NCBI GenBank assembly: GCA_009773335.1
Contig: WRPF01000007.1
Location: 1 to 64,000 of the forward strand
DNA: 64,000 bases
Origin: Caulobacteraceae bacterium
GTDB taxonomy: Bacteria > Pseudomonadota > Alphaproteobacteria > Caulobacterales > Aquidulcibacteraceae
Direction of reading: 5' to 3'
The position numbers were made by a program, and so were the translations under genes. Every line of letters begins with the position of its first letter. Position 1 is the stretch's first letter. The notes under the pieces were generated by a model. That model saw only the letters and a list, made by a program, of their open reading frames with translations. It ran no database searches and was not told the DNA's origin. Shown piece by piece: positions 1-64,000 of the stretch.

Positions 1-3000
1 GGCCACGTCGAGGGCGGCCACCAGCGGCGGCAAGGCGGCGGCGTCGCGGGCGATGTCCTCGGGCGCGCCGTCCTGGATGAAGCGCTGGGCGCGGGCCTCG
101 GCCCGCTGGCGCTCCTGCTCGGTCATGGTCTCCCAGATGGTCGCGCGCTGGGCGTCCACGGCGCCTTGGTAGGCGGTGATCGCGGCCGTGAGATCCCCGC
201 CCCGACCACGGCGCAAGAGGTAGATAGCGGCGCGCGTCACGGCGCGACCCATCTCCTGATGCAGCGTGGTCTGCGTGGCGGCGGGCGCCTTGTTGTCGAG
301 CGCGTCGATGCGCGCGCCGAGATCCTCGAAGCGGAAGACGCGGCGCGCGATCTCGAACGCACGCGCGATGGCGGGCGTGTCAGCGCGGGCAGTTTCGCGG
401 ACGCGATCCACAAAGGTCGGCCCACCCATGTTGACGAGGTCGTCGGCGAGACCCGTCGCCACGATCTCGCGGCGCAGGCGGTGACGCAGCATCGCCTGCT
501 TGAACTTCGCCACCTGCGGCGGGAAGTAGGCTTCAAGCGCCGCCTCGAAGTGCGGATCGTCCGGCGTGTCGCTGGCGACGATGGCGTCGAACGCGTCGAT
601 CTTGGCGTAGGCGAGAAGCTTGGCGAGTTCGGGCCGCGTCAGGCCAAGCTTCTGCTCGCGCAGCACGCGGATCTCTTCGCCGCCCGGCAGGCCTTCCACC
701 ACGCGCGAAAGTTTGCCGGCTTTCTCCAGCCGCTCCATGAAGCGCTCGGCGCTGTCGAGATCGCTGACCGCCGACGCCTGCGCCAGCGTGAGCGCGCGGG
801 TCTGGTTGTAGTTGTCGTAGAGCACGAGACGGCCGACATCGTCGGTCATCGCTTCCAGCACCGGCACGCGCTCGGCGGGTTTCATCGCGCCGGTGCGCTC
901 GGCTTCGGCGAGCAGGATCTTGATGTTCACCTCGTGGTCGGAGGTGTCGACGCCTGCGGAGTTGTCCACGGCGTCGGTGTTGATGCGTCCGCCTCTTCGC
1001 GCGAATTCCACGCGGCCGGCCTGCGTGACGCCGAGATTGGCGCCTTCGCCCACCACCTGCGCGCGCAGGTCGCGACCGTCGACACGATGCGCGTCGTTGG
1101 CCTTGTCGCCCACGTCTGCATTGGATTCGGTGGACGCCTTCACATAGGCGCCGATGCCGCCGAACCACAGGAGTTCGCACGGCGCTTTCAGCAACGCGTT
1201 GAGCAGTTCCGTCGGCGTCGCGCGATCACGCGTGAAGCCGGTCAGCGCGCGCACCTCCTCGGTGAGCGGGATTGATTTCTCGCTGCGGCTGAAGATGCCG
1301 CCGCCCTTCGAGAGCAGCGTCGCATCGTAATCCTTCCAGCTTGAGCGCGGCAGATCGAACAGGCGCTTGCGCTCGGCCCAGCTCTTGGCGGGATCAGGCT
1401 CGGGGTCGAGGAAGATGTCGCGGTGATCGAACGCCGCGACCAGCCGGATATGTTTCGACAGCAGCATGCCGTTGCCGAACACGTCGCCGGACATGTCGCC
1501 CACGCCGATGACGGTGAAGTCGGTGGTCTGGATGTCCTTGCCGATCTCGCGGAAGTGACGCTTCACGGCTTCCCACGCGCCCTTGGCGGTGATGCCCATG
1601 CCCTTGTGGTCGTAGCCGACCGAGCCGCCCGACGCGAACGCATCGCCGAGCCAGTGGCCGTAGTCGGCGGAGATGCCGTTGGCGATGTCGGAGAAGGTCG
1701 CGGTGCCCTTGTCGGCGGCGACGACGAGGTACGGATCGTCAACGTCCCAGCGGATCACGTCGACGGGCGGCTTTACATGGTCGTCGATGATGTTGTCGGT
1801 GATGTCGAGGAGACCGCGCAGGAAGGTCTTGTAGGCTTCCACGCCCACGCTCGCCCAGGTCGGATCGGTGCGCGGGGGAAGTTTCTTCGGGAAGAAGCCG
1901 CCCTTCGCTCCGACCGGCACGATGATGGCGTTCTTCACCTGCTGCGCTTTCACGAGATCGAGCACCTCAGTGCGGAAATCGTCGCGACGGTCCGACCAGC
2001 GCAGACCCCCGCGCGCGACAGGGCCGAAGCGCAGATGCACGCCCTCCACGTCCGGCGAGGACACCCAGATCTCGCGATAAGGCTTCGGCGCCGGCAGGTC
2101 TTCCAGATCGCGGCTGGCGATCTTGAACGACATGTACGGCTTGAACGCGCCTTCTGTGTCCTTCTGGTAAAAGTTGGTGCGCAGGATATTGCCGACGAGC
2201 CGCGCGATGCGCCGCAGTACGCGGTCGGCGTCAAGGCTGACGACGGACTCAAGCGCTTTTTCGATCTTCTCCTCGATCTGACTGGCCCACGTCTCACGTT
2301 CCTTCACGGGCTCCGGCAGGTCGGGACTGAACCGCACGCGGAAAAGACCGAGGATCTGGCGCACGATCTCCGGGTGATCGCACAGCGCCTGCTCCTGCAC
2401 GGACTGGGAGGGATCGAGCCCCGTCTGCTGGCGGTAGCGCGCGAAGGCGCGGATGAGCGCGGCCTCGCGCCACGATATGCCGAGCTTGAGGATCAGCGCG
2501 TTGAAACCGTCATTCTCCGCGCGACCCGTCCAGATCGCCGCGAACGCTTCTTCGAAAGAGCTTTCCACCGCCGCGAAGTCGATCGCCTTGCCGTCCTTCG
2601 AGCGCATCTCGACATCGTGGATGTAGAGTTGCGCGCCGGTCGTCGGGCGTACGGGGAACGTCAGTTCGTTCTCGACGAACAGCCCCATGTTCTCCAGCAC
2701 CGGCAGGCCGGCAGAGAGATGCACAGGCGCGCCCTTCGCGTAGATCTTGCAGCAGATCTTGTCGCCGCCGCCGTCGCGGGATGCGAACGCGCGCACGCGC
2801 ACCGTTTCCGAAGGCGCAAGCCGCGCGATCTGCGCCACGTCGATCAGTGCTTCCTGCGGATCGAAGCGTTCCTTGTAGCCGAGCGTGAAGGCGCGCACGA
2901 AGGCGTCAGCGATTTCCGGCGCGAGATCGCCTTCCGCGCTCGACGCGTCGTAGGCGTCTTCCCAGGTGCGGGTGAGCGCTGCGACCTCGACATCGAGCGC

Positions 3001-4473
3001 GACCGGATCGGGATCGGGACGGCCGCGCACAAGGCCGCCGATGATGTAGTGGATGCGCGCGAGCGGCGCATCGCCATAGAGCGGATAGTACGCCGAGACG
3101 CGGCCGCCATAGGCGCGCGCGAGCGCGGCGCCGATGGCCTCGCGCACGGTCGAGTTGAATCGCTCCTTCGGCACGAAGGCCATCACCGACACGAAGCGAT
3201 CGAAGCGGTCGCGGCGCGCGAAGATCTTGGCGCGCGGGCGGTCGAAGAGGTGCAGGATCGCAAGCGAGGTTTTCAGCAGCTCGTCTTCGGAAATCTGGAA
3301 CAGCTCGTCGCGCGGATAGTTCTCGACGATGTTGTGCAGCGTCTTGCCGTTGTGGCTCGCGGGATCCTTCGCCGCGCGTTCGAGCACGCGGGCGACCTTG
3401 CGCCCGATCAGCGGCACGTCGCGCGTGGCGCTGTCGTAGGCCTCCGCCGTGAACAGACCGACGAAGCGCGTCTCGCCGATGACCTCGCCCTTCTCGTCGT
3501 ACCGCTTCATGCCGACGTAATCGGCATAGACGCGCCGGTGCACGCGGCTCATCAGGTTCGACTTCGACACCACGAGCGGCGTCGGCTCCTGCAGGAAGCG
3601 CTGGATCTCCGGCGTGATCATCGACGGCTCGGAGCCGCGCCGCAGCACGAAGCGGTCCGGATCGCGCAGCAGACCGAGGCCGGTTTCCTCGAGCACAATG
3701 GGCTCTTCGGGAATGAACACGCCCTTGTCGTCGCGGGCGAACTGGTAGTCGCGCACGCCGAGGAAGGTGAACTTGTCGTCGGCGAGCCAGTCGAGGAAGG
3801 CCAAGCCCTCGGCGCGCTCCTCCGCGCCGGCGTTGGTGTTGGCCTTGCGGAGCTCTTCGGCGCAGGCGCGCATCCGCGCCTTCATGGCCGGGAAGTCGGC
3901 GTTCGCCACGTCGACGTCCGCCAGCGTCTGCACGATGCCCTGCTGCAGGGCCTGCGCGCGCAGCGCCGACATGGGTTCAAGGTGGACCTGGATCAGCGAC
4001 AGCTTGGAGCCGCCCGCCGCCGCGACCACCGGGTGATAGAGCGCCAGCGCGTGACACCCCTGCGCCCTCACTTCGGACATGACGGAATCGACCAGGAAAT
4101 GGGCGTCCGGCCCGACCACCTCAAGCACGTCGCGGCGCAGGTCCCGCCCCTCCGCGCCGGTCGCCCGGCGCACCTGAATCACACGCCCCCCCATGCTGCC
4201 GGCCTCCGGGCGGGTCTTCCCCAAGGCCCAGAGATCGCAGGCGAGCGCCATGATGTCGGCCGGCGTGATCCCGCCGGTGTCGTCGGCGTCGGCGTCCTCG
4301 TGGATCTGTTCAAGGAACGAGCGCGCGTCCGCAGCGATCTCGCCCCCGGTCTCGCCCCCGGTCTCGCCCCCGATCTTACCGCCTCCGCCGAAGGCCGGAC
4401 GATCGCTCTGCCGGGCCAGCGTGAGGAACTCTTCGAGGGTCTTGGCCCGCGTGGCGTGTGCGCCAGTGTCCAT
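1..4473 (-). CDS. gdhB: NAD-specific glutamate dehydrogenase, large (about 180 kDa) type, 3' end outside window
   Basis: Oxidative deamination of glutamate to 2-oxoglutarate with NAD in the cytoplasm. The frame is open from the ATG at 4473 to the left edge: 1491 codons, against a family length of about 1550-1650, so the last 60-150 codons are missing. The catalytic core is unmistakable: GGLRWSDRRDDFRTEV at residues 822-837, then KAQQVKNAIIVPVGAKGG around 842-859, with Lys847 in the position of the catalytic lysine. A dinucleotide-binding stretch GVGDMSGDVFGNGM lies near residue 990. The long N-terminal region before about residue 700 is the regulatory part typical of this family. Residues about 35-46 are encoded by three 12-bp tandem units (GGET-like). 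Monocistronic as far as visible, preceded by a long non-coding region. Recognition of the family is certain; the symbol gdhB is one of several in use. Confidence 0.95.
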   Translation of the reverse strand, partial: MDTGAHATRAKTLEEFLTLARQSDRPAFGGGGKIGGETGGETGGEIAADARSFLEQIHEDADADDTGGITPADIMALACDLWALGKTRPEAGSMGGRVIQVRRATGAEGRDLRRDVLEVVGPDAHFLVDSVMSEVRAQGCHALALYHPVVAAAGGSKLSLIQVHLEPMSALRAQALQQGIVQTLADVDVANADFPAMKARMRACAEELRKANTNAGAEERAEGLAFLDWLADDKFTFLGVRDYQFARDDKGVFIPEEPIVLEETGLGLLRDPDRFVLRRGSEPSMITPEIQRFLQEPTPLVVSKSNLMSRVHRRVYADYVGMKRYDEKGEVIGETRFVGLFTAEAYDSATRDVPLIGRKVARVLERAAKDPASHNGKTLHNIVENYPRDELFQISEDELLKTSLAILHLFDRPRAKIFARRDRFDRFVSVMAFVPKERFNSTVREAIGAALARAYGGRVSAYYPLYGDAPLARIHYIIGGLVRGRPDPDPVALDVEVAALTRTWEDAYDASSAEGDLAPEIADAFVRAFTLGYKERFDPQEALIDVAQIARLAPSETVRVRAFASRDGGGDKICCKIYAKGAPVHLSAGLPVLENMGLFVENELTFPVRPTTGAQLYIHDVEMRSKDGKAIDFAAVESSFEEAFAAIWTGRAENDGFNALILKLGISWREAALIRAFARYRQQTGLDPSQSVQEQALCDHPEIVRQILGLFRVRFSPDLPEPVKERETWASQIEEKIEKALESVVSLDADRVLRRIARLVGNILRTNFYQKDTEGAFKPYMSFKIASRDLEDLPAPKPYREIWVSSPDVEGVHLRFGPVARGGLRWSDRRDDFRTEVLDLVKAQQVKNAIIVPVGAKGGFFPKKLPPRTDPTWASVGVEAYKTFLRGLLDITDNIIDDHVKPPVDVIRWDVDDPYLVVAADKGTATFSDIANGISADYGHWLGDAFASGGSVGYDHKGMGITAKGAWEAVKRHFREIGKDIQTTDFTVIGVGDMSGDVFGNGMLLSKHIRLVAAFDHRDIFLDPEPDPAKSWAERKRLFDLPRSSWKDYDATLLSKGGGIFSRSEKSIPLTEEVRALTGFTRDRATPTELLNALLKAPCELLWFGGIGAYVKASTESNADVGDKANDAHRVDGRDLRAQVVGEGANLGVTQAGRVEFARRGGRINTDAVDNSAGVDTSDHEVNIKILLAEAERTGAMKPAERVPVLEAMTDDVGRLVLYDNYNQTRALTLAQASAVSDLDSAERFMERLEKAGKLSRVVEGLPGGEEIRVLREQKLGLTRPELAKLLAYAKIDAFDAIVASDTPDDPHFEAALEAYFPPQVAKFKQAMLRHRLRREIVATGLADDLVNMGGPTFVDRVRETARADTPAIARAFEIARRVFRFEDLGARIDALDNKAPAATQTTLHQEMGRAVTRAAIYLLRRGRGGDLTAAITAYQGAVDAQRATIWETMTEQERQRAEARAQRFIQDGAPEDIARDAAALPPLVAALDVA
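4334..4369. repeat. Three 12-bp tandem units inside the NAD-GDH N-terminus
   Basis: Units at 4334-4345, 4346-4357 and 4358-4369 read (on +) gatctcgccccc once and ggtctcgccccc twice. They encode repeated Gly-Gly-Glu-Thr/Ile in the N-terminus of the dehydrogenase. Length changes in steps of one unit would keep the reading frame. Confidence 0.85.
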
Positions 4474-5064
4474 GGATCAGGCTCCGGAGTCGCGCCCTGG
4501 GCGGGGGACTCAGCTCGCGAAAGGAATGTTGCGGAACCTAGCCTCACGCGCGCGCGGTGCAACCTTCGGCGGCGATTTCGGGGGAAAAACTCTCGCCACG
4601 AAGGCGAGCCGGGGCACGGCGCGCCTTGCGTCGTCTGGCGTGATCCGCACACGTCGCAGCGGCGCCCGCGACCGGAGACGCGCGCGACATGTCCGTCAGG
4701 CCATAACGCCAGGCTTCAGGATCAGATTTCAGGAAGAGCGGCGCCGCCGAGCGGGGACATAGTGCTCGACGGCGCCTGGCAGGCCTCAGTCGCAGGCTGG
4801 GTGGGGGACGCACGCGGAGGCCTGTTCTCAGAAGCCTATTCCCCTCGGCCTAGTGGCCGCCCCGGAAACAAGCTAATTTCGTACAGCCGGCTTCCGCCGG
4901 CTTACGTGACTCAAATGGGGATAGCCTTCGTTCGGAACAACCTCTAGCCCCACATGAGTCCCGATGCATGATTCGTATCCTGCACAACTTCGCCGCGCAA
5001 GACCTGATGGCGCCACTTCGACAGTTTCGCGACAATTTCCCTCAATTCCAGGTACGGGCATTTT
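4474..5064. other. Non-coding stretch upstream of gdhB, with one perfect hairpin
   Basis: About 590 bp without a convincing gene. It must hold the gdhB promoter (reading left). From about 4820 the composition becomes more AT-rich than the flanks. A perfect 7-bp inverted repeat, agccggc / gccggct with a 4-base loop, sits at 4885-4902; it has no T-tract, so a terminator role is doubtful. Short frames here have no credible start and resemble nothing I recognise. I see no riboswitch or RNA gene I can name. Confidence 0.5.
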
Positions 5065-6129
5065 CTATGCAGCGTCCTGGGCGATGTCCCGGCGTCGAAA
5101 CAGCTTGGGCTTGCCATCCGCCGACAACAGGATTGCGATCCAGCGCACGGAATCGTTCTGCGCAAGCACCACCATGAGCATCGTGGTCAAGGGCGCGGCG
5201 AGGAAAGCGCCGGCGATCCCCCAGAGCCCGCCCCACAGCGCGAGCGCCAGGAGCACCACGACCGTCGAGAGATTCAATGAATCTCCGGTAAGGCGCGGCT
5301 GCACGAAATTGCCGATCGCGAACTGCCAGAAGCTCACGCCGGCCGCGACCGCCGCCACCTGTCCGAGAGAGGTGAACTCCACCGCCGCCGCCAGCGTCGG
5401 CAACGCCGCGGCGATGAGCGACCCCACTGTCGGAATGTAGTTCAGGAAAAAGATCAGGAACGCCCAGAAGAGCGCGTTCGGCAGGCCGATGGCGAGCAGC
5501 GTCGCGAGCGTGAGCGCGGTGATGATCAGGCTCATGATCGTCTGCACGAGGAGATACTTCTCCATCGACGTGCGGATCTCGGTGAGCACCAGACGCACGC
5601 GGGCGCGCGCCTCCGGTTTCGGGAAGATGAGATCGAGTTTTTGCGGAAACTGCGCCGCCGCGGAGAAGAGGAAGCCGAGATAGATCAGGATGAAGACCGC
5701 ATTGCCGACGACGCCCTGCAGCGCCGCCCCGATGGTGCGCAGCAGCGTCGCGGGATCGGCGTGACGCAGCAGGCCGTCGAGCGTCGGCGATGGCCCCGCG
5801 ATGCCAAGCAGGCGCCAGACTTGCGCCGCGAGCGCGTTAAGGCGGCCGCTCAGCTCGCCGATCCGCCCGGCCATGTCGGCGACGTTCTGCATCACCACCA
5901 GCGCCACGACCGCCACCACCGTCAGCACCAGCGCGATCGCCACGGGCAGCGCCAGCCAGCGCGGCGTGTGCGGTACGCGCTCGTCGAGCCATTTCGCCAC
6001 GCCGTCGATGGCGTACCAGAGCATCATGGCGACCGCGAACTGGGTCATCCAGTCCCGGAACCACCACAGCCCCGCCATGATCACGCCAGTGGCGATGACC
6101 CACAGCGCCGTCTTCGCACTTCTGTCCAT
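5065..6129 (-). CDS. AI-2E family transporter (PerM/YhhT-type membrane protein)
   Basis: 354 residues from the ATG at 6129. It is an integral inner-membrane protein with about eight hydrophobic segments. It opens with two closely spaced helices (residues about 8-45), then a third near 65-90, followed by a soluble, amphipathic segment (about 90-150). The conserved C-terminal half contains the family-like [14 protein letters not shown] and a terminal block ending [22 protein letters not shown]. Members are annotated as AI-2 exporters or Na+/H+ antiporter-like permeases; the substrate cannot be predicted. Divergent from the HerA-like gene with a 96-bp shared promoter region. Confidence 0.88.
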
Positions 6130-6225
6130 GCCGGCCCTCTCTGGCCCGCCCCCTACGGCGGCGCCCGGTTTGGCGCAAGCGGGCCGGTCCATGCTAAGCC
6201 CCGCCGACTGATTTGGAGCACGCGG

Positions 6226-7821
6226 ATGGCGGACAAGACCTTTCTGATCGGCAAGAGCCCGGACGGCCCGGTGGAGCTCACGCTGAAGCGCGCCAACCGC
6301 CACGGCCTGATCGCCGGCGCCACCGGCACGGGCAAGACCGTCACCCTGCAGGCGATGGCCGAAGCCTTCTCGCATGCGGGGGTGGCGGTCTTCGCGGCCG
6401 ACGTGAAGGGCGACCTCTCCGGCATCTCCGCGCCTTCGGACATGAACGAGCGCTGGGTGAAGCGCGCGGCGGAAGTGGGCGTCGAGCCCTATGCGCCCGA
6501 AGCCGCGCCGGTGGTGTTCTGGGACATCTACGGCCGCGACGGCCATCCTGTCCGCACCACGGTCAGCGAGATGGGGCCCCTGCTCCTGTCGCGCATCCTC
6601 GATCTGTCCGAAGCGCAGGACGGCGCGCTGACCATCGCCTTCAGGATCGCCGACGAGAAGGGCCTGCTCCTGCTCGACCTGAAGGATCTGCGCTCGGTCT
6701 TCAACCACGTCGCCGACAACGCCGACGAGATCGGCAAGAAGTACGGCCTCGTCTCGCCGCAGACGATCGCGGCGATGCAGCGCAAACTTCTGCAGCTGGA
6801 GATGGACGGCGCCGACAATTTCTTCGGCGAACCGGCGCTCGAACTCGCCGACATGATCCGCACGACGGCGGACGGCAAGGGCGTCGTCAATCTGCTCGTC
6901 GCCGACAAGCTGATCCAGTCGCCGCGCCTCTACGCGACGTTCCTCTTGTGGCTCATGAGCGAACTCTGGGAAGAGCTCCCCGAAGCGGGCGATCTCGACA
7001 AGCCGAAGATGGTGTTCTTCTTCGACGAGGCGCACCTCCTGTTCAACGACGCGCCCAAGGCGCTGCTCGACCGCATCGAGCAGGTCGCGCGGCTCATCCG
7101 CTCCAAGGGCGTCGGCATCTATTTCATCACGCAGTCGCCCACCGACATCCCGGATGGCGTGCTCGCGCAGCTCGGCAACCGCGTGCAGCACGCCTTGCGC
7201 GCCTACACCCCCGCCGACCAGAAGGCCGTGCGCGCGGCGGCGCAGTCCTTCCGCGCCAGTCCGGGCGTCGACGTGCAGAAGGAAATCCAGGAGCTCGGCG
7301 TGGGCGAGGCGCTCGTCTCCACGCTCGACGAGAAAGGCGCGCCGACCCCGGTGGCGCGCACGATGATCCGCCCGCCGTTCTCGCGCGTGGGGCCCTGCAC
7401 CTCCGACGAACGCGCGAAGATCCTCGCCGCCAGCGACATGGCGCTGAAGTACAAGGAGACCGTGGACCGCGAGAGCGCCTACGAGATCCTCACCGGCAGG
7501 GCCGCCGAAAGCGCCGCCGCCGCGGAGGCCGAAGCTGCGAAGACGCAGGAAATGAAGGCCGCCGAGACGAAGGCCAAGGAACAGGCCAAGCTCGACGCCG
7601 TGCGCGAAAAGGAACTCGTCGCCGCCGAGAAGGCGCGCCTGAAGGCCGAAGCCGCGCTCGAACGCGAGCGCGAGAAGAACCAGACCGCTCGCACCCGCAC
7701 CACCCAACGCGCGACCCGCACCGTCACCCGCACCGCCGAACGCGTCGGTGGCAATGTGCTCTCGGCCATCGGCCGCGAACTGGTGCGCGGGATTTTCGGG
7801 AACATGAAGCGGCGCAGATAG
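6226..7821 (+). CDS. HerA-like ATPase, DUF853/YjgR family
   Basis: 531 residues. The ATG at 6226 is preceded by a GGAG ribosome-binding site at 6215-6218. Walker A GATGTGKT lies at residues 31-38 and the Walker B / DEAH-like block [12 protein letters not shown] near 262-273. The [27 protein letters not shown]-type region is typical of the YjgR branch of the FtsK-HerA superfamily. Residues about 425-490 form an Ala/Glu/Lys-rich coiled coil, followed by a Thr/Arg-rich basic tail. Cytoplasmic ATPase probably acting on nucleic acid; no nuclease partner (NurA-type) is adjacent, so a defence role is not indicated. The next gene starts 20 bp downstream and may be co-transcribed. Confidence 0.9.
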
Positions 7822-7841
7822 CCGTCGCGAGGGAAAACCGG

Positions 7842-8441
7842 ATGGAACGGCGCACTCTCCTCCTCGGCGCGATCGGCCTCGCGGCCTGCGCTTCCACGGA
7901 AAAGCCGGACGAGCCGGGCGATGCGTGCGCGATATTCGAGCAGCACGAAAGCTGGTGGAAAGCGGTGAAACGCGCTGAGCGCCGCTGGGGCGCGCCGCCC
8001 GCGCTGCAACTCGCCATCATCCGCCAGGAGAGCGGCTTTGATCACAACGCCCGCCCGCCGCGCGGCAGGTTCCTGTTCTTCTTTCCCGGCGCCCGCGCCT
8101 CGAGCGCGCATGGGTATGCGCAGGCGCTGAAAGGCACATGGGCCGAATACGAGCGCGCCGCCGGAGACCGCGGCGTCGATCGCGACGAGTTCCGCGACGC
8201 CGCCGATTTCGTGTCCTGGTACGCGGGCCGCGTGCGGCGCGAACTTGGCGTGCCCTTCACCGACGCGCGCGGCCACTATCTCGCCTATCACGAAGGCCTG
8301 GGCGGCTATCGTCGCGGCAGCCATCGGGGCAACGCCCGGCTGCTCGCCGCCGCGTCGCGCGTGCAGACCTTCGCCAGCGCCTACCAAGCGCAACTTGCGC
8401 GCTGCGAAGGACAGCTGAACCGCTGGTGGTGGCCGTTCTGA
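7842..8441 (+). CDS. Lytic transglycosylase-like lipoprotein (SLT-type domain)
   Basis: 199 residues, start ATG 7842. The N-terminus is a lipoprotein signal with lipobox GLAAC (Cys16), so the mature protein should be anchored in a membrane facing the periplasm. RQESGF at residues 61-66 matches the catalytic-Glu segment of soluble lytic transglycosylases (Glu63), and the remainder (AHGYAQALKGTW, AYHEGLGGY) resembles the substrate cleft. This predicts cleavage of peptidoglycan. It is short for the family and lacks accessory domains. It lies 20 bp after the HerA-like gene on the same strand. Confidence 0.78.
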   Translation: MERRTLLLGAIGLAACASTEKPDEPGDACAIFEQHESWWKAVKRAERRWGAPPALQLAIIRQESGFDHNARPPRGRFLFFFPGARASSAHGYAQALKGTWAEYERAAGDRGVDRDEFRDAADFVSWYAGRVRRELGVPFTDARGHYLAYHEGLGGYRRGSHRGNARLLAAASRVQTFASAYQAQLARCEGQLNRWWWPF

Positions 8442-8472
8442 ACGGCCGCGCCCGAAGGCGCGTCGCAGTTCG

Positions 8473-9294
8473 TCAGGCCGCGCCACGCTCCGCCACAAGG
8501 TCCCGGTAAGCCCGCCAACTTGCAAGCCCGAGCAGCGGGAAGATCACCACGAAACCCGCGAACCACGTGGCCGCCGACAGCGCCACGAGCGCCACGATGA
8601 TCAGCGCCCACAGCAGCATCGGGATGAAGTTCTTCGTCACTGCGCGGAAACTCGTCGCCATCGCCGCGAACACGTTCGTGTTGCGGTCGAGCAGCATGGG
8701 CGTCGAAACGACCGCGAGGCAGTAGGTGAAGAAGGCGATGATCCCGCCGACGATGGTGCCGGAGATCAGCATGTTGTGGCCTTCGCCGGTGTTGAGCGCA
8801 AAGGCGATGAAATCCGCCACCGTGCGGTGCAGGCGATAGGTCGAGAGCCCATAGACGAGCTGTGCGATGCGCCCCCACATCAGATAGATCAGCAGCAACG
8901 CCAGGCCGAGATACGCCACGTCCTGACGCACCGCGCCGCCCACGAACAGCATGCGCGGCAGCGTCGGCTTTTCGCCCTTCTCGAGCATGCGGCCGGCCTC
9001 GTAGAGCCCCATCGCCAGCATCGGCGCCACGAACACGAACCCGCAGGTCAGCGCGAGCACCCAGAAGGCGGCGTTCGACTCGTAGAGCGAACGCACCAGC
9101 CAGTAACTGAAGAGCCCGAGCGCTGCGCCATAGAGGAGACACGGCAGCGGCGCCTTCGCCATGTCGCCCCACGCACCGCCGAGCCAGCGAAACGGCGCGG
9201 CGAGACCGATGGCGTTCACGTCCGGGAGGCGGCCAGGCCGGTTTGCGGCCGCACCTCCCGTCGCGGCCGGCTGCTGGGGTGCTGATGGCTCCAA
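8473..9294 (-). CDS. DUF2189 family integral membrane protein, TTG start
   Basis: 273 residues with about six transmembrane segments after a Pro/Ala-rich cytoplasmic N-terminus of about 30 residues. The sequence GLYEAGRMLEKGE and the later helices match DUF2189, a family of unknown function in alphaproteobacteria. The start is TTG at 9294: a strong GGAGG lies 8 nt upstream and there is no ATG in a better position. It is convergent with the SLT lipoprotein. Confidence 0.8.
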   Translation of the reverse strand: MEPSAPQQPAATGGAAANRPGRLPDVNAIGLAAPFRWLGGAWGDMAKAPLPCLLYGAALGLFSYWLVRSLYESNAAFWVLALTCGFVFVAPMLAMGLYEAGRMLEKGEKPTLPRMLFVGGAVRQDVAYLGLALLLIYLMWGRIAQLVYGLSTYRLHRTVADFIAFALNTGEGHNMLISGTIVGGIIAFFTYCLAVVSTPMLLDRNTNVFAAMATSFRAVTKNFIPMLLWALIIVALVALSAATWFAGFVVIFPLLGLASWRAYRDLVAERGAA

Positions 9295-9395
9295 GGCGTC
9301 GTCCTCCCTTTGTCCGTTCGCGTCTGACGCGCGAGATCGTGACGATCAGAAGCAGAAACGTCCGGCCGGGGCCAGTCGTCGCGCATTGAGATGGA

Positions 9396-10019
9396 TCAAG
9401 GCGGCGTATCGCCCGCCTCTTTCGCGCGAAGCGCTTCGCGCACCTTCGCCAGGTGCGCCTCGTAGGTGTCGGCATCGCCATACTCGGAAAATCCGGCGTA
9501 GCGCGGATGTGCGCCGAGGACGCGCCGCGCGTGCTTGATCGGACACCAGTACTGCTCGGTGCGCGAACCCACCTCGCGCACATACGCGATGACGCCATTG
9601 ACGTAGGAACAATAGGCGCAGTTCACCTTCTCGACGGCGTTGAGATAGGCGAGGCCCGCGCGGTCGAAGATCATGTACTGACTGCGCTTCACCTGCGGAA
9701 TGCCGTACACGCGAAAGCAGATCGCCTGATAGGCCGACACCCACAGATCGGCGAGCGCGAACGGAATGATCAGCGAATAGATCACCGGCGCCGTCAACAC
9801 CACGAGCGGCCGCGCGCCGAACACGTAGCGCGCCAGACCCTTGCGCAGCGCGCGGTGACGGCGGATCACCTCCTGCTCGAACAGCACCCTGCCGCGCTCC
9901 AGCCCGAAGCGAAGCCCCGCGCGTTGCTTGGCGAATTCCGCCTCAAGCTCGTTCTCGAGGGCGCGGATCTTTTCGATGATCGTGTCTGCATCAACTGCCA
10001 TGGCGTCCGCGTGCGCCAT
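9396..10019 (-). CDS. Conserved membrane-associated protein of unknown function with Cys motifs
   Basis: 207 residues. It begins with an acidic/basic coiled-coil-like segment (residues about 8-60), followed by a hydrophobic stretch (about 70-105) that could be one or two membrane helices. The C-terminal part contains NCAYCSYVNG and YWCPIKHARR: a CxxC pair plus a third Cys and a His that could bind metal or form a redox site. The start is ATG 10019, with GGAGG very close upstream; ATG 10001 is an alternative. I recognise no named family. Confidence 0.72.
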   Translation of the reverse strand: MAHADAMAVDADTIIEKIRALENELEAEFAKQRAGLRFGLERGRVLFEQEVIRRHRALRKGLARYVFGARPLVVLTAPVIYSLIIPFALADLWVSAYQAICFRVYGIPQVKRSQYMIFDRAGLAYLNAVEKVNCAYCSYVNGVIAYVREVGSRTEQYWCPIKHARRVLGAHPRYAGFSEYGDADTYEAHLAKVREALRAKEAGDTPP

Positions 10020-10336
10020 TCCCCTCCCGGGCGCAAGCAGGCGTGGAAACTGGGGGACTGATCGGGCGCGTCACCGCACCGATCACCACACATTTTCACT
10101 TCTCCTCCTCCTGCAAGGCGGAGGTCGGGCGGGGGTCCGATGGGGCGCCGAAAGCCTTGCAGGACAAGGCATTTCAATCACCGCGCACGGAGCCGACCCC
10201 CTCCTGCGTCCCCCTTTCAGGAGGAGGAAACGCGCCGCGCGTTCCGCAATCTATCCGACCGGATTCCGGGCCGTGAGATCATCGCTCCGTTTTCAACAGG
10301 CCAGAAAGGCCAGGAACGGAGCCCCGGACGTCCCCC
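10020..10336. repeat. Non-coding region holding a paired-arm repeat (family C)
   Basis: About 317 bp between divergent genes. A left arm at 10102-10138 (starting tcctcctcctgc) and a right arm at 10193-10228 (ending caggaggagga) are imperfect inverted copies about 55 bp apart. Both contain a G5-type run next to the CTCCTCC block. A related hairpin lies at 48157-48189. The rest should hold promoters for the two flanking genes; none could be assigned with confidence. Confidence 0.65.
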
Positions 10337-10855
10337 ATGCAGATCTTCACCCCAGTCACGCGCACCGATCTCAAAGCATGCGCCCAGAGCCTCCGGCTCT
10401 GGCTCATGGAGATCGCTGTCTGGCTGGTGGAGGCGATCGGGTTTCGGGAAGGGCGCATCGCACTGAACGGGATGCGCCTCGAAGCGCGTCGCGAGCTGCG
10501 CCAGCTCATCTTCCTGATGATGTGCGCGCGGATGCGGTTCAGGAAAACGGAGCGCCGCCGACGCTGGATGCGCCCGCCGTCGACTCCCGCAGGATTCCGC
10601 TATGCGCACAGACGCATCGACATGGTGCGGCTCTACACGCGTAGGATATCGCTCAGGACATTCGCCAGGATGCGGCGTGTGCTGGACAATCTCGATGCGG
10701 TTGTGAAACGCGCCATCGCCGGCGTGCCGAAATGCATCACAACCGGAAAGCTGGTCCTCACCCGGAGCGGCGGCGCCCCCGCCGCCGTAAGCCTTTCGAC
10801 ACCGCCCGCCGACGCCAAAGAGGATAGGGGCGTCGGCGCTCCGGATACCTCATGA
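10337..10855 (+). CDS. Small Arg-rich protein of unknown function, paralogue of the gene at 46825-47298
   Basis: 172 residues, strongly basic, start ATG 10337. Two blocks are shared with the second copy: AQSLRLW near the N-terminus followed by a hydrophobic helix ending in GF, and a later block G-[FL]-R-Y-A with many Arg and a final R-R-x-L-x-N. The two proteins otherwise diverge, although both end in Asp-Thr-Ser. There is no signal peptide and only one weak hydrophobic segment. The charge would suit binding to nucleic acid, ribosome or membrane phospholipid, but nothing in the sequence decides between these. The copies are in unrelated neighbourhoods, each close to palindromic repeats. Confidence 0.62.
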   Translation: MQIFTPVTRTDLKACAQSLRLWLMEIAVWLVEAIGFREGRIALNGMRLEARRELRQLIFLMMCARMRFRKTERRRRWMRPPSTPAGFRYAHRRIDMVRLYTRRISLRTFARMRRVLDNLDAVVKRAIAGVPKCITTGKLVLTRSGGAPAAVSLSTPPADAKEDRGVGAPDTS

Positions 10856-10947
10856 CACGCGCGCTCGAAGGGACCGCGCGTCTTCAGACGCGCATCAGGT
10901 ATTTCACGCCACGCGAGATTCCCCGGAGTCTGGCGCCGCCGCCGGTT

Positions 10948-11007
10948 GCGCGTCTGACCCGGCTACGCCGTAGCGAAGCTACAGCTTCGCCGAGGCGAGA
11001 GACGCGC
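10948..11007. repeat. Nested inverted repeat
   Basis: Outer arms gcgcgtct (10948-10955) and agacgcgc (11000-11007) enclose an inner perfect hairpin gcgaagc / gcttcgc (10973-10979 / 10984-10990). As RNA or cruciform DNA it would form a two-tier stem. It lies between the basic paralogue gene and the gene starting at 11098. It could be a dispersed palindromic element or an attenuator; there is no T-tract. Confidence 0.6.
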
Positions 11008-11097
11008 GGTCCAGTTCACAGGCGACCGCCCCAATCCCCAACCCCTTCCCCGCGTCGCCTTTCCCGCATAGACCGGGCGCTCACAGAAGGACATGTC

Positions 11098-11568
11098 ATG
11101 GGCGTGAAGGTCGAAAGCCTCATTCTGCAGATTTCGGCCGAGGCCGACCGCGGCGAACAGGAAGCCGCGATGGCCGTGGACGGCGTGATCCCAGTGGCGC
11201 TCTTCGCCAACGGCCCGGAGAACGCCTACCTGCTCGGCGTGCGCGCGCCGGATCTGGACGCCGCGTTCGAGGCCTCCCGTGAGCGCGCCGAAGGCCTGGG
11301 CGCCGAACGCCTCGCGCTGCGGATGCGCACGTTCGAATCCCTCGCCTACGCGATCGAGACGAACATGAAATATCTCGCCGACCCGACGGACTTTCCCAAC
11401 GAGGCGATGCTCATGCTCGTGGAGGCGCTCTACCAGTACGGCCTCGACGAAGCCGCCCAGCTGCGCCCCTGCGCCGTGCGCTACACCCGCACAAATCTCG
11501 ACGAGCCCGATTTCGAGATGGCTCCCGACGACGACGCGCGCGAAGAGCCGCGCACGGATTTCGCCTGA
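11098..11568 (+). CDS. Conserved hypothetical protein upstream of prmA
   Basis: 156 residues, start ATG 11098 with an AGAAGGA ribosome-binding site at 11085-11091. The frame is open further upstream, but that part is Arg/Pro-rich and passes through the hairpin element, so the later start is preferred. Acidic, soluble, with an alpha/beta look (DGVIPVALFANGPENAYLLGV) and an Asp/Glu-rich tail. No known domain recognised. Its stop overlaps the prmA start (TGATG), so the two are translationally coupled. Confidence 0.72.
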   Translation: MGVKVESLILQISAEADRGEQEAAMAVDGVIPVALFANGPENAYLLGVRAPDLDAAFEASRERAEGLGAERLALRMRTFESLAYAIETNMKYLADPTDFPNEAMLMLVEALYQYGLDEAAQLRPCAVRYTRTNLDEPDFEMAPDDDAREEPRTDFA

Positions 11569-12428
11569 TGCTGCTCGTCACCGCCGTCGGCCCGCTCGGC
11601 CCCATCAAGGCCGCTGCGGATGCGTTCGATGCGCTCGATCCCTCGCCGGTCGATGCGGTGTCGTGGTTCGAGGAGGGCCAGGGCAAGTTCCGCCTCGAGC
11701 TCTACGCTGAAACACAGGACGCCGCCGACGAAGCCTGCACGGTGATCACGGAGGTGTCGCCGAAGCTCACACCAAACGTGGCCGAACTCGAAGATGCCGA
11801 CTGGGTGGCCATGTCGCTCGACGGACTGCCCGCCGTGCGCGCAGGCCGTTTCGTCGTCGCCGGCGCGCACTCGCTGGGCCGCATCCATGGCGGGCGCACG
11901 AAGGTCTGGATCGAGGCGAGCGAAGCGTTCGGTACAGGCCATCACGGCACCACGCTCGGCTGCCTTATGATGCTGGAAGAAGAACTGCGCCGCCGCCGCG
12001 TGCGCAATGTCCTCGATGTCGGCGCAGGCTCCGGCGTGCTCGCCATCGCCGCCGCGAAAATGGGGGCCCACGCCACCGCCGTCGAGATCGACCGCCGCGC
12101 CGCGATGATCATGGACGAGAACGTCGCCAACAACGATATCGGCGCCCGCGTGCGCGTCATCGCCGGCGACGGCGCGCGGTTCGCAAAAGGCGGGCATGAT
12201 CTCGTGTTCGCCAACATCCTGATGCGTCCGCTGATCCGGCTCGCACCGCTGCTGGTGAAATCGACGGCGCCCGGCGGCACGCTGATCCTTTCCGGCCTGC
12301 TGACCAAGCAGGAACCGCTCATCCGCCTCGCCTACGGTGGACGCGGCATGGTCCTCAAGCGCCGCTTCCGCCGCGAAGCGTGGTCGACGCTCGTCTTCAC
12401 ACGACCGAAGCGGGAGAAGCACGCATGA
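11568..12428 (+). CDS. prmA: Ribosomal protein L11 methyltransferase
   Basis: 286 residues. Transfers methyl groups from S-adenosylmethionine to ribosomal protein L11. Family signatures: EASEAFGTGHHGTT (about residues 112-125), the SAM-binding loop LDVGAGSGVLAIAAA (about 146-160), and the ANIL motif in place of the NPPF of DNA methylases. The N-terminal part (residues 1-100) is the L11-binding region. Length is near the usual 290-300. Coupled to the preceding gene by a TGATG overlap. Confidence 0.92.
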   Translation: MLLVTAVGPLGPIKAAADAFDALDPSPVDAVSWFEEGQGKFRLELYAETQDAADEACTVITEVSPKLTPNVAELEDADWVAMSLDGLPAVRAGRFVVAGAHSLGRIHGGRTKVWIEASEAFGTGHHGTTLGCLMMLEEELRRRRVRNVLDVGAGSGVLAIAAAKMGAHATAVEIDRRAAMIMDENVANNDIGARVRVIAGDGARFAKGGHDLVFANILMRPLIRLAPLLVKSTAPGGTLILSGLLTKQEPLIRLAYGGRGMVLKRRFRREAWSTLVFTRPKREKHA

Positions 12429-12440
12429 GCGCCGCGGAGA

Positions 12441-12959
12441 TCAGAGCCGCTTCGCCAGCACCACGAACACCAGATCGCGCGTCTTCGGCAGCCCGAACCT
12501 CTCATCGTCGAGCGGAAACGGTTCTTGCCGGCCGGTATCGACGTAGCCGCGACGGAGATACCAGTCGATCAGCTCGCGGCGCTGCCTGATGACGGTCATC
12601 TCCATCACCGTCGCCCCCAGCGCTTCGCGGGCATGGCGTTCGGCCTGCGCAAGCAGCGCGCGCCCCAGTCCTCCCGCCTGCACGTCGGGCCGCACCGTCA
12701 GCATGCCGAGATAGGCCCGGCCCGCGCCCTTGTCAGAGACGAGAACGCACCCATGTATGTCGTCCTCCTCGGCCGCGATGCATACGGATTGCGCGGCATC
12801 GACAATGATCGCGCGCAACGCGGCTTCGTCCGTGCGCTGCCCGCCGAGCAGGTCGGCTTCATGTGTCCAGCCGGCCTTTGCGCTTTCACCACGGTAGGCG
12901 CTTTCCACCAGCGCATGCAGCGCGGGAACGTCCGCGATTTCGGCCTTGCGGAACTTCAC
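12441..12959 (-). CDS. GNAT family N-acetyltransferase
   Basis: 172 residues from a GTG at 12959 (a GTG at 12968 is possible). KFRKAEIADVPALHALVESAYRGE is a typical GNAT beginning. The acetyl-CoA loop is seen as VRPDVQAGGLGRALL (the Q/R-x-x-G-x-G/A motif), followed by DWYLRRGYVDTGR near the C-terminus. A cytoplasmic acetyltransferase with unknown acceptor. Convergent with prmA, 12 bp apart. The frame is open upstream to 13082 but would then overlap the next gene's end. Confidence 0.85.
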   Translation of the reverse strand: MKFRKAEIADVPALHALVESAYRGESAKAGWTHEADLLGGQRTDEAALRAIIVDAAQSVCIAAEEDDIHGCVLVSDKGAGRAYLGMLTVRPDVQAGGLGRALLAQAERHAREALGATVMEMTVIRQRRELIDWYLRRGYVDTGRQEPFPLDDERFGLPKTRDLVFVVLAKRL

Positions 12960-13030
12960 TTCGCACACCCCGAAACAGTTCGGCCCCGACTTGCGCCGGG
13001 GCCGGTGTGGATGCCCGTGCTGCTGAAAGC

Positions 13031-13474
13031 CTAGCGCTTCCAGTACACTTCGATCGCATGATAGCACGGCTCCGCGCTGCACGCGATCATGTTGGCTTCA
13101 AGCTGGACGGTGCCCGTGCCCGTCGGCTGCAGTTCGACGATCGGCACATCGTCATCGAGGACGTCCTCGCCGATGTTTTCGCCGTTCAGGTTGAACACGC
13201 GCATGTCGACGTCGGTGCAATCGTTGTCGCAGATGCCGACGATCTTGTAGCTGACGCCCTGCTCGACCGGCAGCGTGAAGCGCTCCTTGCCCCCCGCCGG
13301 CAGCGCGCCCGTGAACGGGCCCGCCGCTACCGAATAGCCCTCGCCCTGGAACTGGGTGCGGCTCGCCTGGAGCTGGGCGTCGAGCTGCTGGCGATATTCA
13401 TTGGACTGCGCCATCGCCGGCGCCGAGGCGAGGCAGGCGATGGCCGCGATCAGCGCGGCGCTCATCTTCAACAT
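13031..13474 (-). CDS. Small secreted protein of unknown function
   Basis: 147 residues from ATG 13474. A clear signal peptide (basic start, hydrophobic core, AMAQ cleavage at about residue 20) predicts periplasmic location. The mature part has two Cys pairs, CDNDC and CSAEPC, that could form disulfides, and a beta-rich pattern (FTLPVEQGVSYKIVG, VDMRVFNLNGENIGEDVLDDD) reminiscent of small pre-peptidase C-type beta domains. That resemblance is inference. Confidence 0.72.
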   Translation of the reverse strand: MLKMSAALIAAIACLASAPAMAQSNEYRQQLDAQLQASRTQFQGEGYSVAAGPFTGALPAGGKERFTLPVEQGVSYKIVGICDNDCTDVDMRVFNLNGENIGEDVLDDDVPIVELQPTGTGTVQLEANMIACSAEPCYHAIEVYWKR

Positions 13475-13687
13475 CTGGTTTCTCCGATCCCACTTCCACA
13501 ATCGGCATCGCCCCCATTGGGCGCGCCGGGCGCCTCGCCACCCCGCGAGTCGGGGCAGTATTGCAGACGGCGACGGCGAAATCACGGCCTCCTTTCCGCC
13601 CGTTCATGTTCATTTCCGGGCGCCCGGGACGGGCTGAAACCCGGTTCCCCCTTGACCTTGCGGCCTCTGCAAAGCCACCTCTCGCCC

Positions 13688-15502
13688 ATGTTCCAGACCT
13701 TCGACGCCCCGGGCGGCCCGGATTTCGGCCGCAAGAACCTCCCGAAGCTCCGCAAGGCGCTGACGGCCCGCAACCTCGACGGCTTCGTGGTGCCCCACGA
13801 GGACGAGTACCAGAACGAGTACGTCCCCGAGGCGCTCGACCGGCTGGCCTGGCTGACCGGCTTCACCGGATCGGCGGGCGCGGCGGCGATCTGCGGCGAC
13901 AAGGCCGCGGTGTTCGTGGACGGGCGCTACACGCTTCAGGTCCGCGCGCAGGTGGACGGCAAGCTGTTCGCCTACGAGGATCTCGTGGATCTCGGCATCG
14001 CAGGCTGGATCCGCCGCGAAGCGCCGAAGGGCGCGCGCATCGGCTACGACCCGAAGCTGTTCAGCCCCGATGCCCTCGACAAGCTCAAGGCCGCCGCGCT
14101 CGACGCCGGCGCGATCCTCGTCGCCGCGGATGCCAACCCCATCGACGAAGCGTGGGGCGCGCAACGCCCGCCTGTCCCGATGACGCCCGCCGTGCCGCAC
14201 CCGGAGAAATACGCCGGCGAAAGCGCTGCTTCCAAACGCAAGCGCTTGGGCGAGACGATCGCGAAGGATGGCGCAGAAGCCGCCGTGATCACCTCGCCCG
14301 CCTCGCTCGCATGGCTGTTCAACATGCGCGGCCAGGACGTGGCGCGCTCTCCGCTGCCGCTGGGCTCCGCCATTCTCAACGCAGATGGCACGGCCGATCT
14401 TTTCATCGCGCCGGAGAAGACGAGCCCCGAACTGAAGAGCTGGCTCGGCAACGAAGTGGCCGTGAAACGCGAGACCGATCTGCCCGAAGCGCTGAAGGCG
14501 CTCAGCGGCAAGCGCGTGCGCGTCGATCCGTCGAGCGCGTCCGCATGGTTCTTCGAAACGCTTGACAAGGCGGGCGCCAAGACGTTGCGCGGCGCGGACC
14601 CCGTGATGCTGCCGCGTGCGTGCAAGAACGACGTCGAGGTCGAGGGAACGCGCCAGGCGCACGCCCGCGACGGCGCTGCGCTCACGCAATACCTGCACTG
14701 GCTCGCCACCGAAGCGCAGAGCGGCAAGATCGACGAGATCGAGGCGTGCGGCGTGCTGGAGAAATTCCGCCGCGAAAGCGCGGCCCTGAAGGATCTGTCC
14801 TTCGACTCCATCTCCGGCGCAGGCCCCAACGGCGCGCTGCCGCACTACCGCGTGAACGTGAAGACCAACCGCAAGCTGCGGCGTGGCTCTCTGTTTCTCA
14901 TCGACAGCGGCGGACAATATCTCGACGGCACCACCGACGTGACCCGCACTGTCGCCATCGGCCGCGCGACGCCGGAAATGAAGGATCGCTTCACGCGCGT
15001 TCTGAAGGGCCACATCGCGCTCTCGCGCGTGCGCTTCCCGAAGGGCACGACCGGCTCGGCGCTCGACGCGCTGGCGCGGCTCTCACTGTGGGAAGCGGGA
15101 TTCGACTACGATCACGGCACGGGCCACGGCGTGGGCTCCTATCTCGGCGTGCACGAGGGGCCGCACCGCATTTCCAAGCTGCCGAACACGGTGGCGCTGG
15201 AACCGGGCATGATCGTCTCCAATGAGCCCGGTTACTACAAGGAAGGCCACTACGGCATCCGCACTGAAAACCTGCAGGTGGTGACGAAGCCCGAGCCGAT
15301 CCCCGGCGGCGAACGCGAAATGCTCGGATTCGAGACGCTGACGCTCGCGCCGATCGACCGCACGCTGATCGACAAGAAGCTCCTGAGCCGCGAAGAGCGC
15401 GAGTGGCTCGATGCATATCACGCCCGCGTGCGCGATGTGGTGGGACCGCAACTGACCGGCGCGGCAAAGGCGTGGCTCGACGAGGTGACGGCTAAACTCT
15501 GA
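13688..15502 (+). CDS. pepP: Aminopeptidase P family protein (Xaa-Pro aminopeptidase, M24B)
   Basis: 604 residues from ATG 13688. Cleaves the N-terminal residue from peptides with proline in position 2. It has two creatinase-like N-terminal domains (about 1-310) and a pita-bread catalytic domain (about 315-540). The dinuclear metal ligands are all visible: Asp in LIDSGGQY, Asp in DGTTDVTR, His in TGHGVGSYLGVHE, Glu in SNEPGYY and Glu in RTENLQ. Length fits the long (about 600-residue) form, including the short C-terminal extension after ETLTLAP. No signal peptide, so cytoplasmic. Convergent with the universal stress gene, 14 bp apart. Confidence 0.93.
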   Translation: MFQTFDAPGGPDFGRKNLPKLRKALTARNLDGFVVPHEDEYQNEYVPEALDRLAWLTGFTGSAGAAAICGDKAAVFVDGRYTLQVRAQVDGKLFAYEDLVDLGIAGWIRREAPKGARIGYDPKLFSPDALDKLKAAALDAGAILVAADANPIDEAWGAQRPPVPMTPAVPHPEKYAGESAASKRKRLGETIAKDGAEAAVITSPASLAWLFNMRGQDVARSPLPLGSAILNADGTADLFIAPEKTSPELKSWLGNEVAVKRETDLPEALKALSGKRVRVDPSSASAWFFETLDKAGAKTLRGADPVMLPRACKNDVEVEGTRQAHARDGAALTQYLHWLATEAQSGKIDEIEACGVLEKFRRESAALKDLSFDSISGAGPNGALPHYRVNVKTNRKLRRGSLFLIDSGGQYLDGTTDVTRTVAIGRATPEMKDRFTRVLKGHIALSRVRFPKGTTGSALDALARLSLWEAGFDYDHGTGHGVGSYLGVHEGPHRISKLPNTVALEPGMIVSNEPGYYKEGHYGIRTENLQVVTKPEPIPGGEREMLGFETLTLAPIDRTLIDKKLLSREEREWLDAYHARVRDVVGPQLTGAAKAWLDEVTAKL

Positions 15503-15516
15503 GGTGCGCCAACGGG

Positions 15517-16353
15517 TCAGTGCGCGAGAAACAGCGGCGTCGATGACTCGTGCAGCACATGCCGGGTGACGCCGCCGAACAGGCGCTCGGTCATCCGCCA
15601 GCGACCATAGGCGCCCATGACCAGCAAGTCAGCGCCGATGGCGCCAACGCTCCGGTCGAGCGCTTCGCCCACGTGCGCGGTCTGCTTGTCGATCACCGCG
15701 TCGCCGACCTTCACGCCGCGGGCGCGCAATGCGGCCTCCATCCGTGCAAGCGCCGGAGCTCCGAAGTAACGGGCGTCTTCCTGCGCATGCACGACGACGA
15801 ACCGCACGAGATCGGCAGCCTCAAGAATGGGCATCGCCTCGTGGATCGCGCGCGCCGCCTCGCGGCAATCCTTCCATGCTATCGCAACCGTCCGGCCGAC
15901 TTCGGCGCCGCTGCGCTCATGCGGTAACACGATGACCGGCCGCCCCGACGAGAACAGCGCCGCCTCCAGGACGTCTTCATCCAGCATCTGACCATTTTCG
16001 CGCGGCGGCCCGACGACAACGAGGTCAGCGGGTCGCATGCGACTCGCCACATCGACGATGATCCTGTCGGTCTCGACCTGAAGGACATCGGACTCAAGAC
16101 CTGCCGCCGTCTTCACGCGCGCGGCGATTGAACGGGCGTCTTCGAGCCGTCGCGCCGTGATCTGCGCCCGCATGGCGCTGATCGTTCCGTCGAGAATCTC
16201 GGCGCCGGGTCCGAACGGTTCGCCCGGCGCAACCGAAACCACCAACGCGGTTGCGGACCCGCCATGCCGCGCCGCAAGCTTTGCAGCCAGTTCGGCGCGG
16301 ATCAGCGCGCCGGGCGTTTCATCGACATGTGCGAGAATGGACTTGAGGGACAT
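15517..16353 (-). CDS. Universal stress protein, tandem-domain type
   Basis: 278 residues from ATG 16353. Two Usp-like folds are fused. The C-terminal one retains the nucleotide-binding loop pattern VMGAYGRWRMTERLFGGVTRHVL followed by SSTPLFL. The N-terminal one (SILAHVDETPGAL) is more diverged, with PPRENGQM where the loop should be. A cytoplasmic stress-response protein without defined reaction. An upstream extension to 16404 is open but lacks a good start. Confidence 0.88.
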   Translation of the reverse strand: MSLKSILAHVDETPGALIRAELAAKLAARHGGSATALVVSVAPGEPFGPGAEILDGTISAMRAQITARRLEDARSIAARVKTAAGLESDVLQVETDRIIVDVASRMRPADLVVVGPPRENGQMLDEDVLEAALFSSGRPVIVLPHERSGAEVGRTVAIAWKDCREAARAIHEAMPILEAADLVRFVVVHAQEDARYFGAPALARMEAALRARGVKVGDAVIDKQTAHVGEALDRSVGAIGADLLVMGAYGRWRMTERLFGGVTRHVLHESSTPLFLAH

Positions 16354-16487
16354 TGAGGACTCCGTCCGCGACTTGCGCACGCCATCACAGCGGAAGCCTC
16401 CCATGCCGCCTTGACCTTGCGCAAGACGATAGCAGGCAAGATAGCGGCCCTGGCTTCCCGCTCACGCAATCGTGCTAGAGTTGAGGC

Positions 16488-18167
16488 ATGATCCGTATCG
16501 CCCTGCTTTCCCTCATCGCCCTCCTTGTGACGCCGTTGGCGAACGCGCAGCCCGCCGCAGACCTCATCGTGTGGAACGGGCCGGTCTACACCGGGGAACC
16601 GACCGCGCCGCGCGTCGAAGCGATCGCCGCGCGTGACGGCGTCATCGTCTATTCCGGCGCCCGGCCCGGAGCCGAGGCGCTCAAGGGCGCGCGCACGCAG
16701 GTCATCGACCTGCGCGGCGCGTCCGCCTTCCCCGGCTTCACCGATGCGCATGCGCACCTGCGCGGCATCGGCGAGCGCGAACTGACGCTGAATCTCGAAG
16801 GCGCAGCCTCGATTGCGGCGCTGACTGCTGCGGTCAAGGCGCGCGTCGATGCGCTGCCCGCCAACGGGGCGGTGCTCGTGGGGCGCGGCTGGATCGAGAC
16901 CCACTGGCCGGAAAAGCGTTTTCCTACACGCGCCGATCTCGACGCCGTGTCACCCGACACCGCTGTCATCCTCGAACGTGCGGACGGTCACGCCCTCGTT
17001 GCGAATTCGCGTGCGCTGGAGTTGGCCGGCGTAACGCACGCGACCCAGACTCCGGATGGCGGCGCGATCCTGCGCGACGCGGCGGGCAAGCCGACAGGCA
17101 TGCTGATCGACAATGCGATGGCGCTCATCATGCCGGTTGTGGCGCGCGCGGCGCGACCGACGCTGGCGCAATCCCTCGACGCCGCGTTCCGCGTCTATCC
17201 GGCGCGGGGTTGGGTGGGCGTGCACAACATGAGCGTCGCGTGGGACGAGGTGCTGGCGCTCGAAAGCGCCTCACGCCGCAGATCCATTCCGCTGCGCCTC
17301 TACAACGCGGTCACGCCCGAGGCCGGCGCGCGCCTCTTCGCCTCCGGCCCGCGCCACAGCCCCGACGGCCGCGTCGTCACGCGCGCGATCAAGTACTACG
17401 CCGATGGCGCACTCGGCTCGCGTGGCGCGGCGCTGTTTGCGCCCTATGCAGATGCGCCGGAGTCTTCGGGGCTGATCCTGCTGGAGCACGACAAAGCGCT
17501 GCCCGTGTTCGAGCGCGCGCTGCGCCAGGGCATCCAGATCGCCACGCACGGCATCGGCGACCGTGGCAACGCGATGATACTCGACGCCTACGCCGAAGCG
17601 TTCGCGCACGTCCCCGCCTCACAGCGCGCCATCGCCGCGCCGCGCTGGCGCATCGAGCATGCCCAGGTGCTGCGTCGCGAAGACATCCCACGTTTCCGCC
17701 AGCTTGGCGTGATCGCCTCCATGCAACCAAGCCACGCCATCGGCGACCTGCACTTTGCGCCCGCCCGGCTCGGCGGCGAAAGGCTCGCCGGAGCCTATGC
17801 CTGGTCGAGCCTTGAGAAAGCAGGTGTGATTGTGCCCGGCGGCTCCGACGCGCCGGTCGAGCGCGGCGATCCGCTGATCGAGTTTTACGCCGCGATCGCG
17901 CGCAAGGACCTGAACGGCTTCTCCGGCGATGGGTGGCGCCCCGAGGAAGCGGTCGCGCGTGAGACGGCGCTCGCGATGTTCACCGTGTGGCCCGCACATG
18001 CGGCGTTCGAGAACCACCTGCGCGGTCAGCTCAAGGCTGGCCAGCGCGCCGACATCAGCGTGTTCTCGGTCGATCTGATGACCGCGCCCGCAGAAGAGAT
18101 ACCGAAAGGCCGCGCCCTGCTCACCGTTATCGACGGGCGCACCGCGTGGCGCGCCGAAGGTTGGTAG
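16488..18167 (+). CDS. Secreted amidohydrolase family protein (YtcJ-like)
   Basis: 559 residues from ATG 16488, with GAGG just upstream. A signal peptide (cleavage near ANAQ, residues 18-21) exports it. GFTDAHAHL carries the HxH metal pair of the amidohydrolase superfamily, with RIEHAQ and GGSDAPVE supplying further ligands, as in the YtcJ / N-substituted formamide deformylase subgroup (Amidohydro_3). Hydrolyses an amide or related C-N bond; the actual substrate is unknown. The flavoprotein gene follows after 29 bp. Confidence 0.87.
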   Translation: MIRIALLSLIALLVTPLANAQPAADLIVWNGPVYTGEPTAPRVEAIAARDGVIVYSGARPGAEALKGARTQVIDLRGASAFPGFTDAHAHLRGIGERELTLNLEGAASIAALTAAVKARVDALPANGAVLVGRGWIETHWPEKRFPTRADLDAVSPDTAVILERADGHALVANSRALELAGVTHATQTPDGGAILRDAAGKPTGMLIDNAMALIMPVVARAARPTLAQSLDAAFRVYPARGWVGVHNMSVAWDEVLALESASRRRSIPLRLYNAVTPEAGARLFASGPRHSPDGRVVTRAIKYYADGALGSRGAALFAPYADAPESSGLILLEHDKALPVFERALRQGIQIATHGIGDRGNAMILDAYAEAFAHVPASQRAIAAPRWRIEHAQVLRREDIPRFRQLGVIASMQPSHAIGDLHFAPARLGGERLAGAYAWSSLEKAGVIVPGGSDAPVERGDPLIEFYAAIARKDLNGFSGDGWRPEEAVARETALAMFTVWPAHAAFENHLRGQLKAGQRADISVFSVDLMTAPAEEIPKGRALLTVIDGRTAWRAEGW

Positions 18168-18196
18168 TCGCAACGCAGACCTCCGCCTCCACAGCC

Positions 18197-19432
18197 ATGA
18201 TGCAAACGCCCCATGTCGCCGTCATCGGCGCCGGTCCTGCGGGACTGATGGCGAGCGAGACGCTCGCGGCGTCGGGCGTGCGCGTCACCGTGTTCGAGGC
18301 GATGCCCACGCCGGGGCGAAAGTTCCTGATGGCCGGGCGTGGCGGCCTCAACCTGACGCACTCGGAACCATTCGACACGTTCGTGTCCCGCTATGGCGAG
18401 GCGGCGGCGCGGTTGCAGCCAATACTGGAGGCTTTTTCGCCTTCCCGGTTGATCGACTGGGCCGAGGACCTCGGACAGAAGACGTTCGTCGGATCGAGCG
18501 GACGAATATTTCCAGCGACGTTGAAGGCCTCGCCGCTCCTGCGCGCCTGGCTCGCGCGCCTCGCAGCGCATGGCGTGCGCATCGAAACGCGACGGCGATG
18601 GACTGGATGGACGCAGGCCGGCGATCTTGCCTTCACCGACGAAGACGGCGGGGCGCGCCACGTTCGCGCGGATGCGACGATACTGGCGCTCGGCGGCGGC
18701 AGCTGGGCCAGGCTCGGCTCCGATGGCGCATGGACAAGCCTGCTGGCGACGCGCGGCGTGGCGATCGCTCCGTTCCGGCCCGCCAACTGCGGTTTCGTTG
18801 TCCAGTGGAGCGACATATTCGCATCGCGCTTCGCAGGCGCACCGCTGAAGGGTGTCGCACTCGCGCACGAAGACGTTTCCGCACGCGGCGAAGCAATGAT
18901 CGCATCCTACGGGCTTGAAGGCGGCGCGGTGTACGCGATCACCGCCAGGTTGCGCGACGCCATCGTACGTGATGGCGCTGCGCGCCTCGACATCGATCTG
19001 CGTCCCGATCTGGACCAGGAAACAATCGCGCAGAAGCTCGCCGCCCTGCGGCCCGGCGAGACGCTCACAAACCGCCTGCGGCGGACGTTAAACCTTTCCC
19101 CTGTCGCAATCGGAGTGCTGCGCGAAGCGCACGGCGTGTCGCTGCCTGCGGAGGCAACCGCGTTGGCGAAATGCGTAAAGACGCTGCCGGTCATGCTGCA
19201 CGCGACGGCGCCGATCGATCGCGCCATTTCGACGGCGGGCGGCGTTTCGTTCGACGCTATCGATGCAGACCTGCAGCTGCGGGCGATGCCGGGCGTGTTC
19301 GTCGCTGGCGAGATGCTCGACTGGGAAGCGCCGACCGGCGGGTATCTTCTGCAGGCATCCTTCGCGACCGGCGTCGCCGCCGCGCGCGGGGCGCTTGCAT
19401 TGCTCGCACGGGATCGGGTGCAGGGCGACTAG
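18197..19432 (+). CDS. NAD(P)/FAD-dependent oxidoreductase, HI0933 family
   Basis: 411 residues. The start is ATG 18197 (or the adjacent ATG 18200). The FAD dinucleotide-binding motif GAGPAGLMASE lies at residues about 10-20. The HI0933 signatures KFLMAGRGGLNLTHSE and the C-terminal STAGGVSFDAIDADLQLRAMPGVFVAGEMLDWEAPTGG-type block are present, the latter placing it in the TIGR03862-like branch. A flavoprotein reductase of unknown substrate. It precedes the SOS operon but is separated from it by a dedicated promoter. Confidence 0.87.
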   Translation: MMQTPHVAVIGAGPAGLMASETLAASGVRVTVFEAMPTPGRKFLMAGRGGLNLTHSEPFDTFVSRYGEAAARLQPILEAFSPSRLIDWAEDLGQKTFVGSSGRIFPATLKASPLLRAWLARLAAHGVRIETRRRWTGWTQAGDLAFTDEDGGARHVRADATILALGGGSWARLGSDGAWTSLLATRGVAIAPFRPANCGFVVQWSDIFASRFAGAPLKGVALAHEDVSARGEAMIASYGLEGGAVYAITARLRDAIVRDGAARLDIDLRPDLDQETIAQKLAALRPGETLTNRLRRTLNLSPVAIGVLREAHGVSLPAEATALAKCVKTLPVMLHATAPIDRAISTAGGVSFDAIDADLQLRAMPGVFVAGEMLDWEAPTGGYLLQASFATGVAAARGALALLARDRVQGD

Positions 19433-19496
19433 AGGCGGAGCGTCGACAGGTGTCCCGGCCCTCAATTCGTGGCCCCAGCGATGATCCACATGAGGG

Positions 19497-19531
19497 TTGT
19501 CAATGTTCTCATTTTGTTCTATATTGTTTCG
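19497..19531 (+). promoter_or_regulatory. SOS promoter of imuA-imuB-dnaE2 with LexA operator
   Basis: A direct repeat GTTC-N7-GTTC, the alphaproteobacterial LexA box, occupies 19505-19519. It sits exactly in the spacer of a good sigma-70-type promoter: TTGTCA at 19497-19502, 17-nt spacer, TATATT at 19520-19525. LexA bound here would block RNA polymerase directly. The expected transcription start, about 7 nt past the -10, coincides with the imuA ATG at 19532, so the transcript may be leaderless. Confidence 0.88.
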
Positions 19532-20269
19532 ATGCCGATCCTTTCTGCCTGCCCCCTCCGGCCGGCGCGCGACGTCGAGACGTTCAAGCAAGCGTTCCAG
19601 GACGCCGCCGCCCGGCCCGTGACCGAGATCGCGCCTGCCTCGGCAGGCGACGGTGCGGCGGCGCTCGGCTTTGCGCTGGGCTGGCTATGCGCCGCCCGGG
19701 CTGAAGGGCTCACCCTGATCGCCGTTCCGGACGAGACAAGCGCCGAGATCGGCGTCGCCTATCCGCCCGGCCTTTCCCGGTTCGGTCTTGATCCGGCGCG
19801 CATTGTTCATGTCCGCGCACCCAGGCTGAAAGACGCTCTGTGGGCCAGCGAGCAGGCGCTGGGGCTTCCCCGGACGCACGCGCTCTGCATCGTCCCGCAG
19901 GGCGCACGCCTCACCCTCACGGCGACGCGGAGGTTGCACCTCGCCGCGGAAAAAAGCGGCGCGCAGTGCGTGCTGCTGCGGTTCGATCCGCTTTCTCCCA
20001 GTGCCGCATGGACGCGCTGGAATGTGACCGGCGCACCCAGCCATGGCGCCGCCGCCGAACTCGGACCCCCGCGCTTCACGGTCTCGCTTGCGCGACGACG
20101 CAGCGGACAGTCAGGCCAGCGCTGGCTTCTGGAGTGGAACGCCCATGAGCACGCCTTTACCAACACGAGCGGAAATTTCCGCGCCGACGCCGGAGACCAG
20201 ATGGCTGGCCTTGTGGCTGCCTCGTCTGTCCACCGACCGGCTGAAACGCACCGGCGCCGCGCCGGCTGA
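19532..20269 (+). CDS. imuA: ImuA, SOS mutasome accessory protein
   Basis: 245 residues from ATG 19532. An upstream in-frame ATG at 19469 is rejected because it lies before the promoter and LexA box. A RecA/SulA-like fold is expected; residues about 45-60 (GDGAAALGFALGWLCAA) and the ALGLPRTHALCIVPQ segment fit ImuA. It acts with ImuB and DnaE2 in damage-induced mutagenesis. There is no Shine-Dalgarno sequence, consistent with a leaderless start. The 3' end overlaps imuB by 125 bp, an unusually long overlap that follows from choosing ATG 20145 for imuB. Confidence 0.9.
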   Translation: MPILSACPLRPARDVETFKQAFQDAAARPVTEIAPASAGDGAAALGFALGWLCAARAEGLTLIAVPDETSAEIGVAYPPGLSRFGLDPARIVHVRAPRLKDALWASEQALGLPRTHALCIVPQGARLTLTATRRLHLAAEKSGAQCVLLRFDPLSPSAAWTRWNVTGAPSHGAAAELGPPRFTVSLARRRSGQSGQRWLLEWNAHEHAFTNTSGNFRADAGDQMAGLVAASSVHRPAETHRRRAG

Positions 20270-21710
20270 CCGCCCTCTCGCCGTTTACGCCAAGACCGGC
20301 AATGCGTTTGTGTTGACCGCCGTCGATGCGCAGTCCTCAGCGCGCGGACTCGCAGCGGGCATGCCGCTCGCCGACGCGCGCGCGCTCTGCCCCGCGCTGT
20401 ACGCCGCGGAAGCCAACCAGGGCGCAGACGCACGGTTCCTCGACGCCATCGCAGAATGGTGCGAGCGATACACGCCTGTGGTCGCGCTTGATCCGCCGGA
20501 CGGACTTTTTCTGGACATCACGGGGTGTGCGCATCTGTTCGACGGCGAACGTCCATTGCTCGCCGGCATGCTGGACAGTCTCGCACGACGGCATCTGCGC
20601 GCGCGCGCCGCCATCGCCCCGACGCCCGCCGCCGCCTGGGCGCTCGCGCGCTCCGGAAAACAGCAGATCATCGACCGCGCCGGCCTGCACGCAGCTCTCG
20701 CCTCCCTGCCAGTCGCCGCCTTGCGCCTGTCGCCGGCGGCGCGAGCCCTGCTGGAGCGGTTTGGTCTCAAGCGGATCGGCCAGATCGCCGACGCGCCGCG
20801 CGCGCCATTTGCAGCGCGCGCAGGGCAGGACGTGATGCGACGGCTGGATCTGGCCTACGGTCGCGCGCGCGAAGCCCTTGCGCCGCGCCGCCCGCCGCCG
20901 CCCGTGATGGCGTTCCGGCGCCTCGTCGAACCGATCATGACCCTTGAGGCCATCCTCGTCGTCGCCGAGGCGCTCTGCGCCGACATTCTCGCCCAGTGCG
21001 ACCTGAAAGGCGTGGGCGTACGCAGGCTGTACCTGCGTCTCTTTGGCGTGGACGCCAAGACGCGCACCGTATCGCTCGGACTGAGCCAGCCGGAGCGCGC
21101 CGCGCGCGCCATCATGCGACTCCTGAGCGACCGTCTCGCGCGGGCTGCGGACACATTCGACGCCGCCTTCGGCTTCGAGGCGATGCGGCTCGATGCCGTC
21201 GAGGTCACGCCGCTGGTCTCGGAGGAGGGCGATCTCGAAAACAGGATCACCCATGACTCCCGGAGCGAAGCCCGCCTTGTCGATGCGCTTGTCGTCCGTC
21301 TCGGCGCCGAGCGGGTATGTCGCCCGCATTTCGGCGACGCGCACGCTCCGGAGCGCGCCGGCGCATGGCGTCCTGTCGTGCAGCTCAGCGCTTTCTCACC
21401 ACCATCGCCGGAAGATGGCGTGATGCGCCGCCCGCTCACCCTTTTCACACACGCACAGCCCATCGAGACGATGGCGGAAGTGCCGGACGGTCCGCCGATG
21501 CGGTTCCGCTGGCGGCGGGTCGTGCATGAAGTGTCGCGCGCGGAGGGGCCCGAGCGCATCACGCCGCACTGGCTGCGCGCATCGGACGCCCGCACGCGCG
21601 ATTACTACCGTGTGGAGGATACGTCCGGGAAACGCTACTGGCTCTACCGTGAAGGTTTCTATGACGGCGCTGACGCGCCGCGCTGGTTCATGCACGGCCT
21701 GTTCGCATGA
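20145..21710 (+). CDS. imuB: ImuB, Y-family polymerase-like adaptor of translesion synthesis
   Basis: 521 residues from ATG 20145. The Y-family fold is recognisable, but the metal-binding acidic residues are absent: the N-terminal motif reads LALWLPRLSTDR (residues 21-32) and the second reads LFLDITG (121-127) instead of the SIDE-type motif. This is the known ImuB signature of a non-catalytic adaptor. QLSAF near residue 412 is a candidate beta-clamp binding motif. The C-terminal segment (PDGPPMRFRWRR, GPERITPHW, DYYRVED, RYWLYREG) is the ImuB tail that contacts partners. Its last 4 bases overlap the dnaE2 start (ATGA). Confidence 0.93.
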   Translation: MSTPLPTRAEISAPTPETRWLALWLPRLSTDRLKRTGAAPADRPLAVYAKTGNAFVLTAVDAQSSARGLAAGMPLADARALCPALYAAEANQGADARFLDAIAEWCERYTPVVALDPPDGLFLDITGCAHLFDGERPLLAGMLDSLARRHLRARAAIAPTPAAAWALARSGKQQIIDRAGLHAALASLPVAALRLSPAARALLERFGLKRIGQIADAPRAPFAARAGQDVMRRLDLAYGRAREALAPRRPPPPVMAFRRLVEPIMTLEAILVVAEALCADILAQCDLKGVGVRRLYLRLFGVDAKTRTVSLGLSQPERAARAIMRLLSDRLARAADTFDAAFGFEAMRLDAVEVTPLVSEEGDLENRITHDSRSEARLVDALVVRLGAERVCRPHFGDAHAPERAGAWRPVVQLSAFSPPSPEDGVMRRPLTLFTHAQPIETMAEVPDGPPMRFRWRRVVHEVSRAEGPERITPHWLRASDARTRDYYRVEDTSGKRYWLYREGFYDGADAPRWFMHGLFA

Positions 21711-24700
21711 GCGGATTCGCGGAACTGGCCATCACCACCAACTTCTCCTTCCTGCGCGGGGCGTCGCATCCGGAAGAGCTCGTCCTGCAGGCAAAGGCGC
21801 TTGGCCTTGCAGGCATCGGCGTCGCTGACCGCAACACGCTGGCCGGCATCGTCCGCGCGCATGCGGCGGCAAAGCAGCATGGCGTGCGCCTCGCAGTCGG
21901 CGCCAGGCTTGTCTTTCGCGACGCGACGCCGGACATCCTCGTCTACCCGAAGGATCGCGCCGCCTATGGCCGCCTGACGCGACTTCTCACCATAGGCAAC
22001 CGGCGGGCCCCCAAGGGCGAATGCTGGCTCGACTTCGCGGATTTTCTCGCCCACGCGGATGGGCAGCAGCCGATCGTTTCGCCGCGCATCGATACCGGAG
22101 CAGCGACGGACGGCGCGCTGCACACGTGTCTCGAAGCCGTCCGGGAGCGCGCCGGCGTCGTCTGGCTGGCGGCGCGCTTCGTGTTCGACGGCGAGGATCG
22201 CAGGCGCTTGCGCCTTTTTGAACAAGCGGCGTCGCAGACAGGCGCGCGGCTTCTGGCCACGACGGAACCCCTTCACCACGTCGCGGAGCGACGCCCTCTG
22301 CTCGACGTGCTCACATGCGTGCATGAAAAGACGACACTCGAGACCGCGGGGCAACGTCTTGCCGTCAACGCCGAACGCCACCTCAAACCGGCGGAAGAAA
22401 TGCGGCGCCTTTACCGGGATGCGCCGCATGTCGTCGATGAGACATCGCGGTTTCTGGACGGCGTACGGTTTTCACTCGACGAACTGAGCTACCAGTATCC
22501 CGACGAAACCATCGCAGGTTACGCCAACGCCCAGGAAGCGCTCGAGGCGCTGACATGGAAAGGCGCCGACAAACGATACCCGGAGGGCGTCCCCGACAGC
22601 GTTTGCAAGACGCTGACACGGGAATTGGGGATCGTCGGCCAACTCAACTATGCGCCCTATTTTCTTACCGTCGCAGATATCGTACGCTACGCGCGCGAGG
22701 AACGTGGCATTCTATGTCAGGGGCGCGGCTCGGCTGCCAATTCCGTCATCTGCTACTGCCTTGGCGTCACATCCGTCGATCCGGCGCGATTCAAGTTGCT
22801 GTTCGATCGCTTCCTCTCCGCAGAGAGAAACGAACCGCCGGACATTGACGTCGACTTTGAGCACGAACGCCGCGAGGAGGCGATCCAGTATGTTTACGAA
22901 AAATACGGTCGCGACCGCGCCGCACTTGCTGCGACGCTGATATGCTATCGTGGCCGGAGCGCGATCCGTGATGTCTGCAAGGCGTTCGGCTACTCCGAGG
23001 ACACGATATCCGCGCTTTCCAAAACCCAGCAATGGTGGTCGAGCAGCGTCAGCGAGAATGATCTCCGCTCGCTTGGGCTTGATCCTGAAGACCGCAGGTT
23101 GATGACGTGCCTGCATCTCGCCCGGCAACTGCGTGGATTTCCCAGGCATCTTTCCCAACACGTCGGCGGCTTCGTCATCACACGTGACAGGCTCGATGAT
23201 ATCGTGCCGATCCAGAACGCCGCGATGGAGGACCGCACCGTTGTCGAATGGAGCAAGGACGATCTGGAGGAACTCAAGATCCTCAAGGTGGATCTTTTAG
23301 GTCTCGGCATGCTGACATGCCTGCGCAAGGCATTCACCATGATCGAGGAACACTACCCTTCGTGGTCATGCACCGACGACAAGCTCACGCTGGACACTTT
23401 GCCAAAGGAAGACCCGGCCGTTTACCGCATGCTGAAGCGTGCAGATTCTGTCGGCGTCTTTCAGGTCGAGAGTCGCGCGCAGATGTCGATGCTGCCGCGG
23501 CTGCGACCCGAAGAATTCTACGACCTCGTCATCGAGGTGGCGATCGTGCGGCCCGGCCCCATCCAGGGCGGAATGGTGCATCCCTATCTGAGACGTAAAC
23601 AGAATCTCGAACCCATCACCTACCCCTCGCCCGAGCTGGAGGAAGTGCTGAAGCGCACGCTCGGCGTGCCACTCTTCCAGGAGCAGGCTATGGAGATCGC
23701 CATTGTCGGGGCAGGTTTCACACCGCCGGAAGCCGACAAACTCCGGCGCGCCATGGCGACCTTCCGTCGTGTCGGCACAATCGGCCAGCTCCGCGAGAAG
23801 TTCATCAACGGCATGCTCTCCAACGGCTACACGCAGGCCTTCGCCGAAGGGAGTTTCAAGCAGATCGAAGGCTTCGGCGAGTATGGCTTTCCGGAAAGCC
23901 ACGCGCAGAGCTTCGCGCTGCTCGTCTATGCATCTTCATGGATCAAGTGCCACTATCCGGACGTGTTCGCGGCGGCGCTTCTCAACGCACAGCCCATGGG
24001 ATTTTATGCCCCGGCGCAGATTGTCCGCGACGCCGAGGAACATGGCGTCGAAGTTCGCGCACCGGACATCAATCATGCACGCTGGGACAACGCGCTCGAA
24101 CCCGGCCCCGTTGCAGGCGAACGGTTGAATACGCGTCACATCGAGATGCGCAATGACGTCCGGACCAGAAATGCCCTGCGCCTCGGTTTCCGGCAGATCG
24201 ACGGTCTTCACGACGAAGACATGGAACGTCTCGTCTCACGAAGATCCTCCGGATACGATTCCGTCCGCGACGTCTGGCTGCGCGGCGGCCTTTCACCCGC
24301 TGTCATCGAGCGCCTTGCCGATGCCGACGCCTTCCGCTCCATCGGCCTCGATCGCCGCGACGCGCTCTGGGCCGCACGCGGGCTTAACCGCGTCGGCGGG
24401 CAGGAAGACGCCCCGCTCTTCGCCCATGCCGCCGGCCCCTCGCATGAGCCTGACGCAGGCTTGCCGCCCCTGCGCCTCGGGGAACAGGTGGTGGAGGACT
24501 ACCGGACGCTCGGCCTTTCGCTGAAGGCGCATCCTGCAGGACTTCTCAGGGAGGATCTCGCTGCGCGAAAAGTAATTCCCGCATCCTCCCTCGCCGATAC
24601 GCGCAACGGCGCCCGCGTGCGCGTCGCCGGCCTTGTTCTCGTGCGCCAGCGTCCCGGCACTGCGTCAGGCGTCATCTTCATGACGCTGGAGGACGAGACC

Positions 24701-25012
24701 CACATCGCCAACATCATCGTCTGGCCGCGTGTGTTCGAGCAGTTCCGCAAGGAAGTGCTCGGCGCACGCCTCTGCGCCGTCGATGGCGTCGTCCAGAACG
24801 AGAGCGGCGTAGTACATATCGTCGCCGAACGCCTGCACGACTTCAGCCCCCTCCTGACCCGCCTCTCATCGGACACGATGCCGGTTGCGACTGCCCGCGC
24901 CGACGAGACGAGCCGCTCCACGGCGGATGCTCGCACCCATCCCCGAAACGTGCGCCACGATCTTGCCGGCAACGCCGCAGGCGTGATGCCGAAGGGGCGC
25001 AATTTTCACTGA
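21707..25012 (+). CDS. dnaE2: DnaE2 error-prone DNA polymerase III alpha subunit
   Basis: 1101 residues, the usual length. The N-terminal PHP domain starts at once (FAELAITTNFSFLRGASHPEEL). The polymerase catalytic aspartates are in PPDIDVDFEHERREEA near residues 378-393; GRGSAANSVICYCLGVT and DLLGLGMLTCLRKAF are further palm/thumb landmarks. A C-terminal OB fold (RVRVAGLVLVRQRPGTASG) is followed by a basic tail. Performs translesion synthesis after damage together with ImuA and ImuB. Translationally coupled to imuB by a 4-bp overlap. Confidence 0.96.
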   Translation: MSGFAELAITTNFSFLRGASHPEELVLQAKALGLAGIGVADRNTLAGIVRAHAAAKQHGVRLAVGARLVFRDATPDILVYPKDRAAYGRLTRLLTIGNRRAPKGECWLDFADFLAHADGQQPIVSPRIDTGAATDGALHTCLEAVRERAGVVWLAARFVFDGEDRRRLRLFEQAASQTGARLLATTEPLHHVAERRPLLDVLTCVHEKTTLETAGQRLAVNAERHLKPAEEMRRLYRDAPHVVDETSRFLDGVRFSLDELSYQYPDETIAGYANAQEALEALTWKGADKRYPEGVPDSVCKTLTRELGIVGQLNYAPYFLTVADIVRYAREERGILCQGRGSAANSVICYCLGVTSVDPARFKLLFDRFLSAERNEPPDIDVDFEHERREEAIQYVYEKYGRDRAALAATLICYRGRSAIRDVCKAFGYSEDTISALSKTQQWWSSSVSENDLRSLGLDPEDRRLMTCLHLARQLRGFPRHLSQHVGGFVITRDRLDDIVPIQNAAMEDRTVVEWSKDDLEELKILKVDLLGLGMLTCLRKAFTMIEEHYPSWSCTDDKLTLDTLPKEDPAVYRMLKRADSVGVFQVESRAQMSMLPRLRPEEFYDLVIEVAIVRPGPIQGGMVHPYLRRKQNLEPITYPSPELEEVLKRTLGVPLFQEQAMEIAIVGAGFTPPEADKLRRAMATFRRVGTIGQLREKFINGMLSNGYTQAFAEGSFKQIEGFGEYGFPESHAQSFALLVYASSWIKCHYPDVFAAALLNAQPMGFYAPAQIVRDAEEHGVEVRAPDINHARWDNALEPGPVAGERLNTRHIEMRNDVRTRNALRLGFRQIDGLHDEDMERLVSRRSSGYDSVRDVWLRGGLSPAVIERLADADAFRSIGLDRRDALWAARGLNRVGGQEDAPLFAHAAGPSHEPDAGLPPLRLGEQVVEDYRTLGLSLKAHPAGLLREDLAARKVIPASSLADTRNGARVRVAGLVLVRQRPGTASGVIFMTLEDETHIANIIVWPRVFEQFRKEVLGARLCAVDGVVQNESGVVHIVAERLHDFSPLLTRLSSDTMPVATARADETSRSTADARTHPRNVRHDLAGNAAGVMPKGRNFH

Positions 25013-25080
25013 TCCGGTGGGGCGGCGAAGGCCGGCTGACCTGTCTTGCCCACCTGCCGCGATGATGCCTAAGCTCGCTC

Positions 25081-26478
25081 ATGTCGCCGCGCCCCACAAT
25101 CGGATTCTGGGACATCGTCCTCTACGCGACAGCGATGAACTTCGGAATCCGGTGGCTCTCGACGGCAGCTGCGGTCGGCCCGGCGTCGCTTCTCATCTGG
25201 ATATTCGCGGCGCTCGGCTTCCTCGCGCCCCTGGTGATCGCAACAGCGGAACTCGCCGGCCGGCATGACGGCGAGGGCGCCGTCTATGTGTGGACGCGCG
25301 AAGCGCTCGGCCCCTTCGCCGGATTCATCTGCGGGTGGATCTACTGGACGTGCAACCTGCCGTTCTTCTCAGGCCTGCTCTATTTCATCGTCGGCGTCAT
25401 CGCGACCGCCTGCGGACCGGACGCCAGGGCGCTGCTCGATCAACCCGGCGCGCACGTGATCGTGGCTTCGACGCTCGCCATCGGCGTCGCAGCGCTGCAC
25501 CTCGCCGGGCTTGGCGTCGGCAAGTGGTTACCCAACATCGGAGCGATGTCTTCTCTGGCGCTGCTGGCGTTGCTGGTCGGCGCCGGCGCAATTCTCGCCG
25601 CGACGATGGGTTCGGCGACATCGTTCACGAATGCGTCCTACCTGCCAACCTTCGACGCCGACGGCGCGATACTCTGGTCAACCATGGTCTTCGCCTTTGG
25701 CGGCGCGGAAGGCGTCGCCTTGCTGCGCAACGATGTGCGCGGCGGCATGGCGCACCTCGTGCGCGCTGTCGGCGTTGTCGGCATCTTCCTGACGCTGGCG
25801 TACATTTCAGGTTCCGCGGCGATCATGGCGATCATCCCTACAGCGGAAGCATCAAGACTTTCGGGATTGCCGGACGCAATCGCGACGAGTCTCGCAAAGC
25901 TAGGGTTCGCCGTCTGGGCGCCGGTCGCGCTCGGCGTGCTCGCGATCGCTTCACTCGGCTCCTACAGCGCCTGGTTCGGCGTCGCGGCCCGCCTGCCGCT
26001 GGCGGTGGGAATCGACCGGTTCGCACCAGCCGTGTTCGCGAAGCTGCATCCACGCACCGGCGCGCCGGTCGCGGCGATCGTGACACAGACCGTCATCGTT
26101 ATCGTGCTGATCGTGATCAGTCAGGCCGGCGCGACCATGGAGGCGGCCTACGACTTCCTGGTCGCCATGAGCGTGCTGTCCTACACGCTGCCATTCGTCT
26201 TCCTGTTCGTCGCCTACCTGAAGGCACAAGACAGGCCCGCGCCCGAAGGCGCATGGACCGTTCCGGGCGGACCAAACGCCGGGCGCGCTATCGGCTGGAC
26301 TGGCCTGCTTGTCTCCGGAAGCGCCATATTCTGCACGCTTGTTCCCAGTCCCGACGCCGCAGACCCTGCCGGCGCCACGTTCAAACTGCTTTCGGCCTCG
26401 GGAGTCTTGATCCTCTCTGGCGCGGCCTTCTATGCCTTGGCGCGCGCTCGACGCATCTTTGCCTCGCCTGGAGCATGA
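25081..26478 (+). CDS. APC superfamily amino acid / amine permease
   Basis: 465 residues, about 12 transmembrane helices. The first helix contains GFWDIVLYATAMNFGIRW, and helix 3 follows GEGAVYVWTREALGPFAGFICGW, the conserved APC entry. FGGAEGVALLRNDVRGG in the middle is also typical. Likely imports an amino acid or related amine. The stop overlaps the start of the Rieske oxygenase gene (ATGA at 26475-26478). This tight coupling suggests the permease brings in the oxygenase substrate or a precursor. Confidence 0.88.
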   Translation: MSPRPTIGFWDIVLYATAMNFGIRWLSTAAAVGPASLLIWIFAALGFLAPLVIATAELAGRHDGEGAVYVWTREALGPFAGFICGWIYWTCNLPFFSGLLYFIVGVIATACGPDARALLDQPGAHVIVASTLAIGVAALHLAGLGVGKWLPNIGAMSSLALLALLVGAGAILAATMGSATSFTNASYLPTFDADGAILWSTMVFAFGGAEGVALLRNDVRGGMAHLVRAVGVVGIFLTLAYISGSAAIMAIIPTAEASRLSGLPDAIATSLAKLGFAVWAPVALGVLAIASLGSYSAWFGVAARLPLAVGIDRFAPAVFAKLHPRTGAPVAAIVTQTVIVIVLIVISQAGATMEAAYDFLVAMSVLSYTLPFVFLFVAYLKAQDRPAPEGAWTVPGGPNAGRAIGWTGLLVSGSAIFCTLVPSPDAADPAGATFKLLSASGVLILSGAAFYALARARRIFASPGA

Positions 26479-27497
26479 CGATGGAAACGGCGATACGCAC
26501 CGCACCCGCCTCCTGGTATTCCGATCCCTCCTGCTGGCCCCGCGAGCGGAAACACATCTTCGCGCGTGCGTGGCAATTCGCAACGCACGTCAGCGACCTT
26601 CCGGCACCCGGATGCTGGCGCGCGGAAACGCTCGCGGGATATCCCATCGTGATCGTGCGCGGCGAGGACGATGTCCTGCGCGCCTTCCACAACGTGTGCC
26701 GCCATCGCGCCGGGCCGCTGACGAACGCAGACAGCGGCAAATGCGAAGGCGCGTTGACCTGCCAGTACCACGGTTGGCGCTACGCCCTTGACGGTCGCCT
26801 ACGGAGCGCACGGGACTTCGGTCCCGCGAGCGATTTCGACATAAGGGACTTCAGTCTTTTTCCGGTGCAGATCGACGTCTGGCGCGGGCTCATCTTCGTC
26901 GCGATCGATGCAGGGACGCCACCCCTGCGCTCGTTTCTCGCACCGCTCGATGCGCGCCTTGCCGACACCGACTGGCGGGACATGCACATCGCCCTGCGGC
27001 GATCGCACGACCTTCGCTGCAACTGGAAGACTTACGTCGAGAACTACCTCGAAGGGTATCACGTGCCGGCCATGCACCCGGGTCTCGACGCCGAAATCGT
27101 CGCTGCGGACTACAGGGTTCGCGTCGAAGGCGCGATCGCCATCCACGAAGTCCCGATGCGCGACCTCAACCCCGTCTACGATGGCCTGTGGGCGTGGGCC
27201 TGGCCAAACCTCGGTTTCAACATCTACGCGCGCGGCCTCATGATCGAGCGGATGGCGCCGAACGGACAAGGCGGCACCCGGCTCGAATACCTCTACCTGA
27301 CGCCAGCGGGAGAGGACGTTTCGCCTGAAACGCTGAAAATGTCGGATGCCGTCACCGCTGAAGACAAATGGATCACCGAACGCGTCCAGGAGAACCTGGA
27401 CGCGGGCGTGTACGACACCGGGCGACTTTCACCGAAGCACGAAGGCGCGGTGGCGGCGTTTCAGAAGATGGTCGGCGACGCCCTGGGGCAGGCCTGA
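26475..27497 (+). CDS. Rieske non-haem iron oxygenase, alpha subunit (GbcA/CntA-like)
   Basis: 340 residues from ATG 26475. The Rieske [2Fe-2S] ligands are Cys75, His77, Cys96 and His99 (CRH and CQYH). The mononuclear iron site is ENYLEGYHVPAMH, with His196 and His201; the third acidic ligand is not assigned. The C-terminal pattern ERVQENLDAGVYDTGRLSPKHEGAVAAFQ resembles the Rieske branch that acts on quaternary amines (glycine betaine, carnitine, stachydrine), so an oxidative N-demethylase or hydroxylase on a small amine is a reasonable guess. No ferredoxin or reductase partner is encoded nearby. Confidence 0.86.
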   Translation: MTMETAIRTAPASWYSDPSCWPRERKHIFARAWQFATHVSDLPAPGCWRAETLAGYPIVIVRGEDDVLRAFHNVCRHRAGPLTNADSGKCEGALTCQYHGWRYALDGRLRSARDFGPASDFDIRDFSLFPVQIDVWRGLIFVAIDAGTPPLRSFLAPLDARLADTDWRDMHIALRRSHDLRCNWKTYVENYLEGYHVPAMHPGLDAEIVAADYRVRVEGAIAIHEVPMRDLNPVYDGLWAWAWPNLGFNIYARGLMIERMAPNGQGGTRLEYLYLTPAGEDVSPETLKMSDAVTAEDKWITERVQENLDAGVYDTGRLSPKHEGAVAAFQKMVGDALGQA

Positions 27498-27560
27498 GCC
27501 GCGTCTTGCGTCGGCGTCCCCTTCGCCGCAGAAAGAAACTGAAGGATCGTTCGGAAGATC

Positions 27561-29198
27561 ATGCCAGACACAACGCCCCCCCGGCGCCTGCCGCGCGGCG
27601 CGGCCGAGCGCGCGGTCGCCGCAGCGATGCGCGACCCGCGTCTGGTACAGGCCGCGCTGGCGCTCGTTGAAAACCGTATCCCCGCGGCCGAGCAACTGCT
27701 CCGGGAACACCTCAAGGTCGATCCGATCGACGTCGCCGCGATCCGCATGCTCGGCGAGGTCGCAGCCCGCATCGGGCGCTACAGGGATTCCGAAAATCTG
27801 CTGCGGCGCGCGCTGGAGCTGGACCCGGAGTATGGCGCGGCGCGCGCCAATCTCGCTACCGTGCTCTATCGACAGGGGCGGTCGGAAGAGGCGATCGGCG
27901 AGCTCGACGCGCTGATCGGCGACGATCCGCACAACCCCGCCCATGCAAATCTGAAGGCGGCCGCACTCGGCCGGATTGGAGAGTTCGAGGAGGCGATCGC
28001 GCTCTACGAACAGGTGCTCGCGGCTGCGCCCCGGCAACCGCGCGTGTGGCTCAGCTACGGGCACATGCTCAAGACGTTGGGCCGTATGGACGACGGCGTC
28101 GCGGCGTACCGCAAGGCGCTCGACATCGCGCCCACGCTCGGCGAGGCCTGGTGGAGCCTCGCAAACCTCAAGGTCGTGACGTTTAGCGATCAGGATGTGA
28201 TTGCGATGCAGTCCGCCCTTGCATTCGAAGGTCTCGACGAAAACGACCGCCTGCAGCTTGAATTCGCACTCGGCAAGGCGATGGAGGACCGCAGGGACTT
28301 CGCCGCTGCCTTCGCCCGCTACAGCGCCGGGAACGCCGTGCGGCGCAAATCGCTGCCGTATGACGCCGCCGCCACGAGGGCCTTCGTCGATAGCGCAATC
28401 GATGTTTTCACGCCGGCCTTCCTTGCGGCGCGGCGCGACACGGGTGACCCGTCGCCTGACCCGATCTTCGTGGTGGGCATGCCGCGCGCCGGGTCCACGC
28501 TGATCGAGCAGATCCTGTCCAGCCACTCGTCAGTCGAGGGAACAACGGAGCTGCCCGATATCCCCGCACTCACCAAACGGATTCCCGCCTATCCCCGCGG
28601 CCTCGCGGACGCAGACCCGTCGCGCTTCCATGCGATCGGCGCCGCCTATCTGAAGCGCGCGCAGGTTCAGCGCAAAACGGCCCGACCGTTCTTCATCGAC
28701 AAGCTGCCGAACAACTGGGCGTACATCGGCTTCATCAAGCTCATCCTGCCGAACGCGAAGATCATCGACGCGCGCCGGCACCCGCTCGGCTGCTGCTTCT
28801 CGAATTTCAAACAGCACTTCGCACGTGGACAGGCGTTCACCTACGATCTCGACGACGTCGGACATTACTACGCCGACTATGTCCGGCTCGCCGCGCATTT
28901 CGACCGGGTGCTGCCGGGCTTCGTGCATCGCGTGACCTACGAACGCATGGTCGAGGACACGGAAGCCGAAATCCGCGCCCTTCTCGCCCATTGCGGTTTG
29001 CCATTCGAGGAGGGCTGCCTGCGCTTCTTCGAGACTGAACGCCCTGTCCGGACCCCGTCTTCGGAGCAGGTGCGTCGGCCGATCTTCCGCGAGGGCGCCG
29101 AGACGTGGCTCCACTTCGAACCTTTTCTGGGGGCCCTGAAGGACGCACTCGGAGACGCGCTCGATTGCTATCCCGAGGTTCCTCCGGGCTGGGCCTGA
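27561..29198 (+). CDS. Tetratricopeptide-repeat sulfotransferase
   Basis: 545 residues. Residues about 30-240 are TPR helices (for example AARANLATVLYRQGRSEEA and WLSYGHMLKTLGRMDDGVAAY). The C-terminal domain (about 295-530) is a PAPS-dependent sulfotransferase: the 5'-phosphosulfate loop is FVVGMPRAGSTLIEQIL near 302-318 and the 3'-phosphate region is IIDARRHPLGCCFSNF near 402-417. It transfers sulfate from PAPS to a hydroxyl or tyrosine; the target is unknown. It lies 63 bp after the Rieske gene and before a TonB receptor, an association that suggests modification of a small molecule or surface component handled by this locus. Confidence 0.88.
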   Translation: MPDTTPPRRLPRGAAERAVAAAMRDPRLVQAALALVENRIPAAEQLLREHLKVDPIDVAAIRMLGEVAARIGRYRDSENLLRRALELDPEYGAARANLATVLYRQGRSEEAIGELDALIGDDPHNPAHANLKAAALGRIGEFEEAIALYEQVLAAAPRQPRVWLSYGHMLKTLGRMDDGVAAYRKALDIAPTLGEAWWSLANLKVVTFSDQDVIAMQSALAFEGLDENDRLQLEFALGKAMEDRRDFAAAFARYSAGNAVRRKSLPYDAAATRAFVDSAIDVFTPAFLAARRDTGDPSPDPIFVVGMPRAGSTLIEQILSSHSSVEGTTELPDIPALTKRIPAYPRGLADADPSRFHAIGAAYLKRAQVQRKTARPFFIDKLPNNWAYIGFIKLILPNAKIIDARRHPLGCCFSNFKQHFARGQAFTYDLDDVGHYYADYVRLAAHFDRVLPGFVHRVTYERMVEDTEAEIRALLAHCGLPFEEGCLRFFETERPVRTPSSEQVRRPIFREGAETWLHFEPFLGALKDALGDALDCYPEVPPGWA

Positions 29199-29374
29199 GC
29201 CAGAAGCAGCGAGTCCCGATCCGAAACCTGCTCTCAAAACGCGCAACGTGAGCGGGCCGTGTGCCATTTCAGCAACTTGCGACGCGCTTCCGGGGTCGTC
29301 GACCCGTTCAGAATTGACTGCCCCCCCAAAGCGCGAAAGGCTTCCGCGACACATTTTTTTGGAGTGGTGAAGTC

Positions 29375-31825
29375 ATGTTCCGACGCGGATTTTCGGCATT
29401 GCTCTTGTCAACATCGGTCCTCGGCGGCGCGCCGGCGCTGGCCCAGACGGAACCTGCGACCGGCGTTGGGTCGGATGAGATCATCGTCACGGCGCAGAAG
29501 CGCAACGAGTCGATCCAGGATGTGCCGATCAGCATCCAGGCGCTGTCCACCCAGAAGCTGGATGAGTTGAACGTCGCCAGCTTCACGGATTTCGCCGCGC
29601 TCCTCCCGAGCGTGTCCTTCCAGAATAGCGCGCCCGGCGTCGCCAATGTCTATGTCCGGGGCGTCGCTTCGGGCGGCGACGGCAACCACTCCGGTTCCTT
29701 GCCGAGCGTGGGCATCTATCTCGATGAGCAGCCCGTCACCACCATCGGCGGCTCGGTCGACATCAACATCTACGATATCGCGCGTATCGAATCGCTGGCC
29801 GGGCCGCAGGGCACGCTCTACGGCGCCTCCTCCCAGGCCGGCACGATCCGGATCATCACGAACAAGCCGGACTCCAGCGGTTTCTACGGTCGCTGGGATG
29901 CCGAGGCCAACACCGTCAATGATGGCGAGGCGGGCGGCAGCCTGCAGGGGATGGTCAACATCCCGATCAACGAACGCGCGGCGTTGCGCCTCGTCGGATG
30001 GGCGCGGCGCGACGGCGGCTACATCGACAACGTCGCGGGCACGCGCTCCTTTCTCCCCTCGCCCGGCGGGATCACCGTCAACAATGCGCGCTTCGTCGAG
30101 GACGATTTCAACGACGTCGAGACCTATGGCGGCCGCGCAGCCCTCAAGGTCGATCTGAACGACAACTGGACCGCCACCGGCTCGCTCATCGGACAGACCC
30201 AGGAAACGACCGGCGTCTTCGGCTTCGACGCGTCCGTCGGCGATCTCAAGGTCCAGCACTTCTATCCGGACGAAGGGTCTGACGACTTCTACCAGGCCGG
30301 CCTGACAATCCAGGGCAAGGTCGCCAACTTCGACATCACCTACGCTGGCGCCTATCTTGAGCGGACGGTCGAGACGTTGTCGGACTACAGCGACTACGCG
30401 GAAGCCTACGACCAGCTCTACAGCAGCTACGGCGGCCTGGCCGGCTACTTCTATTTCGTCGATGCGCTCGGCGCGACGATCGATCCGCGCCAGTTCATCG
30501 TCGGCGGCAGCGATTTCACCAAGGAAAGCCACGAGTTCCGCGTGTCCTCGCCGTCGGACCAGCGTCTGCGTTTCGTCGTCGGCGCCTTCTACCAGCAACA
30601 GACGCACGCCATCTCGCAGGACTACCGCGTGCCCAACCTCGCCGCGAACATGTCCGTGAACGGCCTGCCGGGCACGCTGTGGCTGACCAAGCAGGATCGC
30701 GTTGATGAGGACAAGGCGCTGTTCGGCGAGGCTACCCTCGACATCACAGAGCAACTGAGTGTGACAGCCGGTATCCGTGCGTTCGAATACGAAAACAGCC
30801 TCATCGGCTTCTTCGGCTTCGGCCGCGACCTCGCCGGCCCGCCGTACAACGCCGCGGGCAGCTCACGCACGGGCGTCGCCGGATGTTACACGACCACGGG
30901 ACAGATCCTGCGCGACAACCCGGGCGGAACGCTCCTGCCCGCAGCAGTCGCGGGAGGCCCGTGCACCAATCTGGCGACCTTCAATGCAAACGGCACTCTT
31001 TCGCCGAAGGTCGCGTCCGGCGACGGCACGACCTACCGTTTCAACGTGACCTACGATCTGACGCCCGACGTCATGTTCTACGCGACGGCGTCGAGCGGCT
31101 TCCGACCCGGCGGCATCAACCGCCGCGCCACCACGGGCGCCTACGATTCCGATGAACTCAAGAATGTCGAGTTCGGCTGGAAGACGATGCTGTTCGATCG
31201 CGCTTTGCGCTGGAACGGCGCGATCTACGAACAGAAGTGGGAGCAGTTCCAGTTCTCGTTCCTGGGACTGAACAGCTTCACGGAAATCCACAACGGACCT
31301 GACGCCACGATCCGCGGACTGGAGTCCGATATTTCCTGGTCGCCTACCGCGAACTTCACGCTCAACGCCAGCGGCGCCTATACGGACGCAAAGACGGACA
31401 ACAACCTTTGCTCGGTCGCCGACCCAACCTTTACGTGCGCGGCGAGTTCAATCCTGGCGCCGAGCGGGACACGTCTTCCGATCACGCCGAAGACCAAACT
31501 CTCGATGTCTGGTCGATATGAGTGGGCAGTAGGCGACTACCAACCCTATGCGCAGCTTGTGGTGTCTCACCGTGGGTCCGCATCGACCGACATCAGAACG
31601 GCGGAGGCTGCCGCGCTGGGACGCCTGCCGTCGGCCACCACGATGGATCTGGCTGTCGGCTCCGTCTGGAAGGACTGGATGGCGGAGGTGTTCGTCTCCA
31701 ATCTGACTGACGAACGCGCTCAACAGACCCGGTACTCGCAGTGCAGCGTCTGCTCGACGGTCCGATCCTATGCAGTCGTGGAAACGCCGCGCACGATCGG
31801 CATCCGGTTCGGCTCGAAGTTCTGA
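29375..31825 (+). CDS. TonB-dependent outer-membrane receptor, large sphingomonad/caulobacter type
   Basis: 816 residues. Signal peptide with cleavage after about residue 23 (PALAQ). DEIIVTAQKR near residue 33 is the TonB-box-like start typical of alphaproteobacterial receptors. The plug domain contains SVQIQALS-like and GPQGTLYGASSQAGTIRIITNKP segments; the barrel ends in a terminal Phe (GIRFGSKF). Ligand unknown; barrel Cys residues (CYTTTG, CTNLATF, CSVADPTFTC) may form loop disulfides. Preceded by GGAGTGG. Probably the uptake route for the compound processed by the permease/oxygenase genes upstream. Confidence 0.93.
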   Translation: MFRRGFSALLLSTSVLGGAPALAQTEPATGVGSDEIIVTAQKRNESIQDVPISIQALSTQKLDELNVASFTDFAALLPSVSFQNSAPGVANVYVRGVASGGDGNHSGSLPSVGIYLDEQPVTTIGGSVDINIYDIARIESLAGPQGTLYGASSQAGTIRIITNKPDSSGFYGRWDAEANTVNDGEAGGSLQGMVNIPINERAALRLVGWARRDGGYIDNVAGTRSFLPSPGGITVNNARFVEDDFNDVETYGGRAALKVDLNDNWTATGSLIGQTQETTGVFGFDASVGDLKVQHFYPDEGSDDFYQAGLTIQGKVANFDITYAGAYLERTVETLSDYSDYAEAYDQLYSSYGGLAGYFYFVDALGATIDPRQFIVGGSDFTKESHEFRVSSPSDQRLRFVVGAFYQQQTHAISQDYRVPNLAANMSVNGLPGTLWLTKQDRVDEDKALFGEATLDITEQLSVTAGIRAFEYENSLIGFFGFGRDLAGPPYNAAGSSRTGVAGCYTTTGQILRDNPGGTLLPAAVAGGPCTNLATFNANGTLSPKVASGDGTTYRFNVTYDLTPDVMFYATASSGFRPGGINRRATTGAYDSDELKNVEFGWKTMLFDRALRWNGAIYEQKWEQFQFSFLGLNSFTEIHNGPDATIRGLESDISWSPTANFTLNASGAYTDAKTDNNLCSVADPTFTCAASSILAPSGTRLPITPKTKLSMSGRYEWAVGDYQPYAQLVVSHRGSASTDIRTAEAAALGRLPSATTMDLAVGSVWKDWMAEVFVSNLTDERAQQTRYSQCSVCSTVRSYAVVETPRTIGIRFGSKF

Positions 31826-31833
31826 TGAGGCGA

Positions 31834-31865
31834 CAGGCTCGCGGCGCAAGTTGGCCGCGAGCCTG
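31834..31865. terminator. Perfect 12-bp inverted repeat between convergent genes
   Basis: Arms CAGGCTCGCGGC (31834-31845) and GCCGCGAGCCTG (31854-31865) with an 8-base loop, 8 bp after the receptor stop. It can act for both strands. There is no strong T-tract, so it may slow or stop polymerase with Rho, or protect 3' ends. Confidence 0.7.
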
Positions 31866-31984
31866 CAGTCAGCCCTCTCATGCGCAACAGCGGCCGCGAC
31901 GTTAGTCCAGATTGGCCTCGCTGCTCACACAGCGCCCCTTACCAACGTCGATACCGGTTCCTTGGAACGCCTCTGGTGTTTCGT

Positions 31985-32764
31985 TCAGAAAATGGTGTAC
32001 CCGCCATCGATCACGATGGAATCGCCTGTGTGAAACCGTGACGCTTCCGATGCGAGATAGACCGCGATCGCCGCGAAGTCCTCGGGCTCACCCCAGCGCC
32101 TCATGGGAACGCGGCCAATCGCCTTTTCATTGAACTTGTCCCAAGCCTGAAGCGGCTTCGTCATCTCCGACCGGATCCAGCCAGGCAATATCGTGTTTGC
32201 ACGGATGCCATATCGCGCGAACTCCACCGCCACGCCTCTCACCATGGATTCAACCGCGGCTTTCGAGGCGGCATACGCCTGGTTGGCAGGCGCGCCGTCG
32301 ATGGCAGACGTCGACCCGGTCACCGCCAATGAACCACCCGGATCGCCCGCTTCCGCGCGCGCGACCATGTGCTTGCACGCCTCACGCAAGGTCCAGAATA
32401 CGGCATCCAGATTGACTGTTGTGACGCGTCGCCAGCGCTCGGTCGTCATACCCGTGAAGGGGCCGCCGCCGCCGACCCCGGCATTGGCGACCACGAAATC
32501 GAACCGGCCCATCTTCTGAAGCGCCTCCGCGAAACCATCCACGACGGCTTGTTCTTCAGAAACGTCGATCGCTTGCGCGAGAACGTCGCCGCCATGGGCC
32601 TTCAACGCCTCGACAGCCGCCGCGTTGCGATCCGCCGTGCGGCCCCAGATGACAACCTTGGCGCCCGCCTCGGCAAGTCCGTGCGCCATCCCGAGACCGA
32701 TGCCGCTGTTTCCGCCCGTGACCAGAGCGACGCGCCCGCTCAGATCGAACAGCTTGAAAACCAT
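31985..32764 (-). CDS. Short-chain dehydrogenase/reductase (classical SDR)
   Basis: 259 residues from ATG 32764. Cofactor motif TGGNSGIGLGMA at residues about 16-27, NAGVGG in the middle, and the catalytic Tyr-x3-Lys in AYAASK with Ser in VTGSTSAIDG. IRANTILPGWIRSEM and the final DGGYTIF are classical-SDR features. An NAD(P)-linked oxidoreductase of an alcohol or ketone. It is convergent with the TonB receptor and could belong functionally to the cassette at 25-32 kb, which is inference from position only. Confidence 0.9.
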   Translation of the reverse strand: MVFKLFDLSGRVALVTGGNSGIGLGMAHGLAEAGAKVVIWGRTADRNAAAVEALKAHGGDVLAQAIDVSEEQAVVDGFAEALQKMGRFDFVVANAGVGGGGPFTGMTTERWRRVTTVNLDAVFWTLREACKHMVARAEAGDPGGSLAVTGSTSAIDGAPANQAYAASKAAVESMVRGVAVEFARYGIRANTILPGWIRSEMTKPLQAWDKFNEKAIGRVPMRRWGEPEDFAAIAVYLASEASRFHTGDSIVIDGGYTIF

Positions 32765-33011
32765 TCAAAATCTCCCTTTTCGTAAACTTGGTTGGAGACA
32801 ACCATCCAGGTCAAGTGCGCCGCCCGGGTACGCAAGATTGGCGCGCACCGTGACGCCGCCTGCCTGAGATCCCGCTTGCCCGCCGTCTGAAACCGCCGAC
32901 CAGCCTGCGCGGCCGGAAAGATCGATCATCTGCGCGATCCCCTGCGGCGAGCGGAGATGGAGCTGATTGATCACGCGCGACAGCCCGCCTGACCCAGCTT
33001 GCCGCGGGCCC

Positions 33012-33098
33012 CGGACAGAGAGGGATTCGAACCCTCGTTAGAGTTGCCCCTAAACACGCTTTCCAAGCGTGCGCCTTCAGCCACTCGGCCACCTGTCC
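33012..33098 (-). tRNA. tRNA-Ser, anticodon GGA
   Basis: 87 nt on the minus strand. Acceptor stem GGACAGG pairs with TCTGTCC (one G-U pair), with G as discriminator. The D-arm region has GCCGAGTGGC, the anticodon stem is CGCTT-GGA-AAGCG, there is a long variable arm as expected for serine, and the T-arm is GAGGGTTCGAATCCCTC. The 3' CCA is not encoded. The anticodon reads UCC and UCU. Confidence 0.97.
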
Positions 33099-33203
33099 CG
33101 GAGGCCGGGCTTATGGCGTGTCGCGGAGCAAAAGACAACGGTCGCGCGGTGCGGGCTGTAACGGGCCGGCGAATGCCCTACGTATAGCCACCCGGAGGTT
33201 CCC

Positions 33204-33857
33204 ATGTTCCTGCAGAAGAAGAATCTCGACCTGCCGACCGCCGCCGAGGCCCTGCCTGGCCGCGACCGCGCCATGGCGTTCGAGAACCGCCACTTCGTCA
33301 CAGGTCGGCCGATTGCGCCGCCCTTCCCCGAGGGGCTGCAGGAAATCGTCGTGGCGCTGGGGTGCTTCTGGGGCGCAGAGCGGGTCTTCTGGAACACGCC
33401 GGGCGTCTGGACGACCGCCGTCGGGTACGCGGGCGGCGTCACGCCGAACCCGACCTACGAGGAGGTCTGCTCCGGCCGCACCGGCCATACCGAGGTGGTG
33501 CGCGTGGTCTTCGATCCGGCGCAGATGACGCTGCCGGCGCTGCTGAAGATCTTCTTCGAGCGCCACGACCCCACGCAGGGCATGCGTCAGGGCAACGATC
33601 AGGGCACGCAGTACCGCTCCGCCATCTATCTCGCCGATCCGGCGCAGGCCGATGTCGTCGAGGCGGCGCGCGAAGCCTACGCGGCGGCGCTGAAGGCGCG
33701 CGGCTTCGGCGCGATCACCACGGAAGTGCGCGCGCAGCAGTCGTTCTTCTACGCCGAGGACTATCACCAGCAGTACCTCGCCAAAAATCCGGGCGGCTAC
33801 TGCGGCATCGGCGGCACGGGCGTAACGTGCCCGATCGGAGTCGGGGTCGACGCATGA
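33204..33857 (+). CDS. msrA: Peptide-methionine (S)-S-oxide reductase
   Basis: 217 residues from ATG 33204. Repairs methionine-S-sulfoxide in proteins. The catalytic motif GCFWGAE has Cys54; resolving cysteines are at about 200 and 209 ([14 protein letters not shown]). [13 protein letters not shown] and [19 protein letters not shown] are family signatures. No signal peptide, so cytoplasmic. The next gene overlaps its stop by 4 bp. Confidence 0.95.
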
Positions 33858-34189
33858 CGCCAAAGCAGGTCGAGGCGGCGGCGCTGGCGTTGCCGGGCGC
33901 CGCGCTCTCGATCCAGTGGGGCGACGACCGCGTCTACAAGGTGGGCGGCAAGATGTTTGCGGCGATGGGCGCCGGCAAGGCGCCGGCGCTGTCGTTCAAG
34001 GTCGGCGAAGTGGCGTTCGAGATGCTGATCGAACGCGAAGGCGTGATCCCCGCGCCTTATCTCGCCCGCGCCAAGTGGGTGCAGCTGACAACGCTGAAAG
34101 CCATGGACGCCGTCGAGATCAGGGAGCGCCTCGGCGAGGCGCACCGGCTCGTTGTGGAGAAATTGCCGAAGAAGCTGCGGCCCGCGTGA
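33854..34189 (+). CDS. MmcQ/YjbR family protein
   Basis: 111 residues, starting in an ATGA overlap with msrA. The CyaY-like YjbR fold is indicated by the short N-terminal [17 protein letters not shown], then [24 protein letters not shown], and a C-terminal [18 protein letters not shown]. Such proteins are called DNA-binding in some annotations without strong evidence. Co-transcribed with msrA. Confidence 0.82.
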
Positions 34190-34253
34190 GTGCCAACGTC
34201 CGCCCTTTGCCCGAAGCAGACATCCGACTTGATCCTCCCGCGATAATCGCGCA

Positions 34254-34880
34254 GTGCTTTCGGCTCAACAGTCGCGGCTCTCAGAGGCCGAAATTCAATT
34301 GACCGTCAACACCGCATACGACGCGCTCATGGACGAGATTTGCGTGGGCCTTGGTTTCTGTGGCTGCATCAAAGACGGCAAGCCGCTTCACGTTGCTCAA
34401 TTCATCCCGTCGAGAGGGCCCGTCACGGCAGATCAGTTTGCCGAGTGGGTCTTCCTTGCGGACGACATGAATCCCAACTCTGAACCGAAGCGATGGGAAA
34501 ACCTCAAAGCCAAGATCAAGCTAGCTTTCGTCCGCCACATGGGCTCGGAATTGGTGGACGCGAAGTTGCTCAAGTGGAGCGACGGCAAACCCGAAGCACG
34601 CAGGCGCGAAACGGGGCCAGTGTTCAGAAAACTCGAAGTGTGGCGGCGCTTATCTCCCGAGCGGGCAGTTCGCTACAACTGCATTCAGCACGTTCAGACG
34701 GGGGAATTTCGAGTCTGCACAGCGGATTTCGTGGAGGCGAGTGGCGCGCTCGATCAAGACCAAGCGCGTTACTTTGTGGAGGCCTTCTTAGCCACCGACA
34801 GAAGTGACCCTGAGCCGCAAGATTGGTTCGGCTCTCTTGAAGCTGCTATCGCGGCCCATGACGAAGCGTTCGAGAACTAG
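34254..34880 (+). CDS. Orphan hypothetical protein, lower GC than neighbours
   Basis: 208 residues if translation starts at the GTG at 34254; a TTG near 34300 or the ATG near 34330 (ALMDEICVG) are alternatives. Soluble, slightly acidic, with no signal or membrane segment. Features: a Cys-Gly-Cys near residue 36 (LGFCGCIKDGKPL), many Trp/Arg in the middle, and a C-terminal ALDQDQARYFVEAFLATDRSDPEPQDWFGSL-like stretch. The codon use is markedly less GC-biased than in msrA or the genes beyond. No family recognised. It stands between msrA/yjbR and a palindromic repeat, so recent acquisition is plausible. Confidence 0.65.
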   Translation: MLSAQQSRLSEAEIQLTVNTAYDALMDEICVGLGFCGCIKDGKPLHVAQFIPSRGPVTADQFAEWVFLADDMNPNSEPKRWENLKAKIKLAFVRHMGSELVDAKLLKWSDGKPEARRRETGPVFRKLEVWRRLSPERAVRYNCIQHVQTGEFRVCTADFVEASGALDQDQARYFVEAFLATDRSDPEPQDWFGSLEAAIAAHDEAFEN

Positions 34881-34940
34881 GTCCGCTGTCGGCGAAAAAG
34901 AGACACGCTCATCGCTCCGTTCCCATCCCCCTAGACTCAG

Positions 34941-35119
34941 TCATTCCGGGGCGGCCGGAGGCCGAACCCGGAACCTAGGGGACCGGGCGAGTTTGAACGC
35001 CCGTGATCCATCGACTTGCGCGATTTTTACGAGGGCTTTCCTCTTCCGCGCCACATGCGGGAACGACGGAAACCGGTCCCCTGGGTTCCGGGTTCGCGCT
35101 TCGCGCGCCCCGGAATGAC
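34941..35119. repeat. Paired-arm dispersed repeat, family B, copy 1
   Basis: Left arm 34941-34985 begins gtcattccggggcg; right arm 35076-35119 ends cgccccggaatgac. The arms are inverted copies (each with a CCCGGAACC / GGTTCCGGG core), about 90 bp apart. A second copy with the same arms is at 63817-63924. Likely a non-autonomous dispersed palindromic element; either arm pair could form a long stem in RNA. Confidence 0.8.
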
Positions 35120-35169
35120 GGAGTTTATTGGAGGGGAGTCCGCCCCCGGCGAAGAGCCGACCGAAGCCC

Positions 35170-36276
35170 CTAAGCCGGCCAGCGCAGCCCGATGCGGCGG
35201 CGTTGCGCCAGCGTCTGCTCGGCGCGCGCGAGCGCCCGCGTGCCAACTTCGACGCCCTGCAGGGCATCCGCCGCACGCAGCGCGTCGAGCGACAGCTTGA
35301 GCACGGCGACCGCCTCTTCGAGCTTGTCGCGGGCGCCTTCGCGTTCACCGAGCGCGGCAAGCGCACGGCCGATTTCCTGCTGCGCCGCGCCCCAGGCGCC
35401 GGGGTCGAGCGCGCGATCGACCTGCTCCAGATACTGACGGCGGGCGCCCAGCGCCTTCTCGAGCCAGTGCGTGCCGCCCCCGCGCTCGCCGAGCGACAGC
35501 GCGCCCGAGGCGTAATCGCCGAGAATCTCAAGCTGCGCCTCGTCGCTGAGCGTTTCCGGCGGGTCCTGGACGAGCTTGTCGAGCGCCTCGACGATCGGTT
35601 GCAGCTTCTCGGGCTTGTAGTCCTGCGGCCGGTTGAGGATCGGACGGGCGCGACGGGCGCAGGCGTAGGCGATGGCTTCCTCGACACCGGCCTCGATGCG
35701 GCCGCGACGGAGGCGGAATTCAAGCGTGTGGGTCTCGGGCAGCCGGCCGTAGGTCGGCGCGGCGACGAACTTGAGCTCCACCTTGTCGCCGACGCCGCGA
35801 CGGCCCCAGACGATCACGTCGCCGGCGGACCGCTCAAGCACATCCGCCGCCTGCACGCCGATCCGGCGGATGCGCTCGGGATGGGCGCGCGTGCTGGCGA
35901 TCTTCAGCTTCACCGGGAACGGCTCGACCTGAACAGGGGCGGAGAAGGCGAACGCGCCAAAGCTGGTCTCGATGGCCGCCATCAGCTGCTCACGCAGGTT
36001 CGCGCCGCCGTCGATATTGGCGACGAGCACCATGGCGCGGTGATCCTTCTGGCGCTTGAGCGCCTGCGCGCGCAGCGCCTGGTGGGTCGCCGACGTCGCC
36101 TTGCCGGCGCCGAGCAGGACCCAGAACGCAGAGATCAGCAGCGCCGCCAGTCCGACGGACATGAACGCCATGAAAACATGGGGATACGCCCAGAATGCCT
36201 CCTGAGCCTGGCGCGCCAGGACCTGGAAGAAGCTGGGCGTGGCGGCCGCGGCGAACGCGATCATCGGAGATTCCAT
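35170..36276 (-). CDS. Membrane-anchored protein of unknown function with helical-repeat C-terminus
   Basis: 368 residues from ATG 36276 (Met5, at 36264, is an alternative start). One transmembrane helix at about 35-58 (FMAFMSVGLAALLISAFWVLL). The central part (about 75-215) is alpha/beta: VLVANIDGGANLREQLMAAIE, DVIVWGRRGVGDKVELKFVAAPTYG. The C-terminal part (about 250-360) looks like degenerate TPR helices (LGDYASGALSLGE, ALGARRQYLEQVDRAL, AWGAAQQEIGRALAALGEREGARDKL). No named domain. 85 bp from the MFS gene on the same strand. Confidence 0.7.
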   Translation of the reverse strand: MESPMIAFAAAATPSFFQVLARQAQEAFWAYPHVFMAFMSVGLAALLISAFWVLLGAGKATSATHQALRAQALKRQKDHRAMVLVANIDGGANLREQLMAAIETSFGAFAFSAPVQVEPFPVKLKIASTRAHPERIRRIGVQAADVLERSAGDVIVWGRRGVGDKVELKFVAAPTYGRLPETHTLEFRLRRGRIEAGVEEAIAYACARRARPILNRPQDYKPEKLQPIVEALDKLVQDPPETLSDEAQLEILGDYASGALSLGERGGGTHWLEKALGARRQYLEQVDRALDPGAWGAAQQEIGRALAALGEREGARDKLEEAVAVLKLSLDALRAADALQGVEVGTRALARAEQTLAQRRRIGLRWPA

Positions 36277-36361
36277 CAGAGCGAACGCTTTTCCTACCCC
36301 GCCGCGCCGCGTCGCACAACGCCATGCGGCGCCGCAAAACCGGGCTGCACAGGCAGGTTAT

Positions 36362-38026
36362 TCACAGATGGATGTCGCGGTCCTTGGTTTCGGGCCAGAA
36401 GAAGAAGAACACCACGATCGCGATGCAGGTCACGATCATCGGGAACCACAGACCGGAGAAGATGTTGCCGGTCGCGGTGACGATGGCGAGCGCGGTCACG
36501 GGCGCCAGGCCGCCGAACCAGCCGGTGCCGACATTGTACGGCAGCGAGAACGCCGTGTAGCGAATCCGCGTCGGGAAGAGCTCCACCAGCGCAGCCGCCT
36601 GCGGGCCGTAAAGCGCAGTCGCCGCGATGATGAAGACCACCATGACGCCGATGAGCAGCGCGAAGTCGATGGCGGCGGGATCGGCTTTCGCGGGATAGCC
36701 GGCGGCGACGAGGCTGGGCTGGAGCGCGGCGGCGAACGCCGTGCGCACGGCCTTCGTTTCCTTCACCGGCCGGCCCTCGGCGTTAACGCTCTCGATAACC
36801 GTCGCGCCGACCGACACGCTCGCTGTCGATCCCGCGGGCGCAGGCACAAGCTCATAGCTTACGCCGGCGTCGGAGAGCGCCGTGCGGGCGATGTCGCAGG
36901 AGCTGGCGAACTGGTGTGCGCCGCCGGTGAGGTCGAGCATGAAGCTGCAGTCGGCCGGATCGGCGGTGATGGTGACCGGCACCGACACGGAGGCGTTGGC
37001 GAGCGCCGGATTGGCCGCGCGGGTGATCAGGTGGAAGCCCGGAAAATACATCAGCGCCATCAGCACCATGCCGAACAGCATGACGGGCCGCCGGCCGATC
37101 CTGTCCGACACCCACGCGAAGAAGATGTAGAGGGGCGCGGAGATGATCACGACCGTCATCATCACCATGTTCACGATCTTCTGGTCCACGCGCAGGATGC
37201 GCTCCATGAAGATTTGCGTGTAGAAATTGGCCGTGTACCAGCCCACGCCCTGCGCCATCATCAGGCCGAACAGCGCCAGCAGCACGATCTTGAGATTGCG
37301 CCATTCGAGGAAGCTCTCGGCGTAGGCGCGCTTCGACGTCTTGCCTTCGGCCTTCAGCTTCCGGAACGCCGGGCTTTCCTCCAGCTGCATGCGGATCCAG
37401 ATCGAGATCGCCAGCAGCACCGCAGAGAGCAGGAACGGAATCCGCCAGCCCCACTCGCGGAACGAATCTTCGCCAAGGATGTTGCGCGTCGCGAGAATGA
37501 CGCCGAGCGCGCCGACCAGGCCGATGGACGCCGATGCCTGGATCAATGCGGTGGCGGCGCCACGCCTGCCCTGCGGCGCGTGTTCGCTGACATAGATCGC
37601 CGCGCCCCCGTACTCGCCGCCGAGTGCAAAGCCCTGCAGGATACGGCACGCGATCAGCAGCGCCGCCGCCCATGGCCCGATCTGCGCGGCCGTCGGTAAC
37701 AGGCCGATGGCGACGGTCGCCGCGCCCATGATGACGATGGTGATGAGGAAGGCGCCCTTGCGGCCGTTGCTGTCACCCATCTTGCCGAACACGAGCGCGC
37801 CGATGGGGCGTACGACCAGACCGACCGAGAATGTCAGCAGCGAGAACAGCAGAGCCTGCGCGTCTGGCAAGGTCGCGAAGAAGTGCTTCGCCATGATCGT
37901 CGCCAGCGCGCCGTAGATGAAGAAGTCGTACCATTCGAAGATGGTGCCGGCGGCCGAGGCCGCGACCACAAGGCGGAGCTTCTGCGGCGGGATGTCATCC
38001 GCGCCCGAGGTCGTCGCTGTGCTCAT
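36362..38026 (-). CDS. MFS transporter, metabolite:H+ symporter (MHS) type, with large periplasmic insertion
   Basis: 554 residues, longer than the usual 430-450. The start region FEWYDFFIYGALATI and the loop FGKMGDSNGRKGA are diagnostic of the MHS group (ProP, KgtP, ShiA relatives). The extra length is an insertion of about 120 residues between transmembrane helices 8 and 9, from about NASVSVPVTITADP to AKADPAAID, predicted periplasmic, with two Cys that could pair. The likely substrate is a small organic acid or osmolyte; the insertion may bind or sense it. Confidence 0.88.
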   Translation of the reverse strand: MSTATTSGADDIPPQKLRLVVAASAAGTIFEWYDFFIYGALATIMAKHFFATLPDAQALLFSLLTFSVGLVVRPIGALVFGKMGDSNGRKGAFLITIVIMGAATVAIGLLPTAAQIGPWAAALLIACRILQGFALGGEYGGAAIYVSEHAPQGRRGAATALIQASASIGLVGALGVILATRNILGEDSFREWGWRIPFLLSAVLLAISIWIRMQLEESPAFRKLKAEGKTSKRAYAESFLEWRNLKIVLLALFGLMMAQGVGWYTANFYTQIFMERILRVDQKIVNMVMMTVVIISAPLYIFFAWVSDRIGRRPVMLFGMVLMALMYFPGFHLITRAANPALANASVSVPVTITADPADCSFMLDLTGGAHQFASSCDIARTALSDAGVSYELVPAPAGSTASVSVGATVIESVNAEGRPVKETKAVRTAFAAALQPSLVAAGYPAKADPAAIDFALLIGVMVVFIIAATALYGPQAAALVELFPTRIRYTAFSLPYNVGTGWFGGLAPVTALAIVTATGNIFSGLWFPMIVTCIAIVVFFFFWPETKDRDIHL

Positions 38027-38126
38027 CTTGTTATCCGTCTCCCCCGCCGCCCGCGCGATCGGGGCGGACTCTTATTGTCATGGGGACCGGAAGCACGCCC
38101 CGCGCGGCGAGGCAAGCGGGGCCGTC

Positions 38127-41100
38127 TCAGGCGGCGCTGACGGTCTGGCGGGCGACGAGTGCAGACGCCTCGTCAGCCGGCATCGCCTTGCCGAAGAACC
38201 ATCCCTGCATCGCGTGGACGCCCGCCGCGCGCAGAAAGGCGTGTTGCTCGGCCGTTTCCACCCCTTCCGCGACGATCTGGAATCCGAGCGTCCGTCCGAT
38301 GGACGCCACGGCATGGATGATCGTGGCGCCTTCGATCCCGTCGCCGATATCGGTCACGAAGCTCCTGTCGATCTTCAGCTTGTCAATGGGCAGGCGGCGC
38401 AGGTGCGTGAGGCTGGAATACCCGGTGCCGAAATCGTCGAGTGCGATCTGGACGCCGCTGGCGCGCAGCCGCTTGATGAGATCGATCACGGGGCCCTCGG
38501 CCTCAAGAGTCGATTGCTCGGTGATCTCAAGCACGAACCGGTGCGGATCCATACCGCGCCGTGCGAGCGTTGCGAGTAGACGCGTGTCGAACGCCGGATC
38601 GCTCAACTGTGCGGGCGCAGCGTTCACGGAGACGAAGACCTTCGTCCACGATGACGCCTCACGCGCCGCGCGATCAATCGCCCAGTCGCCAAGCGAAGGG
38701 ATCAGCCCGCAGTCCTCTGCACATCGCACGACATCCGGCGCACCAACGGGGGCGCCGCTTTCGCGTGACCATCGCAGCAACGCTTCAAAACCCAGAAGGT
38801 TCTGGCCGCCGCGATCGAAGATCGGCTGGTAGTGCAGGGCGAGCGTGTCGTCGCGAATAGCGGCTTCCAGTTCCGCCGCGAGCCCGATGCGGCCGGGCAG
38901 CGCGTTCGAGCCCGACGGCCGCAGCTTGGCATTGAGGAGTCCGACGGTATCGTCGAGCGCCGCTCGCAGGGTCGCCAGATCGTCTTGCGTGATCGCGTCG
39001 CCCTCGATGCGCACCCTCCGTTCCGCATGCGCCGCGAGATCGGCCACGACCTTTGCGCCGAGGCTGAGGCTCATGGACTTGATAGCGTGCGCCGCTCGCG
39101 CTGCGGCGTCCTGATCGCCGGAGGCGAGCGATGCCTCCATCTCACCCAGCCGCTTCGGCGCCTGATCGAGATAGAGCCCGACGACGCGCTGCACGAAGTC
39201 CGGCGCGCCGAATTCCGCGAGATGGGCAAAGGGATCGCCTGAAAACTTCGCTTGCTCCTGCCGCGCGGCGACGGGCATCGCCTCATCAAACGTCGTTTCA
39301 GCCGGGGACGCATCGGGCGCACCGAAATGTGCGGAGAGATGCGCGGCCAGAGTTTGCAGGGTGAACGGCTTGTGCAGGACGCCGTCGGCGCCTGCGTCGC
39401 TCCAGGCGTCGGAAGACGCGCCGAGCACGTCCGCGGTCGCCGCAATGATCGGCGTGCGCCCGCACCCCGTCGCGGCCTCATGTGCGCGGATGGCGGCGGT
39501 CGCCTGATAGCCGTCCATCTCCGGCATGCTGCCGTCCATGAGTACGAGATCGTAAAGACGCGCGGTCGCCATCTCGACGCCGATGCGACCGTTCTCCGCC
39601 GTCTCCGCGGCGACGCCGAAGCGCGAGAGCGACTCGATCGCCACCTCGCGGTTGACCGCGTTGTCGTCGACGACGAGCACGGTGCGTCCGGCATAGTGCA
39701 GCTGCGCCGCCGCTGCGGCCGGACGAATACGCTGAGGCCGCAAACCGCCGGCGACGATCTCGCCGAGCATCGATTCGATATCCGTGCGCAGGAGCGGCAG
39801 GTCCAGCGCAGCGTCCGCGGCGCCATCCGCAAGAAGGCGGTCCGCCGCGCCATCGCCCAGCGCCCGCAGCACGACGCGCTGGGTTCCCTGACGGCGCGGG
39901 TGTTCCCGCAGCCGATCAGGATCGGCGATGACGAGATTGGCCGCCAACGGGTCTCCGGCGCTTTCCTGCGGGATGTCGAAGCCTGCGGCGCGCAGATACT
40001 GCGTGAGGACCCGACGCGTCGCCGGCAGAGCGCAATCGACGATCGCCGACCGCGCTTCGCCAATCTTCGGCCAGGTGCATGTTTGCTCGATCGGCGGCAA
40101 CGGCAGATGCGCGGCGAAAGTCGAGCCCTTCCCCACATCGCTTGAAACGCCGATATCGCCGCCCATCGCACGCGCCAGTCGCCGGCAGATCGTGAGGCCG
40201 AGGCCCGTCCCGCCAAACTTGCGTGTCGTCGACTGATCGGCCTGCGTGAATGCGGCGAACACGCCGGCGAGCTTGTCCTTCGGAATGCCGACGCCGGTAT
40301 CGCGCACCGCGATGCGGATGACGCCTTCGCGTTTCGGGTCATTCGTGACCGTCACCAGCACATAACCCCGTTCGGTGAACTTGAGCGCATTGGTGACGAG
40401 GTTGGTGACGATCTGGCCGATGCGCACGGGATCGCCGATCACGAAGCGCGCCGCGTCGGGCGCGATGTAGGCCGCGAAATCGATGCCTTTTCCCTGCGCG
40501 CGCTCCCAGAAGAGACTGGCCACCTGGTCGATCACCTCGACGAGGTCGACGCGCGTGGATTCGAGATCGAGCCTGCCCGCCTCAATCTTCGAGAAATCGA
40601 GCAGATCGTTGATGATCGCCAGCAGGTTCTTGCCCGAACGCACGATGATATTGGCATAGCGTCGCGGCCGTTCCGCGAGTTCACCCGCGGCGAGCAGCTC
40701 GGCCATGACCATCACGCCGTTCATCGGCGTGCGAATTTCGTGGCTCATGGTGGCGAGGAAATCGGACTTGGCGCGGTTGGCGTGCTCTGCGGCGTCGCGC
40801 GCGACGCGCAAGTCCATCGTGCGTGCGTCGACCTCGCGTTCGAGCCCCTTCAGATGCGCGGCGATACGATCGTCGCGCGCGCGGATCTCCCCGAGCATGG
40901 CGTTGAACCCGTCGACGAGACGCCCGACCTCGTCGTTGCTCGACGCCGCCACCGGCGCATCGAACGTCTGCGATTCACGGATGCGCGCGACCGCTGCATC
41001 GAGGCGCCCGATCGGCTCCGTGATCGCCTTCTGCAAACGCGCGGCGATGACGAGGCCGATGGCGAGGGCTATGATGCAGGCCATCAACGACCGGAAAAGA

Positions 41101-41600
41101 ATGCCCTGCACGCGTTCGCGCAGATCCGTGGCGCGCGCGATCAGCACGAACCGCCCGACCTGCCGCCCGCTCTGCATGATCGGGGTGCTTGCTTCGATGG
41201 TGCTCGTGGTCAGCAACCGCCCGATATCGAGGCCGCCGCCGCCGCCGTCGATGCGCACGTCCGTTTCGAGGCGAAGTCCGCCGCCGATCTCTGCGAGAAG
41301 GCGCCCGTCGGCCGTCTCGACCCGCGCGTAGGAAATGTCAGGCATCCGTGCGATCGCGCGCAGCACGGTGTTGGCGCCCTGCCGGTCGAGTTGCGCGGTC
41401 GATTTTGACACGACGGATGCAAACACCTGTGCGGTGGCGATGAGGCTTTCGCGCTTGGCGTGTGCGTAACGACCTAGTTCGGTCCACAGCGACAGGCCGC
41501 CCACGGTCGCGGTCGCCGCGAGCACGGCCGCAAGCACGAGCGCCTGCAGCTTGCGCGCGATCGATGGACCCTTCCGTCGGGCGTTGACCTCTGCCGTCAC
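38127..41600 (-). CDS. Hybrid sensor histidine kinase with two receiver domains, HPt and EAL phosphodiesterase
   Basis: 1157 residues. Order: TM helix about 18-40; periplasmic sensor about 41-165; TM about 166-186; HAMP to about 245; HisKA with phospho-His287 (MSHEIRTPMNG); HATPase_c about 390-500 (N box, DTGVGIP, GGTGLGL); a degenerate receiver-like region about 515-620 without the acceptor pocket; a complete receiver about 638-750 with Asp689; HPt about 795-895 with His838 (AAHAIKSMS); EAL about 905-1150. EAL catalytic residues look intact: E939 (FEALLRW), N in SVNAAP, E in LEITE, DDFGTG 1055-1060, K1076, E in AEGVE, Q in QGWFFGK. So it could hydrolyse c-di-GMP under control of its own phosphorelay. 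Divergent from the REC-kinase gene. Confidence 0.93.
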   Translation of the reverse strand: MTAEVNARRKGPSIARKLQALVLAAVLAATATVGGLSLWTELGRYAHAKRESLIATAQVFASVVSKSTAQLDRQGANTVLRAIARMPDISYARVETADGRLLAEIGGGLRLETDVRIDGGGGGLDIGRLLTTSTIEASTPIMQSGRQVGRFVLIARATDLRERVQGILFRSLMACIIALAIGLVIAARLQKAITEPIGRLDAAVARIRESQTFDAPVAASSNDEVGRLVDGFNAMLGEIRARDDRIAAHLKGLEREVDARTMDLRVARDAAEHANRAKSDFLATMSHEIRTPMNGVMVMAELLAAGELAERPRRYANIIVRSGKNLLAIINDLLDFSKIEAGRLDLESTRVDLVEVIDQVASLFWERAQGKGIDFAAYIAPDAARFVIGDPVRIGQIVTNLVTNALKFTERGYVLVTVTNDPKREGVIRIAVRDTGVGIPKDKLAGVFAAFTQADQSTTRKFGGTGLGLTICRRLARAMGGDIGVSSDVGKGSTFAAHLPLPPIEQTCTWPKIGEARSAIVDCALPATRRVLTQYLRAAGFDIPQESAGDPLAANLVIADPDRLREHPRRQGTQRVVLRALGDGAADRLLADGAADAALDLPLLRTDIESMLGEIVAGGLRPQRIRPAAAAAQLHYAGRTVLVVDDNAVNREVAIESLSRFGVAAETAENGRIGVEMATARLYDLVLMDGSMPEMDGYQATAAIRAHEAATGCGRTPIIAATADVLGASSDAWSDAGADGVLHKPFTLQTLAAHLSAHFGAPDASPAETTFDEAMPVAARQEQAKFSGDPFAHLAEFGAPDFVQRVVGLYLDQAPKRLGEMEASLASGDQDAAARAAHAIKSMSLSLGAKVVADLAAHAERRVRIEGDAITQDDLATLRAALDDTVGLLNAKLRPSGSNALPGRIGLAAELEAAIRDDTLALHYQPIFDRGGQNLLGFEALLRWSRESGAPVGAPDVVRCAEDCGLIPSLGDWAIDRAAREASSWTKVFVSVNAAPAQLSDPAFDTRLLATLARRGMDPHRFVLEITEQSTLEAEGPVIDLIKRLRASGVQIALDDFGTGYSSLTHLRRLPIDKLKIDRSFVTDIGDGIEGATIIHAVASIGRTLGFQIVAEGVETAEQHAFLRAAGVHAMQGWFFGKAMPADEASALVARQTVSAA

Positions 41601-41701
41601 ACTGCTTTTCCCTGCCGTCGCGTCTGTTCCACCGGGGCTGCGGGGACCGGAGTCCCGGATTTGTTAACGGTAGGCGCCTATACCGAACGGTCAGGTGCGC
41701 C

Positions 41702-42859
41702 ATGCTTGCTCAACGTCTCGACCATAGTGGTTTCTTTTTCGTGCTCGACGAACCGGCCCACCTCCTTGTGGCCGACGACGATCCGATCCTGCGCGAGTTC
41801 GCGTGCGTTCACCTGGCGACGCCTGAGGTCACGCTCGACACGGCCGCGGATGGCGCAGAGGCGCTGCAGAAACTCGAAGGCGGCGGCTACGATCTCGCCC
41901 TCGTGGACCTCGACATGCCCATCATGGACGGCTTCCAACTCATCGCCCGGATCCGCAGCTCGCCTGCGCTGCAACATCTGCCGGTCGTCGTCGTGACCGG
42001 ACGCGAGGACATGATGGCCATCGACAAGGCCTTCCAGGCCGGCGCCACATCGTTCGCCGTCAAGCCGCTCAACTGGCGGCTGCTGAGCTATCAGCTCCGT
42101 TACGTGCTGCGCGCGTTCCGCCAGGAAAACGAGATCCGAGTCGCAAAACAACGCGCCGAACAGGCGCACGCGATCAAGACCAACATCCTGCGCCTCGTGC
42201 AGCACGAGTTGCGCACGCCGCTCACCTCCATCGTCGGGTTCGCCGAACACATCGAAGCGCACCCGAAATCCTCCGAGGTCGCCGAATTCGCCGGCCTGAT
42301 CGCCGGCGCAGGCCGGCGGTTCTCGGCCAACGTGTCCGACCTCATCTCCGCCGCACAGACGCTGACCTCCGATATCGCGCTGCGGCTCGATGAAATCCGC
42401 GTGCCGCAGATCATCGACGCCGTGGTCGCCGCCGAAGCGCCGAACGCCCGCGAAAAGGGCGTCCCGCTGCGCGGCGTCGACGGCGCGCACGGTCTGCGCA
42501 TCGAATGCGACCGCGACCTCGTGGTCCGGGCACTGCGTCACATCGTCCGCAACGCCATCGAACACGGTGAAGGCCCGGTCGATCTCATGGCCACCCCCGA
42601 TCGCGACGGCGTCGCGTTCGCCGTGCGCGACCGGGGCGCAGGCATCGAGCCCGGGCGTCTTGAGCAGTGCCTTGCGGCGTTCCAGCAGGGTGAAGACGCG
42701 CTCAACCGGCACAGCGCGGGCATGGGCCTCGGCCTGCCCGTCGCGCAGCGCGTGTTCGCGGCCCACGGCGGGACCTTGTCGGTCTCGCACGTGGCCGACG
42801 TGGGCTGCATCGTCGTCGCGACGCTCCCGGCGCGACCGCCAGGCCAGTGGGCGGCCTGA
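41702..42859 (+). CDS. Receiver-histidine kinase (REC-HisKA-HATPase), soluble
   Basis: 385 residues from ATG 41702. The receiver domain (about 20-135) has acidic pocket ADDDP and phospho-Asp69 (VDLDMPIMDG), with Lys121. A coiled-coil linker leads to HisKA with His168 (QHELRTPLTSIVGF), then HATPase_c with DRGAGIEPG and GMGLGLPVA. No transmembrane helix and no output domain, so it receives and passes phosphate inside the cytoplasm. It shares a 101-bp divergent promoter region with the HK-EAL hybrid, which makes cross-talk between the two likely (inference). Confidence 0.92.
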   Translation: MLAQRLDHSGFFFVLDEPAHLLVADDDPILREFACVHLATPEVTLDTAADGAEALQKLEGGGYDLALVDLDMPIMDGFQLIARIRSSPALQHLPVVVVTGREDMMAIDKAFQAGATSFAVKPLNWRLLSYQLRYVLRAFRQENEIRVAKQRAEQAHAIKTNILRLVQHELRTPLTSIVGFAEHIEAHPKSSEVAEFAGLIAGAGRRFSANVSDLISAAQTLTSDIALRLDEIRVPQIIDAVVAAEAPNAREKGVPLRGVDGAHGLRIECDRDLVVRALRHIVRNAIEHGEGPVDLMATPDRDGVAFAVRDRGAGIEPGRLEQCLAAFQQGEDALNRHSAGMGLGLPVAQRVFAAHGGTLSVSHVADVGCIVVATLPARPPGQWAA

Positions 42860-42967
42860 AGCCGTTCAGCAACTGTTCAGGAGCCCCGGCCCCATCGTGC
42901 ACGCTCCACGGCGTGCGGGCCCGTCCCACGCGCTGCAACAAAAGCACGCCTGCGCACGGAAGACACC

Positions 42968-43444
42968 ATGGCCAACAAGCTCGTCGCCCTGATCGGTGCG
43001 ACCATCATCGCCGCCGCCGCCCTCCTTCCTTCGGTCGCCGCGGCGGACGAACACTATCGCGGACGGGGGCACGACCGGGGGGGCGACCGCGGCTACTACG
43101 ACAACGGCTATCGCGGCGATCGGCACTATGACGGTCGCAACCGGGGCGGCTACGACCATGGCTATCGTCGCGATCACGACGACGATGACAACGACGACGC
43201 GATCGCCGCGGGCGTGATCGGCCTCGTGCTCGGCGCGGTCATCGGCAGCGCGTTGACGGAATCGTCCCGCCAGGCTCCGCCGCCACCCCGCTACGCGCCG
43301 CCCCCGCCGCCGTACAACGGCGGCTACTACGACGACCGGCAGCCCTACTATGACAACGGCCCGCAACTGTGCGTCCGTCGTGAGCAGACCTGGGACCCCT
43401 ACGCACGCCGCTACGTGACGCTGGAGCGCCGCGTCCCCTGCTGA
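42968..43444 (+). CDS. Secreted Gly/Asp/Tyr-rich protein with glycine-zipper segment
   Basis: 158 residues. Signal peptide (cleavage near VAAAD, about residue 26). Residues about 27-75 are rich in Gly, Asp, Tyr and Arg (RGYYDNGYRGD-type). An acidic DDDDNDD stretch precedes a glycine-zipper helix AAGVIGLVLGAVIGSAL (about 80-96), then a Pro/Tyr-rich linker and a C-terminal piece with two Cys (LCVRREQ, RRVPC). Related to RcnB/glycine-zipper envelope proteins by composition only. Confidence 0.75.
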   Translation: MANKLVALIGATIIAAAALLPSVAAADEHYRGRGHDRGGDRGYYDNGYRGDRHYDGRNRGGYDHGYRRDHDDDDNDDAIAAGVIGLVLGAVIGSALTESSRQAPPPPRYAPPPPPYNGGYYDDRQPYYDNGPQLCVRREQTWDPYARRYVTLERRVPC

Positions 43445-43489
43445 GGTGAAGTCTTTACCCATCGGGCGCGCCGCCGCTAGTCTCGCTGC

Positions 43490-43909
43490 ATGAAATTCGT
43501 GTGCGACGCGCCTGAGGGAAAGACCTGGTTCCGCATCGAGACCGAGGCGGAAGCGGACGCTGAATCCGGATTGATGCGCCATGCGGTGGCGAAGTATTTC
43601 CGCCGCGAACGTGAACGCGCACTCGCAGCATGGCGTCCACCCGCAGGGGCGCCAACGATCGAGCGCGACATCGGACTGAATGCCTTCGTCGCGCGGACCA
43701 TGCCGGCGTTTCTCACACTGCGCGACTGCGAAGGCGCGGGACTCGCCACCGCGATGTTGCCGCCGGAATCTGGTGACGTGGATTTCCGCGTGATCATCGT
43801 CGGTCCCGCCAACGGCGACCCCTACGACGCACACGGCGACGCGATCGCCGCGCTTGAGGACCATCTCGACATCGACCTGCCGCGTTCGGACTGCTACCCC
43901 TACGCCTGA
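43490..43909 (+). CDS. Conserved hypothetical protein, 139 residues
   Basis: Start ATG 43490. Soluble, acidic; N-terminus MKFVCDAPEGKTWFRIETEAEAD, C-terminus with LPRSDCYPYA. No domain recognised. It ends inside the last codons of the convergent WYL regulator gene (10-bp overlap). Confidence 0.7.
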   Translation: MKFVCDAPEGKTWFRIETEAEADAESGLMRHAVAKYFRRERERALAAWRPPAGAPTIERDIGLNAFVARTMPAFLTLRDCEGAGLATAMLPPESGDVDFRVIIVGPANGDPYDAHGDAIAALEDHLDIDLPRSDCYPYA

Positions 43910-44901
43910 GTGCGGCGACGCGAAGCCTTTCCTGCTTTTACGCCATAGAGATCGACGACGCGACGCGCCTCTTCCGCGACCGCCTCCCGCAGCGCGGGCG
44001 GCCCGAGCACTTCGATCTCGCCGCCCAACCGCAGAAGCTGCCGCGACGCATAGTCGACGCTCTCGACCGGAATGTCGGCCCTGATCCACCCCGACGGCGC
44101 GCATTTTCGGTGCGCAGCATCCACCGCTTCCCCGGCGGCGGGGCTCAGTTCACGCAGTAGCCGAAGACCTTCGGGCGACAGCTTCACGGTCGCGCGCTCA
44201 CGCAGAAGCCGCGCCTCGAAATCCTTGGCCCAAGCCGACCAGTAACGCGCGAGATCGAAACGCGCCGGCCGTTTGAAGCGTATGTCCAGCACATCGAGAC
44301 CCTGGATGTTTGACACGCGATACGTGCGCGGCTGCGCCTTCATCGCCGCCACGAGATACCAGACCCCGCCCTTCAGCACGAGGCCGAGCGGATCGACCTC
44401 GCGCATCACGACATCCTTCCAGCTCTCGTAGCGGATGCGGATGCGCGTATCGCTCCATACCGCCGCTGCGAGAGCTGGCAGCATCTCCAACGGCTCCACA
44501 CGACTATACCAGTTCGCCGGATCGAGATGGAACCGCGACGCCACGCGCTGCGCGCTCGCGCCCGAGTCCGGCGGCAGGCTGGCGAGCAGCTTCAGTTGCG
44601 CCGCCGCAAGATCTGCGCCCATGCCGAGATCGGCCGCCGCGCCGCCGACGCCCGCGAGCAGGAGCGCATCGGCCTCCGCTGGCGTAAAGCCGGTCAACCG
44701 CGTGCGATAGCCGTCCAGGAGCGCAAAACCGCCGGAGCGCCCCCGCTCCGCATAGACCGGCACGCCCGCTGCGCTCAGCTGGTCGATGTCGCGGTAGACG
44801 GTGCGGACGGAGACCTCGAATTCCTGCGCCAGCGCCTCGGCGCTCAGCCGCCCGCGCATCTGCAGCAGGATCAGGATCGAAAGCAGTCGGCTCGCGCGCA
44901 T
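43900..44901 (-). CDS. YafY-type transcriptional regulator (HTH-11 + WYL)
   Basis: 333 residues from Met at 44901; the frame is open to 44925. The N-terminal DeoR-like HTH is RLLSILILLQMRGRLSAEALAQEFEVSVRTVYRDIDQLSAAGVPVY-type (residues about 4-55). The WYL domain (about 140-220) has WYLVAAM and RTYRVSNIQGLDVLD; a WCX-like C-terminal extension follows. Likely senses a ligand, often nucleic acid in other WYL proteins, and controls the divergent DUF1579-like gene 92 bp away. Confidence 0.88.
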   Translation of the reverse strand: MRASRLLSILILLQMRGRLSAEALAQEFEVSVRTVYRDIDQLSAAGVPVYAERGRSGGFALLDGYRTRLTGFTPAEADALLLAGVGGAAADLGMGADLAAAQLKLLASLPPDSGASAQRVASRFHLDPANWYSRVEPLEMLPALAAAVWSDTRIRIRYESWKDVVMREVDPLGLVLKGGVWYLVAAMKAQPRTYRVSNIQGLDVLDIRFKRPARFDLARYWSAWAKDFEARLLRERATVKLSPEGLRLLRELSPAAGEAVDAAHRKCAPSGWIRADIPVESVDYASRQLLRLGGEIEVLGPPALREAVAEEARRVVDLYGVKAGKASRRRTQA

Positions 44902-44993
44902 TTTCCTGTCCGACCCATAAAACATGACACTCGGCGTCAGGTATAGCGGGCTACTGTCCGTCCCCCAACGGAAACACGCGAACGGCGAGACAC

Positions 44994-45452
44994 ATGGACG
45001 ATTTCGACTTCTTCATCGGCGCCTGGCTGGTGTCGCATCGCCGCCTGAAGGCGCGCCTCGCGGGCTGCACGGACTGGGAGGCCTTCGACGGCGCCTGCAC
45101 GACGCAGAAGATCCTCGGCGGCCTCGGCAACATGGATGACAACGTCCTCAACCTGCCCGGCGGCGCCTACCGCGCGGTCACGCTGCGGGCGTTCGATCCG
45201 CAGACAGGCACGTGGGCGATCTGGTGGCTCGACGGCCGCACGCCGCATGCGCTCGACGTCCCCATGATCGGCGTCTTCAGGGACGGAGTCGGGACCTTCC
45301 ACGCCGACGACACGTTCGCCGGCCGGCCGATCCGCGTGCGTTTCCTGTGGACCCGTACGCGCGAGGCCTCGCCGCAATGGGAGCAGGCGTTCTCCATCGA
45401 TGGCGGCGAAAGCTGGGAAACCAACTGGACCATGCAGTTCAACCGCACCTGA
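44994..45452 (+). CDS. DUF1579-like protein
   Basis: 152 residues from ATG 44994. The N-terminal DFDFFIGAWLVSHRRLK and later FDPQTGTWAIWWLDGRTP, with a final W-containing strand, fit the lipocalin-like DUF1579 family. Cytoplasmic. Divergently placed from the YafY-type regulator; that pairing is common and suggests regulation by it. Confidence 0.75.
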   Translation: MDDFDFFIGAWLVSHRRLKARLAGCTDWEAFDGACTTQKILGGLGNMDDNVLNLPGGAYRAVTLRAFDPQTGTWAIWWLDGRTPHALDVPMIGVFRDGVGTFHADDTFAGRPIRVRFLWTRTREASPQWEQAFSIDGGESWETNWTMQFNRT

Positions 45453-45579
45453 AGCGGCGTATGGCGTTTTGCTGAACGATTGTCCCGGCCAGCACAGACA
45501 TATGCGACGAGTGGCGGTGGACGCGGTGCGGCCGCGCACCTACCACCAAAGTACATCGCGAAACAATGGAGGACCGACC

Positions 45580-46341
45580 ATGCTGCGTCAGCTCGTCATC
45601 GCCGCCGGTGCGCTTGCGCTTGTCGCCTGCGCCACGCCTGCCCCGCCCGCCGGGGGTGTGAATGCGAACGCGGCGATCGCCATGGCCGTCGCCGATGCGG
45701 GCCGCCCGGCCGAGGACGTCGCGAAGGACGCGGTGCGCAAACCCTCCGGGACGCTCGCGTTCGCGGGTCTGCTGCCGGGACAGTCGGTGGCGGAGATCCT
45801 GCCCGGCGGCGGGTATTTCACGCGCCTGCTCTCGAAAACCGTAGGTCCGAACGGGCGCGTCTACGCACTGGTGCCGGCTTCGGCGATGAGCTTTCCGCCG
45901 CAGATCGACCCCGTGCGCGCCATCGCGTCCGATCCCGGCTATGCGAACGTCTTCGTGGAAACGCCAGACGGCCCGATCCAGCCGTCGGTTCCTGTCGATA
46001 TGGTGTTCACGGCGCAGAATTACCACGACATCCACGGCTATTTTGGCGCGGAAGCGGCGGCGGCGTTCAACCGCGCGGCGTTCGCCTCCCTGAAGCCCGG
46101 CGGGACCTATCTCGTGATCGATCACGCCGCCGTCGCGGGCGCAGGAACGAGCGGCGCAAGAAGCATCCATCGCATCGAAGCCTCGGTGGTGAAGGCGGAA
46201 GTGGTTGCGGCGGGTTTCGTGTTCGATGGCGAGAGCAGCATTCTCGCCAACACGGCCGACCCACGCACGGCCACGGTGTTCGACCCGTCCATCCGCGGCC
46301 GCACCGACCAGTTCATGTTGCGTTTCAGGAAGCCTGGCTGA
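45580..46341 (+). CDS. Exported lipoprotein with predicted methyltransferase fold (COG4798-like)
   Basis: 253 residues from ATG 45580, preceded by a strong GGAGG. The lipobox LALVAC puts the lipid-modified Cys near residue 17. The body matches the predicted-methyltransferase family: VAEILPGGGYFTRLLSKTVGPNGRVYAL, DMVFTAQNYHDIH and SLKPGGTYLVIDHAA. In the SAM-binding loop PGGGYFT replaces the more usual GxGxG with acidic lead. Export to the periplasm, where SAM is not normally supplied, makes true methyltransferase activity uncertain. Confidence 0.8.
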   Translation: MLRQLVIAAGALALVACATPAPPAGGVNANAAIAMAVADAGRPAEDVAKDAVRKPSGTLAFAGLLPGQSVAEILPGGGYFTRLLSKTVGPNGRVYALVPASAMSFPPQIDPVRAIASDPGYANVFVETPDGPIQPSVPVDMVFTAQNYHDIHGYFGAEAAAAFNRAAFASLKPGGTYLVIDHAAVAGAGTSGARSIHRIEASVVKAEVVAAGFVFDGESSILANTADPRTATVFDPSIRGRTDQFMLRFRKPG

Positions 46342-46459
46342 AACCTAACGTCGCAGGCGCGACCGCAGCAAAACAACAGATCACGTTGGACCTTGCGCGC
46401 GCGATGGGCTACGCACGCGCCCTCGCGCATGTCCGCGCGCTCAAGGACACTCAACTCAA

Positions 46460-46699
46460 ATGGCAAAAGCCCTGAAGAAGACGCCGAAGAAGCCGACCAA
46501 CCATCGCATGCCGTGGTCGACCGCAGACGACCGCGTGATGAAGCGCCTCGTGAAGGAAAAGCTTACCGCTGCGGCAATCGCCAAGGAACTCGGCCGCAGC
46601 GCCGCCGCCATCCAGCAGCGCCTGATGCTTTCGGGCATTTCACTTCGCGCGGCGAAGAAGTCGAAAGCCGCGAAGAAGGCGGTCCGCCGCGCGGTCTGA
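46460..46699 (+). CDS. Small basic protein with Myb/GcrA-like helix-turn-helix
   Basis: 79 residues, Lys-rich at both ends. The middle, PWSTADDRVMKRLVKEKLTAAAIAKELGRS followed by AAIQQRLMLSGISL, has the spacing of the trihelical DNA-binding fold seen in GcrA and SANT/Myb-type proteins (Trp start, IAxELGRS turn, recognition helix). It is too short to carry the GcrA sigma-70 binding domain. Probably a DNA-binding protein; target unknown. Confidence 0.68.
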   Translation: MAKALKKTPKKPTNHRMPWSTADDRVMKRLVKEKLTAAAIAKELGRSAAAIQQRLMLSGISLRAAKKSKAAKKAVRRAV

Positions 46700-46781
46700 T
46701 CCGGGTCACGCGGGCGCGGCGCGAGACTCGCCTCAAGTCTCGCGTGGGTTGCGCCGGTGTCCGGGGCTGCGAGCCCGGGTT

Positions 46782-46815
46782 TGCGGGCCCAAATCTGCGG
46801 GCCCAAATTTGCGGG
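46782..46815. repeat. Short tandem repeat, 14-bp unit
   Basis: Two and a half copies of tgcgggcccaaat(c/t) at 46782-46795, 46796-46809 and a partial at 46810-46815, just after the 3' end of the basic paralogue gene (minus strand). Confidence 0.7.
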
Positions 46816-46824
46816 AATGGATAG

Positions 46825-47298
46825 TCATGACGTGTCCGCCCCTTCGGGCGTGCGGGCATGGACAGCGCACCGACACGCCTCCGCGACAAACGCGATGGCG
46901 ACGAGCCGTCGTCGCACGCGGGCGCGGCCGAGGCGTCTGACCATTTTCGCGATCGCGGCGCGCATGTTTTCAAGCAGCCGCCGCAGGCCCTTCAAGCTCC
47001 GCACTTTCACGCCACGCATGAAATGGCGCACGCGCCGGTGCGAGCCCGCATAGCGCAACCCCCGCCGCGCGCCCCACGGACGCTCCGACGGCAGCGGATC
47101 GGCGGGCCGCGCGATGTTCACGGCGTACGCCACAACAAGCAGCTTCGCGTCCGTGCAGGCGGCGCGGATGTCCTTCCTCACATCGAAGCCGAATCGCGCC
47201 GCCACGAACGCCATCAGCTCCAGCACCCACAGTCGAAGCGACTGGGCGATGCGGTCGAGCCTGGCGATGTCGGGGAGCGGCGGGGCTTTGTGTTTCAT
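46825..47298 (-). CDS. Small Arg-rich protein of unknown function, paralogue of the gene at 10337-10855
   Basis: 157 residues from ATG 47298 (a GTG at 47343 would add 15). Shares with the other copy the block AQSLRLW plus hydrophobic helix and GF (about residues 18-37), and later GLRYA...R...LRRLLENMRAAI against GFRYA...R...MRRVLDNLDAVV. Both end in DTS. Strongly basic, no signal peptide. It lies directly beside the repeat/DUF559 cluster. Function unknown. Confidence 0.62.
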   Translation of the reverse strand: MKHKAPPLPDIARLDRIAQSLRLWVLELMAFVAARFGFDVRKDIRAACTDAKLLVVAYAVNIARPADPLPSERPWGARRGLRYAGSHRRVRHFMRGVKVRSLKGLRRLLENMRAAIAKMVRRLGRARVRRRLVAIAFVAEACRCAVHARTPEGADTS

Positions 47299-47427
47299 GG
47301 GCGCCAGTATCGCAGCGCCGCGATCCCGGTCGGATAGATTCACGCGCGTGTGTTGGCGGGCATGGGTTTGCGGGGTGCTGGAGCGTGGAACGCGGGCGCG
47401 CGTTCCCCCTAATTTTCAGCAATCTTC

Positions 47428-47572
47428 CCTTCTCCCCCGCGAGGGGGAGAAGGTGGCCAAAGGCCGGATGAGGGGGCGTCCCCCAAATTGGCCCCGCCAC
47501 CCGACCACAGCCTCCACCTCACCCCCTCATCCTTCGCTTCGCGACACCTTCTCCCCCTCGCGGTGGAGAAGG
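47428..47572. repeat. Mirror-image pair of family-A palindromic repeats (A1, A2)
   Basis: A1 (47428-47478) starts with the hairpin ccttctccccc / gggggagaagg and ends in ggatgagggggcg. A2 (47522-47572) is the same element inverted, starting ccccctcatcc and ending in the hairpin. About 43 bp separate them. The pair lies immediately upstream of the DUF559 gene and A2 reaches to within 15 bp of its start codon. Confidence 0.88.
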
Positions 47573-47586
47573 ATTACACTGCCCCC

Positions 47587-47979
47587 ATGCCCCGCGATCC
47601 CGCGACACACGCCCGCGCACGCACCGAACGCCACGCGCTCACGGCGTCTGAAGCGAAACTCTGGGCCGCACTCCGCGACCGCCGCTGGAAGGAACTCAAA
47701 TTCCGCCGCCAGCACGCCGTCGGCCCCTACGTCGCGGACTTCGCCTGCCTCGCGCTGCGCCTCGTGCTCGAAGTCGATGGACAAAGCCACGCCGATCCCG
47801 AACAGGCCGCCTTCGATGCGCAACGCACCGCGTTTCTCGAAAACGCCGGATGGCGCGTCGCGCGCATTTCAAACACCGATGCACTCGCGGGCGGCGACGC
47901 CCTCTATCTCAAACTGGATGCGATTGTTCTCCCCCTTCTCCCCCGCGAGGGGGAGAAGGTGTCGCGAAGCGACGGATGA
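47587..47979 (+). CDS. DUF559 protein (Vsr/restriction-endonuclease-like fold), 3' end encoded by a repeat
   Basis: 130 residues from ATG 47587. TERHALTASEAKLWAALRDRR, WKELKFRRQHAVGPYVADFAC and LVLEVDGQSHAD are the DUF559 core. They include the Asp of VADF and the Glu-x-Asp-Gly of LEVDG that correspond to the PD-(D/E)xK nuclease site, and a WRVARISN strand follows. The last residues LPREGEKVSRSDG and the stop codon are read from the family-A repeat at 47934-47985, so the repeat was inserted into or captured as the gene end. The gene sits exactly between two mirror-image repeat pairs. Nuclease activity and any link to repeat spread are inference. Confidence 0.86.
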   Translation: MPRDPATHARARTERHALTASEAKLWAALRDRRWKELKFRRQHAVGPYVADFACLALRLVLEVDGQSHADPEQAAFDAQRTAFLENAGWRVARISNTDALAGGDALYLKLDAIVLPLLPREGEKVSRSDG

Positions 47980-48080
47980 GGGGGCGGGCCACAGAATAAA
48001 GTCGACCATTGCAGCCAATCGCCAACCCGCCCCCTCATCCGGCCCGCTGGGCCACCTTCTCCCCCTCACGGGGGAGAAGG
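47934..48080. repeat. Second mirror-image pair of family-A palindromic repeats (A3, A4)
   Basis: A3 (47934-47985) has the same orientation as A1 and overlaps the DUF559 3' end. A4 (48029-48080) is inverted. The spacing of about 44 bp equals that of A1/A2. The two pairs differ in the internal variable part: gtcgcgaagcgac in A2/A3 and ggccxxxggcc-like in A1/A4. Thus A2 and A3, nearest the gene, match each other best, as do A1 and A4. Confidence 0.88.
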
Positions 48081-48475
48081 AAAAACCCGCCGCCGCCAGC
48101 ACAGATCTTTCACGCGCGAGACACGGACAAACACACCCCGAAAACCCCGCTCAATTGCCTCCCCTGAATGGGGGAGGCAGGAGGGGGTCAGCGTCATGGT
48201 TGGTGGGGGCGCGAAACAGGTGGCGTGTGTGTCACCCTATCCGGATGAGGGGGCGAAGTTCAGGATGTAGTCGGCCGGCGGCCAATCCGGACCCGCCCCT
48301 CTCATTGGCCGGTCGGCGCCCTCTCTCCGCACCTGCAATACCGTCGCACGCACCCCTCCGATGTGAGGGACCACCATATGCCGGCAGATCATCTCCACTT
48401 CGTTGACAGACATCGCGGTGCAGCTTGACGCACACTTCAGGATGGGGGTGAATACGCTAACGTGGGGGCAATAGA
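48081..48475. other. Non-coding, repeat-rich stretch before the TIR gene
   Basis: About 395 bp with no convincing gene. It contains a hairpin gcctcccc / ggggaggc at 48157-48178 followed by aggagggggtc, related to family C at 10.1 kb, and a fragment of family A (ccggatgagggggcg) at 48241-48255. The TIR gene promoter should be in the last 100 bp: TTGACA occurs at 48403-48408 and TTGACG at 48425-48430, but no good -10 could be assigned. A G5 run at 48463-48467 may serve as ribosome-binding site. Confidence 0.55.
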
Positions 48476-49462
48476 ATGACTGATGTATTTATCAGCTACA
48501 AGAAGGAACGCAGAGAGCACGCGCAACGGCTCGCTGCATTGATTGAAGCGAACGGCTTCGACGTTTGGTGGGATTACGAACTCATTGTAGGACCCGCGTA
48601 CACTACACAGCTCGAGCAAAAGTTGCGGGAGGCCAGATCGGTCGTGGTGCTCTGGTGCACGGGCTCACGGGATTCGGTCTATGTTCAAGACGAAGCCAGG
48701 ATAGCTCAGCGAGCGCAAAAGCTTCTTCCGGTACTTCTGGAGTCAGTCAGCCCTCCGTTGGGTTTTGGAATGGATCAGTACGCTAATCTCACCACTTGGA
48801 CGGGATCGCCCACACACGTCGGCGTCCAAGCCATTTTGGATGGTGTCGCCCGCCTGACGTCTCGACCCGCAAAGCAGTCGCCAAATGTTCTCCACGTGCT
48901 CAGTCAACTTCAGCCCCTAACCGAGCTGGCCGCCATGTCGGTCGAGCCTGAAGAAGATTCGAACTCGCCCAGCCAAACACCAAAAATTGCGCCTCAGACC
49001 AACCCAAGAGGTGATGACCAAGTCGCGGAGTCGGCAACCGAACATGTGGTTGAATTTGCGGATTGGGTCAGGCGAGACGCCTCTGACGGTGAGTGGGAAG
49101 TCATATTGCAGGAGTTTGTGCACGGGTTGACGGAGATTTCCCGCGAGGACGTCGACGCCAATGTAGCGATCGATGCACGATTTTGGGGCGAAAGAATAAT
49201 TGTGGACGTGTGGCTGCCCCGGTTCAAAACACCTCGTCGCGTCATACTTCAGGACGTTGGTGGTTACGCAAACTACCCCGGCTACCAACTGGAACTATAC
49301 TCTGACGCTGGCGGTATTGATCTAAGGTACGAGCGCTTTCGGTGGATGACCACAAACCTCGGCACGAAACTGATGTTGAGAATCGTACCCAGCCACGAGT
49401 CCATAGGTTACAATTCTTTGCAACTGGCCGAGTACATCTGGAGCAAACTGAAGGCGCTATAG
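48476..49462 (+). CDS. TIR-domain protein with unrecognised C-terminal domain
   Basis: 328 residues from ATG 48476. The N-terminal TIR domain (about 1-125) is typical of bacterial TIRs: DVFISYKKERREHAQRLAALIE, then GFDVWWDYELIVGPAYTTQLEQKL, EARSVVVLWCTGSRDSVYV and LLPVLLESVSPPLGF. Such domains commonly hydrolyse NAD+ or make cyclic-ADPR-type signals. A polar linker (about 150-190) leads to a C-terminal domain of about 140 residues with many Trp/Tyr (VDVWLPRF, YANYPGYQLELY, RYERFRWMTTNLG) that I do not recognise. Base composition is near 50% GC, clearly lower than neighbours, so it is probably acquired. Ends 4 bp from lepA. Confidence 0.85.
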   Translation: MTDVFISYKKERREHAQRLAALIEANGFDVWWDYELIVGPAYTTQLEQKLREARSVVVLWCTGSRDSVYVQDEARIAQRAQKLLPVLLESVSPPLGFGMDQYANLTTWTGSPTHVGVQAILDGVARLTSRPAKQSPNVLHVLSQLQPLTELAAMSVEPEEDSNSPSQTPKIAPQTNPRGDDQVAESATEHVVEFADWVRRDASDGEWEVILQEFVHGLTEISREDVDANVAIDARFWGERIIVDVWLPRFKTPRRVILQDVGGYANYPGYQLELYSDAGGIDLRYERFRWMTTNLGTKLMLRIVPSHESIGYNSLQLAEYIWSKLKAL

Positions 49463-49466
49463 CCCC

Positions 49467-51275
<1,809 letters not shown>

Positions 51276-51437
51276 GGCCGGGGAGGTAACACCGCCCCCC
51301 GCCCCCGCCAAGGCGGCGCCCCCGCTGCAGGGGCAGGAGACATTGCGGCGGATTCACCTTGCGGCTGGCGACCCCGCTCGCCTTCGGGAAAGTGCGTCTG
51401 TAGGCTCCCGGCCGACCGTTTCACCTGAGGTTCGTCC

Positions 51438-52046
51438 ATGACCACCCGCCGCGACATAGCCCTCGGATTGCCGGCCGCCGCGCTCCTCGCGGCGCTGCCC
51501 GGCATGGCGTCCGCCCAGGAGACGCAACCGGCGCCCCCGGTTGCGCCGCCAGCCGCCGGGGACGACACCTTCACCGAGGACGAAGTGGTGCAGGCCGCCG
51601 AGGATTTCCTCGACACCGCAGCCGGCTCGGTCGCGGCCGTCATCGCGCGCGTCTTCCGCGAGCAGGGCCGCCCCGTGGGCTACATCACCGGCCGTGAGGG
51701 CTCGGGCGCGTGGCTGGTGGGGCTGCGCTACGGCAAGGGCCTCATGTTCCTGAAGAGCGGCGAGCGCACGGAAGTGAACTGGCAGGGGCCCTCGTTCGGC
51801 TTCGATTTCGGCGGCAACGCGTCGAAAGTCTTCACGCTCATCTACGGCATGACCAGCGCGGAACAGATCTACAAGCGCTACCCCGGCGTCGACGGCAGCG
51901 CCTACGTGATCGGCGGTCTCGGCGTGAACTACCAGGCCGCCGACGGCGTCACGCTCGCGCCGATCCGCGCGGGCGTCGGCCTGCGCGCGGGCGCGAGCGT
52001 CGGCTATCTGAACTACACGCGCACGCGCCACATTCTGCCATTTTGA
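51438..52046 (+). CDS. eipA: DUF1134 / EipA-family periplasmic protein
   Basis: 202 residues from ATG 51438. N-terminal signal peptide with Arg-Arg start (MTTRRDIAL), cleavage near ASAQE (about 27). The mature protein has a Pro-rich linker and then the DUF1134 beta-domain (GRPVGYITG, GLRYGKG, WQGPSFGFDFGGNASKVFTLIYGM, LAPIRAGVGLRAGASVGYLNYTR). In Brucella and Caulobacter relatives EipA maintains the cell envelope. Tandem with a second DUF1134 gene 79 bp downstream. Symbol given by family. Confidence 0.88.
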   Translation: MTTRRDIALGLPAAALLAALPGMASAQETQPAPPVAPPAAGDDTFTEDEVVQAAEDFLDTAAGSVAAVIARVFREQGRPVGYITGREGSGAWLVGLRYGKGLMFLKSGERTEVNWQGPSFGFDFGGNASKVFTLIYGMTSAEQIYKRYPGVDGSAYVIGGLGVNYQAADGVTLAPIRAGVGLRAGASVGYLNYTRTRHILPF

Positions 52047-52125
52047 TCCGGTATTTCCGCCTCGGACGGAACCTTCGCGCGCCATGCGCATTCCCTTCTC
52101 ACCACTCATGGAGGACAGGGTCATC

Positions 52126-52740
52126 ATGAAGCTTACCTTGCGCGCGCTGCTCATCAGCGCATCACTTGCTCTCAGCGTCGGCTGCGCCAGCGTCGATGAC
52201 GGCCGTTCGGGCGCGACAAACACAAGCGCCACGAACACGAGCACACGGGCGACACAACCAACCTACGAACAGAGCGAGATCGTCGATGCGGTCGCCGACT
52301 TCTTCGGAATCACGGCCGATGCCGCAGGTCAGGCGGTCGAGCGCGTCTTCCGCGAGAACGGCCGCCCGGTCGGGTATGTCCGCGGCGAGGAAGTCGCCGG
52401 CGCCATCGGCGTCGGGCTGCGCTACGGCGAGGGCGACCTTCGCCTGAAGAACGGCCAGACGCGCAAGGTTTTCTGGCAAGGACCGTCCATCGGCTTTGAC
52501 ACCGGAGCGAACGCGTCGAAAGTCTTTACGCTGGTCTACGGACTTTCCGACAGCGACAACATCTATCAACGGTTTCCCGGCGTCGCCGGCAGCGCCTATC
52601 TCGTCGGCGGCGTCGGCGTCAGCTATGCGCGCAACGACAACATCACACTGGCGCCGATGCGCGCCGGCGTCGGTCTGCGTCTTGGCGTGAATGTCGGATA
52701 CCAGCACTACACCCGCGAACGGCGCGTGCTTCCGTTCTGA
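52126..52740 (+). CDS. DUF1134 lipoprotein paralogue of EipA
   Basis: 204 residues from ATG 52126 (the frame is open to 52084). Unlike its neighbour it carries a lipobox, LSVGC, with lipidated Cys near residue 19, so it should be membrane-anchored. The Ser/Thr/Asn-rich linker (about 25-45) leads to the same DUF1134 core, including WQGPSIGFDTGANASKVFTLVYG and LAPMRAGVGLRLGVNVGYQHYTR. A local gene duplication with change of localisation. Confidence 0.87.
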   Translation: MKLTLRALLISASLALSVGCASVDDGRSGATNTSATNTSTRATQPTYEQSEIVDAVADFFGITADAAGQAVERVFRENGRPVGYVRGEEVAGAIGVGLRYGEGDLRLKNGQTRKVFWQGPSIGFDTGANASKVFTLVYGLSDSDNIYQRFPGVAGSAYLVGGVGVSYARNDNITLAPMRAGVGLRLGVNVGYQHYTRERRVLPF

Positions 52741-52796
52741 TCCGGACCATCGTCTTTTTTTGAAGTCCCACCGTCCTTCTTGAAGTCAAAGTCATC

Positions 52797-52825
52797 GGGG
52801 CGCGAAAGCGCCTCGATTTCTTTTT
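52797..52825 (+). terminator. Rho-independent terminator of the eipA pair
   Basis: Stem GGGGCGC (52797-52803) / GCGCCTC (52808-52814, one G-U pair) with GAAA tetraloop, followed by a T-rich tract to 52825. It lies 57 bp after the second DUF1134 gene and before the convergent sulfate-binding gene. An earlier T7 run at 52754-52760 has no clear stem. Confidence 0.78.
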
Positions 52826-52872
52826 GCCTGCTTTCTTGGCGTTTGCAGATATCCCCTCCGGGGGAAGGCGTT

Positions 52873-53910
52873 TCAGCGCCGTGTGGTGATCTGGTCGAAC
52901 ACGCCGCCTTCGGCGAAATGCGTGCGCTGCGCGCTGGCCCAGCCGCCGAACGTGTCGTCGATGGTGACGAGCGGTATGGCGGGGAACTTCTGCGCATACC
53001 GGGCCAGAATCGCTGCGTTTCGGGGGCGAAAGTGATGCCTGGCCGCCAGTTCCTGCGCGAAGTCCGCGTAGAGCTCACTCAGGTATGCCTCTGCAATTTC
53101 CCGGCTCCCGGCGCGATCGACGTTTGCATCGACCACCGCGACCGGAGGTTCCGCAAGGATGCTCATCGAGGGAACCACGATCTCGACGTCACCTGCCCCG
53201 AGCTGCTCGCGCGCGAGGTGCGCCTCGTTTTCCCATGTGATGAGCACGTCGCCGATGCGGCGCTGCACGAATGTCGTCGTCGAACCGCGCGCGCCTGCAT
53301 CGAGTACGGGGACATTCTGGAACAGCGTCTGCAGAAAGACCTTCGCGGTGTCCGGCGAACCGCCCGGCTGGCGCAGCGCCCATGCCCATGCCGCGAGATA
53401 ATTCCAGCGTGCGCCGCCTGAGGTTTTGGGGTTCGGCGTGATGATCTGGATGCCGCTGCGCGCGAGATCCGCCCAGTCGCGGATGCGCCATGGATTGCCC
53501 TTGCGCACGAGGAACACGATGGTCGACGTGTAGGGCGCGCTGTTGTTCGGCAGCCGCCTCTGCCAGTCGCGCGCGATGAGTCCGCGCGCCGCGATCGCAT
53601 CGATGTCGTAGGCGAGCGCCAGCGTCACCACGTCCGCCCTCAATCCATCGATCACCGAGCGCGCCTGGCGACCGGAGCCGCCGTGCGACTGGTTCACCGT
53701 AACGATTTCGCCTGCGTGATCACGTTTTCGCGCCGCCGCGAAGTGGGCGTCATACTCGGCGAAGAACTCCCGCGTGGGATCGAACGAGACGTTCAGGATT
53801 GATCCTGACCGAGCGGAAGACGACGGACTTCCGCACCCCGCCAGCGCCACCGACGCGCCGCCCGCCAGAAGCGCGCCCATCGCCATGCGCCGCGAAACAA
53901 CGCCCTTCAT
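52873..53910 (-). CDS. sbp: Sulfate-binding lipoprotein (ABC transporter solute-binding, Sbp type), orphan
   Basis: 345 residues from ATG 53910, 6 nt after GGGAG. The lipobox VALAGC anchors it near residue 25. Sbp family signatures: [58 protein letters not shown] and a [10 protein letters not shown] block. Binds sulfate or thiosulfate for import; the membrane and ATPase subunits (CysT/W/A) are not adjacent. An extension to 53928 is possible. Confidence 0.9.
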
Positions 53911-54031
53911 CCACCGCTCCCGTGTCATCGCGCCGGTGTAGCGCCGCAGTGTGGTGAAATGTCAGCGGTTAAGTCGACAAAAACAATCGTGATTAAGTTA
54001 TCTCTGCCCCTAGTCCGACTTATCGCGAGGC

Positions 54032-54065
54032 TTGCCCGCCGGATTGCGCAATGTTATCTTGTAAC
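54032..54065 (+). promoter_or_regulatory. Candidate promoter and Zur-like palindrome of the ZnuD-like receptor gene
   Basis: An inverted repeat GTTA-N5-TAAC at 54053-54065 lies 23 bp before the receptor start and overlaps a possible -10 (TTATCT, 54054-54059), with TTGCCC at 54032-54037 as -35 (16-nt spacer). AT-rich palindromes of this kind are typical of Zur or related Fur-family sites; the identity of the regulator is inference from the receptor type. Confidence 0.45.
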
Positions 54066-54088
54066 GCTGAATTTGCGGCGGAGGGATC

Positions 54089-56143
54089 ATGGCGACGCGT
54101 TGGATGGTGGCGATCGGGGTGTTGGCGGCGGGGCCGGCGATGGCGCAGGCGCCAGATGCCCGGGGCTCCGAGGACGAGATCGTCGTCACCGCCCCGCTCG
54201 AAGGCTCGCGCATCGAGAGCCTGCAAGGCGCTGCGGTGCTCAACCGCGACGCCGTCACCGACAATCTCGTCGGCGGGCTCGGCGAGACGGTCGCGAACCT
54301 GCCCGGCGTCTCCAGCAGCTTCTACGGAGCCGGCGCGAGCCGCCCGGTGATCCGCGGCCTCGGCGATGACCGCGTGCGCGTGCTGGAGAACGGCATCGGC
54401 GCCATCGACGCCGCCTCCGCCAGCCCCGACCACGCACCCACCGCCGACGGCCTCGACGCCGAACGTATCGAGGTGATGCGCGGCGCAGCGGCGCTCGCCT
54501 ACGGCGGCAACGCCATCGGCGGCGTCATCAACGTCATCGACCAGTCGATCCCTACACGCGCGCCGGAAAACGGCTACGCTGTCGAAGGCTTGGCTTCCTG
54601 GTCCTCCGTCGATCAGGGCCGTCAGGGCGCGCTCGGCCTCACGGCGTCGACAGGGCCGCTGGTGCTGCGCCTCGACGTCGGCGCGCGCGAAACCGACAGT
54701 TACGAAATCCCCGGCTTCGCGCGCTCCGCAGCGCAGCGCGCCGCCGAACCGCTCGCGCCGGGCGATGTCGAGCCGCAAGGCGAAGCGCCGAATTCCTGGA
54801 CCAGCGTGCGCTCCTACGCCGGCGGCGCATCGCTCGTGCGCGACTGGGGGTTCGCAGGCGTCGCCGTGAAGCAGTTCGACACCGAATACGGACTGCCGCC
54901 CGAAGAGGCCGGCGCCACGATCGGCGGCCACATCGAGATGGAACAGACCCGCGTGGAAACGCGCGGCGACATCAAGGTCGATCTCGGCCTGGTCAATCGC
55001 ATCGATTTCGGCGCGCAATATTCGGACTACACGCACACCGAGTTCGAGGATACGGGCGCCGCCGGCACGACGTTCAACAACACCGGCTACGAAGCCCGCA
55101 TCGAAGCCCACCACGGCGGCCTCGACGGCAAGCTGAAGGGCGCGTTCGGCGTCCAGTACACGGACACGGATTTCGAGGCGGTCGGCGACGAGGCCTTCAT
55201 CACCCCGACTTCGACGAAGGACGCCGGCGCCTTCGCCATCGAGCGCTGGGATCTTGGCGGCTGGGGCCTTGAGGGCGGCGCACGATTCGAACGCCGCAAT
55301 CTTCAGAACGCCCTCTCCGGCGACGCGGACTTCGACACGATCAGCGGTTCGTTCGGCGCTTTCATGCGGCCGGCGGAGAACTGGTTCTTCGGCGCCACGG
55401 TCGCACGGACCCAGCGCGCGCCGACCGGCATCGAACTCTACGCGGACGGGCCGCACCTCGCGACATCCGCCTACGAGGTCGGCGATGCGACGCTGCAGGA
55501 AGAAACCGCGCTCTCCTTCGAGGCCTCGCTCCGCTACACGACCGCGAAGGTCCAGTTTGAGACCAGCATCTATCGCGCCGGCTTCGAGGACTACATCGCG
55601 CTCGTCCCCAACGGCCTCGTGTGGGTGGAATCGACGGATACGCTTGAAGACTCCGCGTTCGTGGCGCCTGGCGAAGCCACCCTGCCCGTGTTCGCCTTCG
55701 TTGCGCGGGACGCGACGTTCACCGGCGGCGAGATCTCGCTCGCGGGCGAACTCTTCACCGCTGGCGCATGGACCGTCCGCGGCGACATCGCGGCCGACTA
55801 TGTGCGCGCAAATTTCGACAATGACGGCCCGATACCGCGCATTCCGTCGCGCACCGTGACGGTCGGGGTAGAGGGAGAGGCCGGCGCCTTCACCACGCGG
55901 CTCGAGGCGGTGGATGTGGCGAAGCAGGACCGCATCGCCGCATTCGAGACGCCGACCGACGGCTACACCCTCGTCAATGCGCGCCTGACCTGGCGGCCGC
56001 TCGACGGCGACAAGGACCTGCGCATCAGTCTCGACGGTCGCAATCTCACGGACGAGGAAGCGCGCGAGCACGTCTCGTTCCTGAAGGACGTGCTGCCGCG
56101 ACCGGGGCGCAGCATCCGCATTACCTTGACCGCAGGTTTCTGA
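54089..56143 (+). CDS. TonB-dependent receptor, ZnuD-like (putative zinc uptake)
   Basis: 684 residues. Signal peptide to about residue 20 (AMAQA). DEIVVTAPL near residue 28 is the TonB-box region. The plug contains RPVIRGLGDDRVRVLENGI, SPDHAPTADGLDAERIEVMRGAAALAYG and IGGVINVID; the SPDHA...RIEV pattern is characteristic of the ZnuD/HumA type of metal receptors. The barrel closes with the C-terminal ITLTAGF. It has a GGAGG ribosome-binding site and a Zur-like site upstream. Confidence 0.88.
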   Translation: MATRWMVAIGVLAAGPAMAQAPDARGSEDEIVVTAPLEGSRIESLQGAAVLNRDAVTDNLVGGLGETVANLPGVSSSFYGAGASRPVIRGLGDDRVRVLENGIGAIDAASASPDHAPTADGLDAERIEVMRGAAALAYGGNAIGGVINVIDQSIPTRAPENGYAVEGLASWSSVDQGRQGALGLTASTGPLVLRLDVGARETDSYEIPGFARSAAQRAAEPLAPGDVEPQGEAPNSWTSVRSYAGGASLVRDWGFAGVAVKQFDTEYGLPPEEAGATIGGHIEMEQTRVETRGDIKVDLGLVNRIDFGAQYSDYTHTEFEDTGAAGTTFNNTGYEARIEAHHGGLDGKLKGAFGVQYTDTDFEAVGDEAFITPTSTKDAGAFAIERWDLGGWGLEGGARFERRNLQNALSGDADFDTISGSFGAFMRPAENWFFGATVARTQRAPTGIELYADGPHLATSAYEVGDATLQEETALSFEASLRYTTAKVQFETSIYRAGFEDYIALVPNGLVWVESTDTLEDSAFVAPGEATLPVFAFVARDATFTGGEISLAGELFTAGAWTVRGDIAADYVRANFDNDGPIPRIPSRTVTVGVEGEAGAFTTRLEAVDVAKQDRIAAFETPTDGYTLVNARLTWRPLDGDKDLRISLDGRNLTDEEAREHVSFLKDVLPRPGRSIRITLTAGF

Positions 56144-56151
56144 CCCGCCGC

Positions 56152-57429
56152 TCAGTCCTCGTCTTCGTCCGCCGCCTCGCGCTCCACGCGCAGGGCGGCG
56201 ATGGCGTTGCGATGCTTGCGCAGGATTTCAAAGCGATAGCCGTGATAGGCGAACACCTGGCCGGGATCGGGAATGGTCTGGCTCTCGTGGATGACGAGAC
56301 CGGCGATGGTCACCGCCTCGTCGTCGGGCAGATCCCAGTTCATCGCGCGGTTGAGATCACGGATCGGCACCGTGCCGTCGACATTCACGCTGCCATCGGG
56401 CTGCGGACGCACGCCCGTGAACGGCACGTCGTGCTCGTCCTTGATGTCGCCGACGATCTCTTCGATGATGTCCTCAAGGGTGACGAGGCCCTCCAGCGCG
56501 CCGAACTCGTCGACCACAATGGCGAAATGCTCGCGCCGCTTGAGGAATTCCGCGAGCTGGTCCTCCGCCCATGTCGTTTCCGGCACGAACCACGGCGAGC
56601 GCATCACCTCCTCGATGACGAGGCCGTCGCGCCCCTTCTCGGCAATGGCGCGTAGCAGGTCGCGCGCGTGCAGCACGCCGACGATGTTCTCCGGGTTGTC
56701 GCGCCAGACCGGCAGACGCGTGTGCGAGCTCGCCATCGCCTGCGCGAGGATTTCCCGCGGCGGCAAGGACGCATCGATCGTGCGCATCGACTTGCGGTGC
56801 ACCATCACGTCCTCGACGGTGAGATCCCCGAGCGCGAACGCGCCCTTCAGGCGGTCGCGCACATCGCTGCCGACGGCGCCTTCTTCCGCGTGGAGCTCCA
56901 CCGTGCCGAGGATTTCCTCGCGCGCGGCGAGCACGTTGACGCCCTCGGCCACCTTCACGCCCATCAGACTCAGCGCCTGACGCACGATGAACTGCACGCC
57001 CGTCACGATGGGCGCGAGCACGCGCACCATCCATGTCACCGGCCACGACACGGCGCGCGCCAGCTGATCGGCGCTGGTGATCGCCCAGGTCTTGGGCAGC
57101 ACTTCCCCGAAGATGAGCAGCAGCGGCGTCAGCACGAGCGTGGAGATCAGCGGGCCGTATTTGGGATAGATGGCCGTGAAGATCGTCGCGGCGATGGCGG
57201 ACGCGGCGATGGTGACGAAGTTCGCGCCGAGCAGCACCGCCCCGATCATGCGCTCGCGGTTTTCCATCAGCGTCACGACGCGCTCGGCGGCCTTGTCGCC
57301 GTCCTTTTCCATGCTGAGCATGCGCGCGCGCGATGCAGCGGTGAGCGCTGTCTCCGCCATGGAGAAGAAGGCGTTGAGCAGGATGAGCACGGCGATGACC
57401 GTCGCCGCAATCGGGATCGCGGAAAGCAT
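56152..57429 (-). CDS. CorC/HlyC-type protein: DUF21 (CNNM) membrane domain, CBS pair, CorC domain
   Basis: 425 residues from ATG 57429. Order: DUF21 transmembrane domain about 1-185 (FFSMAETALTAASRARM, FGEVLPKTWAI), CBS pair about 205-325 (VEDVMVHRKSMRTID, HFAIVVDEFGALEGLVTLEDIIEEIVGDI), CorC_HlyC domain about 340-420. An inner-membrane protein of the CNNM/CorB family linked to Mg2+ transport or homeostasis. Directly downstream of aroB (9 bp), so probably in one operon aroK-aroB-corC. Confidence 0.92.
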   Translation of the reverse strand: MLSAIPIAATVIAVLILLNAFFSMAETALTAASRARMLSMEKDGDKAAERVVTLMENRERMIGAVLLGANFVTIAASAIAATIFTAIYPKYGPLISTLVLTPLLLIFGEVLPKTWAITSADQLARAVSWPVTWMVRVLAPIVTGVQFIVRQALSLMGVKVAEGVNVLAAREEILGTVELHAEEGAVGSDVRDRLKGAFALGDLTVEDVMVHRKSMRTIDASLPPREILAQAMASSHTRLPVWRDNPENIVGVLHARDLLRAIAEKGRDGLVIEEVMRSPWFVPETTWAEDQLAEFLKRREHFAIVVDEFGALEGLVTLEDIIEEIVGDIKDEHDVPFTGVRPQPDGSVNVDGTVPIRDLNRAMNWDLPDDEAVTIAGLVIHESQTIPDPGQVFAYHGYRFEILRKHRNAIAALRVEREAADEDED

Positions 57430-57438
57430 TTCTGGGTC

Positions 57439-58557
57439 CTAGTGGAGTTCGCGCAGGAAAGTATGAACGGCGTCGGGGGACACGTCGCGCGCGACGAAGG
57501 CGTCACCGATGGCGCGCGCGAGAATGAAGGTCAGCGCGCCGCCCTCGTTCTTCTTGTCATGCAACATCGCCTCGACGAGGCGATCCGGCGCGAACGGCCC
57601 GCCGGGAAGGCGCGCAATATCGGTCTCGAAGCCCGCTGCGGCGAGATGCTTTGACACGCGCGCCGCGACAGATGCGTCGCAATGGCCGAGCTTCACCGAG
57701 AACCCGAAGGCGAGCGCAAGCCCGCAGCCCACCGCCTCGCCGTGCAGGATGGCGCCGTCCATGCCGGCTTCCGCCTCGATGGCGTGCGCGAAGGTATGGC
57801 CGAGATTGAGCAGCGCGCGCACGCCGGATTCGCGCTCGTCCGCCGCCACGATCCTGGCTTTGGCTTCCACCGCGACGGCGATGGCGTGCGTGACCGCGTC
57901 GCGCGATCCCGCGCCGCCGGCGACCACGCGCACGCCCTCGCGCTCGCACCACTCGAAGAAGGCCGGATCGTTGATCAGGCCGATCTTGACGATCTCCGCG
58001 TAACCAGCGCGCCGTTCACGCAATGGCAGCGTGTCGAGGACGTCCTGGTCCGCAAGCACGAGGCGCGGCTGATGGAAGAGACCGACGAGATTTTTTCCCG
58101 TCGTTGCGTTGATCGCGGTCTTGCCGCCGACCGAGCTGTCCACCTGCGCCAGCAGCGTGGTGGGGATCTGCACGAAGTCGAGCCCGCGTTTCAGCAATCC
58201 CGCCGTGAGACCCGCGAGATCGCCGATGACGCCGCCGCCGAACGCAATGATCAGGTCGCGCCGCTCGAGACCCATGGCCAGTAGACGTTCGCTGAGCAGT
58301 TCGAGGCCGAGGAAACTTTTCTGCCCTTCGCCCGGCGGCAGCACGATGGCGTGCGCCTCGATCCCGGCGTGCTGCAGGCCTTCCAAGAGCTTTGGCAGGT
58401 GCAGCGCGGAGACGGTTTCATCGACGATCACAGCCGCGCGACGGCCCGGCGCGAACGGCGCGACGCGTGCGCCCGCTTCTGCAAGCAGACCCGCGCCGAC
58501 GACGACGTCATAGCTGCGCGCGCCCAGTTCGACGCGGATGGTGCGGTCAGTGTTCAT
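57439..58557 (-). CDS. aroB: 3-dehydroquinate synthase
   Basis: 372 residues from ATG 58557. Second step of the shikimate pathway, closing DAHP to 3-dehydroquinate with bound NAD and a divalent metal. GGGVIGDLAGLTAGLLKRG and QIPTTLLAQVDSSVGGKTAIN are diagnostic; the metal-ligand region GHTFAHAIEAEAG and HGEAVGCGLALAF follow. Its first 11 bp overlap the end of aroK. Confidence 0.96.
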   Translation of the reverse strand: MNTDRTIRVELGARSYDVVVGAGLLAEAGARVAPFAPGRRAAVIVDETVSALHLPKLLEGLQHAGIEAHAIVLPPGEGQKSFLGLELLSERLLAMGLERRDLIIAFGGGVIGDLAGLTAGLLKRGLDFVQIPTTLLAQVDSSVGGKTAINATTGKNLVGLFHQPRLVLADQDVLDTLPLRERRAGYAEIVKIGLINDPAFFEWCEREGVRVVAGGAGSRDAVTHAIAVAVEAKARIVAADERESGVRALLNLGHTFAHAIEAEAGMDGAILHGEAVGCGLALAFGFSVKLGHCDASVAARVSKHLAAAGFETDIARLPGGPFAPDRLVEAMLHDKKNEGGALTFILARAIGDAFVARDVSPDAVHTFLRELH

Positions 58558-59167
58558 TGGCGGTCCTGTGGGCGCGTTGTCGTTGCGCGAGCGCGCGAAT
58601 GACGAGCGAGACCGCTGACGCGTGCGGCCCGTTGTTGGAATCGATTGTGAGATCGGCCTGGGCGTAGACCGGATACCTTTCAGCCATCAGGCGCTCCATC
58701 GTGGCGCGGGGGTCGACGCCGCGCAAAAGCGGTCTCGAATCGCGCTTCTCGACGCGCCGCATCAGCACGTCGAGATCCGCCCGAAGCCAGACCGAAATCG
58801 CGTGTGCACGCACGAGCGCACGCGTCTCGTCGTTCATGAAGGCGCCGCCGCCGGTGGCCAGCACCTGCGGCGGGCCTTGCAGCAGGCGGGCGATGACACG
58901 GCGTTCGCCGCTGCGGAACTCCGCTTCCCCACGCAGATCGAATATCTCGGGAATGGTCAGGCCGGCGGCGCGCTCGATTTCCTCGTCGGCGTCCACAAAC
59001 GGAAGTTTCAGGAGCGCCGCGAGCCGCCGCCCGACGGTGGTCTTGCCGGCGCCCATGAGCCCGACGAGCACGATGGGCCGGTCCAGCACCAGGGCGGACG
59101 CGAGGCTCTGGACATCCCCCCGGGGGTCCTCCCCAGCGGGTTCCGCCGTCTCGCCGCCGCCCGTCAC
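58547..59167 (-). CDS. aroK: Shikimate kinase, GTG start
   Basis: 206 residues from GTG 59167, which has AGGAG 6 nt upstream; a GTG at 59218 lacks such a site. Phosphorylates shikimate with ATP. Walker A GLMGAGKT at residues 36-43, shikimate-binding DADEEIERAAG, ATGGGAFM, and the lid RDSRPLLRG. The first 30 residues are an Asp/Glu/Gly-rich extension common in alphaproteobacterial AroK. Translationally coupled to aroB. Confidence 0.94.
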   Translation of the reverse strand: MTGGGETAEPAGEDPRGDVQSLASALVLDRPIVLVGLMGAGKTTVGRRLAALLKLPFVDADEEIERAAGLTIPEIFDLRGEAEFRSGERRVIARLLQGPPQVLATGGGAFMNDETRALVRAHAISVWLRADLDVLMRRVEKRDSRPLLRGVDPRATMERLMAERYPVYAQADLTIDSNNGPHASAVSLVIRALAQRQRAHRTANEH

Positions 59168-59357
59168 GTTCCACTCCTGTTCCACCAATGGGGTCGATTG
59201 CCCGGACCCGAAGCACACCCTAGGCGCTATTCGCGGCCGCCGCTGGAAACTCGCCGCATTTTGCGGTCAATCTCGCCCCATCGCAACGTCGCGGGATTCG
59301 CGATGCATTTCATGAGGGCGCGGGAACGTGAGACGACGCAGGCGCAGAGGGCCGGGC

Positions 59358-59504
59358 ATGAGCCCGCGCACGGGCATGATTCTCCTTGGCGCAGCGGCGC
59401 TCGCGGTGGTTGTGGGGGTGGTTTACCTCGTCAACGTCGCCGATCACGTGGACCCGCAACGTAGCGAAAAGCGGATTGAGCTGCCTGATGCGTTCAAGAG
59501 CTAG
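59358..59504 (+). CDS. 48-residue single-pass membrane protein
   Basis: Starts at ATG 59358, stop TAG 59502-59504. One transmembrane helix, MILLGAAALAVVVGVVYLV, occupies residues about 7-25, followed by a charged C-terminal tail (HVDPQRSEKRIELPDAFKS). Codon use is as GC-rich at third positions as in real genes. The stop overlaps the start of the next gene by 17 bp, suggesting translational coupling. Function unknown. Confidence 0.66.
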   Translation: MSPRTGMILLGAAALAVVVGVVYLVNVADHVDPQRSEKRIELPDAFKS

Positions 59505-61089
59505 GCTGATCGCGGGCGCGGCCGCCGGCGCCCTTCTCGCCGTCCTGTGCATTGCATCTCCGCAGAGCGCGGCGGCGCAGGCCATCGAATCAGGCTCGCT
59601 CGCGGAGCTCGATCCGTGGGCCGTCGGCGCCATTGCGCGCGAGCAGGCGCTGCAGCGCGACATATGGGGCCAGAGCGATCCGTCGACGCTGAGCCTCCTG
59701 TTCGACCGCCTCACGCCCAACATCGGCTCGCCCGCCGGCGCGCGGATGGCGCGGCAGGCGCTTTTGTCCCCGGCGACGGCGCCTGCGGGCGACACCATCG
59801 TCGCCGCCCGCAAGCGCTATGAGGCGCTGGCCCGCCTCGGCCTCGCTGACGAGATCGTCTCGATGGTTTCGGGCTCGGGCGAAGCCAAGCGCGATCCCGG
59901 CATCGTGCTCTACGCAACGCAGGCCGACCTCGCGCGCGGACGACTGAACGACGCCTGCCGTCGCGCCGCCACCATCGAGACCGACGCGCCGCCGCCGTTT
60001 GTCCTGCGTCTGCGCGCGCTATGCGCCGCCGCCGCCGGAGAGAAGGACGCCGCTGATCTCGCGATGGAAGTGGCGCGCGCCTCCGGCGCCAACGATCCGT
60101 GGTTCGCCACGGTGATCGCCACGCTCACTGGCGCGCCACCCGCGCGTGCGGCTGTCGCACGCTACGACACGTCGCTGAACGCCTCGGCCTCGCTCACCGC
60201 AAAACTCCGCGCGCCGCCGCAGAATGCATTGCTGAACGCGTCGGCCTTCGCACTCGCCATGGTCGCACGCGACGAAAACGCTGTACCGGCGCTGCGCGCG
60301 CAGGCGGCGGCGAAGGCGTTCCGCCAGGGCACGATCACGCCGATGGTGGCGCGCGCCGCCGCACGCGGCGAAGCGGGTCAGCGCACGGCGGGCCAGTTGT
60401 CGATCGTGGTGGGCGAAGCAGAGGCCGCCGCCAATCCCTATGCGCAGGTCATCGCCATCGAAGGCGCGTTGAAACGCGCGAAGCCGCACGGCGAATTCGT
60501 CGCCATGGCGCGGCTCTTCGCATCGGAAATCGCGAGCGCGCCGACCGATCCGGGCGCCGCCATCGCCGCGACCACCTTCACCCGCGCCGCACTGGCGACG
60601 GGTGACTACGCGACGGCGCAGCGCTGGCGGCAGGCCGCCGACAGCGTAGCGTCCAGCCCCAACCTCCTCTCCATTCTGGATGTCGCGCTCGCCATGTCAC
60701 GCGACGACGCGGCGAGCGCACACTTCGTCGCCGACCGACGGATCGAACTGGCCGGACCGGCCGGCGCCCGCCTCGCGAGCCGCGACTTGCAGGCGCTCGC
60801 AACGCTCGGCCTGCCGATCGGGCAAGCGGCGGAGGACTTCGTGCGCCGCACGCCGGCCGCCGTCGGACGAAAGCCCGATCCCGCGCTGATGGCGCAACTC
60901 GTGGCGGCCGCGACGCGGCGCGCTGCGGGCGAAGTGGCGATCCACGCGGCGCTGGCGCTGGGCGGTGGCGCGGAGGAACTCGATACGGCGGACCTGCTGA
61001 TCATTCTCGCGGCGCTGCGCGAGGTGGGCCTCGGCGACGCGGCGCGTGCGGTCGCCATCGAGGCGGTTATCGGCGGCCAGGCAAGATGA
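59488..61089 (+). CDS. Large secreted alpha-helical protein of unknown function
   Basis: 533 residues from ATG 59488. Signal peptide with cleavage near AAAQA (about residue 30). The mature protein is Ala-rich (about a quarter Ala) and almost all-helical, with periodic helical pairs reminiscent of TPR/Sel1-like solenoids (LRLRALCAAAAGEKDAADLAMEVARA-type). No catalytic motif. Lies between the 48-residue membrane protein and xerD on the same strand; all three may be one transcript. Confidence 0.78.
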   Translation: MRSRARLIAGAAAGALLAVLCIASPQSAAAQAIESGSLAELDPWAVGAIAREQALQRDIWGQSDPSTLSLLFDRLTPNIGSPAGARMARQALLSPATAPAGDTIVAARKRYEALARLGLADEIVSMVSGSGEAKRDPGIVLYATQADLARGRLNDACRRAATIETDAPPPFVLRLRALCAAAAGEKDAADLAMEVARASGANDPWFATVIATLTGAPPARAAVARYDTSLNASASLTAKLRAPPQNALLNASAFALAMVARDENAVPALRAQAAAKAFRQGTITPMVARAAARGEAGQRTAGQLSIVVGEAEAAANPYAQVIAIEGALKRAKPHGEFVAMARLFASEIASAPTDPGAAIAATTFTRAALATGDYATAQRWRQAADSVASSPNLLSILDVALAMSRDDAASAHFVADRRIELAGPAGARLASRDLQALATLGLPIGQAAEDFVRRTPAAVGRKPDPALMAQLVAAATRRAAGEVAIHAALALGGGAEELDTADLLIILAALREVGLGDAARAVAIEAVIGGQAR

Positions 61090-61114
61090 GGTTGGGCGCG
61101 ATGAGGCCACGTGC

Positions 61115-62059
61115 GTGACGAAGCGCGCGATAACCGCCGGCGACGCAGGTCTCATCGAAGCCTTTCTCGAAATGCAGTCGGCCGAGCGCGGCGCGCGCAA
61201 GAACACGCTGCTGGCCTATCGCCGCGATCTCGAAGACGTCGTCGCGGAACTGCGCGGCCCGCTGCGCGATGCAGGCGCGGAAGATCTCGAAGCCTATTGC
61301 GCCGATCTCGCCCGTCGTGGGCTTGCGCCCGCCACGGCCGCGCGCCGCATCTCGGCGCTCCGCCAGTTCTTCCACTTCCTGTTGCTCGACAACCACCGCG
61401 CCGACGATCCGACGACCCGCCTCGAACCGCCACGTCGCGCGCGATCATTGCCCAAGACGCTGGGGACCGACGAGATCGAGCGCCTGATCGAAGCCACGCG
61501 CGTTGAGGATGACGCCGTCTCCGCCCGTGACCGCGCGATCGTCGAAATGCTTTACGCTTCCGGTCTGCGCGTCAGCGAACTCGTCGGCCTGCCGCTGAAG
61601 GCGATCCCCAAGCCCGGCGCGAACTTCATGATGATCACCGGCAAGGGCGGCAAGGAACGTCTTGCGCCGCTGCATGATCGCGCGATTGCGGCGATGTCGG
61701 ACTATCTCGCCTTGCGCGAAAAGCTGTTGCCGAAGGCCGCCGCCGCGCGGGAGAAGGCGCAGAAGTGGCTCTTTCCGTCACGCACGGCGGCGGACGGAAA
61801 GATCACCCGCATCCGCATCGTGCAGTTGCTGAAGGACTGTGCGCAGCGCGCCAATATCGATCCCGCCCGCGTGACGCCGCACGTCTTGCGGCACGCGTTT
61901 GCAACGCACCTCGTCGAAGGCGGCGCAGACCTCCGCACGGTGCAGACGCTGCTCGGCCACGCCGACATCGCCACGACGCAGATCTACACGCATGTGGCCG
62001 AAGGGCGCCTGCGGGAGCTCGTCGAGACCAAGCACCCGCTGGCGAAGAAAAAGCCCTAA
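61115..62059 (+). CDS. xerD: Site-specific tyrosine recombinase XerD
   Basis: 314 residues from GTG 61115 (VTKRAITAGDAGLIEAF). Resolves chromosome dimers at dif with XerC. N-terminal SAM-like core-binding domain (about 10-100), then the catalytic domain with Arg (SGLRVSELVGL), Lys (TGKGGKER), His-x-x-Arg (HVLRHAFATHL), His (LLGHADIATTQ) and Tyr (IYTHV). Length is as usual for Xer proteins. XerC cannot be excluded; the LNxLLxH-like details and the neighbourhood favour XerD. Its stop overlaps the next convergent gene by 4 bp. Confidence 0.9.
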   Translation: MTKRAITAGDAGLIEAFLEMQSAERGARKNTLLAYRRDLEDVVAELRGPLRDAGAEDLEAYCADLARRGLAPATAARRISALRQFFHFLLLDNHRADDPTTRLEPPRRARSLPKTLGTDEIERLIEATRVEDDAVSARDRAIVEMLYASGLRVSELVGLPLKAIPKPGANFMMITGKGGKERLAPLHDRAIAAMSDYLALREKLLPKAAAAREKAQKWLFPSRTAADGKITRIRIVQLLKDCAQRANIDPARVTPHVLRHAFATHLVEGGADLRTVQTLLGHADIATTQIYTHVAEGRLRELVETKHPLAKKKP

Positions 62060-62469
62060 CCTCTGTCGTACTGGACCGTGCGCTGCGACACGCGCGTCAT
62101 GATCACCGAGCCCGTGAGGAAATCGAGCAGGCTCATCGTCATGATGATGAAGAACTCCGTCGTGCCGAACGGGCGCACGAGCAGGAACAGGATGAAGCTG
62201 ACAATGAACACCGCGACCGCGAGGCCGTTGTCGATCATCTGCGCGCCGGAGGGCGTCGTCGATTTCAGGATCTCGACGAACAGCGTCACCACCGAAACGA
62301 GCAGAATGAGATGGCCCCAGGTGACGACCATCACGCCGCTCGACGCGAGCGGCACGTTGAACGCCACGCTCGCCATCGCCTGGGCGACGTTCTCGCCCGC
62401 CGGAATGGCGATCATGGCGTAGAGGATCGTGGGAATCAGAAGCAGCGGAAAGATCTGCAGGCCGGGCAT
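62056..62469 (-). CDS. Small integral membrane protein of unknown function
   Basis: 137 residues from ATG 62469. Four hydrophobic segments (about 5-22, 45-65, 82-100, 105-125). The middle (VRPFGTTEFFIIMTMSLLDFLTG) and the tail SQRTVQYDRG recur in uncharacterised alphaproteobacterial proteins as far as I can tell. Its stop and the xerD stop share the same CTAA bases, so the two genes are convergent and overlapping. Confidence 0.74.
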   Translation of the reverse strand: MPGLQIFPLLLIPTILYAMIAIPAGENVAQAMASVAFNVPLASSGVMVVTWGHLILLVSVVTLFVEILKSTTPSGAQMIDNGLAVAVFIVSFILFLLVRPFGTTEFFIIMTMSLLDFLTGSVIMTRVSQRTVQYDRG

Positions 62470-62562
62470 GGGTCATCCCCTCGCGCTATGACGACGCCGA
62501 CACCCTAGCGGCCCTGTCCGGGCGCGTCGCCCCCCATCACCTGAGAGGATCAGTCGCGCGGT

Positions 62563-63792
62563 TCAGTGCGCTGCCGCGACGCGCTCGGCGCCGCGCAGGG
62601 CGCGCAGGACATTGCCGCCGGCGAGTTTCGCCAGATCGGCGTCGCTCCAGCCCCGGCGCATCAGTTCCACGAAGAGCGCAGGATAGGCGTCGACGCCGCC
62701 GAGGCCTTCCGGCAACGCGGAGACGCCATCGAAATCCGAGCCGATGCCCACATGATCTACGCCGGCGACCCTGCGGATGTGCTCGATGTGATCGGCGACG
62801 GTCGCCACGCTGGTCGCCGGCTGCGGGTTCGCCCGTCCCCAGACGACGAGACCTTCCTTCACCGCATCCGGCGCGGCCGGATTAAGCGCCTTCAAGCGCG
62901 CCTCCTCCGCCGCCCGCGCAGCGCTCCACCGCCAGAACTCGTCCGACAGGAAGACCGGAAAGAAATTCACCATCACCACCCCGCCATTCGCGGGCAGCAG
63001 GCGCAGCACTTCGTCAGGCACATTGCGTGGATGATGCGCGAGCGCGCGTGCGGAAGAGTGCGAGAATATCACCGGCGCTGTAGAGACGCGCAGCGCATCC
63101 TCCATCGCACCTTGCGACACGTGACTCAGATCAACCAGCATGCCGATGCGGTTCATTTCCCGCACGACGTCCTCGCCGAACGGCGAGAGGCCGCCGTACT
63201 TCGGCGCATCGGTGGCGCTGTCGACCCAGCCGTTGGTCGTGGAATGCGTGAGCGTCATGTAGAGCACGCCGGATGCGCGGAACTCCCGCAGCAAGGCGAG
63301 ATCGCCGTTGATCGCCTCCCCGCCTTCGATGCCGAACATCGACGCGATCCGGCCCGCGCGATGGATGCGGACGATGTCGGCGGCGCTGTCTGCCTGTTCA
63401 AACGTTCCGGGATGCGCCTGCACGATGCGGCGCGTGAGATCGATCTGGCGCTGCACGGCCTCGGTGGAGTCGCGCCCCTTGAGCGCGGCGGGCACATAGA
63501 CAGACCAGAACTGCGCGCCGAGCCGGCCCGCTCGCAGGCGCGGAATGTCGGTGTGCAAAGGCGGCGTGAGCTTCGTAGTGTCGCCCGCCAGATCGACGCG
63601 CGCGAGATCGCCGCCGAACGACTCGCGGATTTCCCACGGCAGATCGTTGTGCCCGTCGATCAGCGGCGTGCGGTGCAGGATGCGATCGATGCGCGCGAGT
63701 TCGACGCGCGTAGGCGGCGCGGGCTGGGCGAGCGCTGGCGCGGCGAAAAGCGGCGCAAAGAGTGCGAGTGCTGCGATGAGATGTCTAACCAA
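62563..63792 (-). CDS. Membrane dipeptidase (peptidase M19, renal dipeptidase family), secreted
   Basis: 409 residues from TTG 63792, which has GGAGG 8 nt upstream; no ATG is better placed. Signal peptide with cleavage near ALAQP (about 22). Zinc ligands: His-x-Asp in IDGHNDLPW, Glu in MFGIEGGEAI, His in LVDLSHVS and His in IFSHSSARAL; the later IGSDFDG also fits. Cleaves dipeptides, often with D-residues, or beta-lactam-like bonds in the periplasm. Ends in the family-typical GGNVLRAL. Confidence 0.92.
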   Translation of the reverse strand: MVRHLIAALALFAPLFAAPALAQPAPPTRVELARIDRILHRTPLIDGHNDLPWEIRESFGGDLARVDLAGDTTKLTPPLHTDIPRLRAGRLGAQFWSVYVPAALKGRDSTEAVQRQIDLTRRIVQAHPGTFEQADSAADIVRIHRAGRIASMFGIEGGEAINGDLALLREFRASGVLYMTLTHSTTNGWVDSATDAPKYGGLSPFGEDVVREMNRIGMLVDLSHVSQGAMEDALRVSTAPVIFSHSSARALAHHPRNVPDEVLRLLPANGGVVMVNFFPVFLSDEFWRWSAARAAEEARLKALNPAAPDAVKEGLVVWGRANPQPATSVATVADHIEHIRRVAGVDHVGIGSDFDGVSALPEGLGGVDAYPALFVELMRRGWSDADLAKLAGGNVLRALRGAERVAAAH

Positions 63793-63816
63793 TGCCCGCG
63801 CCTCCAAGTTCAAGCC

Positions 63817-63924
63817 GTCATTCCGGGGCGCGCGCAGCGCGAACCCGGAACCCAGGAGATCAAGCGCGCCATCTCGCCCAGTCCCCTGGGTTCCGGCTCT
63901 CCGCTACGCTTCGGCCGGAATGAC
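63817..63924. repeat. Paired-arm dispersed repeat, family B, copy 2
   Basis: Left arm 63817-63857 starts gtcattccggggcg; right arm 63881-63924 ends ggccggaatgac. Same arms as copy 1 at 34941-35119, but with a shorter centre (about 23 bp against 90). Sits between the dipeptidase and the next gene on the same strand, 12 bp from the stop of the latter. Confidence 0.8.
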
Positions 63925-63936
63925 TGAGCTCAGTCT

Positions 63937-64000
63937 TCAAAAACCATACACCGCGGCCATCGCCTTGTCCTTCGCCGCCACCTGGCGCGCGAGATCGACG
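63937..64000 (-). CDS. C-terminal end of a gene running off the right edge
   Basis: The last 20 codons plus TGA (63937-63939) of a minus-strand gene: DLARQVAAKDKAMAAVYGF. GC-rich codon use and the position of the stop just before the repeat support it. Too short to identify. Confidence 0.6.
   Translation of the reverse strand, partial: VDLARQVAAKDKAMAAVYGF

What the first reader, a model, noticed from the sequence alone, without database searches (positions are those of the whole stretch)
47428..48080. DUF559 nuclease-like gene framed by two mirror-image pairs of palindromic repeats, with its 3' end made of repeat
Order is A1> <A2 gene A3> <A4, with equal spacing (about 43 bp) inside each pair. 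The inner copies A2 and A3 share the same variable segment, and the outer copies A1 and A4 share another. The last 13 residues and stop of the protein come from A3, and A2 ends 15 bp before the start. This geometry parallels REP elements around RAYT transposases, but the gene is a Vsr-like (DUF559) nuclease. Hypothesis: a nuclease-linked system that spreads or maintains these repeats, or a self-mobile unit consisting of gene plus four arms.
Basis: partly seen in the sequence, partly recalled or inferred. Interest (0 to 1): 0.72.

Follow-up and report, generated by a model that had tools for sequence, protein, structure and literature searches.

The report
Nuclease gene paired with triplex repeats
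A small DNA-cutting enzyme gene turns out, across many kinds of bacteria including E. coli, to sit beside copies of short repeated DNA that could fold into a three-stranded shape, which suggests that this enzyme is the long-missing partner that helps those repeats spread.

Summary
Each arm is a hairpin, a linker (here a mini-hairpin) and a purine tail that mirrors the hairpin's purine strand: a potential intrastrand triplex, the anatomy of E. coli BoxC/PIT/TM repeats. Such motifs lie within 250 bp of 78 of 84 DUF559 genes in 25 related genomes and 77 of 80 from many phyla, far above background. In 289 genomes of the class, three or more repeats occur in 55 of 73 with DUF559 and 13 of 216 without. 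DUF559 subfamily predicts repeat type even within genomes. In E. coli K-12 the DUF559 gene ycjD lies 167 bp from TMECO number 9, the only listed copy between 0.62 and 3.05 Mb; sampled strains lacking ycjD hold fewer copies (median 4 against 18). Sister units sit inverted, at unrelated sites, or are absent leaving one hairpin. The fold is close to homing endonuclease I-Bth0305I and Vsr. Best reading: a homing-like nuclease that spreads its cognate repeats. The partnership is near certain as a pattern; cutting and copying are inferred.

The parts
47428..47478 (+). arm A1: hairpin CCTTCTCCCCC-GCGA-GGGGGAGAAGG, mini-hairpin TGGCC-AAA-GGCC, purine tail GGATGAGGGGG(CG)
47522..47572 (-). arm A2, mirror orientation; mini-hairpin with TCGCGAAGCGA; ends 14 nt before the ATG
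47587..47979 (+). DUF559 (PF04480) Vsr-like nuclease gene, 130 aa; conserved E22, D51, E62, D64, H68 (protein numbering)
47934..47984 (+). arm A3; encodes the last 14-15 residues and the stop codon of the DUF559 protein
48030..48080 (-). arm A4, mirror orientation; mini-hairpin GGCCC-AGC-GGGCC
48158..48187 (+). further short motif of a related kind: CCTCCCC-loop-GGGGGAGG-CA-GGAGGGGG
   Evidence: read from the sequence; overlaps the motif that one search reports at 48156-48208 with another tail
48242..48320 (+). degenerate half-doublet; 79% identical to L052 9654-9736, inside the upstream doublet of the sister locus

Best explanation
The DUF559 gene and the triplex-forming hairpin arms are one partnership that spreads through bacterial genomes. 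The arm (pyrimidine strand, loop, purine strand, linker, mirror-image purine tail) is the cognate site of the nuclease. SHOWN by sequence: the arms flank the gene and covary as a purine-motif triplex would; the gene's subfamily predicts the arm type; genomes with the gene tend to hold many dispersed arms, and gene-free doublets occur; sister units are found at different sites, inverted, or absent with one hairpin left. INFERRED: the Vsr/homing-type PD-(D/E)XK nuclease nicks or cuts at an arm when it is extruded or single-stranded (replication, transcription); repair of the break from a copy elsewhere, with the arms as homology, copies in the gene with its arms (homing-like) or only a doublet. 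Doublets would be the non-autonomous form, as REPINs are to RAYTs. Arms at the 3' end can also serve as coding sequence and probably as terminator.
For: Position: triplex motifs 7.0 and 7.5 per kb within 100 bp up- and downstream of 84 DUF559 genes against 0.055-0.13 per kb at 2-12 kb; 78 of 84 with one within 250 bp, 52 on both sides, order arm> gene <arm in 30 of the 52. Breadth: 77 of 80 loci from many phyla, 5.28 against 0.114 per kb. Copy number: 55 of 73 against 13 of 216 genomes; Spearman 0.73 between DUF559 copies and repeats in 61 genomes; E. coli strains. Structure: purine-strand middles A, AA, AGA go with tail middles A/T, AA/AT, TGA/AGA, and G-run lengths correlate at 0.66. Specific recognition: co-variation of protein and arm class within genomes. 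Specificity: CGTC-type REPs near 0 of 194 DUF559 loci, triplex motifs near 1 of 30 GIY-YIG loci. Mobility: inverted unit at pgi-tkt, units at unrelated sites, an empty site. Enzyme: solved relatives are 3hrl, homing endonuclease I-Bth0305I and Vsr; the Caulobacter DUF559 protein VsrA is needed for the SOS response of a methylase mutant (PMC12907096 section 12).
Against: No cleavage of an arm by a DUF559 protein is known to me or appears in the listings of nine paper searches. No target-site duplication was seen; the E. coli doublet alleles that I fetched show deletions and replacements, not clean insertions. 13 of 73 DUF559 genomes of the class sample have no match to the repeat pattern, and 9 of 216 without DUF559 have five or more, 7 of these 9 with no DUF559 trace at E 0.01. 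Some ycjD-less E. coli keep many copies (an O157:H7 strain 12, an O7:H15 strain 20). 6 of 84 and 3 of 80 DUF559 loci lack a motif. Holder et al. saw the triplex in vitro but not by DMS footprint in vivo (discussion part 1). Inversion and the one-hairpin empty site could come from ordinary recombination between arms. A DUF1905 gene also lies between two doublets.
Confidence: 0.6

Rival explanations
1. DUF559 is a Vsr-like mismatch-repair or structure-specific repair nuclease of the host; the arms are its substrates (hairpins or triplexes that need processing) or its own operator or terminator, and the pair is kept by selection for genome maintenance, not by self-spread.
For: Fold Z 11.5 to Vsr; Caulobacter VsrA acts in a DNA-damage phenotype linked to cytosine methylation (PMC12907096); arms touch the gene ends in a part of the loci.
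Against: Patchy presence (73 of 289 class genomes at E 1e-15) with up to 8 copies in one genome, units at non-homologous sites and inverted, and matched gene-repeat classes inside one genome look like selfish or mobile behaviour; a repair gene would not need its substrate at its own ends in nearly every locus.
Confidence: 0.15
2. Passive hitch-hiking: the repeats spread by another agent, and their sequence identity lets DUF559 genes move between genomes by homologous recombination, as any cargo could.
For: Inverted unit and one-hairpin empty site fit recombination between arms; a DUF1905 gene also sits between doublets.
Against: Only 3 of 937 other genes show such inverted flanks; repeat number tracks DUF559; arm class tracks DUF559 subfamily within genomes.
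Confidence: 0.12
3. Terminator preference: DUF559 genes insert at, or are retained near, ordinary intrinsic terminators between convergent genes.
For: The empty site in G002 is one hairpin between the stop codons of pgi and tkt; many arms look terminator-like.
Against: Terminators need neither a mirror tail nor a matching copy upstream of the gene; random places have flank similarity in 0 of 238 and triplex motifs in 7 of 238.
Confidence: 0.06
4. The conserved fold is not a triplex but a G-quadruplex or simply a protein-binding site, with the same partnership (compatible with the best explanation except for the shape that is recognised).
For: G-tracts are long; DUF559 could read duplex DNA as homing enzymes do.
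Against: Watson-Crick pairing of the hairpin is kept and the tail mirrors the purine strand with A-to-T allowed, as T*A.T triads allow; Holder et al. showed the triplex of the E. coli motif in vitro by CD and NMR (abstract).
Confidence: 0.25

Closest known systems
BoxC / PIT elements / TMECO intrastrand triplex motifs (Hoyne et al. 2000, not read; Holder et al. 2015, PMC4666352: abstract, sections 12, 15, 16, 18, 20 part 1 and passages read)
   Same: hairpin with purine-motif mirror tail; short linker such as TTA or CCG; five inverted pairs in MG1655; dispersed, intergenic; number varies between close strains
   Different: [quoted passage not shown] Their motif number 9 is the one beside ycjD
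REP / REPIN repeats with RAYT (TnpA-REP) transposases (in part recalled; PMC3733652 abstract)
   Same: short palindromic repeats, inverted doublets, one gene flanked by them, gene-specific repeat type, many dispersed copies in hosts of the gene
   Different: RAYT is an HUH tyrosine transposase and its REPs carry a GTAG tag; here the enzyme is PD-(D/E)XK Vsr-like and the repeat is a triplex hairpin
Vsr-fold homing endonucleases (I-Bth0305I, PDB 3r3p)
   Same: closest solved relative after 3hrl (E 1.6e-4; Z 13.2); 2 of the 3 phage hits of the window protein are annotated as homing endonuclease
   Different: I-Bth0305I is a mobile-intron protein (PDB molecule name); here the gene lies in repeats between genes and no target was shown
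RIME and related rhizobial intergenic repeats
   Same: arm A3 matches 219 places in 118 plasmid records, 93 of them Rhizobium, best places mostly 80-90% identical; that these are RIME1 is recalled, not tested
   Different: no partner gene has been described to my knowledge
CGTC REPs (Di Nocera et al. 2013, PMC3733652: abstract, section 6 and passages read)
   Same: palindromic repeats, mostly of alphaproteobacteria, said to lack a dedicated transposase
   Different: other sequence: CGTC tag, CCA tail; found near 0 of 194 DUF559 loci, but near 10 of 30 GIY-YIG genes
E. coli Vsr and Caulobacter VsrA
   Same: fold; VsrA (CCNA_02930) has a DUF559 domain and is needed for SOS induction in a methylase mutant
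   Different: described as mismatch repair enzymes; the passages and section that I read do not link them to repeats

Membership tests
PF04480 DUF559 | profile match over the curated cut-off | tested here: met
   98.2 bits against 20.6
Vsr-like PD-(D/E)XK nuclease | fold | tested here: met
   model pLDDT 89.3; 3hrl Z 15.1, I-Bth0305I Z 13.2, Vsr 1cw0 Z 11.5
Vsr-like PD-(D/E)XK nuclease | conserved acidic and histidine residues | tested here: met
   E22, E62, D64, H68 invariant and D51 nearly so in 72 sequences; their roles are inferred from recalled Vsr literature
Vsr-like PD-(D/E)XK nuclease | nuclease activity on DNA | not testable with these tools
   only indirect: VsrA phenotype in PMC12907096
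BoxC/PIT/TM intrastrand triplex motif | Watson-Crick hairpin plus mirror purine tail (class II) | tested here: met
   four arms in the window; covariation in 314 arms near DUF559 loci
BoxC/PIT/TM intrastrand triplex motif | TMECO consensus with a 3-nt second loop | tested here: not met
   window arms have a 12-14 nt mini-hairpin linker and another stem, so they are not TMECO; other DUF559 loci have 2-3 nt linkers
BoxC/PIT/TM intrastrand triplex motif | triplex forms in solution | not testable with these tools
   shown for TMECO in vitro by Holder et al. (abstract)
REP/RAYT | HUH tyrosine transposase as the flanked gene | tested here: not met
   the flanked gene is DUF559; the only other Pfam match is MTES_1575 below its cut-off. 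The genome was not searched for RAYT genes elsewhere
REP/RAYT | repeats paired in inverted order around the gene and dispersed in the genome | tested here: met
homing endonuclease | sequence and fold kinship to a known homing enzyme | tested here: met
   3r3p E 1.6e-4, Z 13.2
homing endonuclease | cuts the empty site and is copied into it | tested here: inconclusive
   one empty site with a single hairpin; no cutting assay
CGTC REP | CGTC tag, stem, CCA tail | tested here: not met
   0 of 194 DUF559 loci
Rfam RNA families | match over gathering score | tested here: not met
   18 matches in 47300-48400, all below their gathering scores

The most novel reading that the evidence does not exclude
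A categorically new class of mobile system: Vsr-type nucleases that recognise a DNA triplex (not a duplex sequence) and thereby home into and multiply triplex-forming repeats, which would explain the origin of BoxC/PIT/TM elements and perhaps of rhizobial RIME-like repeats; with GIY-YIG nucleases and CGTC REPs as a second, independent instance of the rule that a small homing-type nuclease keeps its own family of palindromic repeats.
Probability: 0.35. Interest if true: 0.95.

Novelty: new variant of a known kind. Interest (0 to 1): 0.86.

Why it matters
BoxC/PIT/TM repeats have been known in E. coli since the 1990s (introduction passage), occur 3610 times in 262 proteobacterial genomes by one count (PMC4666352 section 16), and are tied to genome instability, yet had no partner and no function. 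A physically linked, co-varying nuclease gives a concrete agent, and E. coli K-12 holds the pair, so knock-out, overexpression and cleavage tests are simple. DUF559 is a common family of unknown function; this gives it a likely substrate. If GIY-YIG and CGTC REPs follow the same rule, much of the short palindromic repeat content of bacteria outside the RAYT sphere would have an explanation.

Tried and rejected
Terminator-only and chance readings were rejected by flank similarity (50 of 84 against 3 of 937) and by the mirror covariation. Rfam gave no family over its threshold; the listed matches, mostly miRNA families, are hairpin artefacts in my view. A single-sequence AlphaFold model was useless (pLDDT 47); the model from alignment A2 was used instead. 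The E. coli ycjD-less locus is not a clean empty site: in the three strains fetched TetR and RND efflux genes stand there (also passages of PMC12817139). E. coli doublet sites alx-sstT and lldD-trmL gave deletion or replacement alleles and no target-site duplication; a third doublet locus was fetched and not used. The lepA neighbourhood of G002 has a solo doublet beside lepA but not at the window site, so it is not an empty site. The stretches of IHE3034 and 55989 did not reach the ycjD locus, so ycjD was not checked in those two strains.

Limits of the counts. The pattern used for genome counts misses arms with AA in the stem and A+T-rich arms, so zeros are lower bounds. The order set is 84 of the 144 DUF559 matches (fragments and some copies were not fetched because of the fetch cap); the class loci are the best one of each of 30 genomes; the 80 loci are those most like YcjD out of at least 567 confirmed, so they favour stand-alone YcjD-like genes. 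The class sample shares four genomes with the order sample (G000, G037, G038, G042). In one search hairpins without a recognisable purine run were dropped, and the tail pattern could not read ATGA, the tail of the window's own class (AGAA); the 8 arms of that class therefore fell into other cells. In one search, 22 of 194 loci without an arm class were dropped (11 of 84 in the order set). The random places come from the order-set regions only, while the GIY-YIG loci come from the class sample. E. coli counts are 60 records taken at even steps from 5393 and are not corrected for clonality. One search found no stop within 2 of 194 loci.

Full report
WHAT IS THERE. The window holds a 130-residue DUF559 gene (47587-47979, +; PF04480, 98.2 bits) between two inverted pairs of 51-nt arms: A1 47428-47478 (+), A2 47522-47572 (-), A3 47934-47984 (+), A4 48030-48080 (-). 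The gap inside each pair is the same. A3 supplies the last 14-15 residues and the stop. Each arm has three parts: a hairpin CCTTCTCCCCC-loop-GGGGGAGAAGG, a mini-hairpin whose letters differ between arms but stay mostly self-complementary, and a purine tail GGATGAGGGGG. The tail is the mirror image of the hairpin's purine strand with one A changed to T. That is what a purine-motif intrastrand triplex needs: after a turn the tail runs back along the purine strand and forms G*G.C, A*A.T or T*A.T triads (established chemistry, recalled).

IN THE OWN GENOME. G000 (4.03 Mb) has five DUF559 genes. The strict CTTCTCC hairpin has nine places of this kind: four here, three in gene-free doublets (L008, L015, L016) and two 770 bp apart on another contig. 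The wider triplex pattern has 86 matches in this genome (both strands together) and none for the same pattern read backwards.

ASSOCIATION WITH DUF559 IN RELATIVES. DUF559 occurs in 45 of 61 relatives, 144 matches in all. I took regions of up to 20 kb round 84 of the 144, from 25 genomes (and the window). Hairpins reach 5.8 per kb upstream and 7.1 per kb downstream within 100 bp, against 0.4-0.85 per kb at 1-10 kb. The 300-bp flanks of one gene resemble each other in inverted order (score 20 or more) in 50 of 84 DUF559 genes, 3 of 937 other genes and 2 of 354 small other genes. A finder for full triplex motifs gives 7.0 and 7.5 per kb within 100 bp against 0.055-0.13 per kb at 2-12 kb; 78 of 84 genes have a motif within 250 bp, 52 on both sides, 30 of these in the order arm> gene <arm, tails inward.

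BREADTH. Of 30 loci from across the class, one per genome, 18 have flank similarity of 20 or more and 29 have a triplex motif in 350-bp flanks. Of 80 loci fetched from named genomes (titles name Gastranaerophilales, Dadabacteria, Chloroflexi, Nitrospirae, Deltaproteobacteria, Mariprofundus, Rickettsiales, Legionella, Xanthomonas, Enterobacter and others), 77 have a motif within 250 bp, 61 on both sides; density 5.28 per kb against 0.114 per kb beyond 700 bp. With a stricter score 74 of these 80 have one within 350 bp. Loci without a motif are L231, L234 (Legionella shakespearei) and L245 (Methylotenera).

MIRROR COVARIATION. Hairpins near 194 DUF559 loci were found by Watson-Crick pairing alone, and the first purine run downstream was read without asking for a mirror. 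In 314 arms the middle of the purine strand fits the middle of the tail: A with A (71) or T (58) of 143; AA with AA (17) or AT (13) of 31; AGA with TGA (93) or AGA (28) of 132; 8 arms of the window's class AGAA could not be scored properly because the tail expression did not cover ATGA. G-run lengths correlate (Spearman 0.66; one arm per locus, n 148, 0.66, p 3e-20). A permutation test on 367 arms of the order set agreed (mean mirror identity 0.685 against 0.639, sd 0.004).

GENOME NUMBERS. In a class sample of 289 genomes, 73 have DUF559 at E 1e-15. The pattern CTCCCCN{2,9}GGGGAGN{3,30}RWGGGG occurs at least three times in 55 of 73 with DUF559 and 13 of 216 without (Fisher p 8e-31), at least ten times in 42 of 73 and 5 of 216; medians 12 and 0. 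In 29 families with both kinds of genome, DUF559 genomes have more in 22, fewer in 4, ties in 3 (p 0.0003). In the 61 relatives, DUF559 copy number and repeat number correlate (Spearman 0.73). Against: 13 of the 73 have none; nine without DUF559 have five or more, and a looser search found weak or partial DUF559 matches in only 2 of these nine.

CO-VARIATION OF GENE AND REPEAT. Arms fall into stem classes. Among 73 loci of the order set with a class, the most similar DUF559 protein of another genome has the same arm class in 57.5%, against 28.9% (sd 6.1) when classes are shuffled within genomes (p 0.0005); in the 99 one-per-genome loci 44.4% against 19.8%. So paralogues in one genome tend to keep different, matching repeats.

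E. COLI. K-12 has ycjD, annotated as a DUF559 protein (NC_000913.3 1351407-1351760). A BoxC/PIT/TMECO motif lies 167 bp past its stop, and its 3' end is a decayed arm. This is motif number 9 of 23 in Table 1 of Holder et al. 2015 (1 351 239-1 351 204), the only one listed between 0.62 and 3.05 Mb. With 18 independent sites, the chance that one lies within 250 bp of a given gene of this size is about 0.003 (my arithmetic). In strain C4 the YcjD end RLSPSPQPSP is encoded by a whole motif with one stem mismatch. Of 5426 genomes, 3364 hold at least 80% of a ycjD-plus-BoxC query; among 60 records listed at even steps, 37 with ycjD have a median of 18 BoxC places (12-27) and 23 without have 4 (1-20). 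Strains are clonal, so this is a correlation. Holder et al. note 29 motifs in strain 55989 and one in IHE3034 (section 16) and never found mobility functions in the context. A 2026 paper says that ycjD stands in place of the eef operon in phylogroups A, B1 and C and two further sequence types (passages).

MOVEMENT. The window unit is at the same site in G001 (L052). A sister unit between pgi and tkt in G000 (L048 8371-8839; gene names are my reading of the translations) is at the same site in G001 but inverted, with ends at the outer hairpin edges and collinear flanks. In G002 the related unit is elsewhere (L055), and the pgi-tkt site is empty with one imperfect hairpin between the two stop codons (L323). 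The units of L046 and L050 are 78% identical with no flank match. I saw no target-site duplication. In E. coli, the Nissle allele lacks 75 bp between two CCCTCTCCC strands.

THE ENZYME. The alignment-based model (pLDDT 89.3) is closest to 3hrl (a Neisseria endonuclease-like protein, Z 15.1), the homing endonuclease I-Bth0305I (Z 13.2) and Vsr (Z 11.5); TnsA follows at 7.0, within the range of common arrangements. By sequence, 3r3p (I-Bth0305I) is reached at E 1.6e-4 and 1cw0 (Vsr) only at 0.67. YcjD was placed in the PD-(D/E)XK superfamily long ago (PMC1189080 passages). A Caulobacter DUF559 protein, VsrA, is needed for the SOS response of a methylase mutant (PMC12907096 section 12).

SPECIFICITY CONTROL AND SECOND LEAD. 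An outlier of the control genes was a small GIY-YIG nuclease between copies of another repeat (L117). In 30 GIY-YIG loci, 18 have flank similarity, 10 have CGTC-type REPs and 1 a triplex motif; in 194 DUF559 loci the numbers are 129, 0 and 181; in 238 random places 0, 1 and 7. CGTC REPs were published as apparently lacking a dedicated transposase (PMC3733652 abstract).

PRINT. The paper library lists 14 papers with DUF559 and 8 with ycjD. I judged these by titles and abstract starts, and opened passages of three of them (PMC12907096, PMC12817139, PMC1189080); none of what I saw links DUF559 to repeats. Most subscription journals and preprints are not held, so a published link cannot be excluded.

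VERDICT. The partnership of DUF559 with triplex-forming repeats is close to certain as a pattern. That the enzyme acts on the arms and drives their spread by a homing-like route is the best reading (0.6), untested at the bench.

Noticed in passing
L117 7233-7535; L291-L320: Small GIY-YIG nuclease genes are also flanked by matching palindromic repeats, in part CGTC REPs (10 of 30 loci; flank similarity in 18 of 30). CGTC REPs were published as lacking a dedicated transposase.
   Followed up: partly
window 46825-47343 (-): The ORF beside the unit belongs to a family without Pfam match that has 48 matches in the own genome, 25 in G001, 2 in G002, 3 in G017 and none in the other 37 of 41 genomes searched: a strongly expanded lineage-specific family.
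   Followed up: no
window 48476-49462 (+): TIR-domain gene (PF13676) between the unit and lepA.
   Followed up: no
L053 12919-13545: In G001 a DUF1905 gene is also flanked on both sides by doublets of the window's repeat type, a gene other than DUF559 between two doublets.
   Followed up: no
L199 around 1036-1080: E. coli strain 2024CK-00616 has a 106-bp shorter ycjD locus: a deletion at the ycjD 3' end between short direct repeats leaves a truncated gene.
   Followed up: no
Rhizobium and Shinella plasmids: Arm A3 matches 219 places in 118 plasmid records, mostly Rhizobium, with no annotated feature under the listed best places; possibly the RIME repeats of the literature (recalled).
   Followed up: partly
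L115 9442-10402: Two DUF559 genes in tandem in G043, with long direct repeats of arms between and around them (direct flank scores 131.5 and 144).
   Followed up: no
L282 against L286 and L290: The alx-sstT intergenic region of E. coli has two unrelated alleles, one with the BoxC doublet and one with other sequence.
   Followed up: no
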